Virus record (IMG/VR): IMGVR_UViG_3300050821_004354 | Span: 1 to 61,042 of that record | From: a virus | Direction: 5' to 3' (one strand) | DNA: 61,042 nucleotides | Part shown: piece by piece, positions 1 through 61,042 of the stretch | How positions within the stretch are numbered: position 1 is the first letter of the stretch | Layout of the letters: the number at the start of each line of letters is the position of its first letter | Translations under genes and position numbers: made by a program | The notes under the pieces: generated by a model | The model's input: the letters and a program-made list of their open reading frames with translations, nothing else | What the model was told of the DNA's origin: nothing | The model's database searches: none

Positions 1-97
1 CCTTCTTCACCGTCGAACCATCCTGCTTTGTTGCCACCTTCGGGTCTCCTACGGTTGAGTAACAGTATCCACCCCTCTCGGTCTTGCAGACCCAGCG
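1..97. repeat. Terminal direct repeat, left copy (circular overlap)
   Basis: These 97 bases recur without mismatch at 60946-61042. The repeat lies inside a coding frame that becomes one uninterrupted gene when the ends are merged, so it is best read as the overlap of a circular contig. A circular map fits P22-type headful packaging with circularly permuted ends. A real 97-bp terminal repeat is possible but less likely, because it would cut a gene. Confidence 0.93.
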
Positions 98-166
98 GTG
101 CTTGCCGCGCGTATCTTTACCGTGCATCATCGTCCTACCACACTTCGGACAGTTCGGTCTCATCAT
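1..166 (-). CDS. 5' end of the A1-like phosphoesterase gene: N-terminal zinc ribbon (continues at 60945)
   Basis: This is the start of the gene that continues at 60945 after circular joining. The frame begins with ATG at 166-164, in an ATGA overlap with the stop of the upstream SNF2-like helicase. A GAGGAG ribosome site lies six bases before the ATG. The first 35 residues hold four cysteines spaced C6-x2-C9-x17-C27-x7-C35, a zinc-ribbon pattern. The frame stays open through the repeat into the phosphoesterase, giving 535 aa in total. A caller working on the linear contig would start at the GTG at 60982 and lose this zinc ribbon. Confidence 0.88.
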   Translation of the reverse strand, partial: MMRPNCPKCGRTMMHGKDTRGKHRWVCKTERGGYCYSTVGDPKVATKQDGSTVKK

Positions 167-1560
167 TGTCTGCTCCTCGCGCGGGCGCGCTTGAACGCCT
201 GCTCGACAGTTATCTTCCTAAAGTTGCTGTCGACGCAGTCGCCGTCCACAGTGCCCTTTGCTATCGCGTACCATACGCGCACCGCCGCCTTTTTGCAAGC
301 CTGTGCCTGCCGGGCCGGCCCGACCCGCTCAATCATCTGCGTCCATAGCTCCGCGTTCCAGGTGTAGCTGTAGTGCAGGATGTCGCGGCATGGCTCATGC
401 AAATTCAATCCAAACGCGCTCTGCTCCTGGAGTAGCATCACGCGGTACTTCCTGGCGTTCCAGTCGATCTCATCTTGCTTGCCGGCGTACAGACGTGCGG
501 GGATACCGCGTTTTTTGAGATGCTGCAGGATCCGAGATGGATCAGTTCGCCACCAGTAGCTAACCAATAGAGGCTCTGGTTCGATCTGGTCGAGCACATC
601 GTCGAGTGCCTCCAGGCGGCAATCGTGAATCGCGTGCGCCAGCTCAGTATCAGTGTCGATGATGCTTCCCGAGCAGATCTGCAGCAGCTTCGAAGACTTG
701 ATCGCAGCGGTGCCCGCCTCAATCTGCGCGTCATCGATCTCCAGAAAGAATTCTTTTTCCATGCGCTTATACTGCGCGCGGACAGCGGGTGGCAGCTCGA
801 ACTCAACAGCCAGCTCCTGCGGCTTCGTGATATCGAGCCAGTCTTCCGCTCTATATGCAACCAAAACATCCTTCACTGCCTCCTGTATCGACTCCGCCGC
901 GCCGCTCTGCAGGACAATCTTTCTTGTGTACCGATTCTCCATAAGGTACGCCTCGGAGAACGCGGTATAGCTCCTCTTCAAGCGCTCGCCGAAATCTATG
1001 AAGTACATCTGGCCCCAAAGATCCTGTAACCCATTCGGGACTGGCGTTCCAGTTAAGTTCCACCAGCGCCCGGTAAATTGTGCAATATCCGCGAGCGCGC
1101 TCGCTCTCACTGTCCCCTTGTTCAAGCGGAAGCCCTTCAGCCTCGAACACTCGTCCGCGATAACAATTCGGAACGGCCAGCGTTCTTGAGGCCACATCGT
1201 CACCAGCCACGGGACTAACTCGTAATTGATGACATAGATGTCCGCCGTTGGGCGCCGCAAAATCTCTAAGCGCTCTTGCAAGGAGCCCGTTATCTGCACT
1301 ACATTCAGATGTTGAAAGCTGGACCATTTATCTTTCTCCCCTGACCACACGACATCGGCTACGCGCTTTGGCGCGAGGATTAAGGCTGGGAAAAAAGACG
1401 ACCCCACCAACTTCAGCATATCGAGCGCCAGGAGTGACGTGCCCGTCTTCCCTAATCCCGGATCCGCCACAAGCATCGCCCGCTGGCGCTCGACTAGGAA
1501 CAGAGCCGCCTCCGATTGGTAGTCCCGTGGATTGAACTGAGGCAAGGAAATTATCGACAT
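163..1560 (-). CDS. SNF2-like superfamily 2 helicase
   Basis: A 465-aa DEAD/SNF2-type ATPase. Walker A is DPGLGKTG near residue 34, motif II is ADECS near residue 135, and motif III-like LTGTP lies near residue 170. The C-terminal half holds the second RecA lobe, including MIERVGPARQ, equivalent to motif VI. In phages this type sits next to a VRR-NUC nuclease and acts in replication, recombination or branch processing. The ATG start has a TGGAG site eight bases upstream. The stop overlaps the next gene's ATG as ATGA. The first 233 bases overlap the VRR-NUC reading frame. Confidence 0.88.
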   Translation of the reverse strand: MSIISLPQFNPRDYQSEAALFLVERQRAMLVADPGLGKTGTSLLALDMLKLVGSSFFPALILAPKRVADVVWSGEKDKWSSFQHLNVVQITGSLQERLEILRRPTADIYVINYELVPWLVTMWPQERWPFRIVIADECSRLKGFRLNKGTVRASALADIAQFTGRWWNLTGTPVPNGLQDLWGQMYFIDFGERLKRSYTAFSEAYLMENRYTRKIVLQSGAAESIQEAVKDVLVAYRAEDWLDITKPQELAVEFELPPAVRAQYKRMEKEFFLEIDDAQIEAGTAAIKSSKLLQICSGSIIDTDTELAHAIHDCRLEALDDVLDQIEPEPLLVSYWWRTDPSRILQHLKKRGIPARLYAGKQDEIDWNARKYRVMLLQEQSAFGLNLHEPCRDILHYSYTWNAELWTQMIERVGPARQAQACKKAAVRVWYAIAKGTVDGDCVDSNFRKITVEQAFKRARARSRQ

Positions 1561-1975
1561 CGGTTTTACTCCAGAGAACTTCGACTCTGTGCCCTAGCTT
1601 GCGAAGATCCTCGTGATAGCGTTCCTGCCACGACTTCACGCGCCCCAAAGATTCTCGCTTCATCTCCACGAAAATAACCGGCATCCCTGGAAGCAGTACC
1701 ATGCGGTCCGGCGCGCCGCGACGGCTTGGGTCTACGAACTTGGGGCACATGCCTCCGAGTCGTTGCACCTGCTCGTGAAGGTACTGTTCCGCTACAATCT
1801 CCTCGTCGCGCTGTGCTCTCAGTTTCTTTTGGTACACTCTACTATACTCCACATGCTTAGCGCGAAAAACTGGATCCTCGGCTCGCCGCTTACGCATCTG
1901 CGCTGCTTTCCGTGCGCGATGCCTTCGTAGCCGCTCCTCATTGGAGAGTTTTTTCTCCGTCGACCACGTCGTCAT
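1328..1975 (-). CDS. VRR-NUC domain nuclease
   Basis: A 215-aa protein with a basic N-terminus (about 70 residues, Arg/Lys-rich) followed by a VRR-NUC core: GAPDRM, then VEMKRE, the PD-(D/E)xK-like metal site, then LGHRVEVLW. VRR-NUC enzymes cut branched or flapped DNA. I chose the ATG at 1975 because AGGAGG lies seven bases upstream; a TTG further out would place that site inside the gene. The fold should end at about residue 145. The remaining residues run in a second frame across the start of the helicase gene and look like a tail without constraint. Confidence 0.85.
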   Translation of the reverse strand: MTTWSTEKKLSNEERLRRHRARKAAQMRKRRAEDPVFRAKHVEYSRVYQKKLRAQRDEEIVAEQYLHEQVQRLGGMCPKFVDPSRRGAPDRMVLLPGMPVIFVEMKRESLGRVKSWQERYHEDLRKLGHRVEVLWSKTDVDNFLASVQSTGLPIGGGSVPSRAPAGDACGGSGIREDGHVTPGARYAEVGGVVFFPSLNPRAKARSRCRVVRGER

Positions 1976-2237
1976 TTGCCGCCTCCTGTTTCGCAATCAC
2001 CGCGCCGTTGACGGGGCGCCCAAACACCTTGCTCGCCTGGATCCATGCCGTCGCCTCATCGCGGTCGATGAAGGTGGCGACCCACACGCGGCGGTCATTC
2101 ATGTCTTTCCCGTAGACCGGGTACATAGGGACCGAGGCGCCACCCATCGGCATCACCTGCGTCTCCGCCTGCAGCGTCTTCGAGAGTGCCATCGACATCT
2201 CCACCTCTTGCTTCAGTTCGTACTTTGTCTTTTCCAC
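1938..2237 (-). CDS. Hypothetical protein, 99 aa
   Basis: No family recognised. Start is GTG at 2237 with AGGAG seven bases upstream. The N-terminus is a charged helix, followed by a small alpha/beta-looking part (RVWVATFIDRDEATAWIQ). Its C-terminus overlaps the VRR-NUC start by 38 bases. The only neighbours are replication genes. Confidence 0.65.
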   Translation of the reverse strand: MEKTKYELKQEVEMSMALSKTLQAETQVMPMGGASVPMYPVYGKDMNDRRVWVATFIDRDEATAWIQASKVFGRPVNGAVIAKQEAANDDVVDGEKTLQ

Positions 2238-2352
2238 AATAGATCTCCTGCTGTGAGTAGGCCAGCGCCAGAACAAAGAGCGCGATGGCGAAGGTCAGGA
2301 TCTGCACGCATCCTAGAATGTGTTTTCGAAAATCGTCATCCTCGTCAGCCAC
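2095..2352 (-). CDS. Small single-pass membrane protein, overlapping
   Basis: An 85-aa frame starting at GTG 2352, just after the polymerase stop, with AGAGG in the stop region serving as ribosome site. Residues 1-8 are acidic, and residues 12-32 form one hydrophobic segment (ILTFAIALFVLALAY). Beyond about residue 45 it overlaps the next gene in another frame and becomes low-complexity Gly/Asp. The membrane N-terminus looks real; the tail may be only read-through sequence. Confidence 0.5.
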   Translation of the reverse strand: MADEDDDFRKHILGCVQILTFAIALFVLALAYSQQEIYCGKDKVRTEARGGDVDGTLEDAAGGDAGDADGWRLGPYVPGLRERHE

Positions 2353-2355
2353 GCG

Positions 2356-4578
2356 TCACCTCTTCCCGTAACGTGGGTGGGTCCACAGGTCCGCAGCAAC
2401 AGGAAGATCCCCCATCCACTGCTCTTTTTTCTTGAGCACCGCCAGGAACCGCGACTCGGGGTACGAGCCCCGGGGCACGTCGAGCCCGATCTCGTCGTGC
2501 ACATGTAGGCAGATAGCCGTCCGTGCGTACGGTTCCAAAGTCGCGAGGTACGCCGCTATCGCCGGCACCGTCAGCGTGTCGTCGTGCACGCGGAGCATCG
2601 CGGCCCTGAGTATATCGTTTGCAATCGCCTGCACAATGTTCTCGACGAAGAGCCCGGCCCAGGCGCGCTCGCGGCGCCAGCTACGGCCACGTACCGTGAG
2701 GTAGGAGACGTAGCGAGACTTCCAGGACCTCCCGCCGTCGACGTCTTCGATCAGCTCCTCTTTCAGGATCGGTGACGCGTAGAGGAGCCGGCGCCCGCTC
2801 GGCAGCTCGATCACCAGGAACGAGGCGTTGCACCAGATCGCGCAGCGCCCGACGTGGTAGACGGTACCGTTCTTGTCGGCGACAGCCTCCAGGATCGCGG
2901 TGTTGAGGTCGTACCGCATCTGATTGATCGCGGGGTTCGCGGTACGGTACGCCTGCTTCAGGATGTCGCACGACATATAGACATCGCGCTGAAGCTCGAA
3001 GTCCTCGCCCTTCAGGAACGCGCGGCGCCACGCCTTATCCGCCTTCTCCAGCTGATCGGCGGTAGCGGTCGGGAGCACGAACGCCGCCAGCGGCTCCAGG
3101 TCCATCTGATACGCAATCGCCATGTTGACGAGCGCCGCCACGCCGCCGCCGAAACCGAACGCGAGGATGCAGACCTTGCCCATCTGCCGCTCGGCCTCGT
3201 TCACTTCCTCAGGGCGCTTGCCTAGCATCTTCCCGGCGATGATGCGGTACGGATCCTTCGACTTGTCTTTGGGGTTATCGAACAGGTCGCGGAACGCGTT
3301 GAGCACCGACGTCTCTCCGGCGACCCATGCCGTGATCACGGTCTCGATGTTCTTGAAGTCAGCGACGACCAGCTCGTTGCCCTGCGCGGCGATGATCCCG
3401 TGACGGACCGCGATGGCGACCGCCTCGAACGGACCCCCGTAGACTAGTGGATTGTTGAGGGCCTCGCCGCTATAGATGCCTGGTATGATGACATCGTCGA
3501 TAGTGCTCGCCTTAACCGGCTCCAGCTCGATTCGTCCGGCTCGCGGGTGTCCTGGAGGCCGCCGGACTGTGATAGACGGGCGAGCCATGTTATGTGGCTG
3601 GTACCCCCTAGCCGCGTGACGACCTGTACGGCCCGCACCCGACCAACGGCACCAGTGGCGGATGCGGCTCTCGGGCCCAACCAGCGCAAGTCCCCGCTTG
3701 AACTTAGTACCAGCACTCTTTCCAGCTTCGAGCCGCTCTTCGAGAACAGTTCGAAGAACTGGGTCCAGGTCGTCACTTTCGAGGTAGTCACGTACGTCTC
3801 CTGCGCGAAGCGATTCGATGTCTATGTCGTAGCGGTTACGGATGTAGGCCAGCAGCCGCTTCGCTTGCGTTGCTGAGCCGATCTGGTCCTCGGTGTTCGC
3901 GCGCATCACCTTCCGCGACGCCTCGCGCGCCCGGTCGAGGAAGTCTGAGGCCGCCTGCGCGAGCTGCACGTCGAACCCGAACCCGCGCTCGTTCACGAGC
4001 TGGTCCAGCATCCAGTTGCGGAGGTTGACGCCAGCGTAGTTCACCTGCGGCATCCGGTTGAAGGCGGTCCGCAGCGCCTCGGTGTCACGGATCGCATAGT
4101 TGCAGAAGCGCGCCCACTCGGCCGGCGCGTCCTTCGGCTCGATGAACTGCCCGGTCGCGGGCTGTATGCAGCAGAAGGTGTCGATCAGCTTCTTGTCGTC
4201 GACCAGCTTCCCCTCGTCCTCGTTGAGTCCGCACACCTTCCCGAGACCCTCAAGCGATCCGGGGAGACCGTGCGCGCTCGCGCCGGCCATCGTGCAGCGC
4301 CAGCGCGAGACCGGCGTCACCAGCTTAAGCGAGCGAGCGAGTACGAGCCGGTCGAAGGCGGCATTGTGCGCGATGATAATGAACTCAGGATCCATCAGCG
4401 CGTCGTAGAGATCTCGCGGGATCACCCCGCTCTGGAAGGGGAGGTAGATCTTTGCCTCGCCGGTAACGAACGCGTAGGTCACGATCCGGCACTCGGCCGC
4501 CCGCGTGTAGCGGTCCGTCCCGACGTTGATGTCGAGACGGGACCGCGTCTCTGTATCCAGGAAGAGAATCTTCAGCAC
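2356..4578 (-). CDS. Family A DNA polymerase with 3'-5' exonuclease
   Basis: A 740-aa replicative polymerase. The exonuclease has FLDTET near residue 8 (Exo I), AHNAAFD (Exo II) and YAIRD (Exo III). The polymerase has GRTGR, motif A with ADFKNIE, the O helix R-x3-K-x3-L-x3-FG, and motif C with HVHDE. In the O helix the position equivalent to E. coli Phe762 is Leu, and that of Tyr766 is Phe. The GTG start at 4578 overlaps the preceding small gene's TGA. A further GTG at 4662 exists but would add a non-homologous leader. Part of the DUF2800/DUF2815/Pol/VRR-NUC/SNF2 cassette. Confidence 0.93.
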   Translation of the reverse strand: MLKILFLDTETRSRLDINVGTDRYTRAAECRIVTYAFVTGEAKIYLPFQSGVIPRDLYDALMDPEFIIIAHNAAFDRLVLARSLKLVTPVSRWRCTMAGASAHGLPGSLEGLGKVCGLNEDEGKLVDDKKLIDTFCCIQPATGQFIEPKDAPAEWARFCNYAIRDTEALRTAFNRMPQVNYAGVNLRNWMLDQLVNERGFGFDVQLAQAASDFLDRAREASRKVMRANTEDQIGSATQAKRLLAYIRNRYDIDIESLRAGDVRDYLESDDLDPVLRTVLEERLEAGKSAGTKFKRGLALVGPESRIRHWCRWSGAGRTGRHAARGYQPHNMARPSITVRRPPGHPRAGRIELEPVKASTIDDVIIPGIYSGEALNNPLVYGGPFEAVAIAVRHGIIAAQGNELVVADFKNIETVITAWVAGETSVLNAFRDLFDNPKDKSKDPYRIIAGKMLGKRPEEVNEAERQMGKVCILAFGFGGGVAALVNMAIAYQMDLEPLAAFVLPTATADQLEKADKAWRRAFLKGEDFELQRDVYMSCDILKQAYRTANPAINQMRYDLNTAILEAVADKNGTVYHVGRCAIWCNASFLVIELPSGRRLLYASPILKEELIEDVDGGRSWKSRYVSYLTVRGRSWRRERAWAGLFVENIVQAIANDILRAAMLRVHDDTLTVPAIAAYLATLEPYARTAICLHVHDEIGLDVPRGSYPESRFLAVLKKKEQWMGDLPVAADLWTHPRYGKR

Positions 4579-4676
4579 TGGCGATACTGCCAATCGCGAT
4601 ACGCTGCGGCGGGTGTCACACCGAAGCCAGGGGTCTGCGGGCGATGATCTCGCCAGAGGCACACCCAGGCCTCCAC
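4572..4676 (-). CDS. Small phage protein, about 34 aa (start uncertain)
   Basis: A short frame ending seven bases inside the polymerase start. The body (TPGFGVTPAAAYRDWQ) resembles small tryptophan-rich phage proteins with a TPGFG..P..AY.DW pattern. GTG at 4676 is the nearest start after the previous gene's stop; an in-frame ATG at 4796 would give 74 aa but overlaps the neighbour by 110 bases. Function unknown. Confidence 0.5.
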   Translation of the reverse strand: MEAWVCLWRDHRPQTPGFGVTPAAAYRDWQYRQC

Positions 4677-4686
4677 GCCGACCAGC

Positions 4687-5016
4687 TTACGGATTACCGG
4701 CTTCGTCTGTCTCGCCTGCGATAACCGGCGACGGTTGTAGTACGGACCCCGGAACAGTGGGAGAGACAGTCGGGTTGGCGAGTTGGGCATATTCATTGAG
4801 CACCTGCTGGAACATTCGGTTCTTGGCGAGCATACCTTGTCGAGATTTTCGTATCTGCTCCATCCGGTCGAGGAGCACGTAGAGCCCCCGCTCCGCGAAG
4901 AAGCGGCGCATGTTCTTGCGCTGCGTGCGGAGGTAGCGCGCGATCAGTCGGTTGACGATGGCGCCGACAGGCTGGTAGCCCATGCTCGCGAACGGAGTCT
5001 TTTGTTGATCGCTCAC
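4687..5016 (-). CDS. Hypothetical protein, 109 aa
   Basis: Starts at GTG 5016 in a GTGA overlap with the upstream stop. The N-terminal two thirds are helical and basic (RYLRTQRKNMRRFFAERG), followed by a Pro/Thr/Ser-rich tail. No family recognised. Frame extensions upstream of the GTG are shadows of the next gene. Confidence 0.65.
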   Translation of the reverse strand: MSDQQKTPFASMGYQPVGAIVNRLIARYLRTQRKNMRRFFAERGLYVLLDRMEQIRKSRQGMLAKNRMFQQVLNEYAQLANPTVSPTVPGSVLQPSPVIAGETDEAGNP

Positions 5017-5216
5017 AGCTTCACCTCTTCGTACGCGACGCGCCAGACGCGGATCTTCGGGTTCTTCAGGTTCGGGAAATCCTTCAGGTACTCGCGCCAC
5101 TCTTTGCGCACCTGCGCCTTGGTGGTTGCCCTGGCCCACGAGTGACGGTCCAGGCTCGGCACGCCCGTGGCGTGTGGGTCGCTGGTGTCTTCCCATTCGT
5201 ATAACATGATCGTCAT
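5013..5216 (-). CDS. Hypothetical protein, 67 aa
   Basis: ATG at 5216 lies in an ATGA overlap with the upstream stop, with GGAG eight bases before it. The protein is charged and tryptophan-containing (WREYLKDFPNLKNPKIRVWRV). No family recognised. Confidence 0.65.
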   Translation of the reverse strand: MTIMLYEWEDTSDPHATGVPSLDRHSWARATTKAQVRKEWREYLKDFPNLKNPKIRVWRVAYEEVKL

Positions 5217-5398
5217 TTCAGTAGCTCCATAATTTCTTTGTCGAGCTGCTTCGCTCTCGCCTCCAGCACCGCGTCGATCACGCGGTGCGCGAAGTCAGCT
5301 AAAAGTGGGGCCTCTGCATGCGACTCCGACTCGAACGGAGAGGCTTCGGGAGCGTTCTCCCCCTGCCCGCCACACCCGTGACTCGGCCCCAACACCAT
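5213..5398 (-). CDS. Hypothetical protein, 61 aa
   Basis: Starts with ATG directly after the stop of the ssDNA-binding protein gene (TAATG). The first 30 residues are Gly/Pro/Glu-rich; the last 30 form a helix (HRVIDAVLEARAKQLDKEIMELL). No family recognised. Confidence 0.6.
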   Translation of the reverse strand: MVLGPSHGCGGQGENAPEASPFESESHAEAPLLADFAHRVIDAVLEARAKQLDKEIMELLK

Positions 5399-6069
5399 TA
5401 GATCAGCCCAGCGCCGCCGGTTGACGGAGCCACGGCGCCTGCCGGGGCTGAGTCAGCGTCTTGCGGGACCAACCCAAACTCGCTACCGCTCGCGACCGAG
5501 CTGCCGCGGAGCCGCTCACCGTGCTTGAAGAACTGCACGCCGAGGACGCTGCACCCGAGACCGGGCGAGTTGCCGTACAGGTACGTGTAGAACTCAAGGA
5601 GCACGTTCGCGTAGCTCCCCTCGTAGGGCCAGCACGGGTGGCTCGGGGTCAGGATCACGGGCGTGTTCCTGTTCGAGATGTTCACTCCGTTCTCAGTCAC
5701 CAGGATCGTGGGCTGGTCCTTGTTGCCGGCGCTCACGTAGAGCATCCCAGCGTAGGCCGGCTTCCCCGGACGGTACTGGTCACCGCGCTGGAGCGGGAAC
5801 CGCTGGTTGTTGCCCTTGATCATGTCGAGGGTCTGCTGCGTCTGCTCCTTCCACTTCGACGTCGCGACGTCGCGGATGAGCTGCTGCAGCGCCGGGAACT
5901 GCGGGTGATTCATCGGGAACACCGCATCGATATGGAACTTCCCGTCCGCCTTGCCCGTCGTCGGGTCGATCTTCGCGTCGCGCCCGACGTATGGCTTCGT
6001 CAGCGACACGCGCAACAGCCGCACGTTCTCCAACTTGATTTGCTTATTTACAGTAACTTCGCCTGACAT
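5398..6069 (-). CDS. ssDNA-binding protein, DUF2815/Enc34 type
   Basis: A 223-aa protein matching the DUF2815 family, whose Enc34 phage member is a single-stranded DNA-binding protein with an OB-like fold. Typical features are the N-terminal LLRVSLTKPYVGRD, KADGKFHIDAVFP and the late GSYANVLLEFY. The C-terminus is Ala/Pro/Gly-rich, as in tails that recruit partners, but it ends in GAGLI rather than an acidic tip. It lies between the DUF2800 nuclease-like protein and the polymerase. Confidence 0.85.
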   Translation of the reverse strand: MSGEVTVNKQIKLENVRLLRVSLTKPYVGRDAKIDPTTGKADGKFHIDAVFPMNHPQFPALQQLIRDVATSKWKEQTQQTLDMIKGNNQRFPLQRGDQYRPGKPAYAGMLYVSAGNKDQPTILVTENGVNISNRNTPVILTPSHPCWPYEGSYANVLLEFYTYLYGNSPGLGCSVLGVQFFKHGERLRGSSVASGSEFGLVPQDADSAPAGAVAPSTGGAGLI

Positions 6070-6084
6070 TTTCGTCTCCTAACT

Positions 6085-7281
6085 TTAGATCAGTCCCGGC
6101 TCTTGCGTCGGGATAAACTGGATCGGCGTCACCGCCTCTCCCTTGTGGTCCAGCGGCACGAGCCGTAGCTGCGGCTCCGACTGTGTCACCAGGTCTTTCA
6201 GGACTACGTAGTCCTTCTTCAAAATCTTCTCAGCCGTCGTCGGGCTGATGATCTCGCGCGGCTCGTACATCTTCTCGGGCAAGACCACCATCGACAGCGC
6301 GGTCTCGGCCTTCTGCGGATCCACCCACTTGCGTGGGCCGTGGTTCCCGTAGATCAGCTTCTGGCCCGGCAAGATCACGCCCAGCTTCGCGCGGCGCAGC
6401 GCTTCGGCACGGAAGTCTGTGATCGCGGCCTCGATCTCGTCGAGCTGCGCGTAGACAACGCCAAGCGAGCGATCATCCAGCTCGTGACGCTTCACGAGCG
6501 GCTCGAACATGCTCATGATGCGCTTCGCGCGGGCGACGCAGCGGCCCCGGACCGGGCAGTAGGTGCACTGCTCGTCGCCTGCCACCAGGTGCTGCTGCGG
6601 GTCGAAGGGTACCGTCTCGTGGTAGATGTCGTAGGCGAGCTTCGCGACGGGGCGGATCAGCGCCATGAAGGTCTCCAGCTCGGCGCGGGTGTAGGTCCAC
6701 TCGTCGTAGTGGTTCAGCTTCGGCTGGTGGATGCAGAACCGGAACGCGTTGAAGTCGCCTACCAGGCTGAACTCGATCATCGCGGCGCAGAGGTATATCA
6801 GCCCCTGCGTGTTATCCTTCGCGTTTACGAGCAGGTACCCGTCCTTGTAGTCGTGGACAGATAGGACGCCCTTGTATACGGTTTCTCGGATGACGGCGCC
6901 ACCCTCGGGGTAGAGCTTGATGATGTCGCTGTGCCCCTCCTGGTCCGGGACACCGAGCACGGGCGTCGTGTCGAGACGGTGCTCGACCAGCATCTCGCCC
7001 GGCTCGCGGTTGATCACGCGCACGCACGAGCGTACGCGCTCCAGCCGCTCCTCATCGATCTTGAACTTGAACTCACCAAACTGCAGCTCTTTCCCAACGA
7101 AGATGTCGAGGTCGTGTTGCGGGTTCTCCAGCTGCCACTGCAGGAGCCAGTGAGAACATGTCCCGCTCGCGCTGTGCTCCTTGTCCGGGTCCGGGACCCC
7201 GCGCGACAGATAGAGCGCGCCAACGCAGCGGAGCCAGCGGGAGGAGCCGGAGGGTGCGAGGATTGAGTGTGTGCCGCTCAT
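6085..7281 (-). CDS. DUF2800 protein, RecB/Cas4-like nuclease family
   Basis: A 398-aa protein with the hallmark N-terminus HSILAPSGSSRWLRC of DUF2800, a PD-(D/E)xK family related to RecB/Cas4 exonucleases. Core acidic/lysine elements are near VHDYKDG (about residue 140). A CTYCPVRGRC cluster near residue 245 probably forms, with an early Cys, an iron-sulfur site. It likely trims DNA ends in replication or recombination alongside the ssDNA-binding protein. Confidence 0.85.
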   Translation of the reverse strand: MSGTHSILAPSGSSRWLRCVGALYLSRGVPDPDKEHSASGTCSHWLLQWQLENPQHDLDIFVGKELQFGEFKFKIDEERLERVRSCVRVINREPGEMLVEHRLDTTPVLGVPDQEGHSDIIKLYPEGGAVIRETVYKGVLSVHDYKDGYLLVNAKDNTQGLIYLCAAMIEFSLVGDFNAFRFCIHQPKLNHYDEWTYTRAELETFMALIRPVAKLAYDIYHETVPFDPQQHLVAGDEQCTYCPVRGRCVARAKRIMSMFEPLVKRHELDDRSLGVVYAQLDEIEAAITDFRAEALRRAKLGVILPGQKLIYGNHGPRKWVDPQKAETALSMVVLPEKMYEPREIISPTTAEKILKKDYVVLKDLVTQSEPQLRLVPLDHKGEAVTPIQFIPTQEPGLI

Positions 7282-7568
7282 TCCAGATCCTTGTGTTCGT
7301 AGCCACGCAGGAGCATCTCGAACGCTTCGTGCGGCTTCAGCTTATAGTGCCGGTACACCTTGTAGTGGTGCCCCTCGATATGGAACTCCATCAGCTCATA
7401 GTGGTCAGCGCGCGTTTGGATCTCTATGGGTGCGCGCATGTAGTAGTCGGGTGAGTACGCTAACGGGTGCCTCTTCGTCATCGACCACATCTTGGGTAGT
7501 GAGCTGCCCGGTAACCGTTCGACGTGGTGCCACTCACCGTCATGCAAACCGCCAATGAAGAGGCTCAT
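7278..7568 (-). CDS. Hypothetical protein, 96 aa
   Basis: Starts at ATG 7568 in an ATGA overlap with the preceding stop; its own stop overlaps the DUF2800 start. Rich in His and Tyr (HIEGHHYKVYRHYKL). The N-terminus (SLFIGGLHDGEWHHV) resembles small phage proteins with a GG..DG.....V pattern. Function unknown. Confidence 0.65.
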   Translation of the reverse strand: MSLFIGGLHDGEWHHVERLPGSSLPKMWSMTKRHPLAYSPDYYMRAPIEIQTRADHYELMEFHIEGHHYKVYRHYKLKPHEAFEMLLRGYEHKDLE

Positions 7569-7984
7569 TTCTTTGCGATCTCCCGTTTCAGGTCGGTCAG
7601 CGCCTGCTGCACAGTGCGCGGCGGCTGGTAGTTGTACAGCGGCGCGACGAGCCGGAGCGCGGTGTGCATCAGCAGACGCGCGCCGAAGTTCCGGTCGCTG
7701 ACGTGCCGCTGCATCTTGAACTCGGCGACGTGCGCGAGCAGCTCCTCGTAGTAGCGGAACTCTGAGTCTACCAGGTAGTGCTCCCACCAGAAGGTGGGAT
7801 CCATGCCCGGCATCTTTTGCCGGTCGAGGTGCACGTTCTCGTGCGCGATCAGCGCGGGCGGCACCACGCCGCCGCTCGGATTGTAGATGTTGCCGTCGTA
7901 GGCGAAGAGCACGCCGGGTAGCTCGGCCTTGGGGAAGGCGGCCTTCACCAGCTCAAAGTTCGGCGGTCGTTCATTGATGATCAT
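7565..7984 (-). CDS. HExxH-motif protein, possible zinc metallopeptidase
   Basis: A 139-aa protein with H48-E49-N50-V51-H52, the HExxH zinc-peptidase motif, inside a predicted helix. About 25 residues later comes an acidic/aromatic segment (YEELLAHVAEFK) that could supply a third ligand. ATG 7984 has AGGAG nine bases upstream. It is short for a peptidase, so a minimal zinc-dependent peptidase or an inactive zinc protein is possible. No named family assigned. Confidence 0.6.
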   Translation of the reverse strand: MIINERPPNFELVKAAFPKAELPGVLFAYDGNIYNPSGGVVPPALIAHENVHLDRQKMPGMDPTFWWEHYLVDSEFRYYEELLAHVAEFKMQRHVSDRNFGARLLMHTALRLVAPLYNYQPPRTVQQALTDLKREIAKK

Positions 7985-8075
7985 AGCTTCAGCTCCTGCC
8001 AGAGCCACGGGCGCGGCGGTGTTTTTAATGCCAGCTTTTTCTGCTCTGGCCCGCGGCGCCCGTGGTTGGGTGCAC
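7985..8075 (-). repeat. Intergenic spacer with long inverted repeat
   Basis: Between the HExxH gene and the 140-aa gene lie inverted arms CCACGGGCGC (8005-8014) and GCGCCCGTGG (8056-8065), ten perfect pairs, with a T-run between them. A transcript could fold into a stem about 60 bases long. No T tract follows the stem on the minus strand, so it is not an obvious terminator. Confidence 0.55.
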
Positions 8076-8498
8076 TCAGACCAGGGAAGCCTGCGCGACC
8101 TGCACAGCTGCAGCGTCGATCTTCGCCACCTCTTCCTCGAACAGGTCGAACGCCGCCTGATACAGCTCCTGCGGGAGCGTGACGGTGTTCTTGTGCCCGA
8201 GCTTGGCGAGGATCGCCTCGGCAACGTTCCGGTCCTTCGCCGCCACCTTAAGCACGAGCGCGTTAAGCTGTGCCTTGGTGACGGTGGGAGCGGCCGGTGC
8301 CGCCGCAGCGACCACAGGCGCGGTAGCCAAGGGCGCTGAGGCTGGGCTCGCGGCCGGTGCCGTTGCAGCTACCGCAGGCGAAGGGTCCGCCGATGCCTTC
8401 CCTTTCCCCTTTCCCTTCGACGGTACTACCTCGTCGATAGCGCCCTCGAAGGCTTCGGCGAGCGCGTGGAGCGCAGCCGCAATCTTTGCGTGATTCAT
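8076..8498 (-). CDS. Hypothetical protein with Ala/Pro linker, 140 aa
   Basis: ATG 8498 has GAGGAG upstream. An N-terminal helix (1-25) is followed by a Lys-Gly run (KGKGKGK), a 40-residue Ala/Pro/Val-rich linker, and a C-terminal helical domain (80-140). The bipartite shape with a flexible linker suggests an adaptor, possibly nucleic-acid-associated through the Lys run. No family recognised. Confidence 0.65.
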   Translation of the reverse strand: MNHAKIAAALHALAEAFEGAIDEVVPSKGKGKGKASADPSPAVAATAPAASPASAPLATAPVVAAAAPAAPTVTKAQLNALVLKVAAKDRNVAEAILAKLGHKNTVTLPQELYQAAFDLFEEEVAKIDAAAVQVAQASLV

Positions 8499-8529
8499 CG
8501 TTTCGATCTCCTCGGTTGGTTGTCAAAAA

Positions 8530-8769
8530 TCAGTTGTGTCTGGCGCAGTTGGTGCCGACGGGCTGAGCCAGCGTGCAAGTACAGCGCGGACCGGTGACTG
8601 CGAAACGGTACCGCTGCCTATCGTCATATCGCCACGGCTTCCATGACCAGTCGCCCGTCGATACCTGGGCCAGGTACCCTCGGATGCCGGGCGCTCCGTC
8701 ACCATCCTCACACTCCGTAGGTGTGTACGCCCGCGCGTTACCGACTGTAAATAATCTATGCTCGATCAT
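8530..8769 (-). CDS. Hypothetical protein, 79 aa
   Basis: ATG 8769 has GGGAG eight bases upstream and follows a near-consensus promoter. Cys residues near the end (CTCTLAQPVGTNC) may bind metal. The middle is aromatic and charged. No family recognised. Confidence 0.6.
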   Translation of the reverse strand: MIEHRLFTVGNARAYTPTECEDGDGAPGIRGYLAQVSTGDWSWKPWRYDDRQRYRFAVTGPRCTCTLAQPVGTNCARHN

Positions 8770-8794
8770 CAAAGTTCTCCCGCCTGTTCGGCCA

Positions 8795-8823
8795 ATTGTG
8801 GATCCAAAATTCAAGTCTGTCAA
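8795..8823 (-). promoter_or_regulatory. Sigma70-type promoter candidate (leftward, internal)
   Basis: On the minus strand TTGACA (8823-8818) is followed after 17 bases by CACAAT (8800-8795). The sequence TTGGCCGAAC starts at the last base of the -10 box, the same arrangement as at the 23586-23618 promoter. It fills a 54-base gap between two genes and would restart transcription of the nuclease/polymerase cassette. Confidence 0.6.
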
Positions 8824-8982
8824 CTACGCCGGCTCCAGCCGTCGTAGCTTCAACGGTTTGAAGGCGTCTGGGCCACGCCACGGCACTGCATGCGCGTAGC
8901 GGTGACCCATCGCCTTGCGTACGCGCACCTGCGCGGCGTAGAGGCGGGCCTGCTGGTACCGCTCGGCGAATGTGAGGTTCAT
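8824..8982 (-). CDS. Hypothetical protein, 52 aa
   Basis: ATG 8982 lies in an ATGA overlap with the upstream gene. Basic, helical, with RYQQARLYAAQVRVRKAMGHRYAH. No family recognised. Confidence 0.6.
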   Translation of the reverse strand: MNLTFAERYQQARLYAAQVRVRKAMGHRYAHAVPWRGPDAFKPLKLRRLEPA

Positions 8983-9365
8983 CGCGACACCTGCCACGCG
9001 TCGCGCAGCCGCGCGACTCCGTACTTGTGGATTGAGACCGGCGAACCGTCGGGGTGGCCGTTGTCGTAGATGATTCCGTCGCGGTACACCATCATGTGCC
9101 CGACGTTCGTAATCAGCCACGTACTCTTATCGCCCCATTTCGCCCGGTTGGCCGCCCACTTGCGGATCGTCATCCCAGGGCGGCGCACGGTTGCCGTTAT
9201 TTTGAATCCGAGATGCGCGAGGACCGGGAGATAGTGCCGCTGGTTCACGCCACGCACCGCGCGGGTCTCGCCGCGCTCCTCCTTGATCAGGTCGACGATG
9301 TCGTTCGGCGTCTTCCCGCTGATGAACGCGAGTGCGAAGGGGACACACCAGTTGTTCTGTTTCAT
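8979..9365 (-). CDS. C39/papain-like cysteine peptidase fold protein
   Basis: A 128-aa protein with NNWC (Cys7) at the start of a helix, NVGHMMVY (His90) and an Asp/Asn at 101-102. The Cys, His, Asp/Asn order and spacing fit a papain/C39-like fold. Small phage proteins of this type are known but mostly uncharacterised. Here it lies between a serine recombinase and the replication cassette. It could cleave a host or phage protein or act as a deamidase; the sequence does not decide. Confidence 0.6.
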   Translation of the reverse strand: MKQNNWCVPFALAFISGKTPNDIVDLIKEERGETRAVRGVNQRHYLPVLAHLGFKITATVRRPGMTIRKWAANRAKWGDKSTWLITNVGHMMVYRDGIIYDNGHPDGSPVSIHKYGVARLRDAWQVSR

Positions 9366-9925
9366 GCAAAGCTCCTAGTTTCAAGGTCTATTGACGCCGC
9401 CACCTTAGCACGGTGCGCGGCCCACTTCAATCGGTTCGCTTCGTTGCCAGCGTGCGGGTTCGGGCGCTTCGGCCCTAGCTTGATACCCCTTGCCTTCAGG
9501 GCGCCGAGCGCCGCCTTGGTACGTTCGGAGGTCAGATCCCGCTCGAACTGGGAGAGGGCCGACAGTAAAGTGAACACCAGGCGCCCTGTGGCGGTCGTGG
9601 TGTCGATGCTCTCCGTCAGGCTCACAAGGTCCGCTCCTTGGCGTTTGAGCCGCTCTGCGATGATCAGCATGTCCCTGGTGGACCTTGCGAACCTGGAGAG
9701 ACTGTAGGCCACCAGGACGGCGCCGTCTTGTGCTGCGCACAAGGCTGCCTCTAGGGCTGGACGTTTCTCCATCGAGGTGCCGGTGATCCCGGCATCCTCG
9801 TAAATGGTCACTTCCAGCCCGCGCCCAGCCGCCCAGGCGGAGATCGCTGCTCTCTGAGCCTCCAGCCCTAGCCGGGACTCGGCCTGCTCCTGCGTGCTTA
9901 CACGCACGTATCCGATGACGTTCAT
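9362..9925 (-). CDS. Small serine recombinase (resolvase/invertase family)
   Basis: A 187-aa protein with the resolvase catalytic domain: GYVRVST (Ser10 nucleophile), AGITGT, SLSRFARS with the conserved Arg pair, and QFERDLTSERTKAAL at the start of the long helix. The C-terminal helix-turn-helix is short or degenerate; after GIKLGPKRPN only about 35 residues remain, without a clear recognition helix. No inverted target sites were seen around it. It may resolve concatemers or be a remnant. ATG 9925 overlaps the upstream TGA. Confidence 0.88.
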   Translation of the reverse strand: MNVIGYVRVSTQEQAESRLGLEAQRAAISAWAAGRGLEVTIYEDAGITGTSMEKRPALEAALCAAQDGAVLVAYSLSRFARSTRDMLIIAERLKRQGADLVSLTESIDTTTATGRLVFTLLSALSQFERDLTSERTKAALGALKARGIKLGPKRPNPHAGNEANRLKWAAHRAKVAASIDLETRSFA

Positions 9926-10164
9926 CGACGCACCAGCTCGAACCCGTGCTTGGTAGCGCGGACCCGCGTCCGGGGTAGGTTATGTAGGTTTGCGGCTGGG
10001 CCGGTCCAGGTGCCTACCGTCCGGCCGGCGCTCTCCTCAATCGCCAGCGAGAGGTCGCTAGCGGGATCGACAGAGAGCACAATCTGCTCCCGGTACTGGC
10101 CGTTGGGCTGGATGATGTACGTCGTCTCAACCTTGCAGCCGAGGCTGGTGAATCGTGTCGGCAT
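9922..10164 (-). CDS. Hypothetical protein, 80 aa
   Basis: ATG 10164 has AGGAG upstream. Beta-rich first half (VETTYIIQPNGQYREQIVLSV). No family recognised; coupled by ATGA to the recombinase. Confidence 0.6.
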   Translation of the reverse strand: MPTRFTSLGCKVETTYIIQPNGQYREQIVLSVDPASDLSLAIEESAGRTVGTWTGPAANLHNLPRTRVRATKHGFELVRR

Positions 10165-10165
10165 C

Positions 10166-10459
10166 TCACTCTCCTATCAGGTCCAAGTTTTGAGGTTCGG
10201 GTTCAGATCGCTCCAGAAGATTGTGCAGGAGGTTCCGGAAGTTGTAAATCTCGCAGATGACGTCGTCGGTCAGCGGCTCCCACAGCGCTATGTTGCGGAC
10301 GCCGTCGAGCGCCTCGATCACGTAGAGCATCGCCGGCCGCGAGAGGTCGATCACGCACTCCTTCTGCGTGAGGATGTTGAAGCGCGGCGCCTTGCTCCCA
10401 CAAACGCACGGGCGCGACCCACACACGTAGCACGCTCCAGTGCGATCCTGGAGGCTCAT
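10166..10459 (-). CDS. Cys-rich hypothetical protein, 97 aa
   Basis: Near the N-terminus, CYVCGSRPCVCG gives four closely spaced cysteines, a likely zinc knuckle. The rest is helical and acidic. ATG 10459 overlaps the upstream stop. Function unknown. Confidence 0.6.
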   Translation of the reverse strand: MSLQDRTGACYVCGSRPCVCGSKAPRFNILTQKECVIDLSRPAMLYVIEALDGVRNIALWEPLTDDVICEIYNFRNLLHNLLERSEPEPQNLDLIGE

Positions 10460-10665
10460 GGCTTGATCCCCGCGGCCTGGAACTGGGTGTAGGTGACGAA
10501 GAGCTGGTTCATCCCGCGCGCCAGCTCCTCGTCGCTGATGTAGAACAGCGGGACGTCGCCGCCCGCCGCGTTGGAGAGGAGCTGCCCTATCCGAAGGTTC
10601 GGGTAGCGCTCGACCAGCAGCGCCAGCATCTCCAGCGTGTTCTTACGCAGCTGCTGTTGGTTCAC
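10456..10665 (-). CDS. Hypothetical protein, 69 aa
   Basis: Helical protein (QLRKNTLEMLALLVERYPNL) starting at ATG 10665. Both ends overlap neighbours by four bases. No family recognised. Confidence 0.6.
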   Translation of the reverse strand: MNQQQLRKNTLEMLALLVERYPNLRIGQLLSNAAGGDVPLFYISDEELARGMNQLFVTYTQFQAAGIKP

Positions 10666-10862
10666 TGTTTGGCTCCGGCATCAGACTGTGAGTATGTGAA
10701 GTGACTTGGGAACGTCGGATCGAAGTCCGTCGGGCGACGATCCACGATCAACCCGGACTCCAGCCCACGCAGCACAGGGCACTCATTATCTGGCAATTGA
10801 CACATTTGCATTGCCTCAAAGGTGCATTGAGCCGAACAGGCGTCGCAGTTGTATTGCCTCAC
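10662..10862 (-). CDS. Cys-rich hypothetical protein, 66 aa
   Basis: GTG start in a GTGA overlap. Cysteines at CDACSAQC and later MCQLPDNEC suggest a small zinc-binding fold. Function unknown. Confidence 0.55.
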   Translation of the reverse strand: MRQYNCDACSAQCTFEAMQMCQLPDNECPVLRGLESGLIVDRRPTDFDPTFPSHFTYSQSDAGAKQ

Positions 10863-11086
10863 GGCTTGCCATCTCCGCTGGACTGCGAGTGCTGCTCCGC
10901 ATAGTAGCGATGCCGCGAGCGCACGAGCTGCTGATGGTGCGAGTGCTGGCGCGGGAGCCCGGTCCCCAGCGTCGCGAGGACGTTGAGCTGGTCCCGCTTG
11001 TCAGCGCTGCGCGCGATCCGCTTAGCGCGGTTCATGCCGACGTTCATCGGCTTCCCGCCCTTCTTGCTGATGTAGACGTATCGCAT
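10859..11086 (-). CDS. Basic hypothetical protein, 75 aa
   Basis: Very basic and His-rich in its second half (RQHSHHQQLVRSRHRYY). N-terminus MRYVYISKKGGKP looks like a beta hairpin. Possibly nucleic-acid-binding; no family recognised. Confidence 0.55.
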   Translation of the reverse strand: MRYVYISKKGGKPMNVGMNRAKRIARSADKRDQLNVLATLGTGLPRQHSHHQQLVRSRHRYYAEQHSQSSGDGKP

Positions 11087-11088
11087 AG

Positions 11089-11334
11089 TTACTCCGCCTG
11101 ACGTTTGAGTAGCGCGGAGACTTCACCACGGTTGGCGAAATAGTCCACAGCTTTTTGCGCCTGCTCACGCTCGTGCGCTACGAAGTGCGCCTCGATCTTG
11201 GCGGCGGCTTTGCTGAAGTATCGGATCGACTCCGCCGCCATCTTCGCGCCCTCGCTCTCCAGCGGATCGCCGGCCGCTGATACCTCAGCGGCGACGAGTC
11301 GCATAAAAATCTCTTCATATCTAGACAATGCCAT
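11089..11334 (-). CDS. Hypothetical protein, 81 aa
   Basis: I chose ATG 11334 (GAGGTG upstream) over the GTG at 11346. The protein is helical (IRYFSKAAAKIEAHFVAHEREQ) and follows the UvrD-like helicase gene closely. No family recognised. Confidence 0.6.
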   Translation of the reverse strand: MALSRYEEIFMRLVAAEVSAAGDPLESEGAKMAAESIRYFSKAAAKIEAHFVAHEREQAQKAVDYFANRGEVSALLKRQAE

Positions 11335-11342
11335 GTTACACC

Positions 11343-12806
11343 TCACTTAGTTTTCGGGGGAGAGGGGATCAGTACCAGCTCCGACTTCGCGCGGGTCGCC
11401 GCGACGTAGCGGAGGTTCTTCTCTTGCTGCTTCTGCCAGTCCTGGCGCGCCCACTTGCTCACGTAGTCGTGGTTCAGCCAGAAGACGCGGCTCGCTTCGA
11501 GGCCCTTGGTCTTGTGCACCGTCGCGAGCACGACCGCGTCGGCCTTGTTCTTGAACAGGTTCTCGATGATGCGGATCAGCTCGGGGATCGTGCGCTCGTT
11601 CTCCGGGAGCGTCCCGATCAGAAACATGACGCAGTCGCGGCGGTCCTCGGCGCGCTCGGCCTTGGCGTCGTCGCCCTTCGCCTTAGCGCGCTCGATCTCG
11701 CGGGCGGTGCTCACGTCCAGCTTCGTGATCAGCTGGTCGACACCCTTCGCCTGCTGTTTCTTGATCAGGTTCACGAGCCCCTCGCCGATATCGCGGCCCA
11801 TCATGTAGGCCGGCTTCCGCGCCATCATCAGGTCATATGCCAGCTCGATCAGCGGCTTCGTGATGCGGCAGAGTACCAGGTCGCGCGCCTCCATCAGGTC
11901 GACGTGCTTGGTCTCCCGCTTGACGGTGGTCACGACGCCTTCCTCAGCGCCGGGGGCGGCCTCGATCACGCCGAACTGCGACGCGTACTTGACGATGTTG
12001 GTCGCGCAGCGGTAGCTGACCGTCAGCGGCAGCTCCTCGGCATCGAACTCTGACTTGATCAGGTCCATCGCATCCGAGTCGGCGCCGCGGAACCCGTAGA
12101 TGGCTTGGCTCGGGTCGCCGACCGCCACCAGCCGCGAGTCGGGCCGCATGATCTTGCGGAGGATCGCGCGCTGTATCGCGTTGGTGTCCTGCGCCTCGTC
12201 GACTAGCACGTTGTCGAAGGTCGGGAGAGTGATCCCGTCCTTGACGGCGAGGAAGAGGAGGTCATCGAAGTCGAGGAGCCCGCGCTTGGCGGCCTCGTTC
12301 GAGATGCTGAGCATCGCCCGCGACCGCTCAATCGCCTCGCGGTAGCTACCCTTCCCGTCTTCGATCTCCAGGTCGTGCTTCGCGGCGATGTCGTCCCAAT
12401 TCTGCTCGGTGTCGTCCACTAGGAAACCCATCCCGGAGTTCTTGGCGAGACCTACTAGCTTGAAGACGAAGGCGCCGTAGGTACGCTGGTCGGCGTCGCT
12501 GTAGCGCTCGCGGATCAGATTACGGACCTTGTTGCTGTCGACCTGCGCGCGGCTCATCGACGAGTAGAAGCGGGTCACCGGCTGGTAGGTGAGGCTGTGG
12601 AAGGTGCGGGCGTTGACACCGCGCACCTTCAGCGCCTCGGCGATGTCCTTCCCGAACGCGAGGAGGAGCGTGTTACCGCCGAGCCGCTTCACGATCTCGA
12701 CCAGGGTGGTGCTCTTGCCCGAGCCGGCGCCAGCGCGGACGACGAGGTTCCGCACCGTCTCGGCGAGGAACTTGAAGATGTTGTTCTGGTAGATCGAAAA
12801 TTCCAT
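11343..12806 (-). CDS. UvrD/PcrA-like superfamily 1 helicase
   Basis: A 487-aa helicase. Walker A is RAGAGSGKST near residue 27, Walker B is VDEAQDTN near residue 200, motif III GDPSQAIYGFRG follows, and motif VI RYVAATRAK lies near the end. It is shorter than UvrD (about 700 aa) and lacks most of the inserted 2B subdomain, in line with compact phage helicases. Likely role in replication or recombination. An internal promoter candidate lies directly upstream. Confidence 0.92.
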   Translation of the reverse strand: MEFSIYQNNIFKFLAETVRNLVVRAGAGSGKSTTLVEIVKRLGGNTLLLAFGKDIAEALKVRGVNARTFHSLTYQPVTRFYSSMSRAQVDSNKVRNLIRERYSDADQRTYGAFVFKLVGLAKNSGMGFLVDDTEQNWDDIAAKHDLEIEDGKGSYREAIERSRAMLSISNEAAKRGLLDFDDLLFLAVKDGITLPTFDNVLVDEAQDTNAIQRAILRKIMRPDSRLVAVGDPSQAIYGFRGADSDAMDLIKSEFDAEELPLTVSYRCATNIVKYASQFGVIEAAPGAEEGVVTTVKRETKHVDLMEARDLVLCRITKPLIELAYDLMMARKPAYMMGRDIGEGLVNLIKKQQAKGVDQLITKLDVSTAREIERAKAKGDDAKAERAEDRRDCVMFLIGTLPENERTIPELIRIIENLFKNKADAVVLATVHKTKGLEASRVFWLNHDYVSKWARQDWQKQQEKNLRYVAATRAKSELVLIPSPPKTK

Positions 12807-12835
12807 GTTCGGCTCCGAGGTGTCTAGGTGCGGCT

Positions 12836-12864
12836 ATTACACCAGAAAGCGAGCCGGGACGCAA
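12836..12864 (-). promoter_or_regulatory. Promoter candidate before the UvrD-like helicase
   Basis: On the minus strand TTGCGT (12864-12859) is followed after 17 bases by TGTAAT (12841-12836). The -35 lies inside the hairpin at 12851-12874, so a bound protein or the hairpin could modulate it. Confidence 0.45.
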
Positions 12865-12874
12865 CTCCCGGCTC
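12851..12874. repeat. Perfect 9-bp inverted repeat
   Basis: Arms GAGCCGGGA (12851-12859) and TCCCGGCTC (12866-12874) with a six-base loop, in the 130-base gap 12807-12936. On the plus strand it is followed by TATTTG; on the minus strand there is no T tract. Either a weak terminator/attenuator or an operator for the overlapping promoter. Confidence 0.6.
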
Positions 12875-12936
12875 TATTTGACAATAACCGCTCAGCCCTG
12901 GGCCTTCGCCGCCGCGATGGCCCTGTCGATGAAAAA

Positions 12937-13203
12937 TTAAGCTGGCTTCGACGTGTCGTTGTTCGCCACGTTCTTCGCCTCGGCGTCCTTGATCGACTTC
13001 TCGATCTTCGCCTTGATCAGGGCCTCGTACTCCTCGACCCGCGCGATGACCAGCTCGGCCATGTGCTTCAGGTTCACCTCTCCGGTCACGTTCACAAAGA
13101 ACGGGTTCGGGTGATTGTTCACGCTCGACCCCGGACCGCACGCCATCTGCAGCGACTGCTTGATCGCGCCCACCACCGTCATTATCTTCGCATCTACGCT
13201 CAT
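12937..13203 (-). CDS. Hypothetical protein, 88 aa
   Basis: ATG 13203 overlaps the upstream stop. The middle has FFVNVTGEVNLKHM, then a long charged helix (VEEYEALIKAKIEKSIKDAE). No family recognised. Confidence 0.6.
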   Translation of the reverse strand: MSVDAKIMTVVGAIKQSLQMACGPGSSVNNHPNPFFVNVTGEVNLKHMAELVIARVEEYEALIKAKIEKSIKDAEAKNVANNDTSKPA

Positions 13204-13961
13204 AGTCCGTCCCTCACCTGTTGTGCAATTTCAATCTTGCGCGCCTCGGTGTTGTTCACCGCCTCGCGCACCTCTGGATCTTCGATGTCCATCCGCGTGC
13301 TGCGCTTGCCGGCGGGCATGAAGCCCTCGAACCACATGCAGCGCCAACACGGCGGACAATCGCGGCCGGCCTTTGGTGCGAACTCTAGTCGCTCAATTGC
13401 CTGGTCGATATTCGACAGTGCGCTGCTGACGTCATCGGAGCCGACGCTCGCCTCCGTGCGTGCCAATACAGCGCGAGCAGCGGTGTCTGGCATATCTTTC
13501 CGCAGCGCCTGCAGGATCGCTTTAGTTTGTCTGATTAGCGGTTGTGGGACGCCCTGCTTAATCATCTCACGCCATGTGACTCCGTCCATCATCTTCACCA
13601 CCACCTCTCGCTCGGCTTCCGTCAGCTGCTGCAGCAGCGCCTTAGCGTCTGACTCTGTGGATACCGCGCCGAACGTTGTATCCTCTCCGCCCATATCTTC
13701 TATGGACTCATTGCTCGTCGGCAACTCTTTCGCACGCCATGACTCCCACGCATTACGCACTGCACGCAGGAACCACATATCAATGTCATGAGTGAGGCTA
13801 TCGTACTTCTCCCTGTTCTCCCAGCACCATAGCAACGCCGCCGCTAGAATGTCGTCCCGGTCGCTTTTCTGTAGGCGCCGAACTCTAAGAAATTTCTCGG
13901 CACCTTTCGCGGCGGCGCGCGCCAGCTGCATAGTGAAAATTTGTTGGACGTTAAGCGCCAT
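13200..13961 (-). CDS. Sigma-70-like factor (regions 2 and 4) with Cys cluster
   Basis: A 253-aa protein whose residues 32-78 resemble sigma region 2 (DRDDILAAALLWCWE and later FLRAVRNAWESWR) and whose residues 109-155 resemble region 4 (LTEAEREVVVKMMDG, then a helix-turn-helix-like stretch). This is the layout of an ECF-type sigma factor. The extra C-terminal 100 residues include DCPPCWRC at 201-208, possibly zinc-binding. If it binds host RNA polymerase, it could drive late or rightward transcription. An alternative is a divergent DNA-binding protein of the same fold. Confidence 0.6.
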   Translation of the reverse strand: MALNVQQIFTMQLARAAAKGAEKFLRVRRLQKSDRDDILAAALLWCWENREKYDSLTHDIDMWFLRAVRNAWESWRAKELPTSNESIEDMGGEDTTFGAVSTESDAKALLQQLTEAEREVVVKMMDGVTWREMIKQGVPQPLIRQTKAILQALRKDMPDTAARAVLARTEASVGSDDVSSALSNIDQAIERLEFAPKAGRDCPPCWRCMWFEGFMPAGKRSTRMDIEDPEVREAVNNTEARKIEIAQQVRDGL

Positions 13962-14299
13962 TATGCTGCTCCCTTCGGCTTGTTCGCGTTCATGTGCACG
14001 AGACGCTTCGCGTGCTCCTCGGTCTCCAGCTCGTTCAGCGCCTGCGCCTTCAGGATGATGGAGGCGATCTGCGCCTGGATCGGCTCAGGTAGCGTGCGTA
14101 GCTCCGGCATCTGCATCAGCTCGCGGAGCCCGGTCCAGAGGTGCTTCGACATCCGGGCCTGGACCGCGTGCGCGTTTAAGAGCGCGAGCAGGTCAGTGGT
14201 CCCGTTACCCACCCACGCGAGCCGTATGTCGTGCCGGCCAGCCTGCAGCTGGATGAGCCGAGACAACGCGTCGCCTGCACTGTTTGTGATATCAGCCAT
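13961..14299 (-). CDS. Hypothetical protein, 112 aa
   Basis: Helical throughout; the start overlaps the end of the primase-helicase gene by eight bases. Residues 15-60 contain QAGRHDIRLAWVGNGTTDLLALLNAH. No family recognised. Confidence 0.6.
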   Translation of the reverse strand: MADITNSAGDALSRLIQLQAGRHDIRLAWVGNGTTDLLALLNAHAVQARMSKHLWTGLRELMQMPELRTLPEPIQAQIASIILKAQALNELETEEHAKRLVHMNANKPKGAA

Positions 14300-16466
14300 T
14301 TGTCAGGTCTCCGTTCGTTCGCTGCAGTTTCCATCTCACGCCGAACTTGTTGTGCCCGTCGTGCACCAGCTTGTAGCCGGCACCGATCTTATCTTTCGAG
14401 GCACGTAGCCAGTACCCAACCTTGATCGGGTTATTTGGCTCCGCGCACCCCATCTGCATCAGCATGTCGCTCAGCTCGTTGTTAGTATCCGAGAGGCTCC
14501 CCACGACGCGCGCCATGTCGCCGGCCGTGAAGGGTCGGTCCCCAAAGTTAGCCGCCAGCTTCTCGAATATCGGGCCGACGTTCTTTGTCTCATCGTCTGT
14601 CTCATTCAGCTGCGTGACGACAGGGTCAGCCATCCCCAGCCAGATGAGTGGGTTCCGCGCGAGCTGGGACCAGCGCTCGAAGCTTGGTAGCTCGACCGGC
14701 ATCCCGCTGCCCTGGTCGCTGACGTACGTCCTGATGATATACGCCTTGATGATGGTGAGCGCGTCGACCAGCAGCTGTGCCCGGTGCTGCATGATATAGC
14801 GGCGCGGGTTAACGATCTTGAAGACCCTCTCGCGGAGGTTCTCCGTGTTCGCGTCGAGCCGGATCACTAGGCTCCGCCGCGCGAGCGCGCCGACCGGGGT
14901 CAGGTTGTTACCCGACGCCACCAGCACCGCCTTGTTGGCGATGCCGGTGGTGACGCTCTCCCCTAGCTTCCGATCCTTCCAGACCGCGCTCGTCAGGAAC
15001 GCTTCGAGCACCGACGAACGGACCTTGATACCGTCCGGGAGGTTGTCGAACCATATCGAGCGGTCCCCGGCCATCAGGCACGCGTAGATGGACTTACGTA
15101 GCTCGTCCTCATCCGCCACCCAGGGCCGCATCGCGGGCTCGGTCCCGTGCACGATCCGCGCCGCCATCTCTTGCAGCGTACTCTTGCCGGTGCCAGCCAT
15201 CGGCGCGTCGTAGAAGTACATCGGGCAACGCTCCATCGCGAGCCGCGCCGCCTCGGCGAGGATATGCGACACGAACGCCGCCTCCGACGCCTCCTCCTTC
15301 CATGGGAACTCGTTGAATGGCTCTCGGAGCCGCGCCAGCGCCGCCAGCGCGTCCTCACGCGTCGGCCGCTCAGGGATCGGCGGGAACTCGATGCTCGGGA
15401 CGTAGAGGGTCCGACTCACCGAGTCGTATCCGGCCACGTCGCAGATGCTACCGTCGTCGCGGAGGAACGGCGCACGCGCGATAGCGTCGAGCGGGCGGAG
15501 CGTGTTCCAGCTCCCCAGCCCGAGCATGTTGTTGATGTGCTCTGCGCTCGGTGCGACCATAACCCACTCCTCTTTCGTTGATAGATACTTCTGGAAATCG
15601 CACAGCTGCCCGAACCGCTTACGCGCCCACTCTTTGGTGGCGGGGATCAGCATCAGCGCGTCGCTGTTGCGCTGGATGGCGCCGTCGTTGTGCGCCTCGG
15701 TCGTCCGTACCAGCGACGATCCCTGCGTGTATACGTGCGGGTTCAGTACCTCCTCCAGCTCGTCCAGGATCCCGGAGAAGTTTGCGTCGACGAGACGGAT
15801 CAGCCTACGTCTGGCCGGCGCTACACCAACAGCGGGCGGTATCACGTCGACCAGGTCGATGTTCGGCGCCGGGTCAGGTACCGGCTCGAAGGCGCTGACG
15901 TCCGCCACCTTCAGCATCCCCCGCTGGCGCGCCATGTTGAAGATGTGCCGGTAGTCGGTGCGCGGCGCCTGGTCGCGGTGCGTGTCCCACCACCTCTCCG
16001 CGGCGCCGGGCTCGAACCCTGCCGCCTTACTACTGAAGTCGATCCACAGCTGATGTGCCGGCCGCTTACCCTGCAGCGAGAGGAGTGCGTAACCCACCTC
16101 ACTCCATGTGTCATTGTCCGAGACCTTGTCCAGGAGGAAGCGCAGGCACGCGAGCAGGTGCTGCCAGTCGTCCTCGCTGATCACCCTCATCACCTCCGGG
16201 CTCGTCTCCGTTGTCGGAGTTGCTGCCGTTGCAGTCGGGCTCGTAGTCGTCGGCGAAGTTTTCGCATACGTTTGAGTAAGCGTCGTCCACAGCTGGTCCA
16301 CTGCCGCTTGGGTCAGCGCCGGGATCGAAAGCGGTAGCCCGCCCTCCCATTGGTAGCGCGTGCCGCTGCTGTGAGTGCCCGCCGCTACGAACTGTTGCCC
16401 ATCGCCAAGAAGCTCTACCGCCGGCCCGCGCGGGTTCTCGTCCAACTTCAGTTTGCGTTTCTTCAT
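14292..16466 (-). CDS. PrimPol-helicase, C-terminal part (split gene)
   Basis: A 724-aa protein. The first residues (ELLGDGQQFVAAGTH) are the third catalytic segment of an archaeo-eukaryotic-type primase-polymerase; the first part is encoded at 17029-17460. A PriCT-like segment follows (SEVGYALLSL, FNMARQRG), then a helicase ATPase with Walker A APMAGTGKS near residue 420, IWFDN as Walker B, and ASGNN as sensor 1. The ATG at 16466 sits in an ATGA overlap with the HNH gene's stop, with GGAG six bases upstream. It probably primes and unwinds during replication together with its other half. Confidence 0.85.
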   Translation of the reverse strand: MKKRKLKLDENPRGPAVELLGDGQQFVAAGTHSSGTRYQWEGGLPLSIPALTQAAVDQLWTTLTQTYAKTSPTTTSPTATAATPTTETSPEVMRVISEDDWQHLLACLRFLLDKVSDNDTWSEVGYALLSLQGKRPAHQLWIDFSSKAAGFEPGAAERWWDTHRDQAPRTDYRHIFNMARQRGMLKVADVSAFEPVPDPAPNIDLVDVIPPAVGVAPARRRLIRLVDANFSGILDELEEVLNPHVYTQGSSLVRTTEAHNDGAIQRNSDALMLIPATKEWARKRFGQLCDFQKYLSTKEEWVMVAPSAEHINNMLGLGSWNTLRPLDAIARAPFLRDDGSICDVAGYDSVSRTLYVPSIEFPPIPERPTREDALAALARLREPFNEFPWKEEASEAAFVSHILAEAARLAMERCPMYFYDAPMAGTGKSTLQEMAARIVHGTEPAMRPWVADEDELRKSIYACLMAGDRSIWFDNLPDGIKVRSSVLEAFLTSAVWKDRKLGESVTTGIANKAVLVASGNNLTPVGALARRSLVIRLDANTENLRERVFKIVNPRRYIMQHRAQLLVDALTIIKAYIIRTYVSDQGSGMPVELPSFERWSQLARNPLIWLGMADPVVTQLNETDDETKNVGPIFEKLAANFGDRPFTAGDMARVVGSLSDTNNELSDMLMQMGCAEPNNPIKVGYWLRASKDKIGAGYKLVHDGHNKFGVRWKLQRTNGDLTNG

Positions 16467-17029
16467 ATGAGACTCCATAGGCGTGCGTCGTCAGCCAGAC
16501 GCTGAAACACATCAGGGTCAATGCAGTTGCTCTTAATCGTGTTTGCGTGGTTCGATATAACTCTGACGTTGCCACGGACATACCCTAGATGTGGTTTAAT
16601 TCTATCCAAACTTGGTGACTGCGGGTGTACCTTACGGTTTTTAGGACCCCAGTGAAACGGCAACAAGGTAAACGGACATTGTTCAGGGATCTGGACATCT
16701 TCTGCGCGCAAATCGAATTGAATGCCCAACCTTTTGCATCTGGATTTTGCCGCGTATATAACGCGAGCGACCCAAGTGTCAGGGTCATTGTTGAACAAGA
16801 CTCGTCGCGCGACTACCCGTTCTCGGTTGGCTGCGTGCCAAGCGCGCTGCAGCTCAAGCCTTCTCGCTCGTGTGGTCGCCCGATATGCGCGTTCTTTCTC
16901 TCGCGCTGCTTCTAAATTTGCGGCGCGCCGAAGAGAGTTACGCTTACTAACTACATCTTTATGCGTAGCATAGTATCTCCGTTGCGCCTCTCTATTGGAT
17001 GCGCGCTTAGCTTCTAGTGTGAGAGTCAT
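16463..17029 (-). CDS. HNH homing-type endonuclease splitting the PrimPol gene
   Basis: A 188-aa protein: N-terminal half is a basic coiled region with repeated RRYY/REKER elements; the C-terminal HNH core has CPFTLLPF, SLDRIKP, GYVRGNVRVISNHAN and a final helix. Its start (ATG 17029) shares a base with the upstream TGA and its stop overlaps the downstream ATG, so the insertion consists of coding sequence only. GGAGGA lies before the start. No intron or intein sequence is visible. Likely a mobile endonuclease that inserted into the PrimPol gene. Confidence 0.88.
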   Translation of the reverse strand: MTLTLEAKRASNREAQRRYYATHKDVVSKRNSLRRAANLEAAREKERAYRATTRARRLELQRAWHAANRERVVARRVLFNNDPDTWVARVIYAAKSRCKRLGIQFDLRAEDVQIPEQCPFTLLPFHWGPKNRKVHPQSPSLDRIKPHLGYVRGNVRVISNHANTIKSNCIDPDVFQRLADDARLWSLI

Positions 17030-17460
17030 CACTCCTCCAACCTGAACAACAGTAAGCACTTGCCGCTGTTCTCGCGATATCGCTTCGGCAGTTCCATACC
17101 GAGTTGTTGCTCGATCAACGTGACGATCTCTTCGGCTTTTGCGCGATTCTCCACGTCGATGTCAAACGCGTAGATGCCGCTGATCGGGCCGGTCCGTACG
17201 CACATGTTGAGGCGCGGATCCGTACTCCACTCGCGGATCTCTGTCGGCATGATGTCGCGCTTCTGCCAGGCTAATAGCCCGTGCGCCTCGCCGCGCGCGC
17301 TGAACATGCTCGGGATCTTGCCGACCTTGCCGGCGAGCGCGCTACCCTCCAGCACCTTGACGCCGGGCGATGCCGGCACGCAGGGGAGCAGGTTCGCGCC
17401 GAGACCTAACACGAAGTCGAAGTGACTCCATTCTTCCTGAGATGCGCCGAGTGGGCTCAT
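17029..17460 (-). CDS. PrimPol N-terminal part (split gene)
   Basis: A 143-aa protein holding the first half of a bifunctional primase-polymerase domain. It has an N-terminal GANLLPC...PGVKV segment, WSTDPRLNMCVRTG, then AFDIDV (the DxD metal site), and it ends in SGKCLLLFRLEE, where uninterrupted homologues continue toward the third motif. ATG 17460 forms TAATG with the lipoprotein gene stop and has GGAG upstream. The active site is thus divided between this protein and the one at 14292-16466. Confidence 0.8.
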   Translation of the reverse strand: MSPLGASQEEWSHFDFVLGLGANLLPCVPASPGVKVLEGSALAGKVGKIPSMFSARGEAHGLLAWQKRDIMPTEIREWSTDPRLNMCVRTGPISGIYAFDIDVENRAKAEEIVTLIEQQLGMELPKRYRENSGKCLLLFRLEE

Positions 17461-17621
17461 TAAAAACTCCATGTCACAGTAAGCGGGTACCGGTGATCGC
17501 AGCGTAGGTGCTGCGGTCGCTCGTTGATTGATCTGTCACACACCAGCTGCAGCTGGCCGTGCGGTATCGCTACCACACAGCCGACCAGCATGGTCGACGC
17601 GGTGACGATAGCGAGCCTCAT
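17460..17621 (-). CDS. Small lipoprotein, 53 aa
   Basis: Starts MRLAIVTASTMLVGC: a short signal peptide with lipobox LVGC, so the mature protein would be about 39 residues beginning at Cys15. Two more Cys (28, 41) could form a disulfide. It overlaps the preceding 28-aa membrane protein by four bases and the PrimPol start by one. The pairing of a tiny inner-membrane protein with a lipoprotein recalls spanins, but it is far from the lysozyme and lacks a coiled coil. Confidence 0.65.
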   Translation of the reverse strand: MRLAIVTASTMLVGCVVAIPHGQLQLVCDRSINERPQHLRCDHRYPLTVTWSF

Positions 17622-17704
17622 TTACGGAATGAGTCGATGACCGCGATAGTGAAGAGCAGCAGGCTCAGGAACAGGAGCCCGATCAGCGCTTGCTCTGGCC
17701 TCAT
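17618..17704 (-). CDS. Single-pass membrane microprotein, 28 aa
   Basis: Starts with ATG in an ATGA overlap with the upstream gene. Residues 6-23 form one hydrophobic helix (LIGLLFLSLLLFTIAVI), then the protein ends in a short basic tail. Below usual gene-calling length, but the overlaps on both sides support translation. Confidence 0.6.
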   Translation of the reverse strand: MRPEQALIGLLFLSLLLFTIAVIDSFRK

Positions 17705-18057
17705 ATGCTTTCGCCTCGCGGTAGAATCTCAATCGCCTGGATCTCGCCCGCCGTCGAGCGGTAGAAGCACTGCGCGAGCCGCTTCGCCCTGGCGCGCAGG
17801 CACACGATAGCCTTCGCGCTGGCGAAGGTCGGCACCCACACGTACTTGGAGAGCGTCTCGCATCGGTCACCGCCCAGCTCCGCCATCAGGTCCGCCACCT
17901 CGGGCGGTACCTCGCGGCACTCCTGGTAGATCAGGATCGTGGGCTCCGTAAACTTCGCCTTGTTCGCGTCCTGCCACGGATCGATACCGTGACCCTCGCC
18001 GGATATGGCCTGCGAGGCATAAAGTGCAAATATCATCCCAAGGGCATATCTGGTCAT
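17701..18057 (-). CDS. Exported hypothetical protein, 118 aa
   Basis: I chose ATG 18057 (ATGA overlap). The first 20 residues (RYALGMIFALYASQAISG) form a signal peptide, cleavage near ASQA/ISG. The mature part has four Cys (CREVPP, DRCETL, VCLRA, QCFYR), suited to periplasmic disulfides. No family recognised. Confidence 0.65.
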   Translation of the reverse strand: MTRYALGMIFALYASQAISGEGHGIDPWQDANKAKFTEPTILIYQECREVPPEVADLMAELGGDRCETLSKYVWVPTFASAKAIVCLRARAKRLAQCFYRSTAGEIQAIEILPRGESI

Positions 18058-18239
18058 GAAATCAGGTCCATGTTGTCTCCTGTCCATCCGGTCTGGTCCG
18101 CGATGTCGCGGTGTATCTGATCGCGGCGCGCTGCGTTCGCGGCCTCGTGTCGCGCGATGTATTGCTCTGGGGTGCCCACGAGCACGCCCGCCTCCGAGAG
18201 CAGCTTGAGGCGGGCGCGCATATACTCGCGGTCGGTCAT
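18054..18239 (-). CDS. Hypothetical protein, 61 aa
   Basis: Charged, helical (REYMRARLKLLSEAG...QIHRDIADQTGW). ATGA overlaps on both sides. No family recognised. Confidence 0.6.
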   Translation of the reverse strand: MTDREYMRARLKLLSEAGVLVGTPEQYIARHEAANAARRDQIHRDIADQTGWTGDNMDLIS

Positions 18240-18442
18240 ACAAGTTCCTTGGCGTCGCGAGACTCCAGCTCCGCGAGGAGTCGGTCGGCTAAGTTCACCG
18301 CGTCGATCACCGACGGTAGGCGCCCGGGCGCGGCGGACATGGCGAGACCCTTGAGGATCTCGATGGCGGCGTGCTCACGCTTCGTCAGCCCAGAGTGCGG
18401 GCTGTCAGCGACGGGGAACGCCGGCTGCCAGGAGCGGCTCAC
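18236..18442 (-). CDS. Hypothetical protein, 68 aa (phage LTKREH family)
   Basis: GTG start in a GTGA overlap. LTKREHAAIEILKGL followed by VIDAVNLADRLLAEL matches a common phage small protein with a T.R...A..AL.GLL and A..LAD.L pattern. Function unknown. Confidence 0.65.
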   Translation of the reverse strand: MSRSWQPAFPVADSPHSGLTKREHAAIEILKGLAMSAAPGRLPSVIDAVNLADRLLAELESRDAKELV

Positions 18443-18900
18443 GAGCGCACCGCCGGGTACGGGTACGCTTCGGCGATATCGAGCGACTCGCGGACACCGT
18501 TGTAAAGCCGCGCCCGCGCGAAGATGCGTAGCTGCGCGTCGCTGAGGTTGTGGAATCGGTCGGCGATGTCAGCGTTCGAGTCCGGGCGCCGGTAGAAGCT
18601 CTCGGGGAAGTGCTTCTGCGCGTAGGCGAGTGTATAGAAGCCGGGCTCCTCGGGCTTGCTCTTGTCGGTCTCGAACCCGTAGCGCGGGTTAGACTCCATG
18701 AAGAGGCGCGGGCCGGCGCTCGGGATCCGGTTCACGCCCAAGAACACCATCAGCTCGTCGCGAGCCTTCATGCCCGGCTTCACGTCCGGCTCGCTGCGGA
18801 TCTGCGCGATGGCGTCGTCGATGGTGCCCACGTAGCCGTACTGGTTCGCGGTGCGCGCGTCGTAGCTCGTGGTGCGGATGTCGGTCTGTGCTTTGCTCAT
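18439..18900 (-). CDS. Hypothetical protein, 153 aa
   Basis: ATG 18900 overlaps the upstream stop. Acidic, with FHNLSDAQLRIFARARLYNG near the C-terminus. No family recognised. Confidence 0.6.
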   Translation of the reverse strand: MSKAQTDIRTTSYDARTANQYGYVGTIDDAIAQIRSEPDVKPGMKARDELMVFLGVNRIPSAGPRLFMESNPRYGFETDKSKPEEPGFYTLAYAQKHFPESFYRRPDSNADIADRFHNLSDAQLRIFARARLYNGVRESLDIAEAYPYPAVRS

Positions 18901-19094
18901 GTCAGGTCTCCATGTTTCGGGGCGCAGCAGGTGCTGTACCTGCCTTGCACTATACAGGGACAGACCCCGAAGTGCAACAGCTGCGAAATCAGCTGCTGGC
19001 GGTCCAGATCAGCCGCCCGGAGCGCGTGTATCCGCTCCTGGGCCATCTGCTGGATCAGCCCGTGCTGGCGCATCAGGTCATGGTAGTCGCTCAC
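18897..19094 (-). CDS. Hypothetical protein, 65 aa
   Basis: GTG start in a GTGA overlap. N-terminal helix (DLMRQHGLIQQMAQERIHAL), then a Cys-rich end with CPC and CC pairs that may bind metal. No family recognised. Confidence 0.55.
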   Translation of the reverse strand: MSDYHDLMRQHGLIQQMAQERIHALRAADLDRQQLISQLLHFGVCPCIVQGRYSTCCAPKHGDLT

Positions 19095-19846
19095 GGGTCG
19101 AGCCTCTGGCCGCTGTCACCGACCTCGGGGATGTCGCAGTGCCGACGGATCCGCGCGAGGTGGTTCCGCGCGTTGATCAGCCGACCGGCCTGCAGCTCGA
19201 TATACTCACCGTTCACCTTGATCGTGTTCTCGTGGTCGTGGATGATCGCGCCCTGCTTTGCGATTGCGGCGTTCAGCTCCTGGATCTTCTTGTAGCGGCG
19301 GTTTGCGCAGCGCACGTAGCAGTCCGTGATCGACTTCTGCTGGCGTAGCTCGCTCTTCAGCTTGTCGACCTCGCGCATCGCGATCTCTTGCTCGTCGAGC
19401 TGCTGCTGGAGCTTCGATATCTGGTTCAGGTACTCGACGTTAGTCTGCATCGAGCGGCTAATGTCGTGCTTAAGCGCGACGATCTCCGTATTGAGGTTCG
19501 CGATCTCGTTCTGGTGCCGCTCGTATTGGTCAGCGAAGCGTGCGACTGAGATCGACTGAGAGTAGTAGCCCTCCTCATACAAGCAATCGTTGGCGATGGT
19601 GCGTATCCGTGCGGGCAAGATGGTGGGATCCCATTCCCCGAGCGCGACATTTGCGTAGAAATTCTTCCACCGGGTGCGCATGCCGTCGTGATCCTTCTCG
19701 CTGTAGTCATGGTAAGCGATATCGCTCGCCATCGCCTCACGCGCTGGCGGCGCGCAGCGGCACTCGTAGCAGATGGGCGGGTGCAGCTCGTACATGCCGT
19801 CTTTGCCGCAGTGAATACACTGGGTGTGTTGGAATGAGTTTGCCAT
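19091..19846 (-). CDS. Zinc-ribbon coiled-coil protein, 251 aa
   Basis: Residues 10-31 contain CIHCG then CYECRC, a four-Cys zinc ribbon. Residues 110-230 are a long coiled coil with repeated leucine/isoleucine heptads (IANLNTEIVALKHDI, QISKLQQQLDEQE). The layout suggests a scaffold or DNA-contacting oligomer. No family recognised. Confidence 0.65.
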   Translation of the reverse strand: MANSFQHTQCIHCGKDGMYELHPPICYECRCAPPAREAMASDIAYHDYSEKDHDGMRTRWKNFYANVALGEWDPTILPARIRTIANDCLYEEGYYSQSISVARFADQYERHQNEIANLNTEIVALKHDISRSMQTNVEYLNQISKLQQQLDEQEIAMREVDKLKSELRQQKSITDCYVRCANRRYKKIQELNAAIAKQGAIIHDHENTIKVNGEYIELQAGRLINARNHLARIRRHCDIPEVGDSGQRLDP

Positions 19847-20302
19847 TTAGATGTACCTCGCTTCGACGTTTCGTGGGAGTTCGAGCTTAAAGTGTTTGCT
19901 ACCGGGAAAGGCGCCACGCTGGCGCATCTTCCCCTCCAGGATCTCACGCGCTACCCGGTCGGTGTGCTTGAGATCTAGATCCAGCTCACGCGGGAACGGA
20001 TCATCGAACCTAACGGAGACCTGCTCCTCCTCGCCGTTCGGCAGCGTCCACGCAGCATCGTAGCGGTAGATGTCGCTGGGAGTTATGGATGTGACCACGA
20101 ACTGCTTGCAGCGTCGGATCACGAGCGGATCATGGATACCCTCGAAGGTGACCACGTCGCCGACATTGAACGCGCTGAGCGGCGTGAGCCAGCCACCGCG
20201 AGGCGGTAGGAAGATCTTGCGCGCAACGTCCGGGACCAGGAGACCGGCCGCCGTCACGGCGGCGCCGGCCCCGAGCATCTTGAGGAACCCTCTGCGGTTC
20301 AT
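19847..20302 (-). CDS. Tat-signal protein, 151 aa
   Basis: I chose ATG 20302, where the previous gene's stop overlaps (ATGA). The N-terminus MNRRGFLKMLGAGAAVTAA is a twin-arginine signal: the RRxFLK motif and an Ala/Gly-rich hydrophobic region. The mature part is beta-rich (FNVGDVVTFEG, EEEQVSVRF). A folded exported protein is inferred; function unknown. The ribosome site is weak, so translation may depend on coupling. Confidence 0.65.
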   Translation of the reverse strand: MNRRGFLKMLGAGAAVTAAGLLVPDVARKIFLPPRGGWLTPLSAFNVGDVVTFEGIHDPLVIRRCKQFVVTSITPSDIYRYDAAWTLPNGEEEQVSVRFDDPFPRELDLDLKHTDRVAREILEGKMRQRGAFPGSKHFKLELPRNVEARYI

Positions 20303-20562
20303 TGGCACTGTTGCAACTCTCCGTGTGGTGCGATGTAGATCGCTGTGGGGCACCCGCTGTCGGTGCGCTTCAGGTTCTCCTGGTCCCAGGACTGCTCGTG
20401 CCGGTGACGTTTGCCGGTCAGCGCTCGCGCGCCACCCTCGTTCATGCTCCTCCACCAGACGTTGTGGTTCAGGGCGTAGGTGTCCACCTGGAACCCGAGC
20501 GCGAGCAGCGCCAGCAGCCAGGATGCGTACCAGAGCGTGAAGTAGCTCCTCATGCGAATCAT
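20299..20562 (-). CDS. Membrane or signal-anchored protein, 87 aa
   Basis: ATG 20562 has GAGGAG and an ATGA overlap. Residues 7-26 are hydrophobic (YFTLWYASWLLALLALGF), likely a signal anchor; the rest is charged, Trp/His-rich. No family recognised. Confidence 0.6.
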   Translation of the reverse strand: MIRMRSYFTLWYASWLLALLALGFQVDTYALNHNVWWRSMNEGGARALTGKRHRHEQSWDQENLKRTDSGCPTAIYIAPHGELQQCQ

Positions 20563-20828
20563 TTTGTCTCCTCAATGATCTCGATAGTGGAGTAGACACC
20601 GAACGAGCCGTTGTTGCAGTGGACCAGCACATAGCGCCCGCCACCAATCTGCACCAGCAGCTTCGGATTCTCGCGGCTGATGCAGCTCTTCAGCTGCTGC
20701 CCGATGGCGTCAAGGTCCTGGGCCTCGCGCCGCAGATTATCTTGAGCCATCTGCACCGTGCGCCGCATGTCTTCGACGTGGTCGAGCTGGCGCGCGTACT
20801 TCGCTGCGAGGTTCGATGTGTCGCTCAT
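20559..20828 (-). CDS. Hypothetical protein, 89 aa
   Basis: A coiled N-terminal helix (ARQLDHVEDMRRTVQMAQDNLRR... region, residues 10-50) followed by a beta hairpin (LLVQIGGGRYVLVHC). ATGA overlaps both neighbours. No family recognised. Confidence 0.6.
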   Translation of the reverse strand: MSDTSNLAAKYARQLDHVEDMRRTVQMAQDNLRREAQDLDAIGQQLKSCISRENPKLLVQIGGGRYVLVHCNNGSFGVYSTIEIIEETK

Positions 20829-20995
20829 GGTATCCCACCTCCGTAGTAGCTCGGTGTCGGCATCTTCGCGAGCGCGTCGCGCTGCTTCCTGAACTCTAGC
20901 AGCTCACGCGCCATCTGCTTCGCCTCGTGCCGGTAGCAGTGCCCGTTACCGTCAGCGATCTGCTTGAGGACCTCGTCTGCTATGGTGTCACTCAT
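20825..20995 (-). CDS. Hypothetical protein, 56 aa
   Basis: I chose ATG 20995 (GGGGT upstream) rather than the outer start, which is a shadow of the membrane microprotein. Helical N-terminus, then SYYGGG near the end. No family recognised. Confidence 0.55.
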   Translation of the reverse strand: MSDTIADEVLKQIADGNGHCYRHEAKQMARELLEFRKQRDALAKMPTPSYYGGGIP

Positions 20996-21086
20996 CGTAG
21001 ACCCCGAAGATACACCAGCCGGCGAAGACGCCAAGGAAAAAGAAAATCATCAGCGCCGCCGCATACAGAAACGCTAGACGTGTCAT
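20988..21086 (-). CDS. Single-pass membrane microprotein, 32 aa
   Basis: Starts at ATG 21086 in an ATGA overlap with the lipoprotein gene's stop. Almost wholly hydrophobic (FLYAAALMIFFFLGVFAGW). Overlaps the next gene by eight bases. Too short for default gene callers, but its place in the coupled series supports it. Confidence 0.6.
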   Translation of the reverse strand: MTRLAFLYAAALMIFFFLGVFAGWCIFGVYDE

Positions 21087-21817
21087 GGCGCGGTCACTCC
21101 ATCTTCGTCGGTGGACTCGCAGATCACGTCCCATATGATCCCGTAGCCCTGCCAGTTCGGGAACCTGCCCGCCGCGTCGTAGTATGGCTTCGGCGGCGGT
21201 ACGCCGTTGCTCAGCTCGATGATGTCCTTGATCGTCTCAGGGTGCGCGAGCCCGTAGTAGAGATCTGCGAGCTGTGTCCCGTAGCTCTTTGATATCGAGC
21301 GAATCTCAGCGTTCCACGCCTGCACCTCAGCGTCGTATCCTGCGGTGGTGGGTAGCGTCGCCAAGATCACGATCACGCCCTGCGCCTGCGCCTCCTGCAC
21401 CATCTCGATGATGGGCGCGGTGGATGGCGCCGGCTCGTGTATGTCCGTGAAGCCTGCGAGGATCACGACCGCCTTCGGGTTCTGTGCGAGCGCGGTCGGG
21501 AACCGTCGGAGCACCTCAACCGCCGGGATATTCTGCGCAACCACGCATGCGCCGTCGATCACGTCTTGCTGGAAGTCTGGCAGGGGCGCGTTGTAGGCCG
21601 GGTCACAGCCCCAGTACGCCACGTCGTCACCCACGTAGACCAGCAGACCGTACCCATCCTTCGAGGCCGGCGCCGGCTTCGGTATCGCGACGGGCGCGGG
21701 CGGAGAGCCTCCGCCACCGCACCCGAATAGCGTGAGCGCGAGAGCGAACCCGACGGCCCAGCCGATGAGGCCGAGCGGTATAGCGAAACCGAGACCGCGA
21801 AAGAATTTGCTGTTCAT
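21083..21817 (-). CDS. Lipoprotein with degenerate SGNH-hydrolase fold, 244 aa
   Basis: Signal peptide with LFGC at 30-33, then a Gly/Pro linker. From residue 55 it follows the SGNH/GDSL block order: VYVGDD (block I; usually GDS), ILAGFTD near 119-125 (block III), and a late PNWQGYG matching the segment after block V. The block I Ser is Asp and the block V His is absent (RFPN), so it is probably non-catalytic. A surface-anchored binding protein, for example in superinfection exclusion, is one guess; the function is not shown. Confidence 0.6.
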   Translation of the reverse strand: MNSKFFRGLGFAIPLGLIGWAVGFALALTLFGCGGGGSPPAPVAIPKPAPASKDGYGLLVYVGDDVAYWGCDPAYNAPLPDFQQDVIDGACVVAQNIPAVEVLRRFPTALAQNPKAVVILAGFTDIHEPAPSTAPIIEMVQEAQAQGVIVILATLPTTAGYDAEVQAWNAEIRSISKSYGTQLADLYYGLAHPETIKDIIELSNGVPPPKPYYDAAGRFPNWQGYGIIWDVICESTDEDGVTAP

Positions 21818-22071
21818 AGGTGTGACACCAAGCGCGTGCGCTCGGCCTCCAGCGCTACGATCAGCGCCTCGATCTGGTTGATGGTGAGCGACGCGTGGCT
21901 ATACGCCGCCCGCTGCGCCTGCCCGTGCTCCGCGGTCTTCCCGAAGGTGCGGATCTGGATCGCGCTCCGCTCGGGCGACTCGCCGAATACTCGCACGCCA
22001 ACGACGACGCCGTGCGGGATGGCGCTGAGCAGTTTCGTGCTCGCGGGCGCCTTGATGATGGTCTCACTCAT
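21814..22071 (-). CDS. Hypothetical protein, 85 aa
   Basis: I chose ATG 22071, eight bases after AGGAG; an ATG at 22077 is too close to it. Beta-rich first half (GVVVGVRVFGESPERSAIQIR), then a helix (NQIEALIVALEAERTRL). No family recognised. Confidence 0.6.
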   Translation of the reverse strand: MSETIIKAPASTKLLSAIPHGVVVGVRVFGESPERSAIQIRTFGKTAEHGQAQRAAYSHASLTINQIEALIVALEAERTRLVSHL

Positions 22072-22082
22072 GATCATGTCTC

Positions 22083-22286
22083 CTAGCTTCGGTTTGTGTG
22101 GTTGATCGAATTACGCCACGAACTATACCCCATGCTGATGCCGTCCACAAGCGGGGCCTGGATGTGGTGCAGATAGGGATTCGAGCGCTGTGCCCAATCG
22201 CACAGCAGGTGGCTGTTCCAGATGATCTCGCGCCAGCGCTCGTACGCTGCCTCGATGTCCTGTGCCATGAATCTCTCGCCGCTCAC
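22083..22286 (-). CDS. Hypothetical protein, 67 aa
   Basis: GTG start in a GTGA overlap. Trp-rich and helical at the start (DIEAAYERWREIIWNSHLL). No family recognised. Confidence 0.55.
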   Translation of the reverse strand: MSGERFMAQDIEAAYERWREIIWNSHLLCDWAQRSNPYLHHIQAPLVDGISMGYSSWRNSINHTNRS

Positions 22287-22555
22287 GGTGGGCCTGCCTT
22301 AGCTAACGCGTCGCGCGTCAGCTTGATGATGGTGCGCAGCGTCTCGTCCTGCGCGTGACGATCAAGCGGCTCATAGAAATGATCCGCCGGCTTACGGGCC
22401 GCGTTAACGCGCGCCTCGTGATTCGATTCCTGCACCGCGCCGATACGTTGGCGGTGGTGCCCTGTGGTGCGGTACTCAACGCACCGGTGACCAGGCGACG
22501 CGTCGCATGTCGGGCACCGTACCGTGCGGGCCTGCTCGCGTGTGATCTGCTTCAT
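22283..22555 (-). CDS. Zinc-finger phage protein, 90 aa
   Basis: Residues 14-30 have CPTCDASPGHRC, and a later HHRQR supplies histidines, the pattern of a common small actinophage/proteophage zinc-finger protein. ATG 22555 overlaps the next gene's stop. Likely nucleic-acid-binding; role unknown. Confidence 0.7.
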   Translation of the reverse strand: MKQITREQARTVRCPTCDASPGHRCVEYRTTGHHRQRIGAVQESNHEARVNAARKPADHFYEPLDRHAQDETLRTIIKLTRDALAKAGPP

Positions 22556-22746
22556 TTGATCGCGTCCAGGCGCGCCTGCTCGGCGTGCCACGCCAGCGCC
22601 TCGGGGCAATCATACTCGGCGGGTCTCGCTGAGATACGCTGCACACGGATGATCCGGCCGCCCATCGTTGGATCTTCCTTCGGCTGGCGCTTTATCAGCG
22701 CCCGGTCAATGGCGACGCCGAGCACGATGTAGAGTAGCGCGATCAC
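22552..22746 (-). CDS. Small membrane protein, 64 aa
   Basis: GTG start in a GTGA overlap. Residues 1-15 are hydrophobic (IALLYIVLGVAIDRAL), then a soluble, charged tail. No family recognised. Confidence 0.55.
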   Translation of the reverse strand: MIALLYIVLGVAIDRALIKRQPKEDPTMGGRIIRVQRISARPAEYDCPEALAWHAEQARLDAIK

Positions 22747-23558
22747 TTGATCACCGGCCGCGCCTTGATCTCGCTCCGTCGACCCCAGGCGAACTCGATG
22801 GCCGCCACCGTGCCGCTCAGCTCTGGATATACCGCAAGCACCTTGGCGCTGGTTGCTGGCCGCCACGCGTGCAGATCGAAGGGCAGCGCCCAGTAGACCT
22901 CGCGCCCAGCGTCACCCCTATCGTGCAGGTAGCGGTTCGCGATGGCTTCACGGAGCGTGCTGTACTCGCGGCTCACCATCTCCAGCGCGCGCTTCTGCTC
23001 GGCCTTCGACCGATATGCGCCATCTATTGGCGCATGCTTTGCTTTATACGCCACAACCTTGTCCAGCTCGGCCTGCGCGCGGTCGATCAGCGGCTGCCCG
23101 TGCACCTTGTCGGCCAGCTCGGTCAGGCTCGCGGCGTGCGCTCTCGCGAAGCGCGCGAAGGACTCGGCGCTCTGGATGTCTGACTCGACCTGCAGCTTGC
23201 GCTCGAAGGCGCTGGCCTCGCTCCACTCAACCATGATGGGCCCGCTCTCGCCGTGCAGGGTCGCGTAGACGATGCCGCCGTGATCCCAGCGCTTGGTCGC
23301 GCGGAGCGGCTTCAGTGAGCCGGCGCCGAGCGCTATCGCGCGCACCTCGTTGTGCTGTGCTTGCGCCCGCAGGTCCGCGATGATCTCGTCGGTCAGCTTG
23401 CGCTCCTGTTCGAGGGGCTTGTGGTTCGAGCCGAAGCAGACGCCATTGAAGTAGCCGAAGCCTGCGACCCTGTAGCCGTGCTTGGCTAGGAGCCCGTCGG
23501 TCACCTGGGTGCGCCCGCACGCCTGGCAGTGTCCTCGGTGCTGGCCCTTGATGCTCAT
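22743..23558 (-). CDS. Zinc-finger leader protein of the leftward arm, 271 aa
   Basis: The first gene read from the leftward promoters. ATG 23558 has AGGAG eight bases upstream; the frame upstream is non-coding. The N-terminus has HCQACGRTQV, GLLAKHGY and GVCFGSNHKPLE, a pattern found in many phage proteins with one zinc site. A helical middle (residues 110-200) follows. The function of this family is unknown; first position suggests an early role. Confidence 0.7.
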   Translation of the reverse strand: MSIKGQHRGHCQACGRTQVTDGLLAKHGYRVAGFGYFNGVCFGSNHKPLEQERKLTDEIIADLRAQAQHNEVRAIALGAGSLKPLRATKRWDHGGIVYATLHGESGPIMVEWSEASAFERKLQVESDIQSAESFARFARAHAASLTELADKVHGQPLIDRAQAELDKVVAYKAKHAPIDGAYRSKAEQKRALEMVSREYSTLREAIANRYLHDRGDAGREVYWALPFDLHAWRPATSAKVLAVYPELSGTVAAIEFAWGRRSEIKARPVIK

Positions 23559-23585
23559 ACGCTCGGCTCCTGGTTGACTCGTTCG

Positions 23586-23618
23586 GCCAACTATGACACA
23601 GCCAGCAACCAAATACAA
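23586..23618 (-). promoter_or_regulatory. Leftward promoter candidate with shared TTGGCCGAAC element
   Basis: Minus strand TTGTAT (23618-23613), 17 bases, CATAGT (23595-23590), then TTGGCCGAAC (23590-23581). The last element is identical to that at 8795-8786 and occupies the same place relative to the -10. About 30 bases before the AGGAG of the 23558 gene. Confidence 0.5.
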
Positions 23619-23704
23619 GACCTGCGTCACAGATTGTGCTTGTCGGGGTGGCTGGGGCTGGGTGGTGGTGATGGTCATCCTCAGTACCCATATACCCCCC
23701 ACAT

Positions 23705-23710
23705 ATTATA
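23705..23710 (-). promoter_or_regulatory. Perfect TATAAT, leftward
   Basis: A TATAAT hexamer reads leftward in an AT-rich patch, 147 bases before the first leftward gene. No good -35 lies 16-18 bases upstream (GTGTTA at 17), so it may depend on an activator or be part of an unwinding element. Confidence 0.35.
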
Positions 23711-23734
23711 CGTGTGTTACATGTATATAACACC

Positions 23735-23743
23735 TGTGGATAA
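23735..23743 (-). promoter_or_regulatory. DnaA box (TTATCCACA)
   Basis: The minus strand has the exact consensus DnaA nonamer, next to an AT-rich stretch of about 45 bases. A single box could be chance, but its place in the only large gene-free region is suggestive of an origin or of host-DnaA control. Confidence 0.45.
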
Positions 23744-23771
23744 CTTTTGGGGTCGTTATCAGTGCTGAGTA

Positions 23772-23806
23772 TCACCATCACCACCACCTCCGAGTGGTGA
23801 TGGTGA
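23772..23806. repeat. 13-bp perfect inverted repeat
   Basis: Arms TCACCATCACCAC (23772-23784) and GTGGTGATGGTGA (23794-23806), nine-base loop. Related CACCATCACC tracts lie nearby on both strands. Confidence 0.75.
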
Positions 23807-24032
23807 CGATGGTAATGGTCTCAGCCAGCCGATCTACCTTAGCCTGCCCTCTGCTGCCGCTCCTGGCCGCTCGGCCCTGAGACTGTCTCGTGCCGTCGGG
23901 CAGTAGACAGCTCTGTCTGATCTTCCAACCACTAGATCTTGTGTCGTGCCGCTGGGGTAGACACTAGCCATTGTGGGCACGGACACGCCCTAGCTCGCGA
24001 CCATGCTGCACTGCGGTCAAAGATACGGTGTT

Positions 24033-24051
24033 TCCAATCATGCTAATTGGA
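24033..24051. repeat. 6-bp inverted repeat TCCAAT/ATTGGA
   Basis: Arms at 24033-24038 and 24046-24051 around a seven-base AT-rich centre. A possible operator half-site pair. Confidence 0.45.
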
Positions 24052-24270
24052 TTCTAGATGCATTTGATTCATGCTGCGCTGCACGCTGACCACGATACGA
24101 CCCTTTCGTGGTCCAGCCGAGCGCCTGGTCGGCCGCTGCTCGTGGCTCACCGTCGGGGCGCCAGGTCCGGCCCTCCCTGCATGGACATAATCCTTTCGAA
24201 ACCCCCTGGCGATCCCACTGTAACGGTAACCCCCGCATCGTCGCGCCGGGGTCCAAAATCGTTTAGTGGT

Positions 24271-24319
24271 ACCCCAGCGGCCAGGAGGCATCACCACCAT
24301 CACCACCCCAGCGGCTAGG
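24271..24319 (+). repeat. 15-base direct repeat pair
   Basis: ACCCCAGCGGCCAGG (24271-24285) and ACCCCAGCGGCTAGG (24305-24319) differ at one base and are 34 bases apart start to start, with a CATCACCACC tract between them. Confidence 0.65.
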
Positions 24320-24334
24320 GGCCAGAGACCGGAC

Positions 24335-24362
24335 TGTCAGAAACAAACGCGAGTTTCTGACA
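24335..24362. repeat. 10-bp perfect inverted repeat, operator-like
   Basis: Arms TGTCAGAAAC (24335-24344) and GTTTCTGACA (24353-24362), eight-base centre, about 93 bases before the first rightward gene. No T tract on either side; the symmetry fits a dimeric regulator. Confidence 0.65.
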
Positions 24363-24454
24363 CCTACCATCGTCACCATCGTCATCAACGCAAGCACCGC
24401 CTTTTTCCAGTATACCCAGTGGAGGGGACACAATCACACCCCTGGTGAAACCGA

Positions 24455-24733
24455 ATGACGAACGAGACCCAGCCGGCACAAGCCAACGCGCCGGCCCCCA
24501 CGCCCCGGACCGTCCAGCTGCAGATCGCTGACCGGGCCGCCGCGATGTACACCCGAGAGAACCTGACGGTGCTCTACAGGTGCTCCCACGGCGAGCTGGG
24601 TAGACTCCTCGCGCGGCGGATGGCGCCGCTCCCGATACGGGTCGACGGCCAGATTCTGTGGCACGTCGACGAGTGCCTCGCCGCGCAGGCGCAGGTGCTA
24701 CGGACCGTGGACCGATGGAAGCAGCGACGATGA
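24455..24733 (+). CDS. Excisionase-like small DNA-binding protein, 92 aa
   Basis: The first rightward gene. After an Ala/Pro/Gln-rich leader (1-22), residues 35-75 (LTVLYRCSHGELGRLLARR, LPIRVDGQILWHVDECL) resemble the winged helix of AlpA/excisionase-type proteins, where G..LW...D.. forms the wing. Likely an autoregulator of the adjacent control region. Excision as such is unlikely without an integrase. Confidence 0.5.
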   Translation: MTNETQPAQANAPAPTPRTVQLQIADRAAAMYTRENLTVLYRCSHGELGRLLARRMAPLPIRVDGQILWHVDECLAAQAQVLRTVDRWKQRR

Positions 24734-24999
24734 GCTGGCTCGACAAGATTGTCACCCCGAACTTCGTCGCCTTCCAGGCGCACACCTGGTTCGCGTACAG
24801 CGTCGTCTTCACGCTGACCGCAATCTGCGGCAGCTGCACGGCGGCGATAGTGGCCGGCGCGGTGATCGCGGCCGGCGTGAAAGAGTTCTACGTCGACAAG
24901 CACTTCGAGTCGGACCAGAGCTTTGACGACAACCTGCGCGACTTCGGCGGGTACCTCACCGGGATCGTGCTCGCACTCCTCGCGAGGCACTACCTATGA
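24730..24999 (+). CDS. Membrane protein with two to three TM segments, 89 aa
   Basis: ATG 24730 in an ATGA overlap. Hydrophobic segments at about residues 22-45 (SVVFTLTAICGSCTAAIVAGAV region) and 75-87, with an acidic loop including KEFYVDKHFE and DNLRDFGGYL, a pattern seen in phage membrane proteins of holin-like size. The likely lysis holin is elsewhere (45290), so the role is unclear. Confidence 0.6.
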   Translation: MSWLDKIVTPNFVAFQAHTWFAYSVVFTLTAICGSCTAAIVAGAVIAAGVKEFYVDKHFESDQSFDDNLRDFGGYLTGIVLALLARHYL

Positions 25000-25127
25000 G
25001 CGACGTCATCCTAGACTGTCACCACGTCGACATCACGCACATCGTCGACGCCCGCGCGGTGGCGCGCTACGAGCGCAAGCTCGTCCGGCGCGCAAGGTAC
25101 TATCGACAGTACGCGAGGCGCGGATGA
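24996..25127 (+). CDS. Hypothetical protein, 43 aa
   Basis: Coupled by ATGA at both ends. The second half is strongly basic and aromatic (RYERKLVRRARYYRQYARRG). Too short for a family call. Confidence 0.5.
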   Translation: MSDVILDCHHVDITHIVDARAVARYERKLVRRARYYRQYARRG

Positions 25128-25417
25128 GCATCATCTTCGGGTGCCCCCACTACTACGCCGCGAACGATCAGCGGTGCCAGCTGCACCGCGGCCACGCCGG
25201 CCCGCACGACTTCGCGCTGCGTGAAAATACTCAGCGCGCTGAGCAAAGGTACTGGCGCTGCGCGCACCACCCGAGCGCGATTGAAAATTTTTTCGACGGG
25301 CGCAAGGAGTGCCAGTGGGAGTGCCACAAGCAGGAGCTGCACTGGTACCACAACGGGACGCACCCGATGCCGAAGAGCTGGGGCTCACCGTTCCCTCGAT
25401 TTAAAATTGGCGCGTAG
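25124..25417 (+). CDS. Cys/His zinc-binding-like protein, 97 aa
   Basis: I chose ATG 25124 (ATGA overlap); the longer frame is a shadow. N-terminus has CPHYYA, RCQLHRGHAGPHDF, a Cys/His pattern seen in small phage zinc proteins; CAHH and CQWECH follow. The TAG stop lies ten bases inside the tRNA-Asn gene. Confidence 0.6.
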   Translation: MSIIFGCPHYYAANDQRCQLHRGHAGPHDFALRENTQRAEQRYWRCAHHPSAIENFFDGRKECQWECHKQELHWYHNGTHPMPKSWGSPFPRFKIGA

Positions 25418-25483
25418 CTCAGTCGGCAGAGCAGCGCACTGTTAATGCGCGGGTCGTAGGTTCGAGTCCTACCGTGCCAGCCA
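25408..25483 (+). tRNA. tRNA-Asn (anticodon GTT)
   Basis: 76 bases with encoded CCA. The acceptor stem TGGCGCG pairs with CGTGCCA (one G-U), discriminator G. The D arm has TAGCTCAGTCGG, the anticodon loop is CTGTTAA with GTT at 25441-25443, and the T arm has GGTTCGAGTCC. The first ten bases overlap the stop region of the preceding gene. Confidence 0.95.
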
Positions 25484-25892
25484 AACCTACGGTGAAGTCC
25501 GAGAGGAGCAATCCGTGGAAAAACCTGGTCTACAGCTGCAGCTGACCCAGGTCGGCGGGATTGATCACCCGCCGTTATTCATCGGTCCTTCGGGACGCGG
25601 CGGAGCAATCCGCCGGACGATTTTTGGGAAGGGGTCCGTATCGGGGCCGAGCGGCGACGGGAGTCGCGACAGCGTTATGAGACGGTGGAAGTCCGCGCCC
25701 ATTTGAACTGCCGTTCGCACACGGCTTCCGCAAGCGGGCTAGGACAGCGCGGCGGGCTGAAGCGAAGTGCACGAACCTTGTAGCCGGTCCTCCAGGGCGC
25801 GTCAGTACTGGGGATGAATTTGATGGGTGGTGAGAGACCCGCACTGTTCACGTTACGTGAACGACAACGACGAATGAACGAGAGGATCTCTC
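25484..25892 (+). ncRNA. Candidate structured RNA downstream of tRNA-Asn
   Basis: A run of hairpins: ACCTGG/CCAGGT (25523-25552) with inner CAGC/GCTG; CGGCGGG/CCCGCCG (25553-25574); GTCC-TTCG-GGAC (25585-25596); CGGCGGA-GCAA-TCCGCCG (25598-25615); GCGAC-GGGA-GTCGC (25654-25667); GCCGT/ACGGC (25710-25725); and GTTCACG/CGTGAAC near 25846-25862. Three loops are the stable UUCG and GNRA types. GGAGCAATCCG and GAAGTCC each occur twice. A 63-aa frame from GTG 25515 (GAGGAG upstream) overlaps it. I favour RNA over protein. Confidence 0.5.
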
Positions 25893-26381
25893 ATGACCTT
25901 TGGAAATAATGGCGCCGGCCCGCTCGGCGTGCCGCCGATTGGACCGCCCGCGAGCGTGAACAGCCCGATGGTCGGGCAGCAAGGGCAAGCGTATCCCGCG
26001 TTCTATAACGCGAGCTTCGAGTCTCTGATGGCGGCGGTCTCGCGCGGCGAGATCTCGCTGAACCAGGTCTACGCGGTCGCGGGGCTCGGCGGTCTCGGGA
26101 ACGCGAACGGTAACCCGACCCTGCTCCAGGCGATCAGCCAGGGAGTCCCACAGAACGGAACGAACGGGATCGGCGTTGTAGCTGGCCCTGCCGGCGGCGC
26201 CGGCAACGGCGGACCGAACGCGACGCAGATCTCCGGCAACGGCGGGCTCGGTTCGGCTGTGATGGCCGCGAGCGGCGTCACCTCGACCAGCTTCGGCGGA
26301 GCGCAGCTCGCCGACGCGAAGCAGATGGAGAACGCTCCCGCGGTCGCGATGGCGAACCCAATCCAATACGGTGGGAACTAA
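25893..26381 (+). CDS. Gly/Asn-rich virion-type protein, S-R-G motif family (1 of 4)
   Basis: A 162-aa low-complexity protein rich in Gly, Ala and Asn, with AGAGG upstream of ATG 25893. Residues 41-58 read FESLMAAVSRGEISLNQ and residues 76-86 TLLQAISQGVP, two copies of a short motif found in the next three genes. A virion or decoration role is inferred from composition and position only. Confidence 0.65.
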   Translation: MTFGNNGAGPLGVPPIGPPASVNSPMVGQQGQAYPAFYNASFESLMAAVSRGEISLNQVYAVAGLGGLGNANGNPTLLQAISQGVPQNGTNGIGVVAGPAGGAGNGGPNATQISGNGGLGSAVMAASGVTSTSFGGAQLADAKQMENAPAVAMANPIQYGGN

Positions 26382-26385
26382 GAAC

Positions 26386-26916
26386 ATGACAGTATTCAAG
26401 TCAGTCGACGGCGTCGTGATCGGTCAGCCGATCAGCCCGAGTTTCGGCGCACAGAACGGCGTACAGGGCCCGGCGGCGCCGACCATCGAGCAGCCGACGC
26501 AGGCGCCGGTCCCGGGCGGGATGCAGGCGACCGGCGTCCAGATGTCGATCCTCGAAGCCTGCTCGCGCGGGCTGATCCCACGCAACGCGCAGCTCTCCAC
26601 CATCGCCGGCCAGTCGGTCAGCGCCGGCATCAGCCAGCTCCAGGGCGACGGTGTCTCCATCGACGAGGCGCTCACCTCCGGTAACGGTACCCAGGTGAAC
26701 CTGGGCGTCGCCGTGCCCCCGAACGCGGGGAACCCGAACTCGGTGACGACGATGGGCGTCAACAACCAGATCTTCGTCGAGGGTATCTCTACCGCGAACG
26801 ACAGCATCTCAACCGGCGTCGCGCCGACGAACACAGAGTCGGTTGTGAGCGCGCCGCTCGCCGGCTCGACCACGACCGCAAACGTCGGTCTCTTGGCAGG
26901 AGCCTTTCAGGGATGA
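26386..26916 (+). CDS. S-R-G motif family protein (2 of 4), 176 aa
   Basis: I chose ATG 26386; the outer GTG at 26371 lies within the previous gene. Motif copies: SILEACSRGLIPRNAQ (about residues 54-69) and SIDEALTSG. Otherwise Gly/Ala/Thr/Val-rich beta-like sequence. The stop overlaps the next start as ATGA. Confidence 0.65.
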   Translation: MTVFKSVDGVVIGQPISPSFGAQNGVQGPAAPTIEQPTQAPVPGGMQATGVQMSILEACSRGLIPRNAQLSTIAGQSVSAGISQLQGDGVSIDEALTSGNGTQVNLGVAVPPNAGNPNSVTTMGVNNQIFVEGISTANDSISTGVAPTNTESVVSAPLAGSTTTANVGLLAGAFQG

Positions 26917-27395
26917 CACTCTACGGCACACCGGGCGGGACACCGCTCAACCAGAACGGCGGATTCCAGGGCACGCAGCCGGGGAACGCCGTCGGCGCGT
27001 CTCTGCAGCAGACGAACCCCGGGGTCGGTCTCTTCCCGCCCAACTCGAACACCAACAGCGGCGACTCTGTCGTCGCGGCGATCTCGCGCGGAGCGATCCC
27101 CGCGAACGTGCACGTCAACAACTTCGGTGTGACCTCAGGCTCCGGCGCCGGCCCGAACGTTGCTGGTGGTAGGACGATCATCGAGTCGCTCGCGACCGGT
27201 GACACGGTCGGCACCACCGCCGCCTTCGTGAACAACGGCGGCTCCGCCAACGCGGCGGCCTCCGGCGGGAACAGCTTCGGCGCTGGTGGCCTCAACCAGA
27301 CGAACGCGAACTCCGCGGGCGAGTCGACGCAGTGCCCCGCGAGCGGACCCTCCTCGGTCCCGACGATTGCGGCGCAGCCGGTCTACAGAGGATAA
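26913..27395 (+). CDS. S-R-G motif family protein (3 of 4), 160 aa
   Basis: Motif copies DSVVAAISRGAIPANVHV (about 50-67) and TIIESLATGDTV (about 88-99). Asn/Gly/Ala-rich on both sides, ending in a Cys/Pro/Ser tail. Probably a virion component. Confidence 0.65.
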   Translation: MTLYGTPGGTPLNQNGGFQGTQPGNAVGASLQQTNPGVGLFPPNSNTNSGDSVVAAISRGAIPANVHVNNFGVTSGSGAGPNVAGGRTIIESLATGDTVGTTAAFVNNGGSANAAASGGNSFGAGGLNQTNANSAGESTQCPASGPSSVPTIAAQPVYRG

Positions 27396-27398
27396 ATC

Positions 27399-27881
27399 AT
27401 GGCCTCAACATTTTGGACTCCGACCGGAACCTCCGACGCGTTCGACACGAACGCTGGCATGCCAGGGGCGGCGCCGGTCCCCGGCGGTGTGATGAACGGG
27501 AACCCGAACCCGTCACAGATCGTGAACGCTCAGGTCAACATCGAGCCCCCGCAGCCGCAGAACGCTGTCCAGCAGCTCACGCAGACCCAGCTCGCGTCAG
27601 GGCTCATCCCCACGAACCTCCAGCCGACGACCACACTGCAGGGCTCCGGCCCCGCGCAGCAGGGCGGTAACGCTGGCGGCGACTCGCTGCTCGCGCAGAT
27701 GTCTCGCGGGCAGGTGATCCTCGCTGACTCGACCTATGGGCAGGGCGGATTCATTCCCTCGAACGGTGGCGCGAGCCCTCAGGTACCGTCACCTGCCGCG
27801 AACGTGACCCAGCCGACGACGGCGCGCGTTGCGGTGAACGTCACCTACCCGGCGAACGCTCCGAACCTATCAGGGATGTAG
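27399..27881 (+). CDS. S-R-G motif family protein (4 of 4), 160 aa
   Basis: ATG 27399. Residues 95-112 read DSLLAQMSRGQVILADS; an earlier QTQLASGLIPTNLQ resembles the second copy. The C-terminal 25 residues (TTARVAVNVTY) are beta-like. Same inferred role as its neighbours. Confidence 0.65.
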   Translation: MASTFWTPTGTSDAFDTNAGMPGAAPVPGGVMNGNPNPSQIVNAQVNIEPPQPQNAVQQLTQTQLASGLIPTNLQPTTTLQGSGPAQQGGNAGGDSLLAQMSRGQVILADSTYGQGGFIPSNGGASPQVPSPAANVTQPTTARVAVNVTYPANAPNLSGM

Positions 27882-27887
27882 TGTCGC

Positions 27888-29018
27888 GTGGCGACGCCCT
27901 GCGACCCAAACTTCGCGAACGTCGGCGTGCTCCTGCAGCTGAACGAAGCGAACGGGGCGACCACCTTCGTTGATTCGAGTACGAACGCGCTCACTGTCAC
28001 GAACGTGAACAGCGTGACAGGATCGAACACGCAGCCGCCACCCTTCCAGGGGACCGCCGCCTCGATCCTACCGCGCGCCACTATACGTACGCTGACGGTA
28101 CCCATCGTCGCGAGCGGTCCAGTCGACCTCAGCTCTGGAGACTTCACGGTCGAGGGCTGGGTGTGGGGCGCGAGCCAGGACGGCAGCGGCGGCGGCGGCG
28201 CTGGCGTGATGTTGAGTGACGGTGTTGGCACCGCGTCGCCCGGCCCGAACCAACTGCTCTTCAATCCCAGCGGTAAGCAAGTATTCGGGCAAGGGATATT
28301 CGCAGGGCAATCTCCAGTTCAGGCCAGCCCTATCCTGAGCCAGTGGATCAGCTTCGCGTTCGTTAGGATCTCAGGGACCCTGAAAGTATACTTCAACGGC
28401 GTCGCCGGGAGCGGGGTATCCACCAGCGGCACGACGTCAGGTAACTGGCAGCTCGGCGCGGCACTGAACAGTGAACCATTCAGCGGCTACCTCGCCGGGT
28501 TCCGGATAACGAAGGGCGTCGGTCGCTACACACAGAACTATACCCCCAGCGCTCCTGGGCTAACCTGCTTCCCACAGGTACCGAACGTCGTAGGTCTGAC
28601 GCGGGCGGCGGCGATTGCGCTGCTGACGGCGGACGGATTCAACTACACGATCACTGAGGTGAACCAGACGCACCCGACGGTACCGGCCGGCAGCGTCGTG
28701 AGCCAGAGCCCAGCTGCTGGAACCTCTGCGATTCATGTCGGCGACAACGTGACGATTAATATTTCTGTCGGTGTGGCGCCTGTTGCCGGCACAGGTGGCG
28801 ATACGTGGGGCGCGAACGGTGGTGATCTAAACCCACCTGCCAGCCCACCGATACTGGGGCAGGTGCTCGCGTACGGGCAGCAGCCAGAGAACGCGATCAC
28901 GCAGGGTAGCCAGTCGGTGATGTCGTCGCTCTCGACCGGGAAGTCGATCACACAGAACACGCCGGCCAGCAACGTGCCGACGACGCCGAAGGTCGGCTCA
29001 TCTAGCAGCGGACCATAG
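27888..29018 (+). CDS. LamG-like lectin fold plus PASTA domain protein, 376 aa
   Basis: Residues 10-225 match a LamG/concanavalin-like sandwich (VLLQLNE, DFTVEGWVWG, WISFAFVRISGTLKVYFNG, YLAGFRITKGVGRY), as in phage fibre and capsid-decoration proteins. Residues 231-296 are a PASTA domain (VPNVVGLTRAAAIALL, VSQSPAAGTSA, GDNVTINIS), which elsewhere binds peptidoglycan fragments. The tail has another S-x-G motif (SVMSSLSTGKSI). GTG start. A virion protein that touches cell-wall material is plausible. Confidence 0.75.
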   Translation: MATPCDPNFANVGVLLQLNEANGATTFVDSSTNALTVTNVNSVTGSNTQPPPFQGTAASILPRATIRTLTVPIVASGPVDLSSGDFTVEGWVWGASQDGSGGGGAGVMLSDGVGTASPGPNQLLFNPSGKQVFGQGIFAGQSPVQASPILSQWISFAFVRISGTLKVYFNGVAGSGVSTSGTTSGNWQLGAALNSEPFSGYLAGFRITKGVGRYTQNYTPSAPGLTCFPQVPNVVGLTRAAAIALLTADGFNYTITEVNQTHPTVPAGSVVSQSPAAGTSAIHVGDNVTINISVGVAPVAGTGGDTWGANGGDLNPPASPPILGQVLAYGQQPENAITQGSQSVMSSLSTGKSITQNTPASNVPTTPKVGSSSSGP

Positions 29019-29124
29019 TTTTTTGCATGCTGTCGTAGCTCAGCTACGGCAGCTGGTAATCCGTCAAACGAAAGTGCGACGACGTTTGGGCCGCGAGGCC
29101 GACTGTACTTCAAAGGAAAATATC
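29019..29124 (+). other. Structured intercistronic spacer
   Basis: Three hairpins in 106 bases: GCTGTCGTAGC/GCTACGGCAGC (29029-29053, one wobble), CAAACG/CGTTTG (29065-29088) and GGCC-GCGA-GGCC (29089-29100, GNRA loop). It has some tRNA-like words (TAGCTCAG) but does not fold as a tRNA. Precedes a well-placed AAGGA site for the next gene. Confidence 0.55.
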
Positions 29125-29637
29125 ATGGCTTTTAAGGGCGTCTTCACAGACGATTTCTACAATGCGATTCACGTACTGCCGGCCTCACAGGCGGTGAACG
29201 GTCCAACAGCGACCGGCGTCGTGTCGGGTCCGCAGCTCGTCGGTGCGTTAGAGGTTGACATCTCTGTCGGCAACGGTGCCGGCGCGGCTCAGACCTACAC
29301 CACGGACACGGCCGTCAACATCATCGCCGCGCTGAACGCAGCGCTCGCGACGGCGTACAAGGCGCAGCTGTTCAGCTTCGGTGCTGGCGTGAACCCGCCT
29401 GTTGCCGGTCTCCCGAATCTGTTCAACCTGTCGTGGACTCTCACGATCTCGAACCAGGGAACCACGGCCGCGAGCACGCTCGCTGGCGGTACTGGTGTCA
29501 CGATTGCCGCAATCAACGCCGGATACACCTCCGGTGCCGGTAACTTGGCGCTTGGCGCACCGAACGTGCCGAACGTTACTCGTTGGGTTGTGACTGTCAC
29601 GAGCCCGACGACCATCACCATCACCCGCGTCCAGTAA
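29125..29637 (+). CDS. Virion-type hypothetical protein, 170 aa
   Basis: ATG 29125 has AAGGA seven bases upstream. Ala/Thr/Gly/Val-rich, with an N-terminal AFKGVFTDDFYNAIHVLP and beta-like repeats to the end. Composition is similar to minor capsid or decoration proteins. No family recognised. Confidence 0.6.
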   Translation: MAFKGVFTDDFYNAIHVLPASQAVNGPTATGVVSGPQLVGALEVDISVGNGAGAAQTYTTDTAVNIIAALNAALATAYKAQLFSFGAGVNPPVAGLPNLFNLSWTLTISNQGTTAASTLAGGTGVTIAAINAGYTSGAGNLALGAPNVPNVTRWVVTVTSPTTITITRVQ

Positions 29638-29664
29638 CGCGATTCAACCAAAGGAAATTTTCAC

Positions 29665-29907
29665 ATGGGCAAGAAAGAAAGCGCCAAGATGAAGGGCGAA
29701 GAGTATCTTAAGGGTCGCAAGGCCGGCGTCGAGGGTACCCACGGCGCGAGCCGTAAGGGCGTCGCTGAGAAGACGCTGCTTCCCCACTCGGACGTCAACG
29801 ACTCCGGCGGAGAGAGCGAGCTGAACCGCGCCGCGCGCAGCATCTACCAAGACGCCGTGCACAATCGCGGTGACCGCGACGGCGACAAAGCACTCACCGA
29901 GCGGTAA
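29665..29907 (+). CDS. Basic hypothetical protein, 80 aa
   Basis: AAGGA before ATG 29665. Lys/Arg/Glu-rich, helical (KKESAKMKGEEYLKGRKAG). No family recognised; first of four small charged proteins. Confidence 0.6.
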   Translation: MGKKESAKMKGEEYLKGRKAGVEGTHGASRKGVAEKTLLPHSDVNDSGGESELNRAARSIYQDAVHNRGDRDGDKALTER

Positions 29908-30138
29908 GTGCCAAGCGTCTCCCCGGCTCAAGAGAGACTGATGCGTGCTGCCGCCAACGGCTGGAAGAAGCCGGGCGGCGGCGGCCCATCGGTCGCTGTG
30001 GGGAAAGAGTTCATGCACGCGGACGAGCGCGCCCACAAGCGCGCTCACAAGACCCGTGAGGGTCGAGCTGACCGGAAGCGCGAGCTGGATAAGTGGGCGC
30101 ACGGTCAGAGAAATACCTACGCTGCCCCGGAGACTTAG
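29908..30138 (+). CDS. Small basic phage protein, 76 aa
   Basis: GTG start directly after the previous stop. SPAQERLMRAAAN and GPSVAVGKEFMHAD match a small phage protein often found near virion genes (SPAQ.RLM.A, then VGKEF). Function unknown. Confidence 0.65.
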   Translation: MPSVSPAQERLMRAAANGWKKPGGGGPSVAVGKEFMHADERAHKRAHKTREGRADRKRELDKWAHGQRNTYAAPET

Positions 30139-30399
30139 ATGAGTGGCATCTTCAAAAAGAAAAATAGCGAAGGACGTAGCATCAAGCACGTCGACGGTCC
30201 GCGCTCTAGCCACGGTGGCGGGGATCACGAGAACTCGAAGGTAGCCAAGCGAGCGCACCGCAAGGGTCCGCGCCCCGGCACCAACACCTCCGACAAGCAG
30301 GCGCCGCACAAGCAGCGCGAATCAAAAGAGCTGAAGCACGTCGACCAGGGAGATATCCTGAACGAGTGGTGCTGCGGCAAACGCGGGAGTTACAAGTAA
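30139..30399 (+). CDS. Basic His/Lys-rich protein, 86 aa
   Basis: ATG 30139 follows the previous stop. Very rich in Lys, His, Ser and Gly, with little hydrophobic core; ends in EWCCGKRGSYK. May bind nucleic acid or be disordered. Confidence 0.55.
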   Translation: MSGIFKKKNSEGRSIKHVDGPRSSHGGGDHENSKVAKRAHRKGPRPGTNTSDKQAPHKQRESKELKHVDQGDILNEWCCGKRGSYK

Positions 30400-30758
30400 T
30401 GGGCGTTGACACAACGTTTCAACCGAAGACTGCCACCTTCTACGTGGACAGCTCAGCGCCGGTCGTGATCGATGGGCGCCAGCTCGGTGTCACGTCGTGG
30501 CGCATCCGTGCGCTCGGAGCCGCTGGCGCAGCCGCCGGACTCTCCGGGTTCATCAAGTGGGGACAGGGAAATGGCACCGCCATCTCGGCCGCCGCGACGC
30601 CAGCGCTGGCGACGCCCGCCCCGAACCAGGTCGGCGTGAACGCCGGCCAGACTCTGTATCTGGAAGGGATCGGCGCGTGGCTGCAATGGATCGGAAACGC
30701 GGTCTTCGCGACCAGCGGATTTGAAGTCACAGGCGGACAGGGAGGCTGTGGTGGCTGA
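30399..30758 (+). CDS. Virion-type hypothetical protein, 119 aa
   Basis: TAATG overlap with the previous stop; the longer frame is a shadow. Beta-rich with TATFYVDSSAPVVIDG, then Gly/Ala-rich and a late LQWIGNAVF. No family recognised. Confidence 0.6.
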   Translation: MGVDTTFQPKTATFYVDSSAPVVIDGRQLGVTSWRIRALGAAGAAAGLSGFIKWGQGNGTAISAAATPALATPAPNQVGVNAGQTLYLEGIGAWLQWIGNAVFATSGFEVTGGQGGCGG

Positions 30759-31095
30759 CATCGCACCGATGCTCGGAGCAATCCTCGGCATCAGCAAGAC
30801 CCCGAAGGGTCAAGACAAGAAGCGCGCCAAGAAGTCGAAGGGCGAGAAGTCTGTCACCGAGCCGGCGCAGCAGCACGGCGAGCTGGCATCTTACAAGCCA
30901 CCGACCGAGGCGAAGATGACGCGCGAGAACGCGAAGAGCGCGCTCCGCCACGCGACCGACAGCTGGGTCTCTGGGCACATCACCACGAAGGAGCACGCCG
31001 CCGTCCACGCACGCGCGAAGCATGTTCTCTCGGGCAAGCGCCCGATGGAGTTCAAGGGCACGAGCGGTGAGCGCAAGATGAAGGGGATCCGATGA
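30751..31095 (+). CDS. Lys-rich hypothetical protein, 114 aa
   Basis: I chose GTG 30751 because GGAGG lies just upstream. Lys/Ala-rich, helical, including KKRAKKSKGEK and SALRHATDSWVSGHI. No family recognised. Confidence 0.55.
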   Translation: MADIAPMLGAILGISKTPKGQDKKRAKKSKGEKSVTEPAQQHGELASYKPPTEAKMTRENAKSALRHATDSWVSGHITTKEHAAVHARAKHVLSGKRPMEFKGTSGERKMKGIR

Positions 31096-31163
31096 TCGTC
31101 CTGCTCCAGGTCCGCATCGGGCTGACCTACTGCACGATCCGCCTCGACCGCTCTTGGCGGTAG
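31092..31163 (+). CDS. Possible 23-aa microprotein
   Basis: ATGA overlap with the preceding stop and a GGGG site, but only 23 residues. It is placed where the series of coupled genes would otherwise leave a 74-base gap. Weak support. Confidence 0.25.
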   Translation: MIVLLQVRIGLTYCTIRLDRSWR

Positions 31164-31169
31164 CCTGAC

Positions 31170-31616
31170 ATGGGCGTCATAGGGAACAAGTACCTGCAGG
31201 GTGAGCCGATCCTGCCGTACGCCAACGTTAAGGCGTACCCGGTGACGGACATCTTCTTGGACTTCGCGTTCGTGGACCACACGAACACTCCGGTCGTTCC
31301 CACCTCGATAAGCATCGAGATCGATGACATCACGAACAGCGTCGTGATGGCTGGCCCGGTAACGTTGAACCCAGCCGGCGCGGTCGGCACCGCGGGCTCG
31401 CCGTTCACGTACCCCGCCTTCGCGTCGACGATGTATCTGCAGACACTCGCGTCGATGTGGCAGATGACGTTCCCCTACATCGGCTCGCAGAAGTGCCAGG
31501 TCGGGATGCAGTTCACTGCCATTGACTCGGTCACCGGCCAGCCCTTCGTTGGGACCGGCGTGATTGCGATTATTGAACTGTGCGCGCTCGCGACGGTGAG
31601 CGGCTTGCCGTATTGA
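31170..31616 (+). CDS. Virion-type hypothetical protein, 148 aa
   Basis: Starts at ATG 31170. Beta-rich and Val/Thr/Ile/Pro-rich, with FLDFAFVDHTNTPVVP and a repeated TGVIAII near the end. No family recognised. Confidence 0.6.
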   Translation: MGVIGNKYLQGEPILPYANVKAYPVTDIFLDFAFVDHTNTPVVPTSISIEIDDITNSVVMAGPVTLNPAGAVGTAGSPFTYPAFASTMYLQTLASMWQMTFPYIGSQKCQVGMQFTAIDSVTGQPFVGTGVIAIIELCALATVSGLPY

Positions 31617-31647
31617 TTTTTAATTTCGTAAGGTGAGAGGTACGAAA

Positions 31648-31938
31648 ATGTCGAAGGTAAACTTCAGCCAGCGATTGCTGGATGATCTGATTGCGGTAGC
31701 TGTCCAGGACAAGGCCGAGGGTGTGATCAAGCTGCCAGATTGGCAGCGGATCCTGCGCGGCGAAGTCATCGCGGTCGGCCCCGGCCGTATGCTGGAGTAC
31801 GGCGAGCGCGCCCCGATGGAGTGCCAGGTAGGAGACATCGTCTCCTTCGCGGCCACCGCCGGGATGGACTCTGACTACGGCGTCGGTAAAAAGATCCGGC
31901 TCATGCGTGACACTGACGTCGATGCGGTGATCCTATGA
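31648..31938 (+). CDS. GroES-like co-chaperonin (first of two)
   Basis: A 96-aa protein the size of GroES (97). RLLDDLIAVAVQ aligns with the first strand, RGEVIAVGPGRMLEYG with the RGEV.AVG.GR core, and VGDIVSF with VGDIVIF; the last strand reads IRLMRDTDVDAVI. The mobile loop is shortened (residues 21-36, with VIKL in the place of the GroEL-contacting tripeptide). T4 gp31 shows that phages use such proteins to fold capsid protein with host GroEL. ATG 31648 follows GAGAGG. Confidence 0.8.
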   Translation: MSKVNFSQRLLDDLIAVAVQDKAEGVIKLPDWQRILRGEVIAVGPGRMLEYGERAPMECQVGDIVSFAATAGMDSDYGVGKKIRLMRDTDVDAVIL

Positions 31939-32477
31939 TGCTCACCGAGGAGTTGGAAGAGGTTGGCAAGCGCACGCGCGTTCTACGCGACCGTGTGCTC
32001 GTGAAGATCCTCCCCTACGTGCACCCCACATTGGTGACGCCAGGGATCGAGATCCACAAGGGCGTCGTGATCGCGGTCGGCTACGGCCGGCGCCAGCGGC
32101 GCAAGGTGGCGTTCAAGCAAGAGATCAGTGACGGGCCGCCCGTGCTCAGCGCTGACGGTCGCGTGATGAAGTTCGCGCCGAGCAAGCTCTCCGGGAAGAC
32201 GCTCTGGTTCGAGGACGGCCCGGAGACGGGCGCCATCATCCCGATGCAGGTCAAGCCTGGCGACGTGATCGAGTTCAGCTTCCGCAACATCACTCTCGTG
32301 GACTTCGACCGGCTCGGGTTCCAAGGGATCGGCGACCTCGCGTTCATCTGGCAGAAGGCGATCTACTCCGTCGACCCAGACGAGTCGCTGAACGAGTGCC
32401 TGATGTGGCAGCAGAGCGCCGGCTATGACCGGAAAGGAAACTTCATGAGCGGGTCGGAGGACTGGCACCGCGCATGA
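31935..32477 (+). CDS. GroES-like co-chaperonin, larger (second of two)
   Basis: A 180-aa protein coupled to the first by ATGA. VLRDRVLVKILPYV matches strand 1, KGVVIAVGYGRR the core, VKPGDVIEF the second core strand, and GDLAFIWQKAIYSV the last strand. Two insertions, one after the core (about 45 residues) and a C-terminal tail of about 30 residues, make it nearly twice the size of GroES. It may pair with the first protein in a mixed ring. Confidence 0.72.
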   Translation: MMLTEELEEVGKRTRVLRDRVLVKILPYVHPTLVTPGIEIHKGVVIAVGYGRRQRRKVAFKQEISDGPPVLSADGRVMKFAPSKLSGKTLWFEDGPETGAIIPMQVKPGDVIEFSFRNITLVDFDRLGFQGIGDLAFIWQKAIYSVDPDESLNECLMWQQSAGYDRKGNFMSGSEDWHRA

Positions 32478-33577
32478 GCGACGAGTTAGGTTTCACCCCG
32501 CCCAAGCACCCGTGGGGAAAGTGGCCGAAGATCAACCCGGAGACAGTCGCGCCGTTGCGTGATGGCCGGCCGGATCTCTATAACCATCGGCCGACGCGGT
32601 TCGTCACGAAAGACGAAGCGAAGGGGCGCGGCTGGAAGCATTTTTGGATCGGAGAGCAGTGCGTCTCCGGGCACAGGGCGGCTCGCTATGTCGCGAACGG
32701 AAGCGTCTGCGTCGACTGCACGCGCGTTGAGAAGGGTCAGCTGCCGGTCTACGGCAAGGGCGTTCCTGAGCTGGACGCAAATCGCGGCGACCCTGGCACT
32801 ACTCGTGCTTATACTCGCCGTAATTCCGCTGTCGCTACTGCTGCGCCTCTGCCTAGCGCTGCTGAGCGACTCTTTCTCACAAAGTACGCGGAGCAGAAAG
32901 ACTTCGCGCTCGCCGCGGAAGCGTGCGGGCGCACCGAATCGGAATTTTTGGCGATCTTGAGCTGGAATGACACCTTCCGCGCAGCTGTGAACCGCCTCGA
33001 AGAGGAGCTGGGCATAGCGCGGACGCAGGAAGTATCGGAATTTTTTGATTGGGACAACAAGAAGCGCAAGAGTTTCCTGTTCACGTACGCCAACACGGCG
33101 GACATGAAGCAGGCTCTGCGCTCAATCGGTTGTACCAACGTGCAGTTCCACCGGGAGCTGGCCGACAACGACGAGTTTCAGAGAGATTTTGATGAAGCCA
33201 CGCGGATGTCGCGAGCTGTGTTCGATCACGCAGCTGGCGCCGCCGCCATCAAGGGTGACAGCAAGATGCTCGGGCGTGTGGCGGCGAATTTTTTCCCTGA
33301 AAAGTACGGTGAGAACCTGAAGGTGGATCTCAACGTCAAGGGAACAATGACGGTGGAACAACAAAATGCGGAACTATCCTCGCTCCTATCAGGACTTGGT
33401 CGACAGGGTATACTCACAGCTCGAACTCCCGAAAGAATTGCTGGACCCGACGTCGTCGACGCAGACTATTCAGTCGCTGAGCCCCAAAGAGAGGAGCAAG
33501 CTGATCGAGATCCTGCGCCAGAGACAGCAGACGCTGTCGATGACCCGAATAGTGACCTCGTTTCAGGATCCGACTGA
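32474..33577 (+). CDS. Terminase small subunit-like protein, 367 aa
   Basis: Directly upstream of the large terminase. The N-terminal half has a Cys/His cluster (CVSGHRAAR, CVDC) that may bind zinc, then a linker and two helix-turn-helix-like segments (DFALAAEACGRTESEFLAIL and DMKQALRSIGCTNVQFHREL). The last 70 residues are Glu/Asp-rich and overlap the next gene by 212 bases. DNA recognition for packaging is inferred from position and layout. Confidence 0.7.
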   Translation: MSDELGFTPPKHPWGKWPKINPETVAPLRDGRPDLYNHRPTRFVTKDEAKGRGWKHFWIGEQCVSGHRAARYVANGSVCVDCTRVEKGQLPVYGKGVPELDANRGDPGTTRAYTRRNSAVATAAPLPSAAERLFLTKYAEQKDFALAAEACGRTESEFLAILSWNDTFRAAVNRLEEELGIARTQEVSEFFDWDNKKRKSFLFTYANTADMKQALRSIGCTNVQFHRELADNDEFQRDFDEATRMSRAVFDHAAGAAAIKGDSKMLGRVAANFFPEKYGENLKVDLNVKGTMTVEQQNAELSSLLSGLGRQGILTARTPERIAGPDVVDADYSVAEPQREEQADRDPAPETADAVDDPNSDLVSGSD

Positions 33578-34274
33578 CCACCCGGCGCTGAGAAATTGCC
33601 CGCTCGGGAGAAAACACTACCCGAAGCAGATGAAGTTCTTCGCGAATGAGGCGGTCGACGACGAGGTCGCGCTCTTCGGCGGAAACAGAACCGGTAAGAC
33701 GCACTGCGGCTGCTTCGCGGACGCACTACACCTCACCGGGCTCTATCCAAGCTGGTGGCCGGGCCGTAGATTCAACCGCCCTATCGATATGTGGGTCGCG
33801 ACGGACACTGCGAAGAACACTCGCGACATTTTGCAAGAAAAACTCTGCGGGAAGCCCGGCGTCGACACCGCATACGGCACCGGGATGATCCCCGGAGATC
33901 TTTTGGTGCGCCGGACGGTGAAGCACGGGCTCGCCGACGCGTTTGAGACAGTTTTCGTGCGGCATGTAAGCGGCGGGCTCTCGACGCTGCAGTTCAAGTC
34001 ATACGATCAGGGTCGCGAAGCCTTCCAGGGTACGCGCCAGGACCGTATCCACCTGGACGAAGAGCCCAAGCTAGAAATTTACGCCGAGTGCTCGCTGCGT
34101 CTCATGAGCACCGTCCCCGGCGAGCTGAACGGCACGCTGTGTCTGACCGAGACCCCGATGTTAGGTGTCTCAGACCTGATGATCACGTTCATGCCCGAGC
34201 TGTCGCCCGAGCCGGACGCTATGCCGGCGCAGACGTGGGACCCTGAGGAAGAGGAGATCGTTGTAGATGAGTAA
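33366..34274 (+). CDS. Terminase large subunit, ATPase part (split)
   Basis: A 302-aa protein with Walker A FGGNRTGKT near residue 104 and Walker B IHLDEEP near 227. The coupling motif region TETPMLG follows. It ends before the nuclease domain, which is encoded in the next frame (34267-35043). The N-terminal LSPKERSKLIEIL is typical for the family, so the early ATG 33366 is kept despite the overlap. Confidence 0.88.
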   Translation: MRNYPRSYQDLVDRVYSQLELPKELLDPTSSTQTIQSLSPKERSKLIEILRQRQQTLSMTRIVTSFQDPTDHPALRNCPLGRKHYPKQMKFFANEAVDDEVALFGGNRTGKTHCGCFADALHLTGLYPSWWPGRRFNRPIDMWVATDTAKNTRDILQEKLCGKPGVDTAYGTGMIPGDLLVRRTVKHGLADAFETVFVRHVSGGLSTLQFKSYDQGREAFQGTRQDRIHLDEEPKLEIYAECSLRLMSTVPGELNGTLCLTETPMLGVSDLMITFMPELSPEPDAMPAQTWDPEEEEIVVDE

Positions 34275-35043
34275 GTCGGCCGTGTTTTTAGATATGGACG
34301 ACGTACCTCACCTCAGCGAGAGCGAGAAGAAGAAAATTCTCGCTGGGATCCCGCCCTGGCAGCTGCAGGCTCGTAAGTCCGGTATCCCCGGCCACGGTGT
34401 AGGAGCGATCTATCCGATCCCCGAGGCTGTGATGACGATCCAGCCGTTCGACATACCGTCGCACTGGCCGCGCTCGTACGGGATGGACCCAGGCTGGAAC
34501 TGCACCGCGGTGGTCTGGTTCGCGTGGGACATCGACAACCCATTCAAGGACGCGCAAGGAAATGTACGGCACCCGGCGGTGGCGTACGACGAATATTATC
34601 GCGGGCAGGCTGACCCTGCCGTGCACGTCGCGGCGATCAATCGCCGCGGGAAGTGGATCCCCGGAGTGATCGACCCCGCCGCCGAGAAGGCGCGCGGCAC
34701 TGACGGCGAGCTGCTTATCGACACGTACCGGAACCTGGGCCTGAACGTCAGCAAGGCTGACAACTCAGTAGTCTCCGGGCTGATCACGACATGGGACATG
34801 CTCTCGACGCAGCAGCTGCGGATCTTCAGCACGCTGACGAACTGGTTCAAAGAGGTGCGCCTCTACCGCCGCGACGAGAAGGGCGTGATCATCAAGAAGA
34901 ACGATCACCTCATGGACGCCTCGCGCTACAACGTGATGAGCGGCTACGAGGTGGCGAAGGCTCCTCCGGCCGGCGACGGCGGCATCCCCTGGTTCGCCTG
35001 GGACCCGGCGATGGCTACGCAGGGTGGCGTGTGGAGCGGCTGA
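34267..35043 (+). CDS. Terminase large subunit, nuclease part (split)
   Basis: A 258-aa protein with the RNase H-like nuclease acids: YGMDPGWN (Asp near residue 73), GVIDPAAEK (near 137) and DHLMDASRY (near 217). PPWQLQARKSGIP and GVGAIYPIPE are the linker motifs seen just before this domain in single-chain terminases. ATG lies eight bases before the end of the ATPase frame (ATGAGTAA), so coupling by reinitiation is likely. A frame error in the sequence is the alternative. Confidence 0.87.
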   Translation: MSKSAVFLDMDDVPHLSESEKKKILAGIPPWQLQARKSGIPGHGVGAIYPIPEAVMTIQPFDIPSHWPRSYGMDPGWNCTAVVWFAWDIDNPFKDAQGNVRHPAVAYDEYYRGQADPAVHVAAINRRGKWIPGVIDPAAEKARGTDGELLIDTYRNLGLNVSKADNSVVSGLITTWDMLSTQQLRIFSTLTNWFKEVRLYRRDEKGVIIKKNDHLMDASRYNVMSGYEVAKAPPAGDGGIPWFAWDPAMATQGGVWSG

Positions 35044-35231
35044 GGCCGGTCGACATCGAGCGAGAGTTCCGACGCCACGGAAGTTTTCTGTTGGTTGACA
35101 CGGACGGTCGCCTCACCTGGTGGGGTGGCGACGGGTCCAAGGCGCTTGAGGATCTGGCGAAGAGCCTGACCGGGCGCCATGCCGAGATGGCAAATTTTTT
35201 AATCGCACAAGCGAAAGGGGTGAGACGATGA
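35031..35231 (+). CDS. Hypothetical protein, 66 aa
   Basis: I chose GTG 35031; the longer frame is a shadow of the terminase. FLLVDTDGRLTWWGGDGSKALEDL gives a compact alpha/beta look. Overlaps both neighbours. No family recognised. Confidence 0.55.
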   Translation: MERLRPVDIEREFRRHGSFLLVDTDGRLTWWGGDGSKALEDLAKSLTGRHAEMANFLIAQAKGVRR

Positions 35232-35692
35232 GCGTTACATTGAAGTTGACACACGAAGAGGGTATCCGCCTGCGACAGCAAGCTGCCCACAAGACCGACG
35301 GCGCCATCGACTGGCGCTTCGTTAAGCGGCAGGAGCCGAACGGTCAGACCGTCGAAGAGTGCGCGCAGGACGAAGACAACCGCCGCGTCGGGCCCGACGG
35401 GAAGAAGATCAAGCTAGGGACCTACACCGTACACGTCACCGCCAGCATGAACAATCTGGTGATCGAGCGCAAGGGTAAGGTCGCCCCGTTCAATTTCAAG
35501 AACCCGGCGATCCGGAACCAGGTCCGCGTCCAGTATCAGAAGCTGGTCGATAGCGGACGAAAAACAAAGGACCAAAAACCCGTGCACGAGTGGAAGAACG
35601 ATGGGCAGGCGAAATATATCCCGCCCAACACGTTTGATGGCGTTTTCGTCGGTGACGGACAGCGCGCTATCGTGGACGAGATGCCGACGTAA
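35228..35692 (+). CDS. Hypothetical protein, 154 aa
   Basis: ATG 35228, ATGA overlap. Charged, with a Lys/Asp/Asn-rich middle and FKNPAIRNQVRVQYQKLV. It lies between terminase and portal; no family recognised. Confidence 0.6.
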   Translation: MSVTLKLTHEEGIRLRQQAAHKTDGAIDWRFVKRQEPNGQTVEECAQDEDNRRVGPDGKKIKLGTYTVHVTASMNNLVIERKGKVAPFNFKNPAIRNQVRVQYQKLVDSGRKTKDQKPVHEWKNDGQAKYIPPNTFDGVFVGDGQRAIVDEMPT

Positions 35693-38149
35693 ATGGGAAC
35701 CAACGCGGGTGACAACTGGGATCTGATCGGGAACGTGCCGGGTATGCCCGGCGCGCTCCCCAGCGTAGCCGGCTTCGATATCGAAGACGAGGGCGCGCTC
35801 ATGTCTCGCATCCGCAACTTTCATGACGATGGTGTCGGCGCCTGGGAAGAGAACCGGCGCATGCACTCTGAAGATCTGAACTTCATCTACAACGCCGAGG
35901 CGATGGGGCAGTGGGATCCGGTGGTGCTCCAGAATCGGCGCGGGAAGCCATGCTACACCTTCAACCGCTGCCTGCAGCCCGTGAACATGGTGGTCGCCGA
36001 CATGCGTCAGACGCGCCCCGCCGGCAAGGTCCGGCCAGCCTCTGACGGCGCAACTGAGGTCATCGCGGATATTTTCGCGGGGCTCTGTCGCGATATCGAG
36101 AAGTGCAGCCGCGCTGACCAGATCTACAAAGAGCAGTTCAAGTTTGCTGTCGCTGGCGGGTTCGGTGCGTGGCGCATCATGCCGACCTACATGCAAGACG
36201 ATGGCGAGGGCGCGTTCGACCAGGTCCTGCGCGTCATCAACATCGCGAACCCGCAGACGGTGGTGTGGGACCCGCAGTGCGCTGACGCGTGCGCGGCCGA
36301 CGCGAACCGCTGTATCGTCGCGGAGCGCATCTCCGACGACGTATACGACGCGCTGTATCCGAACGGGAACCGGCTGAGCTTCAACATGTCGCGTGACAGC
36401 TACGGCTGGTTCACCGACAAAGAGGTCCGGATCGCTGAATACTTTGAGCGAGTCCCGCGCGAAAAATATATCGCCAAGATGACCGACGGCACCGTGCGCG
36501 AGTACGACGCCGACCTCAAGGCGACCGAGGCGCACCTCGACGAGCACGGGCTCACGGACTCGAACCGCGTCACCCGTATCGCCAAAAACAAGAAGACCGG
36601 CGAGAAGATGATCCGCAAGACCACCAAGTGGCAGGTCATGTGGGTCAAGGTCGACGGCGCCAACGTCCTCGAAGGTCCGTACTACTACGACTGGAAGCGT
36701 ATCCCGGTCGTCCGCTGCCCTGGCCGATACATCAACATCGAGGGCCGCAAGAAATTCCAGTCGCTGATCCGTCACTCGAAGGACGCGCAGCGCAGCTACA
36801 ACTCACGGGCATCGGACATGATCGAGCGCAGCGCGCTCCTGCCGAAGGCTCCGTACCTCGTGACCGAGGCTATGATCAAGGGCTACGAGAACGAATGGAA
36901 CCAGGCGAACGTCGCCTCGCGCCCGTATCTGCCCTACAACGTAGACAAGAACGCTGAGGGCGGGATGCCATTCCGCACGCAGCCGCTCGACCTGCCGCAG
37001 GGTGCTATGGCGCTCGCGCAGATGTCGATCCAGGATATCCAGGCCACCATCGGCTACTTTGACCCCGCTCTCGGGAACGCGGAAGACATGAACCGCGTCT
37101 CCGGGAAGGCGCTCGTCCAGCACACGAAGCGCTCAGACCTGGGCAGCTTCGAGTTCATCGATGGCTTCAGCTCAGCTCTGCAGCTCAGCTGGGAGATGAT
37201 GGTCGACATGATCCCGAGCGTGATGGACTCCGAGCGAGTCGCACGCGTGATCGGGCACGACAACATCGAGAAGCTGATCACCGTCAACCAGGAAGATCCT
37301 GAGTCCGGCGACATCATGAACGACCTCTCTAAGGGGTCGTACGACGTTGAGGTGACCATCGGCCCGAGCTTCCAGTCGGCGCGACAGGAAGCGCTAGACA
37401 CGCTGATCTCGTTCGCTGAGGCGATGCCGAGCGCGGCGCCTGTGATCCAGGACCTGATCGCGAAGAACATCGACACGCCGGACGCGCAGGAGATGTCGAA
37501 CCGGCTGAGGATCCCGCTGATCCAGCAGGGCATCATCCAGCCGAACGAGAAAGAGAAGGCGGCCGGCGTCGGCTCACAAAAGAGTCAGCAGCAGCAGATG
37601 CAGGAGCAGCAGCAGCAGCTTGAGATGCAGCTCCTCCAGGGCAAGACCCAGAAGATGACGGCGGACGCGCAAATCGCGCAGTCACGCGCCCAGGTCAGCC
37701 CGCTGGAGCAGCAGAAGATCGGGTTCGAGACCGCCGGCAAGCACCTCGCTAACATCAAGCTCGCGCACGAGATCGGCGCCGACGCACAGGACCGGCAGAA
37801 CGAGGCCCAGTCGGCGCAGATGGATCTTGCTGCCAAGCACGTCGGTAATATGCAGGACATGACCCACGCCGCCCAGCAGCACCAGCAGGATCAGCAGCAC
37901 ACCATCGAACAGAACCACAACGCTCAGCGTGTGGCGTTCGCCAACGAGCGAGCTGAATCGGTTAGGGCTCAGCAGCAGCACGAGGCAGAGATGCAGCGCG
38001 CGGCTCAGGCCCACGAGCACGAGATGCGTCGCATGCATGAGAAGCACGCTCTCACGATGAAGCACACACAGGAGTTGAACGAGCAGAAGGTCGCCGCCGC
38101 GAAGGCGCTGGCCGCTGCCAAACCCAAGAAGCCAAAAAAGGCTGCTTGA
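35693..38149 (+). CDS. Portal protein, P22 type, 818 aa
   Basis: P22-like portal by length and sequence: early NRRMHSEDLNFIYN, GKPCYTFNRC, NMVVADMRQTRP, FKFAVAGGFGAW, and DAQRSYNSRASDMIE in the stem/crown region. The C-terminal 200 residues are Gln/Ala/His-rich coiled coil, like the P22 portal barrel. It forms the twelve-subunit DNA channel at the head vertex. Confidence 0.9.
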   Translation: MGTNAGDNWDLIGNVPGMPGALPSVAGFDIEDEGALMSRIRNFHDDGVGAWEENRRMHSEDLNFIYNAEAMGQWDPVVLQNRRGKPCYTFNRCLQPVNMVVADMRQTRPAGKVRPASDGATEVIADIFAGLCRDIEKCSRADQIYKEQFKFAVAGGFGAWRIMPTYMQDDGEGAFDQVLRVINIANPQTVVWDPQCADACAADANRCIVAERISDDVYDALYPNGNRLSFNMSRDSYGWFTDKEVRIAEYFERVPREKYIAKMTDGTVREYDADLKATEAHLDEHGLTDSNRVTRIAKNKKTGEKMIRKTTKWQVMWVKVDGANVLEGPYYYDWKRIPVVRCPGRYINIEGRKKFQSLIRHSKDAQRSYNSRASDMIERSALLPKAPYLVTEAMIKGYENEWNQANVASRPYLPYNVDKNAEGGMPFRTQPLDLPQGAMALAQMSIQDIQATIGYFDPALGNAEDMNRVSGKALVQHTKRSDLGSFEFIDGFSSALQLSWEMMVDMIPSVMDSERVARVIGHDNIEKLITVNQEDPESGDIMNDLSKGSYDVEVTIGPSFQSARQEALDTLISFAEAMPSAAPVIQDLIAKNIDTPDAQEMSNRLRIPLIQQGIIQPNEKEKAAGVGSQKSQQQQMQEQQQQLEMQLLQGKTQKMTADAQIAQSRAQVSPLEQQKIGFETAGKHLANIKLAHEIGADAQDRQNEAQSAQMDLAAKHVGNMQDMTHAAQQHQQDQQHTIEQNHNAQRVAFANERAESVRAQQQHEAEMQRAAQAHEHEMRRMHEKHALTMKHTQELNEQKVAAAKALAAAKPKKPKKAA

Positions 38150-38207
38150 TCCCGGTCTGGTGAGACCTCGCCTCGCGGCAGCGTATGCCGTGTAATAGGA
38201 GACTACG
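38150..38207 (+). other. Structured spacer between portal and scaffold
   Basis: Two hairpins: GGTCT-GGTG-AGACC (38154-38167) and CGGCA/TGCCG (38176-38190), followed by AGGAG for the scaffold gene. No T tract. Confidence 0.5.
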
Positions 38208-39431
38208 ATGGGTTTTTCGAGAGAAGATTTAGAGAAGTATGAAAAGCAACCGCAGAAACAGGTCGACGACAAGTTGAACCCGTTCCGCGGTGCTACCCCC
38301 GCCCGCGCCGCTGACGCTGCCGCAGTAGCAGCCGTCGCCGCAGGCCAAAATGTTGATGCCACTCCGGGAGGCAGCGCTGCAGCGGCAGCCTCGGATCCGT
38401 TGGTCGACGAAGACGCCCCCATCGTTGACGAAGACGGAACACTCGGCGACCAGACCGATTCTGGTGAGGGGACTTCGGACGAAAACGCGGACTCGTCCAC
38501 CGCAGCCGTCGAACTCAGCGACGAAACGGATCCCAACACGGACTTGACTGGAGAGGAGACTGGCGAAGAGGCGCCGGCTGCTCGTCCCGCCCCGAAGAAA
38601 GGCTCCGCTGAGGAACGCATAGTAGAGCTGAATGATCTGCTCGAAGGCACGAAGATATTTGGCAAGCACATGCAGACCCAGCTCAAAGACGCACTCGCTG
38701 AGCTGGAGCGGTTGAAGGGTGGTGGTACTCCCACTGCCGCACAGACTACCGCAGCTGCTGCTCCTCCTGTTGTTGAAGACGAACCTATGCCGGACATGTC
38801 CGACGAGGACGTCGCCTTTGATAACGACAAGTATCGGGCCAAGCTGCAGAAGTGGACGAAGAACCAGATCGCAATCGGCACACGACAGGCCGTGCGCGAG
38901 ATCACTGGAGCTGACGAGGCGACTAAGCGTCGCGCCACCGTTGAAAAAAGAATCGAAGAGTTTGCGAAGACTCACAAAGACTATACGGCGGTCGTCACCA
39001 ACAACCCGGTCCTAGCTGCGAACCAGCTGTGCCCGGACGCAGGCATCGCTGTCGCTCAGTCGGAGCACGTCGCCCGGTTGCTGTACGAGTTTGGGAAGGA
39101 CACTGCGCTTGCGATTCGCACAGCGAAACAGTCCCCGGCCCAGCAGTGCATCACCATCGGGAAGATGATCGCGAAGATTGAGGCAGAGAAGCCGGCGAAC
39201 ACTTCTGGCGGTAAGCAGAACGAAAACGGTTCGAAGCCCAATGCGCAAAATGGGCAAAAGAAGTCCATCACCCAGGCGCCTCCGCCTCCGCGAGCCACAC
39301 CGGCCGGCGGACGTGCACAGGCTCGCGATATCCAAGACCCGACGATGACGGTCGAAGAGTTCGCGCGCCAGCACAGGCAAGGCAAACAGTCAGCCCGCGA
39401 ACAGTCTCGGAAGATGCGCGGACTGAACTAA
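38208..39431 (+). CDS. Capsid scaffolding protein, 407 aa
   Basis: An acidic N-terminal 150 residues (Asp/Glu/Thr-rich), a coiled-coil helix (TQLKDALAELERL), and a basic C-terminal helix-rich tail (GKQSAREQSRKMRG). This composition and the position between portal and major capsid identify a scaffold that is lost on maturation. AGGAG precedes ATG. Confidence 0.82.
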   Translation: MGFSREDLEKYEKQPQKQVDDKLNPFRGATPARAADAAAVAAVAAGQNVDATPGGSAAAAASDPLVDEDAPIVDEDGTLGDQTDSGEGTSDENADSSTAAVELSDETDPNTDLTGEETGEEAPAARPAPKKGSAEERIVELNDLLEGTKIFGKHMQTQLKDALAELERLKGGGTPTAAQTTAAAAPPVVEDEPMPDMSDEDVAFDNDKYRAKLQKWTKNQIAIGTRQAVREITGADEATKRRATVEKRIEEFAKTHKDYTAVVTNNPVLAANQLCPDAGIAVAQSEHVARLLYEFGKDTALAIRTAKQSPAQQCITIGKMIAKIEAEKPANTSGGKQNENGSKPNAQNGQKKSITQAPPPPRATPAGGRAQARDIQDPTMTVEEFARQHRQGKQSAREQSRKMRGLN

Positions 39432-39450
39432 ATAAAATCGGAAAGGAATA

Positions 39451-40734
39451 ATGGCTAACTCACTCATCACTGCTCAATGGGTCGCTCGCAAGGCTCTCGT
39501 CTTGCTGCACGCCAAGAGCAACTTCACGGGTCGCACGAACCGTGACTATCAGAGCTTGCTGCCCGGCCCCATCAACGGGGTCATCTTGGGCCAACAGCTC
39601 TCGATCCGTCTCCCGTTCCAGTACATGCTCCGTACTGGTCCGCAGATGAACGCTCAGAACTCGGTACAGCGCTTCGCCACCCTGTTGGTCAACCAGCAGC
39701 TCGGCGTCGACATCAACTTCACTTCGGTGGAGCGAGCGATGTTGCTGAACAACTTCGAAGAGCAAGTGCTCGAACCTGCGATGGCGCGCCTTGCGGCCGG
39801 CATCGAGAACTTCACCACGGGCCAAGTCAACAACGTGCCGAAGTTCACGGGTGCCTTCAACACCACGGCGACCTACGATCAATTGCTCCAGAACGAGCAG
39901 TATCTGACGGAAGCTCTGGCCCCTGAAGACGACCGTCGCACCTTCACGGCGACCCCGCAAACCTCGCGGTACTTCGTCCGTGACAATAAGGGTCTCTTCA
40001 ACCCCGAGTCCACGGTTTCCGACCAATGGTTGGAAGGCGTGATCGCTGACAAGGCTGCCGGCTACGTCTGCTTCCGTAACACGAAGCTCCCGACGCACGT
40101 CTGCGGTTCGTTCGCCGCCACCTCGAACCCGTCCGTTAACGGCGCGGGCCAATCGAACCCCGGCGCAGGTAACGCCTTCGTTTCAACGTTCACTCTGAAC
40201 GTCACCGGCTTCTCGGCCACTGACGTACTGAACGCTGGCGACGTTATCAGCATCGCGGGCGTCAACGAAGTGGACCCCGAGACCAAGGCATCGCTTGGCC
40301 GTCCGAAGCAGTTCGTTGTGACTGCGACGACCGGCGCGCAGCCGACGTCCATTGCCATTGCCCCCGGCATCATCACTGGCGGTGCGTATCAGAACGTGGA
40401 CAACGTCCCCGCCTCTGGCGCGCTGATCAGCGTGTTCGGTGTCGCAGGTGCGGCTTCGGCCTCGCCTCTCTTGGCCCTCAACGGTGCACTGATCAAGCAG
40501 TCGCTTGGTTGGTACCGTGACGCGATTGTGTTTGCGAACCCGCCGATGCTCGACCTCAGCCCCCTCGTCAAGATGACGGCTGCGGAAGCGTTCGAAGGGT
40601 ACAACATCCGCTTCGCGCAACAGTGGGATCCGTCTAACGACGTGCTCCCGGCTCGTCTCGACTCGATTGTCGGCGCCGTGCTCGCTTACCCCGAGCTGGC
40701 TGTGCGGAACATCGAAGTCGCGTCGGCTGCCTAA
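39451..40734 (+). CDS. Major capsid protein, P22-coat type, 427 aa
   Basis: The N-terminus ANSLITAQWVARKAL, FTGRTNRDYQ, and LSIRLPFQYM follow the P22 coat family pattern; the P22 coat has 430 residues. Codon use is noticeably more T-rich in third positions than in neighbouring genes, as expected for a very highly expressed gene. GGAAAGGA before ATG is a strong ribosome site. Confidence 0.88.
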   Translation: MANSLITAQWVARKALVLLHAKSNFTGRTNRDYQSLLPGPINGVILGQQLSIRLPFQYMLRTGPQMNAQNSVQRFATLLVNQQLGVDINFTSVERAMLLNNFEEQVLEPAMARLAAGIENFTTGQVNNVPKFTGAFNTTATYDQLLQNEQYLTEALAPEDDRRTFTATPQTSRYFVRDNKGLFNPESTVSDQWLEGVIADKAAGYVCFRNTKLPTHVCGSFAATSNPSVNGAGQSNPGAGNAFVSTFTLNVTGFSATDVLNAGDVISIAGVNEVDPETKASLGRPKQFVVTATTGAQPTSIAIAPGIITGGAYQNVDNVPASGALISVFGVAGAASASPLLALNGALIKQSLGWYRDAIVFANPPMLDLSPLVKMTAAEAFEGYNIRFAQQWDPSNDVLPARLDSIVGAVLAYPELAVRNIEVASAA

Positions 40735-40755
40735 CCCTAACTGAAGGAAAACCAA

Positions 40756-41175
40756 ATGGCTAACATTCAAGTTGGATATGGGCACGGCGACGTTGTTGGC
40801 GTTCCGTTCGATTTCTACGCTGGTGCGACCCTGGTGACAGGTTCGACGATCACGATGCAGACCGGAGTCCTGGTGATTAACCCCACCGGTACCCTGGCGA
40901 CGCTGGTGGTCAACCTCCCGTTGAATCCCGTGGACGGCGCTGACGCCTCGATCACCTCGACTCAGGTCATCACTGGCCTGACCGTGAACGCGAACACTGG
41001 CGACTTAATTGCCAACGGTGTCCTCGGCGCGGTAACCACCCTCACCCCGACGGCTAACCCCGGATCAGGTGCGGTCACTGGCTTGGCGACGGTGCGATAC
41101 AAGTACACCCTGAACGGCTTCCAGCCGGCCTCGGGAGCGGCTGTGAATCCGCGTACCTGGATCCGCGTGGGATAA
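40756..41175 (+). CDS. Capsid decoration-type protein, 139 aa
   Basis: AAGGA before ATG 40756. Gly/Thr/Val-rich beta protein directly after the coat gene, with tandem IT..TVNANTGDLIANGVLG-like strands. Decoration or head-stabilising role inferred from position. Confidence 0.6.
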   Translation: MANIQVGYGHGDVVGVPFDFYAGATLVTGSTITMQTGVLVINPTGTLATLVVNLPLNPVDGADASITSTQVITGLTVNANTGDLIANGVLGAVTTLTPTANPGSGAVTGLATVRYKYTLNGFQPASGAAVNPRTWIRVG

Positions 41176-41284
41176 TAAAAAATAGCGCCGCTGCCCTCAC
41201 CCAGTAGGCGCGAAATGGTGGACGTCCACCAACTTAAGTAGACGTGACAGCCGGAGAGACGGCATCTAATTTCAGAGAGGCGAT
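41176..41284 (+). other. Structured intercistronic spacer
   Basis: Three hairpins: GCGCC/GGCGC (41185-41211), the perfect palindrome GGTGGACGTCCACC (41217-41230), and GCCG/CGGC (41250-41263). AGAGG follows for the next gene. No terminator-like T tract after a stem. Confidence 0.5.
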
Positions 41285-41719
41285 GTGACTCAGACCAACC
41301 AGCAGATCATCACCGAATCTTTCCAGATTCTTGGCGTCGTACGCGAGGGGCGCGCTCCTACGCCCACGCAGTCCGCCAACGGGATGACGATCATGAACGA
41401 CAACCTCCTCACCAACATGCGTGACGGTTGGAGTAATCTGGGCTGGTACCCGCAGACGATTGCGCAGCTGAACAGCGTGTCACCTCTCAAAGACGAAGAC
41501 ATTGCAGACGTCAAGTACATCTTGGCGGCGTGGCTCTCAGTGCGGTACGGTGTAACGATACCGCCGCCGGAGAGCCCCGACGATGAATTTTCATTGGGCG
41601 GCCTGATCAGGAGCGCCTTCCGGCGCCTGACCAAGCGCTACCTCAAGTACACCGAGTGCGATCTCGGCGAACTCTCGCGCCCGCAAGGCGGCCCGTGGGG
41701 CGGCCCGAACTGGTTGTAG
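41285..41719 (+). CDS. P22 gp4-like head-tail adaptor, 144 aa
   Basis: The GTG-started protein matches the gp4 tail accessory family: an N-terminal helix (IITESFQILGVVREG), MNDNLLTNMRDGW, and LAAWLSVRYGV. It would sit below the portal and close the head. Confidence 0.75.
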   Translation: MTQTNQQIITESFQILGVVREGRAPTPTQSANGMTIMNDNLLTNMRDGWSNLGWYPQTIAQLNSVSPLKDEDIADVKYILAAWLSVRYGVTIPPPESPDDEFSLGGLIRSAFRRLTKRYLKYTECDLGELSRPQGGPWGGPNWL

Positions 41720-41722
41720 CGG

Positions 41723-43267
41723 ATGCGCACGCAGACGCGAACGATCCCGCTCCCCCTCGCTTCGTATCAGCTGGCCGACCTACGCGCCGGCTCGAAGCGG
41801 CTGATCGGATGCTACCCGGAGCCAGCGCCGCAGACGCAGCCTGACGACACTAAGTCGCAGCAGCCGGCGTGCCTGCGTCGCTGGCCGGGGATCACGACCT
41901 TCACCCCCAGCGGTTTCGCTAACCCGATCCGCGGGCTGTGGGAGATGGCCGGCGTCGTCTACGCGGTGATCGGGTTCGATCTATATACGGTGAACAGCGC
42001 GGGCACCTTTACGATTGTGTCCAGCTCGCTGCCTGGCAGCATCACCGGTAATGGCTTCGTGCGGATGACGGACAACGGCGCGTGCCTGGTTGTCTTGGTA
42101 CCGGGCACCGACCTCTGCTTCACGCTCTCTGGCACGCCGGGAGCGCAAACCTTCGCGCAGCTCTCGTCCTCGTTCTTCTTCAACCTGGGCGGCGCGATAG
42201 ATTGCTGGTACGTTGACACGTTCATCGTGTTCCTCGCGAACAACAACGGCGGCAACGGTTCGTATACATTCTTCAACGACGACGGTCGGCAGGTGTCGGG
42301 CACAGGACAGATCACCTTCACGACCGCCGCATCGTTCTCTAGACAGTTTGGTACCGACCCATTCTTCGGGATGTGTGTCGATCACCGCGAGCTGCTGATG
42401 TTCGGGTCACGCTCGTCAGAGGGCTTCGTGAACACGGGTAACCCGACAGGGTCGCCCTTCAGCACCGCCTCTGATACCTACATGCCATACGGAGTGCACC
42501 CACAGTGCCCCTTCAGCATCGCGCTCCAGGACAACTCGGTGCTCTGGGTCTGCAACGACCTCACCGTCCGGCGCCGCGATGGGCAGACGCCGACCAGGAT
42601 ATCCACGGCGAGCGTTGAGGCGATACTGCTCGAAGCGAACAAGCAGGGGAACCTGACCGGCATGTACGCGCTATCGTCGCCTGCTGGTGGCCCGACATGG
42701 AACGGGCACCCGTTCTACATCTTGACGATCCCGCTCGCGCAGCGCACGATTGGCTATGACTGCGTCACACAGCAGTGGTTCGACCTCGTGTCGGTGCTCA
42801 ACGGTCAGGAGGTTCAGTACCGGGCGCTCTCGTATCTGAATGCGTTCGGTAAGCAGCTGATCGGCGACTCTGAGAGTGGCACTATCGGGTTCCTGGACGA
42901 CACCGTCCAAACTGAATTTGGAAATGCGAACGCGCCAGTTGTGTGCGCGTTCACGACACAGCCGCTCTACGATGGGAACAATCGCCAGATCGTGCGCCGC
43001 GTCGAGGCGGTGGTGACAGCTGGCGCCGGACCGACGCCTGGCGTCGCGCCGCGCATTAGCCTTCTGCTCTCGGACAATTGGGGCGAGACCTTCGATGTGT
43101 CTGGCGACGACTCGCAGACGCTCGGGGTGCCAGGCGACACAGATAACCGCGCGATCTGGTGGAACCTCGGCCAGCACTATAGCCTGGTGATGCAGTTCCG
43201 GGTGACGGACGCGTCGCCGACCTTCGCGGTCGACATCCAGGCGGAAGTCGAACGCTGCAAGTGGTAG
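41723..43267 (+). CDS. P22 gp10-like tail/neck stabilising protein, 514 aa
   Basis: P22 gp10 is 472 aa and folds as beta propeller. Here repeated blade-like elements (GLWEMAGVVYAVIG, LVVLVPGTDLCF, VWVCNDLTVRR) and a C-terminal strand-rich part (RISLLLSDNWGETFD) fit this family. It follows the gp4-like gene as in P22. Plugs packaged DNA. Confidence 0.75.
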   Translation: MRTQTRTIPLPLASYQLADLRAGSKRLIGCYPEPAPQTQPDDTKSQQPACLRRWPGITTFTPSGFANPIRGLWEMAGVVYAVIGFDLYTVNSAGTFTIVSSSLPGSITGNGFVRMTDNGACLVVLVPGTDLCFTLSGTPGAQTFAQLSSSFFFNLGGAIDCWYVDTFIVFLANNNGGNGSYTFFNDDGRQVSGTGQITFTTAASFSRQFGTDPFFGMCVDHRELLMFGSRSSEGFVNTGNPTGSPFSTASDTYMPYGVHPQCPFSIALQDNSVLWVCNDLTVRRRDGQTPTRISTASVEAILLEANKQGNLTGMYALSSPAGGPTWNGHPFYILTIPLAQRTIGYDCVTQQWFDLVSVLNGQEVQYRALSYLNAFGKQLIGDSESGTIGFLDDTVQTEFGNANAPVVCAFTTQPLYDGNNRQIVRRVEAVVTAGAGPTPGVAPRISLLLSDNWGETFDVSGDDSQTLGVPGDTDNRAIWWNLGQHYSLVMQFRVTDASPTFAVDIQAEVERCKW

Positions 43268-43268
43268 C

Positions 43269-43922
43269 ATGACGGCGCTTATCTCGAAGCCGGGTATCAC
43301 GAGCGCTAGCACGCTCTCGATACCGAAGGACTGGGACAAGACCTGGTTCCGAAACTTCATCCAGAACCTGCTGAAGGGTGCGGATGTTCGGAACGCTATA
43401 GGCGTCAACGGGATAACGATCAGCGGCAACATCGCCAGCCCGTACGCTACCATTGGGATCAGCGGGCCGGCTACGATACCTGGCCTGATCACATTCTCCG
43501 GCGGCATCAACGTCACGCCGGTGGCGAACACGTTCTATCAGACCGGCAGCTTCACCGCGACAGTTACCGGGTGCACGACGACGGTGACAGGCACCGCGTT
43601 CTATGTGATTATAGGCGGCATATGTTTTATATCTTTAGCGCCCGGCGCTAACATCACAGGTACCTCGAACTCGACCTCGATGACCGTGACCGGGCTGCCA
43701 GCCGTATGCCAGCCGGCTACTCAGTTCCCGGCCGTGCCGTGCACGGTGGAGGACAACACTGCGTTCGGCACGGCATACGCGGAGCTTTCGCCCGGCAGCG
43801 GGACGATCACATTCTTTCGTCAGATAGTGTCCGGCACGGTTGTGAATTTGACTTCCACTGGATTCACCGCGTCAGGGACGAAGGGTCTTGACGGCACAGT
43901 TCTAATCTACCCACTAAAATGA
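43269..43922 (+). CDS. Virion/tail-associated hypothetical protein, 217 aa
   Basis: ATG 43269 follows the previous stop by one base. N-terminal helix (WDKTWFRNFIQNLLKG), then Thr/Gly/Ser-rich beta repeats. The N-terminal element is seen in phage fibre or fibre-adaptor proteins. No family assigned. Confidence 0.6.
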   Translation: MTALISKPGITSASTLSIPKDWDKTWFRNFIQNLLKGADVRNAIGVNGITISGNIASPYATIGISGPATIPGLITFSGGINVTPVANTFYQTGSFTATVTGCTTTVTGTAFYVIIGGICFISLAPGANITGTSNSTSMTVTGLPAVCQPATQFPAVPCTVEDNTAFGTAYAELSPGSGTITFFRQIVSGTVVNLTSTGFTASGTKGLDGTVLIYPLK

Positions 43923-44251
43923 GTATATTGAGCTGGAAGCTATCAGTCGTACCCGCACAGACGCCTGAGTATTGGCTGCTGTTCGTGGACGGAAACGCGT
44001 GCACAGCTCTTCGGGGTCAGGCACCATACGTCGGCCCAGGAGCGTACAGCGTGGATCTGACGCAGCTCGATCAGCTACCGACCGACGGCGCCGCGCACAG
44101 CTACAGCGTTGCGCTTGTTGGTCAAGGATCCTGCGGACCACAGTCCGCATCAGTTTCAATCACTCTGCCGCTCGCAGCCGTCTCGGCTGTTAGCGAGCAG
44201 CAAACTCCGCCGGCTGTGTGGCCGTCGGCCGACAACGTTGTTTCAAGTTAG
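43919..44251 (+). CDS. Fn3-like hypothetical protein, 110 aa
   Basis: ATGA overlap. A beta-sandwich look similar to fibronectin III (YWLLFVDGNAC, GAYSVDLTQL, HSYSVALVG). Likely virion surface; tentative. Confidence 0.5.
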   Translation: MSILSWKLSVVPAQTPEYWLLFVDGNACTALRGQAPYVGPGAYSVDLTQLDQLPTDGAAHSYSVALVGQGSCGPQSASVSITLPLAAVSAVSEQQTPPAVWPSADNVVSS

Positions 44252-44260
44252 AGGTGAGCT

Positions 44261-44524
44261 ATGACGACTGTAGAGCAAGACCCGGGCGCCGCGCTAGCGC
44301 AGCAGATCCTAGACGCCATCAAGGACCACCCCAACGCAGAGGTGCGTGTGAACCCGAACGTATTCTCAGCTATCCCGCCGAACATCGCTAGCAACCTGCT
44401 CGAATTTTTGCGGCGCGTGGAGTCGAAGGGTATGGAGGCGGTAGCGTGGGTGGAGTGTTACCAGTTCGTGCAGCAGCACGTCCCGCAGCAGGGCGTCCCG
44501 TTTGGCGGCCTGCCACCGAAATGA
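44261..44524 (+). CDS. Hypothetical protein, 87 aa
   Basis: GAGGTG before ATG 44261. Helical first half (ALAQQILDAIKDHPN), Pro/Gln-rich end. No family recognised; immediately before the lysis genes. Confidence 0.55.
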   Translation: MTTVEQDPGAALAQQILDAIKDHPNAEVRVNPNVFSAIPPNIASNLLEFLRRVESKGMEAVAWVECYQFVQQHVPQQGVPFGGLPPK

Positions 44525-44525
44525 G

Positions 44526-44810
44526 ATGAGTATGCTCAAGTGGACGATGGAATCTGTCTGGGCGGCCGTCGCGGTGGTGATCACCGCGGGCGGCGGCGTC
44601 TTCACGACCGTATATCACTCTGGTCAGACAACCCAACAGATTACCGACCTGCAAGCTAAGAACGCAGCCATAGAGGCGCACGTCTCGAAGCATGACGACC
44701 AGCTGGACTCAATCAAGCAGCAGAACGCAGCGATGCAGCAGTCGCTGGACGATATCAAAGATACTGTGCACGACATCCAGTCGCAGGTGAGAAATGGCAA
44801 TCACAGATGA
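44526..44810 (+). CDS. Membrane-anchored coiled-coil protein, inner-spanin-like
   Basis: A 94-aa protein with one TM segment near residues 10-32 (VWAAVAVVITAGGGVF) and a coiled coil to the end (ITDLQAKNAAIEAHVSKHD, MQQSLDDIKDTVHDIQ). It overlaps the lysozyme gene start. TM plus periplasmic coiled coil fits an inner-membrane spanin or a lysis accessory protein; no outer lipoprotein partner was found next to it. Confidence 0.55.
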   Translation: MSMLKWTMESVWAAVAVVITAGGGVFTTVYHSGQTTQQITDLQAKNAAIEAHVSKHDDQLDSIKQQNAAMQQSLDDIKDTVHDIQSQVRNGNHR

Positions 44811-45300
44811 GACGATTCTGGATCCGTCTATTGATCGACGGCTCGCTGTTGATCTCGACGCTGCTGAAGATGATGTGCTGACGGCGTATCCCGACACTCT
44901 CGGGAACTGGACCTGCGGGCGCGGGCACCTGATGCCACGCGCCGCCCCGGGCCGCTCGTGGGAGGGCTTCAGCGTAGTACAGTCGACCAGCGACAGGTGG
45001 TTCAACACTGACATCATGACGGCGATGGCGCTCGCTAAGAAGTGGCCGGAGTTTCCGAAGTGCGATACCGACTGCCGCCGGAACGCGCTCACTGAGATCG
45101 CGTTCAACATGAGCGGCCGGTGGGGAACCTTCGTGCACGCACGCGCCGCCATCGAGGCGCAGGACTGGCAGAAGGTCCACGACGAGCTACTGAACAGCGA
45201 GTGGGCGAGGCAGGTGCAGCCACACGGGCTGGACAAGCCTGGCCGCGCTACGCGCATCGCAAACTATTTTCTGAGTGGGGAGTATCCTAATGGGGCTTGA
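44794..45300 (+). CDS. Endolysin, T4-type lysozyme (GH24)
   Basis: A 168-aa muramidase with the T4 lysozyme catalytic spacing E-x8-D-x5-T: Glu in DAAED, Asp in YPDTL, Thr in NWTCG. RRNALTEIAFNM and WGTFVHA match the C-terminal lobe. No signal peptide, so it needs a holin for release. Confidence 0.88.
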   Translation: MAITDETILDPSIDRRLAVDLDAAEDDVLTAYPDTLGNWTCGRGHLMPRAAPGRSWEGFSVVQSTSDRWFNTDIMTAMALAKKWPEFPKCDTDCRRNALTEIAFNMSGRWGTFVHARAAIEAQDWQKVHDELLNSEWARQVQPHGLDKPGRATRIANYFLSGEYPNGA

Positions 45301-45697
45301 TCTTACCGGCATCGGCTCAGTCGCCGACCTCCTGAAGGTCGGTGTCGAAAAAATCTGGCCTAACCCGACAGAGGCTGCGGCGGCGAAGGTTGCGATCCTT
45401 AACGCGCAGCAGGCCGGCGCGCTGAAAGAGTTGGACGATCAGTTCCAGACCAACATAGAGCAGATCAAGGCGAACGCTATCGCAGAGGCGAAGCCGGGGC
45501 TGAGCTTCCGAGACGGCGCCGGCTGGGTCTGCGTCGCTGGGTTCGCTATCGCTACGATGAAGTCACCTATCGAGTGGGGCTGCTCGCTATTTGGTCATCC
45601 CGTCACGTTACCGTCTGTCGACACCGGCACGAGCACGACGATGCTCTTCGCGTTGCTAGGTCTCGGCGGCATGCACGTCTACCAGACGCAGAAGTAG
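45290..45697 (+). CDS. GTA-type holin, 135 aa
   Basis: I chose ATG 45290 (GGGAG upstream). The N-terminal amphipathic IGSVADLLKVGVEKIWPNP and the C-terminal hydrophobic pair (WVCVAGFAIATMK..., STTMLFALLGLGGMHVY) match the 3TM holin family found in gene-transfer agents and phages. Its overlap with the lysozyme gene supports the lysis role. Confidence 0.7.
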   Translation: MGLDLTGIGSVADLLKVGVEKIWPNPTEAAAAKVAILNAQQAGALKELDDQFQTNIEQIKANAIAEAKPGLSFRDGAGWVCVAGFAIATMKSPIEWGCSLFGHPVTLPSVDTGTSTTMLFALLGLGGMHVYQTQK

Positions 45698-45704
45698 TAG
45701 CTAG

Positions 45705-47567
45705 GTGGCCGGACCCGCTCCCAGCCCCGTCACGGGCACATCAGCGGTAGTCGCAAAGCCAGGCGCAGCGAACTCGCCGGCCAACTCTCCTGCGTTCCTG
45801 AACGCGGAGCGGACGACATACAACGACCTGAACTCAGGTAACTATGCTGGCGCGTGGAACACCGCGCTAGGCACCTCGTCGATGTTCGGGACCGGCATGA
45901 GCGCGACGACGAAGGATCCGCTGCTGCAGGCGCTGGAGACGAGCCAGGGCCTGCAGTCGTTCGATCCGACGAAGAAATGGGACCAGTCCTCGCTCGACGC
46001 GTACTACTCTGCCTTCAACGGCACGCAGGCGTACCACGGGAACAATACCGGCACCAACGGCTTCCTCGGCAAGAACCCGTACGGTGTCTGGGGCGACGCG
46101 AACGCGATCACTAGCGGCGCAGATCAGAAAGCAAACATCGCGCAAGAGGGTCTGACGCCTGACGTCGCACGCTTCGCTGGCGCGAGGCCGGCCCCCACCT
46201 TCATGCAGAAGTGGGGTAAACCGACGCTTGAGATTGGCGCGATGGTGGCGGCGGGGCTGCTCGCGCCCGAGGCTATCGGAGCAATCAGCGGTGGCCTCGA
46301 CACTGCACTTACATCTAGCGTCGGCGCATCGCTCGGCGGCGGAGCGTTCCTCGGGAGCGCGGCCGGCGGTATCGCAGAGGGCGGGCTAGCCGGCGCGCTC
46401 TATGGCGCTGGCACAGGCGCAGCGCTCGGCGCCATCAACGGCAACGCCGGCAAGGGTGCTGAGTTTGGCGCTATCGGTGGTGGCGTGATGGGTGGGGTCG
46501 GCGCGGCCGGCGACTATCTTGGGACTCCTGGCTTCGTGAACAACGCGGTCGGGACAGTCGGATCTAATCTCGCAAAGAACGCTGCCAATGGCGGCGGTGG
46601 CGGCGGCACGTACGGTGTGCCGGGCGCAGGTGTACAGGGGAACAACGGCAACATGGCAAGCACAGACTCAACTCTCGCTGGAACAATTACGGGCGCGCTG
46701 CCCGGCGTGCTCCAGGCGGGAGCGACCGGCGGCGCGGCGATGGCTGGCGCTAACGCTCAGGTGGGCGCGGACAAGAACGCTATCACCACACAGCAGAACA
46801 CGCTCGGCAACATCAGCAATATCTGGCAGCCACAGCAATCGCTCGGCGTCGGCGCCGATACATCTCTCGGCACCGCGCTCGGTACGAACGGCAAGCCGGC
46901 CGACTACTCTGGCTTCGAGAACATGCCCGGCTACCAGTTCGCTGTCCAGCAGGGGACGCAGGCGATACAGCGGCAGGCTGCGGCGATGGGTAGCGCCTAC
47001 ACTCCGAACACTGCGTCGGCGGTTGGTCAGTACGTGACCGGCACCGCGATGCAGGACTACAACACATACATCCAGCAGCTGATGGGTGCGGCCGGGCTCG
47101 GCTCAACCGCAAACACCGGCCTCGCGAACGCGAACATGCAGACCGGCGCGAACATCAGCACGCTGCAACAGAACATTGGGCAGGCGCAGGCTGGCGGCTA
47201 CAAGGGTGTAGGGAGCGCGGCCGGCGGGCTCTTCTCTCCGAACGGCGCCGGATCTAGCCTGATCGGCGCCGCCGGACGCTACCTCAACAGTGGTGGCGGC
47301 GGTGGCGGTGGCGGTGGCGGCGGCGGCGGCGGCGGGTACGGTGGCGGTGGCGCTGTCTATGGCGCGCCAGGCGACGTCAGCGGCGGGGTGGATCCGTCGA
47401 CTGGTATCCCCTACGATATCCAGGCGCCCGGCTACGGCGGCGCGCCGCCGGCAGACTGGACTAGCGGTGTCGGTAGCACTCCCTTTGTTGGCGGTACCGA
47501 CTTTGGTGGCGGCACCGACTACGGTAGCGGCGACCTCAACTTCCTCGGCGACCTAGGTGGACCATAA
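45705..47567 (+). CDS. DNA ejection/internal virion protein with poly-Gly run, 620 aa
   Basis: GTG start. Gly/Ala-rich middle with membrane-active-like stretches (GAMVAAGLLAPEAIGAISGGL, AGALYGAGTGAALGAI in segments). The segment near residues 410-460 (GYQFAVQQGTQAIQRQAAAMG, in part; QYVTGTAMQDYNTY) is shared with phage DNA transfer proteins of the P22 gp7/gp20 class. A run of about 15 Gly follows near residue 530. Probably ejected to form the DNA channel. Confidence 0.75.
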   Translation: MAGPAPSPVTGTSAVVAKPGAANSPANSPAFLNAERTTYNDLNSGNYAGAWNTALGTSSMFGTGMSATTKDPLLQALETSQGLQSFDPTKKWDQSSLDAYYSAFNGTQAYHGNNTGTNGFLGKNPYGVWGDANAITSGADQKANIAQEGLTPDVARFAGARPAPTFMQKWGKPTLEIGAMVAAGLLAPEAIGAISGGLDTALTSSVGASLGGGAFLGSAAGGIAEGGLAGALYGAGTGAALGAINGNAGKGAEFGAIGGGVMGGVGAAGDYLGTPGFVNNAVGTVGSNLAKNAANGGGGGGTYGVPGAGVQGNNGNMASTDSTLAGTITGALPGVLQAGATGGAAMAGANAQVGADKNAITTQQNTLGNISNIWQPQQSLGVGADTSLGTALGTNGKPADYSGFENMPGYQFAVQQGTQAIQRQAAAMGSAYTPNTASAVGQYVTGTAMQDYNTYIQQLMGAAGLGSTANTGLANANMQTGANISTLQQNIGQAQAGGYKGVGSAAGGLFSPNGAGSSLIGAAGRYLNSGGGGGGGGGGGGGGGYGGGGAVYGAPGDVSGGVDPSTGIPYDIQAPGYGGAPPADWTSGVGSTPFVGGTDFGGGTDYGSGDLNFLGDLGGP

Positions 47568-49483
47568 TGAGTGACATCTCTGACAACGGCTCATTCAACC
47601 TCGGGCTCGCTAACATCGCGTCCTCCGAGTCGGGGCCGACCGCGATCACGAACCAGAACCTCGGCGCCGCAAATACTCAGAACGTTCAGCAGCAGGCGCA
47701 GGCGCAGCAGATGCAGAACCAGATCATGCGCGCTCGTATGCCGCTGATCCTCTCTGGCATCCATGACGAGACCGTCGGCGAAGGAGATCAGTCTGGGGTT
47801 GGCGCGGGCGGCGGCAGCGGAGTTCCAGCTAGTCGCTCAGCTCAACTTCAAGAGGCGGAGGAGCGGTCCGGCACCGCCGACGACTCCATCCTCAAGCCGG
47901 GCGCTATCGACAAGGCGCTACGTGACAAATATTTCGTTCCCGCGGTAACTCCGCAGGAATATCAGCGTCTGATCAAGTCGTATTCCGTTGACCCTGGTGA
48001 TCAGTACGGTCTCGGCCCGAAGCGTGTCCAGGCGATGATCGACATGCGTAAGCAGCAGCAGACCACCGCCGCCACCCAAGAGTCGCGCGATGACTTTGAC
48101 GCGCTACACGCTGTGACGGACGCGCCTGAGGGTCAGGCGATGAACGTGCTACGTGCCTCGCACCCCGAGGTATACGACGCTATCCAACGTAAGTTCAAGG
48201 GCCAGCCGGACGAGGAGCGCAATGAAGAGGATCAGGCGCGCCTCTTCGCTGCCCACGCTGCCGGCGCCGTGCATCAGTACACCGGCCGGAAGGCTGTGAA
48301 GGATGATGCTGGCGTCTACCGTGACGAAGAGACCGGGATCTCTATCCCCGGCGTTGAGAAGGTTGGCCTCTCCACCGAGCAATACATCAAGCTCGCGCAC
48401 GAAGCGAACACCGCCTCGGTCGACGTACCGGACGGTCAGGGCGGATCCACGAAGATGACGCCGTGGGCTGCTGCCCGCGCCAACGGCGCGAAGAACATGA
48501 ACGGTCCAGAGGACTGGATCATGATGCGCGCCTCGCAGATGGGGCTCCCAGGCGGCGGCGCGACGATCAGCAACAACAGCGCCCAGAAGCAAGAGGGGCG
48601 CGCCGTAGCTAAGTCAGCGAACGCGACCGCTCAGCAACAGAGAGCCGCCGCTGGCGCTCCGGCCAACGGTGAGGCTCCTCCGGTCAACGGTATCAGCACC
48701 GCACGCAACGCGCAGGGGCAGCCGGACCAGAAGCTCACCACCGCGCTCCAGGATCCGACGTTCCGCTTCAAGCCGACCTCTGGCCTGATCGGGCCGGACG
48801 GCAAGCCGCAGACCTACACCCCTGGAATGAACAAGACCCCGCCGAAGTGGTACTCCGACGCAATCGACAAGCAGCAGTCGTCACGGCAGCAGCTCGCGAA
48901 GGATTCGAACGACGGGATCCCGGCCGCGTCCGCCGCGCTCACGATGTACCAGGCCGCGCAGGATATTCTTGCGAAGGGTCGCTACGACGGCGGCGCGTGG
49001 GATGCGCGATTATCGAAAGAGGCAGGAAAATATTTGCCGGTCGGGTGGCAGAACGCTGCGAAGACTGGAGACTACCAGGAGCTGGCGAAGATGCTCGGCA
49101 CCGCGGCACTTCAGTCGGGCAAGGCGATGTTCGCCAAGATGACGCAGATGGAGGCGAAGATGCTCACGAACGAGCTGAACCCGTCACCTAGCATGCAGCC
49201 CGAGGCGATGCGCGACATGATCGACAAGGGTATGCGGATCTCGCAGTACACCGTCGACTCAGCGAAGCGCGTCCCACGGTACCTGCAGTCAGGGATGGAC
49301 GCTGACCAGTTCAAGACCTGGAACCAGACCCACTTCCCGATGGAGACGGAGACGAAGCCGACCGCGGCTAAGCCAAACGCGGCAGGCGCCGCCCCTAAGT
49401 TTTCTGATGAGCAGGTGAGAGCGTACATGCAGAAGCACAAGTTGCAGGATGAGAAGGCCACGCGCAAAGCGCTGGGGATGTGA
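47567..49483 (+). CDS. DNA ejection/internal virion protein, 638 aa
   Basis: TAATG overlap with the previous gene. Gln/Ala-rich N-terminal helix (QQQAQAQQMQNQIMRAR), a Pro/Gly/Lys-rich middle and a helical C-terminus (KLQDEKATRKALGM). Position between two ejection proteins suggests the P22 gp16/gp20-like role. No catalytic motif seen. Confidence 0.65.
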   Translation: MSDISDNGSFNLGLANIASSESGPTAITNQNLGAANTQNVQQQAQAQQMQNQIMRARMPLILSGIHDETVGEGDQSGVGAGGGSGVPASRSAQLQEAEERSGTADDSILKPGAIDKALRDKYFVPAVTPQEYQRLIKSYSVDPGDQYGLGPKRVQAMIDMRKQQQTTAATQESRDDFDALHAVTDAPEGQAMNVLRASHPEVYDAIQRKFKGQPDEERNEEDQARLFAAHAAGAVHQYTGRKAVKDDAGVYRDEETGISIPGVEKVGLSTEQYIKLAHEANTASVDVPDGQGGSTKMTPWAAARANGAKNMNGPEDWIMMRASQMGLPGGGATISNNSAQKQEGRAVAKSANATAQQQRAAAGAPANGEAPPVNGISTARNAQGQPDQKLTTALQDPTFRFKPTSGLIGPDGKPQTYTPGMNKTPPKWYSDAIDKQQSSRQQLAKDSNDGIPAASAALTMYQAAQDILAKGRYDGGAWDARLSKEAGKYLPVGWQNAAKTGDYQELAKMLGTAALQSGKAMFAKMTQMEAKMLTNELNPSPSMQPEAMRDMIDKGMRISQYTVDSAKRVPRYLQSGMDADQFKTWNQTHFPMETETKPTAAKPNAAGAAPKFSDEQVRAYMQKHKLQDEKATRKALGM

Positions 49484-52400
49484 TGGCTGACCCTGACATC
49501 AGCGGTATGCCTGACCCGAGCACTATCGGGCTCGCGCCACCGGACCCTACCGCCAACATGCCGGACCCGCGGGCGCTCTATAAGCAGCACCACGGATACG
49601 ATGCAGAGAGCGACGAAGAGGTCGCCAACTTCATGCGTGACCCGGACGCGACTCCCGACGTGCGGAAGGAGAAGAGCGGGCGCTACGGCGCCTCGATGCT
49701 CACCGGGCTCCCGCGCGCTGCGGCTGCTACGGCGCTCGCTGTCCCGGCGGCGGTTGCCGGCGGTGCCGGCGCGCTTACCGGCAGCGTCGGGGCAGCGCTC
49801 GACCCAGAGCACGCCTCCGAGCACCTGGAGACGGGCCGCGAACGGCTCCGCAACTGGTCCCAGGGCGTCTACAAGCTCTCAGACTACGTGCCCGCCACCA
49901 AGGCCGGCGCTGAGCTGTCGAACAACCTGCTCGCGGTACCTGGCGCGGCAGGGCACGCCGTCAACGAGGGTATCGTCCGGCCGGTGCTCGGCGACAACGC
50001 CGCGGAGACGGTCGGAGACGTCACCCAGGATATTGGGACCGTAGCGCCAGCGCTCGGGGCCCCCGCCTTCGTTCGTGGCGCCGCCAAGGGCGCCGCCAGG
50101 GTAGGCCGCGCGGTGGCGGATGCCGTCAAGCCTGAGCCTATCCCGGCAGGGACCGAGTACGATGACGCTGGCAACGTCAAGCCGCTCAATACTGCGATCA
50201 CTCCCCCGGTAGGGAAGCCGGTCACGGGCGACTCCCTACGCGCCGCACCGAACCCGATCCCGCCCCCTGATGGCACTGTAGCCGCCGGTAAAGCTCCACA
50301 GCGGGCGCCTGCCGCAGAGCCACAACCGGTCGCCGAAGGATCGGCCGCCCCAGGCGCGCCAGCGGCGGCTGCCGGCGCCCCATCTCCGGGCGACAGACAG
50401 CGCGGCTCCGTCCGCGTCTTCAACTCCCCGAAGGAGGAGGGGCCCCAGGAGGTCCCCAAGCCTGAGCAGCAGAGCGAGCGCGCCGGGCACCTGGACTCCC
50501 TCGACGCACTCTCGGGCGGCGGGCTACCATCGCGCCGGCAGTCCGCGATCTCCGGCGACTACAACGCCACCGGCCGCGACTGGGCGGACAAGGAGACCGG
50601 TAGCCCGACGATGGAGAAGCAGATCGCCAGCGAGAACGCCGCCCTGCACTCTGCCGCCGACAACATACACCAGAGCATTGGGTCAGAGTTCGACGACAGC
50701 GTCGACCCGACCACGCTCGGGGACCGCGGCCGGGTGACCCGCGGCGCGATCCAGGGTATCGAGAAACACTTCGAGGACGCGACCGACGGTATCTATGACG
50801 CTGCCCGAGCGTCGAACCAGGGCCGCGCGATCCCGAAGCTCCAGCGCGTCAGCGACTACCTCAACGACGACTCGAACTTCACGAACGACGCGGAGATCGG
50901 TCTACAGCGTGCCGCGAAGCAGCGGATGGAGCGTCTCTGGACGACTGGTGACCCGGACAGAGGCGCGCCTCCTGGCAGCGTCAACGCGGCGGAGCGGCTC
51001 CGCGAGTTTCTGAATGAGAAGGGTAAGAACCCGCAGGCGATGGGCGTCGCCGGAGATCTTAAGGGACACCTCGACATGGACGTCGCCGAGCACGGCGGCC
51101 CCGGACTCTTCGAGGCCGCCCGCGCGATGCGGCGCCACAAGTACCAGATGCTTGAGGAGCCCACCGGCATCAAGAAGCTCCTGACGCCCGGCGACAGCCA
51201 GGGCATCAACCACGCGATCCCCGAGCACAAGGTGATGGACTACATCGCCGAGCTTCCGCGTGAGCAGCACGAGCATGTGATGAACGTGCTCCGTGCCGGC
51301 GCGCACCTGGGAGACGGTGAGCTGGCGGAGTCGAGCGCGCAAGCGATCCGCGAGATCCAGGCACACACCGTCAGCCGGCTCCATGCAGCGGCGACAGATG
51401 ATGGTGGGAAGTGGAACGCTCGCTCGTTCTACAACGCCGCGAGCCGCTACGGGCGGAACGCTGCCTCAACCTTCGCCGACCGGCCGGACGTTGTCCGTAA
51501 TCTGAAGACTATCAACGACGCAGGTAACACGCTCCACATGGACCGTCACTACCCTGGCGCTGTCGGTCAGGGAGAGAAGGCTACCGGTCTCGGTCGTGTG
51601 GTTGAGGCTGGCGGCAAGATCGCCGCCAGCGTCGCGCACGAGATCCCGCTCGCCGGCAGACTCGTCGGTCGCGCTATCGAGAGTGGCGTCGAGGGCGCCA
51701 GCGGAAAAATATCAGAGGCGAGCCGCGAGAAAGCGATTGCTTCGCGCCTGGTTGGCCGGAACGGCGAACGCGGCTCCGTCCAGATCATGCGCGGCGAAGA
51801 TGAACGCAACCCGCGGAGTGAGTATAACGCTAACCGGCAGATCGCTGGACGTCGTACGCTCACGCCCGAGCAGGAAGACATCATCAGCCGTCTCGGCGGT
51901 CAGCCGCTCGGCGAGCGTCTAGGCGGCGGCAAGCAGCGCGGCGCGGTTGGCGAGCCGAGCCAGCGCGACGCTGTAACACATACGAAAGATGATCGTATCC
52001 CTACTCAGGTGATGCACAACTACCGTACACCGACCGGTGGAAAGCTAGACGCGGTTGAGTCTCCTGAGCTTGGTTTCAGGCAGGCTACCTCTGCAAAGAT
52101 ACCGAAGGATGAACGCGGCAAGGGCTGGGGTACGCGTATGCTCCAGCGCGCGGTTGACGATGCACACGCCGCCAACCAAACGTGGCGCAGCGACAAGCAG
52201 GTCTCTGATGGTCAGGCCGGAGCATACGGCAACCTCGCGAAGCTCGGCTACGACGTCAAGATGAAGGACAACGACCACCGCGGCGGCGCATACAACGCTG
52301 TCGGTGACCACGTCTTCGAGGTGAAGCCTCGCAAGATCAACATCCCGTCTGGTCAGCGCGGCTCCGTCAAGGTGATGAACGGTAAGGAAGAGTACGAGGC

Positions 52401-54297
52401 GAACCCGGACCTGGAGAAGCTCGTACACGACAGCGCGCCAGCTCACCGCGTTGACCCGAACGGGCCGACCACCTGGGAAGAGCTGCAGGCGCGCAAGGGT
52501 GAGAAGGTGATGCCCGTCAACCCGACGGCGTCAGAGAACAGCATCTACAAGGACCAGAAGACCAACATCGCGTTCCGCGCGTGGCATGACAAGCTGCATC
52601 AGGACCTCAACGCCGGATTCGATCACGACGGCGAGCTGAAGGTTGCGCAGGAGCACCTCCGTCAGGCGAAGGCCGCCGGGCTGAGCGAAGAGTCGCAGCG
52701 CGCGCTGTGGGCTGATACGTGGGAGACCTTTAAGCACCACGAAGACAACGGAGAGTTCCCGTCTAAGCCGCGCGAGTTTGTCGCCGAGCAGATGAAGAAC
52801 AAGTTCCCTGGAGATAAGTCAGAGGACGGCAAGGGCTCTATGCTCAACGTCGGACTCCACCAGGGGCAAGAGGGGCAGAAGGGTTTCCGGAAGATGAGCA
52901 AGCAGGAGGCTCAGGCCGCGGTCGAGTCGACTGGCGCTAAGGTCACCAAGTCATCTGTCCTCACCCCTGAGAAGCACGGAGTCGCTGAACCTACGCTAGT
53001 TGCGAGCACGCACCGTCCGCTCTCTGAGCCGGAGATGCAGAAGGTGCTATCGAAGACGAAGCAGTCTGCGATCCCGCAGCGTACCGACGCTGGCGAGACC
53101 TCTATGCACGTTGCTCCAGGTCACGAGGAGACCGCGAAGAACGAGGGCTGGGATACTTTCAACCCGGACTACTTCCGTGAGCACGATGGGCGCACGATGA
53201 GTGAGACGTCGAGCCCTAGACAGATCCACCCTGACTCCACCGTCAAGAACCCGGAGCGCTCTGCGTACCCTGGCGTCTACGACGACCCGAAGGAGATCAT
53301 GGGCCGGCTCCCGCCGAAGCTCGAAGAGTCGCCGCACATGAAGGAGATCTTCGGGAAGAGCCGTAAGGATCTGCACGACGACGCCATCGCTCGCGGTGAC
53401 GTTGAGCCGAAGACTCCGATCCCCGGCATCGCGCCGAAGGGTAAGGGCTCGATGCACGCGCTCCGTGTCACGAACGAAGCGAACGCCGAGCGTCTACGGA
53501 ACATCATCAGCGCCTACAAGGAACATGACCTGAGCGGCTACCACGGGATGGTTGGCTGGTACGAGATGGACCCGATGTATCAGTCGATCAAGAAGATCGT
53601 CGGCGACGATAAGCAGGCAGGCGAGATCTACCACAAGCTGAACAGCTACACCTCCTACGCGTCCCCGATGTCGTCCGTCGACCCGGAGATCCGGCGAGGC
53701 ACCGCCGCAGCGACGATGGCAGCGGAAGGAAAGTTCGACAAGTTCGCGAGCCACGGCGGGAAGCCTAACACGAGCGCGCCGAAGGATCTGAAGGCGAAGA
53801 ACTTCGAGCTGGGTAACGAGGGCCACGCGATGCACAGCACCGCCCACGCTCCAGCGATGACTCGCTTCAATGAGACCGGGGCGGAGGCGAAGGCCGTCAA
53901 GACCGGAACCTACCGCCGCTCATCCGACGCCCCATCGCGCGAAGGATCTGAGTATCAGAACACGAACCCGGTCGGTGACTCGCACTGGTCCCGTGGCGTG
54001 GGGCTCGCTGACGTTCGAGGGTCACAGGTATTCAATGGATCCGCCGAGGGACCTGAGATGAAGGTGCTCGGGAGGTGGTTCCACGACAACGTCGCACGTC
54101 ACCCGGACATTGACCTACCCTCCACCTCTGCGCAGGCCGTGCAGTGGGGAGCGCTCAGCAAGGAGACCGGCGTCGACTCACCTATCGGTGCACCGAAGCT
54201 AGAGATCTGGGCGAACCAGATCGCTGCCGCAGCGAAGAGAGAAGGCATCGCCCCGAAGGCGATGTGGGAAAGAATCGTAAAGAGGTTAGCGAAATGA
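49483..54297 (+). CDS. Giant internal virion protein with GNAT-like segment, 1604 aa
   Basis: Starts at ATG 49483. A Gly/Ala/Pro N-terminal 300 residues with hydrophobic stretches (LAVPAAVAGGAGAL) is followed by long helical regions. Residues about 845-945 resemble a GNAT acetyltransferase: RGKGWGTRML is the acetyl-CoA loop and YGNLAKLGYDV the final strand. Three exact CGCGGCTCCGTC repeats (50401, 51769, 52357) encode R-G-S-V at domain borders. Likely ejected into the host; enzymatic activity is unproven. Confidence 0.72.
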   Translation: MADPDISGMPDPSTIGLAPPDPTANMPDPRALYKQHHGYDAESDEEVANFMRDPDATPDVRKEKSGRYGASMLTGLPRAAAATALAVPAAVAGGAGALTGSVGAALDPEHASEHLETGRERLRNWSQGVYKLSDYVPATKAGAELSNNLLAVPGAAGHAVNEGIVRPVLGDNAAETVGDVTQDIGTVAPALGAPAFVRGAAKGAARVGRAVADAVKPEPIPAGTEYDDAGNVKPLNTAITPPVGKPVTGDSLRAAPNPIPPPDGTVAAGKAPQRAPAAEPQPVAEGSAAPGAPAAAAGAPSPGDRQRGSVRVFNSPKEEGPQEVPKPEQQSERAGHLDSLDALSGGGLPSRRQSAISGDYNATGRDWADKETGSPTMEKQIASENAALHSAADNIHQSIGSEFDDSVDPTTLGDRGRVTRGAIQGIEKHFEDATDGIYDAARASNQGRAIPKLQRVSDYLNDDSNFTNDAEIGLQRAAKQRMERLWTTGDPDRGAPPGSVNAAERLREFLNEKGKNPQAMGVAGDLKGHLDMDVAEHGGPGLFEAARAMRRHKYQMLEEPTGIKKLLTPGDSQGINHAIPEHKVMDYIAELPREQHEHVMNVLRAGAHLGDGELAESSAQAIREIQAHTVSRLHAAATDDGGKWNARSFYNAASRYGRNAASTFADRPDVVRNLKTINDAGNTLHMDRHYPGAVGQGEKATGLGRVVEAGGKIAASVAHEIPLAGRLVGRAIESGVEGASGKISEASREKAIASRLVGRNGERGSVQIMRGEDERNPRSEYNANRQIAGRRTLTPEQEDIISRLGGQPLGERLGGGKQRGAVGEPSQRDAVTHTKDDRIPTQVMHNYRTPTGGKLDAVESPELGFRQATSAKIPKDERGKGWGTRMLQRAVDDAHAANQTWRSDKQVSDGQAGAYGNLAKLGYDVKMKDNDHRGGAYNAVGDHVFEVKPRKINIPSGQRGSVKVMNGKEEYEANPDLEKLVHDSAPAHRVDPNGPTTWEELQARKGEKVMPVNPTASENSIYKDQKTNIAFRAWHDKLHQDLNAGFDHDGELKVAQEHLRQAKAAGLSEESQRALWADTWETFKHHEDNGEFPSKPREFVAEQMKNKFPGDKSEDGKGSMLNVGLHQGQEGQKGFRKMSKQEAQAAVESTGAKVTKSSVLTPEKHGVAEPTLVASTHRPLSEPEMQKVLSKTKQSAIPQRTDAGETSMHVAPGHEETAKNEGWDTFNPDYFREHDGRTMSETSSPRQIHPDSTVKNPERSAYPGVYDDPKEIMGRLPPKLEESPHMKEIFGKSRKDLHDDAIARGDVEPKTPIPGIAPKGKGSMHALRVTNEANAERLRNIISAYKEHDLSGYHGMVGWYEMDPMYQSIKKIVGDDKQAGEIYHKLNSYTSYASPMSSVDPEIRRGTAAATMAAEGKFDKFASHGGKPNTSAPKDLKAKNFELGNEGHAMHSTAHAPAMTRFNETGAEAKAVKTGTYRRSSDAPSREGSEYQNTNPVGDSHWSRGVGLADVRGSQVFNGSAEGPEMKVLGRWFHDNVARHPDIDLPSTSAQAVQWGALSKETGVDSPIGAPKLEIWANQIAAAAKREGIAPKAMWERIVKRLAK

Positions 54298-54458
54298 GTA
54301 ACACGAAGGGTCCGCAGCCGACCGTACCTACCGGTCCGTCGAAGTACACTCCAGTACAGGCGCCGGAGGTCGGCGACATGGAACACTTCCATAAGATGGC
54401 GACCTCGGGAGCGTTAGCTGACCTGCTCTTCAAGATCGGCGGGACCAGGAAGAAGTAA
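54294..54458 (+). CDS. Small hypothetical protein, 54 aa
   Basis: ATGA overlap with the giant protein gene and TAATG with the fibre gene. Pro/Thr-rich start, helical end (FHKMATSGALADLLFKIGG). No family recognised. Confidence 0.6.
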   Translation: MSNTKGPQPTVPTGPSKYTPVQAPEVGDMEHFHKMATSGALADLLFKIGGTRKK

Positions 54459-55078
54459 TGGCTACCGGTCAATTGTTCTACGATCCCATCGCGCGACCGC
54501 TCTCTTCGGTAGGTCTCGCGATGCCGAACGGGTACTACAACTTCTACGTCTCGGGGACGACGAACCCTGCGCAGGTTTTCCAGGACCCTGGCCTAGTGAC
54601 GCCGTACCCAGCCGCGTCATTGAACGGATCGAACCCGCTATTTAGCGTCGTGCAGGCTGACGGTACCGGCGCTATGCCGCCGATCTATCTCGTGCCGACG
54701 ATCATCTACCGGGTCCAGCTCTATAGTTCGCTCTGGAACCTGATCGAGGACGTGGACCCGTACGTGCCCGCGATGCCCTCGACCGGGAACGGTCAGATCA
54801 TCCTCGACGCGCAGGGTGAGGCGGTGATCAACGCGCCTGTCCCTGGCGGATCTGGTATCACGCTCTCCGTCGCAGCTCGCGCTGGAGGTACCGCCGTACA
54901 GCTCACGGGAGCTGGGGCAGGGTCAGCTGCGATCATAGCGAACACGACCGTCGTCGCTGGCGCGCAGACCGCGACCTTCGTCGCCACCAACAAGCCCGGG
55001 TCGGGGACGACAGCGCCGACGAAGTGGCTACCGATCATCTGCGACGGCGCGACCTACTACATTCCGCTGTGGCAGTAG
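54458..55078 (+). CDS. Tail-fibre-like protein, 206 aa
   Basis: Shares YxFxVSGTTxPAxVFQD, PPIYL and a C-terminal GAQTATFxATNKPG...WLPI with the next gene, so the two are paralogues. It has the N-terminal fibre/adaptor domain and a short beta end only, lacking the repeats and tip. Possibly an adaptor for the long fibre. Confidence 0.65.
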   Translation: MATGQLFYDPIARPLSSVGLAMPNGYYNFYVSGTTNPAQVFQDPGLVTPYPAASLNGSNPLFSVVQADGTGAMPPIYLVPTIIYRVQLYSSLWNLIEDVDPYVPAMPSTGNGQIILDAQGEAVINAPVPGGSGITLSVAARAGGTAVQLTGAGAGSAAIIANTTVVAGAQTATFVATNKPGSGTTAPTKWLPIICDGATYYIPLWQ

Positions 55079-55079
55079 C

Positions 55080-57536
55080 GTGAGCTTCCCGACTCTCACA
55101 GGCGACGCGGTTGAGGGGCTCCTGATGCGCGAGGGGCAGAGCTGCCTCGGCCCATCGTTCGCGGGCGCTACCTACCAGTTCTTCCTCTCGGGCACGACCA
55201 CGCCGGCCAACGTCTTCCAGGACGGCGCCCTGACGACGCCGTTCCCGATCACAGGCTTCGTGAGCGCAGACAACTTCGGCCGGTTCCCGCCGATCTACCT
55301 CGACTCGTCTGTCCTCTACCAGGTGCAGTTCTTCGACAGCACCAACACGCTACGGTGGACGGTCGATCCATACACGCCACCGCTCAACAGCAGCGGAGCC
55401 TCCGGCACGACAGCGTTCGGTTTCAGCATCGCGCCGACCGGCGAGGTAGTGATACCCGCACCGAACTCTGGCGGGACCGGGATCACGCTCACGTTGAACG
55501 CGGGCGCGCTCGGGTCGGTGCCTCTCCTGATCTCTGCCCCGCTCCCGGGGGCCTCTGCTATCATCGTGAACAGCTCCGCCACCACCGGAGCGCAGACCGC
55601 GACCTTCGCCGCGACGAACAAGCCAGGGACCGCGACGTCGTCCCCCGCCGGCTGGCTACCTATCACCTGCGACGGTGTCCAGTACTACACACCGATCTGG
55701 CACGGGAACAACTTCACGCCATACATCTCGACACCGACAGCGCTCGGTGAGGTGATCAATGGGCTCAGCGTCACCTTCGGCGGGAACGGTCTAACCACCG
55801 CACCGAGCGGGACCGCGGTCCCCGGGAGCTGGTTCGTACCGAACACGGCTGGGATCGGGGCGGGGTTCTGGATCAAGCTCACGAAGACGAGCGGCCTGTC
55901 AGGTGTCCAACCGATAGGCTCGATACCGACCGCCACCGTCGCACCGAGCGGCGGTACCTATACGGGCGGGACGTTGACCGCGAACTTCAACGGGTTCACC
56001 TCTAACCTCTACACGATCTTCCTGAGCACTGGCCAGGCGATCTCCGGCTGCACCTTCACGAACGGTAGCGCGGTCTTCACTACGCCGAGCACCGCCATCA
56101 GCGGCACGCCGAACGCCACCCTCACCGTCTCACCGATCAACGCCTGGTTCAATATCAGCGCTAATGGTATCACGTTCGGGAGCAACGCGCAGGCGCCGCT
56201 TGGTCTCTCGTATCAGCTCTCGACCAGCTCCACCGGTAACCCGGTCGTCGCTAGCGGGACGATGACGATCCACGACAACGGGAACGTGCAGCAGCCGGTC
56301 TACAACGGTGCGACGCCGCTGTTCCTGACTGGCTCTGGTCAGGCGACACTGAACGGCGCAGCCTCATCGAACTGGTTCAGCCCGACCACTGCAAACGTTG
56401 GTGTGGGGTTCTGGATCTTCATCACGCGGACGGGTGGCACCGTCGGCTACAACTTCAGCACCGCAACGAGCGCGCCGGTAAACATCTCGAACGCTGGCCT
56501 CAGTATCGGTATCAGCGGCCCCTCTGGGCAGACCTTCAACGTCTCCGGCACCTACAGGATATCGAGCGACTCTGCCGGCGCTAACGTGCTCGGTAGCGGT
56601 AGCATCACGCTGACCGGTGGCACGAACGTGCAGTCGCCGAACTGGGCTGGCACCTCACCCCTGAAGCTGAACGGGAACGGATCCGCTACCCTGAACGGTG
56701 TAGCGACCTCCAGCTGGTACTCACCCAACGCGGCGAACGTCGGCTCCGGGTTCTGGATCAAGCTCGCGCGCACGAGCGGGACGGCCGGCGTCAACTTCTC
56801 TGCGGCGCAGGGCTCGTGGACCAACATCACGAACAGCGGACTTACCATCGCTCTCTCCGGCACCTCCGGCGACGTCGGTACGGTGAGCGCTGGCGGCACC
56901 TGGCAGATCTCCTCAAGCTCGACTGGCACGCCAGTGCTCGGTAGTGGAACGATCTCGCTCAGCGTCAACGCCGGGACGCTGATCCACGTCTACACGACCG
57001 CGACGACGAACTCGACCGAGACCATACCGACCGGGACCACGACAGTCCAGTGCGAGGTATGGGGCTCTGGCGGCTCTGGCGGAGCTGCAACTGGATCTCC
57101 GCTAGACCCTAACGCGGGCTTCTTCGGTAGCGCTGGCGGGCTCGCATACAGCTCTTACGCCGCGAGCACGCTCGGCGGCGCCGGGAAGACCTTCAAGTAC
57201 ACCATCACGAACGGTGGCGCTGGCGTGACGGTCGGCGGCGGCAACGCTGGCACGGCCGGCACGATCACGGCGGGGACCGTCACCGGATTCTCCACGATGA
57301 CTGGCAACGGCGGCGGTGGTGGTAACAACGGTAACGGCGCTGGTGGCGGACCTGGCGGGACCGCGACGGGCGGCAACGTCTCAAACACAACCGGCGGCAC
57401 GGGGACAGGTACCGGCGTCACCGGCAAGATCTCTGGCGACCAGGGATCGGCGGGTGGCGGCGGAGCCGGCGCGGGCGTGCCAGGGAACTCCAGCACCGCC
57501 GGCAAGACGGGCGGCGTCTGCTTCTTCTACTCATAA
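55080..57536 (+). CDS. Long tail fibre with Gly-rich tip, 818 aa
   Basis: GTG start. The N-terminal 210 residues are paralogous to the previous protein. Then three repeats of about 110-130 residues, each with a W(F/Y)xPNxAxxGxGFWIKLxxTSG-like core. The C-terminal 200 residues begin ETIPTGTTTVQCEVWGSGG and are extremely Gly-rich, as in receptor-binding fibre tips of the T4 gp38/pyocin type. Probable host-recognition protein. Confidence 0.78.
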   Translation: MSFPTLTGDAVEGLLMREGQSCLGPSFAGATYQFFLSGTTTPANVFQDGALTTPFPITGFVSADNFGRFPPIYLDSSVLYQVQFFDSTNTLRWTVDPYTPPLNSSGASGTTAFGFSIAPTGEVVIPAPNSGGTGITLTLNAGALGSVPLLISAPLPGASAIIVNSSATTGAQTATFAATNKPGTATSSPAGWLPITCDGVQYYTPIWHGNNFTPYISTPTALGEVINGLSVTFGGNGLTTAPSGTAVPGSWFVPNTAGIGAGFWIKLTKTSGLSGVQPIGSIPTATVAPSGGTYTGGTLTANFNGFTSNLYTIFLSTGQAISGCTFTNGSAVFTTPSTAISGTPNATLTVSPINAWFNISANGITFGSNAQAPLGLSYQLSTSSTGNPVVASGTMTIHDNGNVQQPVYNGATPLFLTGSGQATLNGAASSNWFSPTTANVGVGFWIFITRTGGTVGYNFSTATSAPVNISNAGLSIGISGPSGQTFNVSGTYRISSDSAGANVLGSGSITLTGGTNVQSPNWAGTSPLKLNGNGSATLNGVATSSWYSPNAANVGSGFWIKLARTSGTAGVNFSAAQGSWTNITNSGLTIALSGTSGDVGTVSAGGTWQISSSSTGTPVLGSGTISLSVNAGTLIHVYTTATTNSTETIPTGTTTVQCEVWGSGGSGGAATGSPLDPNAGFFGSAGGLAYSSYAASTLGGAGKTFKYTITNGGAGVTVGGGNAGTAGTITAGTVTGFSTMTGNGGGGGNNGNGAGGGPGGTATGGNVSNTTGGTGTGTGVTGKISGDQGSAGGGGAGAGVPGNSSTAGKTGGVCFFYS

Positions 57537-57561
57537 AAAGAGGGGCGCCGAAGCGCCCCCA
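57534..57561 (-). terminator. Terminator for the leftward arm, UUCG loop
   Basis: On the minus strand GGGGCGC-TTCG-GCGCCCC (57559-57542) is followed by CTCTTTTT. A seven-pair GC stem, a stable tetraloop and a T tract make a good intrinsic terminator about 25 bases beyond the SPFH gene. Rightward transcripts meet the same stem without a T tract, so it is weaker in that direction. Confidence 0.85.
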
Positions 57562-57583
57562 AGATCCTCCTCACTCACCACCG

Positions 57584-58117
57584 CTAGATATGCGCGTGCT
57601 CGTGACCGCTCAACGACACGCGCAGGTTCTTTACCGGCGCTATGCCGGTCAGCTGCACCAGCTGAATCTCCACACCCCACTTCCATCCACGCTTCCGGCA
57701 CGCTGAGGTAAGCTCCTCGACCGTTGTGCCGTGGATGATGTCTGACCATGAGCGGTTGCTCAGCTCGGTACCGATGATTCCGGCGCAGCTGTCTGCGATA
57801 GCATCCTTCAGCTCGCTCACCTCAAGCATCGCCTTCTTCACGTCGGAGATGCGCCAGGTGATGACCGCGTCGAACCCGATAGCTTTACCGTCCACCGTCG
57901 TCGCCGCGAGCCCCGTCAGGCCGGTGGTCCGCGGCACGACATGCTCGTTGAGTATGTCGTCCGCGAAGGGGATCTTCCAGTACCAGTTCCCACCCTCAAG
58001 GACGCGGATAGGCTTACCCATCCGCAGCTGGACACCGCCGTCGTACGGGTGCAGCACCGTGATCGGCACAAGCTCGTGCCAGACGCTCACCAACAGATCT
58101 AACAGCTTGTCCAGCAT
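57584..58117 (-). CDS. SPFH/band-7-like membrane protein, 177 aa
   Basis: I chose ATG 58117 (GGAG upstream). Short N-terminal hydrophobic/amphipathic helix (LDKLLDLLVSVWHELVP), then a band-7 core: GGVQLRMGKPIRVLEGGNWYWKIPF and VDGKAIGFDAVITWRISDVKK. The C-terminal coiled coil of long SPFH proteins is missing. The last gene of the leftward arm; membrane-domain organisation or superinfection exclusion is possible. Confidence 0.7.
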   Translation of the reverse strand: MLDKLLDLLVSVWHELVPITVLHPYDGGVQLRMGKPIRVLEGGNWYWKIPFADDILNEHVVPRTTGLTGLAATTVDGKAIGFDAVITWRISDVKKAMLEVSELKDAIADSCAGIIGTELSNRSWSDIIHGTTVEELTSACRKRGWKWGVEIQLVQLTGIAPVKNLRVSLSGHEHAHI

Positions 58118-58121
58118 GGGC

Positions 58122-58646
58122 CTACTCCTGCACCGGGGCGGGGCAGAACTGTGGATCTCCAGCACGGTGCATCTGCCATACATAGCCGCACGCAGTGCAT
58201 CCTATCGACCCCTGCTCAGGCGAATACACTGTCTTGCGCCAGCGGCTGTTAGGAACGTCCAGAGTCACCTTCGGCGTCGCGAGCAGCTCCTTAGCCTCCT
58301 CTATCTCAATCGTCAGCTCCAGCTCCGCACCGACCCGCCACATCGCCTCGGCGAGCACGTACACCTTCTCGATGCCCGTGAGCTTAGCGACATCCTCCGG
58401 CACCATCTCGAACACCTTGCCGTCGACCGCAGCTTCGAGCATGTGACGGGCGGCGCTACCGAGCTGGTCAGGGCTCTTGCCACGGTTCCAGCTGATATCA
58501 GCGGGATCCTTGCCGGGGTTGTAGCGCACGTTGTTCACGACACAGACCTTCGTCACCTCGCGGTGCGCCTTCGGGAAGTAGCGCACAAAATACTTCCAGA
58601 TCGGGAGCATCTTGCGCACCTTGTCGTTGTCGGGGAAGAGGCTCAT
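58122..58646 (-). CDS. dATP/dGTP diphosphohydrolase-like protein, 174 aa
   Basis: The segment [25 protein letters not shown], then [19 protein letters not shown]...RH, matches the N-terminal domain of phage dATP/dGTP diphosphohydrolases (DUF5664 type). Such enzymes adjust the dNTP pool; in some phages they favour a modified genome. A Cys pair (CTACG) and a late Cys may bind zinc. No PurZ-like gene is present here. Confidence 0.62.
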
Positions 58647-59083
58647 GCCTGCTGCACCTGCTGCTTGATCTCGTTGAAGATCTGCGCAGCGACGTAGTAG
58701 CCGGTGACCGGCTGCGCGCCAGCGTCGGTATACAGGAAGAACTGGAAGTTCTTCTGCAGCAGACCCACGAAAGCCTCCAGCTTCGCACCCTTCGACTTCA
58801 TCCAGTTCGGGAGGAACACGATCCCCTCGATCCCGGTGTCGGCGAGCAGCTTCACGTCACGCGCCAGGAAGTCACCCCAGGTCTTGTTGTTCATCGCGAC
58901 GCGGTTGTTCGGGTCACCGTCAGACGACGTGAGCGCTGCGCCCTTGTCGTCCTCGTTGTCGATCTCCGCTGGCGAGACCACCTCGAACCCAGCCTCACGT
59001 AGCTTCGTCGTCGCCTCGAAGAACGCCGGGAAGTTGAACTGCGGGATTCCGCTCATTGGTCCGGCTAAGTAGACTTTGGTCAT
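58643..59083 (-). CDS. DUF4406/nucleoside deoxyribosyltransferase-like protein, 146 aa
   Basis: I chose ATG 59083 (GGAG upstream). [18 protein letters not shown] is the hallmark start of the DUF4406 nucleoside 2-deoxyribosyltransferase-like family; [19 protein letters not shown] follows. Probably acts on nucleotides together with the next gene. The ATGA overlap supports joint expression. Confidence 0.72.
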
Positions 59084-59348
59084 AAACATCTCCGTTGATT
59101 GCAATTTTAAGATCTTCGTACGGGCCGACGACGCGTCGCTGAAATTCGGCCTTCGCGCCTTCGAGCGCTCCGACCACGTCGTTGATGTGTTGGTAGCTGA
59201 GCCCCTTGTCGCGCAGATACGTATTAATGTGCTGCGTAAAACAAAAGTTCAGCTCTCCCGCTGTATCCGGTAGCCAGACACAGCCGTGCTCGTCCGGCTT
59301 CTGCCAGAGAGACAACTTCTCTCGATCCGTTCGTTTGATGTATGGCAT
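58995..59348 (-). CDS. DUF6899-like phage protein, 117 aa
   Basis: The start [12 protein letters not shown], then [17 protein letters not shown] and [22 protein letters not shown], match a common phage protein of unknown function. Its last 89 bases overlap the deoxyribosyltransferase-like gene in another frame, so its C-terminal tail is probably not conserved. GGAG precedes ATG. Confidence 0.65.
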
Positions 59349-59351
59349 ACC

Positions 59352-59504
59352 TTACTCCATGCCGCAGTGAAAGTTGATCTTGTAGTTTGGGGCAGCGATC
59401 TGCTCACCCCTCGCGAAGCACTCCTCGATTGAGGGGAGATCGCGAACATACTTGACCTCCAGATAGTGTGGGTGGATCACCCACCAGACTAGGATCCATT
59501 TCAT
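59352..59504 (-). CDS. Small phage protein, 50 aa
   Basis: Starts at ATG 59504, sharing an A with the upstream TAA. MKWILVWWVIHPHYLEV and LPSIEECFARGEQ match a frequent phage microprotein pattern (W..VWW...P, then LP....C..R). Missed by usual length cut-offs. Confidence 0.6.
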   Translation of the reverse strand: MKWILVWWVIHPHYLEVKYVRDLPSIEECFARGEQIAAPNYKINFHCGME

Positions 59505-61042
59505 TAGAGCCTCCACTTACCGTCGATGATGTTGATCAGTGTCCGCTTCCCGTTCGGGTAGATCACGCAGTGCGTGTTCAGCCACGAGCTTGGGCCGTGG
59601 GTATAGCCGCGCGTCAGCTTCGTTGATGTCCCGACCTGATAGCAGCCCTCTTCGATGGCTGGTGTATGCGAGTGTCCGATGATTGATTTCACACCGATCC
59701 GCCTGAAGCTCTTCGCGCTCCCGCGCGACCCGTTCGGCCCGTAGTGTCCGTGCATACCGCATTCTATCCCCTCCACCAGGTGACTCTCTTCGTAGTCGAG
59801 CACCTTGATGTTGTTGATCAGATATTCTTTCGCGAGCAGGATGAACGCGTTGAGCCCCTCGGCCTGGTCGCCGGTCATAGTCTTCGATTTCTCGTAGAGC
59901 TTGCTCGCCACCTTGAGATAGAACCCGCGATCCTTCGGCGCGAGAGTTTTCCAGTCACGCTCCAGGATCCAGCGGTGCAGCCAGTCGTTGTGGTTCGAGG
60001 CAACGATATATGATTCTGTGCCGTTAGGCGTGTGGTCGGCTACGTAGTTGCACGCGCTGTAGAACTCTTCCTCCGCGGAGCCGGCCTTTGAGAAGTGGCG
60101 GGCGGCAGTGACGAACGGGTTCTTGGCGGCATAGTGGTTCACCGACCCGCCATCCTCCAGATCGTGCCAGAACAGCTTCCGCGGCTGAAAGAACGGGATG
60201 ATGTCCTCGAAGGTGGCCTTCTCGACCGCGGGGTCAATACCCTCGACGTGTGTGTCACCCATCACGATGCCGGGGATGGTGAGCGTCGGGCTATACTGCA
60301 GCGGGCGCTTCATCGCGCCGTCGTACAGATAGTCCAGGTCATAGAACGAGCCGTCGCTTTTCGCGTTGATCTGGCGGAGATGGAACCTCGGACCGTCCAC
60401 CTCTACCACCGCGGCGGCAAGAGTGTGGTGGAACTCGCCCAGCTTGCCGGCGCGTGTGTCGGTGTAGTTCTTCACGGTGCATGCGCCGGTCGTCGTCAAG
60501 ATCTTCGGATACTTACCCTGCGGGGTCGCGATCACCTTGAGCTGCAGCTTCGTGTGTCCCAGGATAGCGGACTCTCCGTGCGTCATCCCCTCAAACCCGG
60601 AGAGCGGGCTGACCGCGGTAGGCTGCACCTTGATGTCGCCGAGCACCGCGATGTTCTTGTTGAGGTTCTTGCGCACGTTCCACAGGTAGTGCTGCAGCTC
60701 GCGCGTGTCCGGCGCACCCTCCTCGGGCGGCGGCTCCAGCCACCACTCCGCGTTCTTCTGGCTCTCGGTCCACTTCGAGGTGGCGTTCTTGTAGCGGATC
60801 GGGATCACCATCAGCTCCGCGCCGCGGAACTCACAATACTGGAGCAGCGACTTCCAGAACCCGTCGTGCAGCGGCGTCGCGTTCTGCGCGCTCGTCACCA
60901 CGAAGATCTTCGAGTCGAGCGGGCGCTTGAACTTAGGCGCCGGACCCTTCTTCACCGTCGAACCATCCTGCTTTGTTGCCACCTTCGGGTCTCCTACGGT
61001 TGAGTAACAGTATCCACCCCTCTCGGTCTTGCAGACCCAGCG
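59504..61042 (-). CDS. T5 A1-like metallophosphoesterase, main part (5' end at 1-166)
   Basis: The protein resembles the phage T5 pre-early A1 family of calcineurin-like phosphoesterases, which in T5 acts in host takeover and host DNA breakdown. Supporting motifs are FHH in the middle, GDTHV about 210 residues before the end, a SNHNDW block and, near the C-terminus, the metal-site motif GHSHTP. The frame is open to the window end and joins the zinc-ribbon start at 1-166. Full length after joining is 535 aa. Its TAA stop shares an A with the start of the next small gene. The family call is from motif memory; the metal-binding His/Asp residues support a phosphoesterase, but the substrate is not known. 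Confidence 0.8.
   Translation of the reverse strand, partial: RWVCKTERGGYCYSTVGDPKVATKQDGSTVKKGPAPKFKRPLDSKIFVVTSAQNATPLHDGFWKSLLQYCEFRGAELMVIPIRYKNATSKWTESQKNAEWWLEPPPEEGAPDTRELQHYLWNVRKNLNKNIAVLGDIKVQPTAVSPLSGFEGMTHGESAILGHTKLQLKVIATPQGKYPKILTTTGACTVKNYTDTRAGKLGEFHHTLAAAVVEVDGPRFHLRQINAKSDGSFYDLDYLYDGAMKRPLQYSPTLTIPGIVMGDTHVEGIDPAVEKATFEDIIPFFQPRKLFWHDLEDGGSVNHYAAKNPFVTAARHFSKAGSAEEEFYSACNYVADHTPNGTESYIVASNHNDWLHRWILERDWKTLAPKDRGFYLKVASKLYEKSKTMTGDQAEGLNAFILLAKEYLINNIKVLDYEESHLVEGIECGMHGHYGPNGSRGSAKSFRRIGVKSIIGHSHTPAIEEGCYQVGTSTKLTRGYTHGPSSWLNTHCVIYPNGKRTLINIIDGKWRL
60946..61042. repeat. Terminal direct repeat, right copy
   Basis: Exact copy of bases 1-97. Joining here restores the 5' end of the A1-like phosphoesterase gene. 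Confidence 0.93.

Follow-up and report, generated by a model that had tools for sequence, protein, structure and literature searches.

An HNH-like endonuclease gene between the two parts of a phage primase-polymerase, and other occupants of the same site in related phages

Genes in pieces that result from free-standing homing endonucleases include Aeh1 nrdA, T4 gene 60/39, and phage 25 gene 43 (PMC2988022). Aeh1 nrdA is split by the HNH homing endonuclease gene mobE, and the two halves together are fully active (PMC2988022, Friedrich 2007). The other two encode replication enzymes and are divided by a homing endonuclease gene or lie beside one: mobA for the T4 topoisomerase gene 60/39 and a seg-like gene for phage 25 gene 43, where the order of events is unclear according to the review (PMC2988022). 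In T4, mobE lies between nrdA and nrdB, and its ATG overlaps the upstream stop codon by one nucleotide (UAAUGA), which has been read as translational coupling (PMC2988022). Among the Endonuclease VII-type homing endonucleases, F-CphI is free-standing (PMC6083498). Enzymes of the AEP superfamily are defined by three motifs in a fixed order, motif I (DhD), motif II (sxH, with Arg or Lys in one family), and motif III (hE/D), and metal binding requires the Glu of motif III as well as the Asp residues of motif I (PMC5862659). No primase-polymerase (PrimPol) split by a nuclease gene was found in the literature covered, which included few of the subscription papers, and this is not proof of priority.

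The window analyzed here is the whole of a virus record, IMG/VR IMGVR_UViG_3300050821_004354, with a length of 61,042 bases. Three genes on its minus strand lie end to end at 17029-17460, 16463-17029, and 14292-16466. The first encodes the N-half of a PrimPol with AEP motifs I and II (143 aa), the second an HNH-like endonuclease (188 aa), and the third the C-half of the PrimPol with motif III, PriCT-2, and a helicase region (724 aa). In Pfam, the N-half matches Prim-Pol (E 3.4e-6, covering positions 16-103 of the 158 in the profile), and in PHROG it matches the primase family phrog_1156 at positions 17-125. The C-half matches the same PHROG profile at positions 134-322; thus the halves cover successive stretches of a single profile. 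The C-half also matches PriCT_2 (E 2.1e-6) and phrog_29234 (E 7e-70). The N-half is 62-77% identical to those of seven intact relatives and of one split relative (L005), and the identity of the C-half to the relatives is about 75%. The ORF caller's first ATG is at 17472, and the start homologous to those of the relatives (MSPLGA.../MSLGA...) is at 17460. The initial annotation, which was made from the sequence of the window, had placed an HNH gene between two PrimPol parts at 16463-17460; the profile matches to Pfam and PHROG agree with this, and the relatives confirm the start at 17460.

The overlaps of one and four bases that had been reported for the two joins are present in the sequence. 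At the left join (17029-17031, minus strand), TGATG combines the stop codon of the N-half (TGA, 17031-17029) with the ATG of the nuclease gene (17029-17027). At the right join (16463-16466, minus strand), ATGA combines the ATG of the C-half (16466-16464) with the stop codon of the nuclease gene (TGA, 16465-16463), and this ATGA is identical in two related contigs, L005 and L021. The left join resembles that of T4 mobE, except that mobE is an intergenic insertion and splits no gene. A ribosome-site-like GGAGG (17034-17038, minus strand) lies four bases upstream of the nuclease ATG and consists of the host gene's own Glu-Glu codons; it is also present in several relatives with an empty site (e.g., L002, L003, L006, L007). 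A second such sequence, GGAG (16473-16476, minus strand), lies within the nuclease gene, six bases before the ATG of the C-half. Since GGAGG and GGAG precede the two downstream ATGs, the N-half, the nuclease, and the C-half could all be initiated.

The initial annotation had asked for an uninterrupted relative to be aligned at the join, and such relatives fit exactly. The residues FRLEE* / MKKRKLKLD of the window align with FRMEEPCKKRKIKLD of the uninterrupted relatives, among which L002 reads FRMEEPCKKRKIKLDDNPRGPAIELLADGQQFVACG. Because of this exact alignment, the insertion swaps just the residues equivalent to Pro-Cys for a stop and a start. That no intron is left, as had also been claimed, agrees with an Rfam scan of the whole window, in which no group I or group II intron was matched and only a tRNA was found. 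Reading of the sequence revealed no intron or intein sequence at the locus beyond the overlapping genes, and neither a ribozyme core nor intein splicing blocks were present in the insert by Rfam scan and sequence.

The catalytic motifs are spread over the two halves. Motif I (D-I-D, 17155-17163, minus strand), which provides metal ligands, and the nucleotide-binding motif II (S-G-K with Lys in place of His, 17059-17067, minus strand) are on the N-half, and the Glu of motif III (A-V-E, 16413-16415, minus strand), the third metal ligand, is on the C-half. The corresponding D, D, S-x-K, and E are kept in 42 relatives: in L002 numbering, D99, D101, and E160 are invariant, and S130 and K132 are at least 90% conserved. 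With the motifs divided in this way, a single active site would require both chains. The structural position of the cut was taken from an AlphaFold model of the intact domain of the relative L002, not of the window's halves, built with 42 sequences (pLDDT 95.7, pTM 0.90); a model of full-length L002 from six sequences, with a pLDDT of 37, was left aside. Sequence searches of the PDB with the PrimPol and with the nuclease gave no meaningful relatives, and a Foldseek search with the L002 model gave PrimPols as its best PDB matches. The closest were those of pRN1 (1rni, E 1.2e-6) and phage NrS-1 (6a9w, E 7.8e-5), at 12-14% identity. Thus pRN1 ORF904 and NrS-1 have the AEP fold and the three catalytic motifs in common with the family of the window, but they are single uninterrupted chains. 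In the model, the cut corresponds to L002 residues 141|144, in a loop between predicted strands 133-139 and 146-149, which places it in the turn of a beta-hairpin, with motif II before it and motif III after it. The earlier view that the insertion parts the active site is therefore supported by the motifs and by the fold of the intact-domain model.

The inserted nuclease has a basic, repeat-rich N-terminus and a C-terminal SPSLDRI...GYVRGNVRVIS..AN..K domain. It matches the endonuclease family phrog_3322 (E 8.7e-27) and phrog_1035 (E 2.8e-16), and it has no Pfam, NCBIfam, or PDB profile match. The conserved positions of its family are CP...SPS[LV]D[RK]...GYV.GNV...IS..AN..K, and the canonical catalytic His of the classical HNH and Endonuclease VII motifs is not visible at the expected place (SPSLDR). 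The name HNH is therefore appropriate at the level of the PHROG family, but neither Pfam nor NCBIfam nor the residue pattern supports it, and we assume that the protein is an active nuclease. The gene is of foreign composition, with a GC3 of 0.49 compared with 0.79-0.83 in the flanking halves. A single-protein search gave no close relatives, and a profile search of viral contigs gave more than 500. These relatives occur in many unrelated phages, and those inspected are free-standing genes; five with overlapping neighbors were inspected, and the neighbors did not look like halves of one gene. The family is thus very common in viral contigs, yet it has no Pfam or NCBIfam model match and no visible catalytic His. 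There is also a weak relative (26%) at 12061-12345 of L008, elsewhere in a phage with an intact PrimPol.

A search of viral contigs gave a related set of 13 phage contigs. Eleven of them are uninterrupted at the join, and the other two (L005 and L021) have their split at the same codons as the window. The occupant in L005 is of the same nuclease family as that of the window; it is shorter, 66% identical over 110 residues, and has ATGA overlaps on both sides. L021, which is about 50% identical over most of its length, has an unrelated occupant, an Endonuclease VII-type gene (Pfam PF02945, E 2.3e-15) at 2172-2591 within the split PrimPol gene at 1747-4837, again with ATGA at both ends. Like F-CphI, this occupant is of the Endonuclease VII type, whereas the nuclease of the window has no DHDH motif and no Pfam match. 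L007, one of the eleven, is intact at this join but carries a third nuclease, an HNH-type gene with overlapping ends, at another site; this gene is inserted at 6503-6985 in PriCT-2 (PrimPol gene at 5557-8648). None of 66 more distant PrimPol loci has a stop at this point. A pattern for the start of a split C-half recovered only the known L005 and L021, and a search of genome contigs gave no prophage relatives. With 11 of the 13 sites empty, two split at the same codons, and the distant loci continuous, the split is optional and has recurred, and it is due neither to chance nor to faulty assembly.

For the pair formed by the window and L005, the dN/dS values are 0.18 (N-half) and 0.18-0.25 (C-half), similar to intact pairs. 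Since these values of about 0.2 are like those of intact pairs, neither half appears to be decaying. Ten residues are common to the window, L005, L021, and at most one other member, and all fall in the stretch of the alignment from -51 to +54 columns relative to the cut. Of these ten, eight are within 50 columns, which ranks first among 180 comparable triples (the next best has three). A tree of the flanks unites the three split genes (97/95), whereas the helicase tree rejects this group (AU p 5.6e-6) and places L021 instead with L016, L017, and L027 (100/100). With the flank data, L021 together with these three relatives of its own clade is not rejected (p 0.32), and L021 with L016 alone is rejected (p 0.014). 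At the upstream-flank residues shared by the window and L021, the same codon is used in only 7 of 34, compared with 148 of 326 elsewhere. Because so few codons are identical, the shared flank does not reflect a recent DNA transfer; either the exchange dates far back or some of the likeness is convergent. Base composition did not mark a clear foreign tract in the flanks of the window's gene or of L005. The differences between L007 and its sister L008 are concentrated around the L007 insertion, where identity is 32-46% in several blocks, compared with 84-100% in most other parts of the gene. The tree conflict, the clustered shared residues, and the pattern of L007 and L008 together are as would be expected if homing had left co-converted flanks.

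Most probably, insertion of a homing-type nuclease gene made a two-chain PrimPol, and it may have carried its flanks along. In a phage PrimPol-helicase gene, a free-standing homing-type endonuclease gene would have entered at the hairpin turn that separates motif II from motif III. Readability would have been kept because the nuclease start overlaps the stop of the N-half and the nuclease stop overlaps the new ATG of the C-half, so that one message could give three proteins through translational coupling. The two halves would then reassociate, probably re-forming the strand pair LLLFRLEE / KKRKLKLD, to make one working primase-polymerase. The nuclease would spread through cleavage of alleles that lack it; its own allele would be safe because the site is interrupted, and repair would carry nearby flanking codons along with the nuclease gene. 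We infer the assembly of the halves into one active site, the priming activity, and the cleavage of empty sites; the conservation of both halves supports the first of these. More tentatively, with the balance slightly against it, an obligate two-chain primase with its own flank haplotype may circulate among these phages, with the hairpin turn as a recurrent split point at which unrelated nucleases (HNH-like and Endonuclease VII-like) are interchangeable at the same codons, and with a third nuclease at another site.

The shared flank residues could also reflect independent insertions into the same turn, followed by convergent adaptation to a two-chain enzyme instead of co-conversion. The different nuclease families at the same codons and the low codon identity between the window and L021 would fit such a history. 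However, the diagnostic residues reach about 50 codons from the cut and include a helix motif, K.EEIV, away from the join, and L007 also shows a locally replaced stretch around its own insertion. We therefore consider convergence unlikely, though it has the best claim among the alternatives. It is improbable that the split abolished priming, leaving the C-half only as a helicase and the N-half as a decaying remnant. The PrimPol could be dispensable if a host primase serves the phage, but the N-half is open and constrained at the dN/dS given above, and the window, L005, and L021 have all retained the residues of motifs I, II, and III. A search of the window gave no DnaG-type primase, but it also missed the known Prim-Pol half and is therefore weak.

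Restoration of a single chain by a group I or II intron, an intein or split intein, or ribosome bypassing of the nuclease gene would be very surprising here. Phage replication genes commonly contain introns and inteins that carry HNH genes (PMC7344957). At this locus, however, no intron model is matched, and the insert is coding throughout with overlapping ends, so there is no room for a ribozyme or intein sequence. In addition, the nuclease and the C-half each have their own start and a ribosome-site-like sequence, and the overlapping layout recurs in L005 and L021. So-called fractured genes with split inteins are on record, reportedly from Dassa in 2009. Bypassing would have to cover about 565 bases, which to our knowledge would far exceed the known cases. 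An assembly chimera or a sequencing error is the least credible explanation and hardly needs to be entertained: the window does come from a collection of contigs, as a virus record, but the same architecture with diverged sequence is found in two other contigs, and the stop and start overlaps at both joins are precise.

Under the preferred reading of a homing-type insertion, the locus is like Aeh1 nrdA with mobE in that an essential gene is divided, within a functionally critical region, by a nuclease gene with no working intron or intein, so that two chains are encoded. Here, however, the host gene is that of a PrimPol-helicase, in which the cut falls between the motifs with the metal ligands, and the nuclease is of the phrog_3322 type. 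Unlike at nrdA, the occupants of the site differ among the relatives, and the joint activity of the window's two halves is a prediction. T4 gene 60/39 and phage 25 gene 43 are other enzymes. A coding-only insertion of this precision had been called unusual; the joins are indeed precise, but these three known genes temper the claim. Nuclease-split phage genes are already known, and what differs here is the PrimPol as the host gene and the unrelated nucleases at the same codons in related phages.

A primase-polymerase would thus join the few enzymes known to have been divided naturally by a nuclease gene; its cut lies in a hairpin turn that separates catalytic motifs. The empty alleles, the two occupants of one site, and the second site form a compact natural series, which could be useful for studying how split enzymes survive, how flanks travel with homing genes, and whether nuclease cassettes replace one another where the split point is fixed. 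For biochemistry, the two halves might serve as a split polymerase provided by nature.

Other replication-type genes are encoded on one strand in the stretch 163-8224 of the window, the same strand as the PrimPol genes: a SNF2-type helicase (163-1560), a family A DNA polymerase (2356-4662), a Gp2.5/Enc34-like ssDNA-binding protein (5398-6069), and a PD-(D/E)XK exonuclease (6085-7281). The tRNA gene found by the Rfam scan (68 bits) is located at 25408-25480 on the plus strand.
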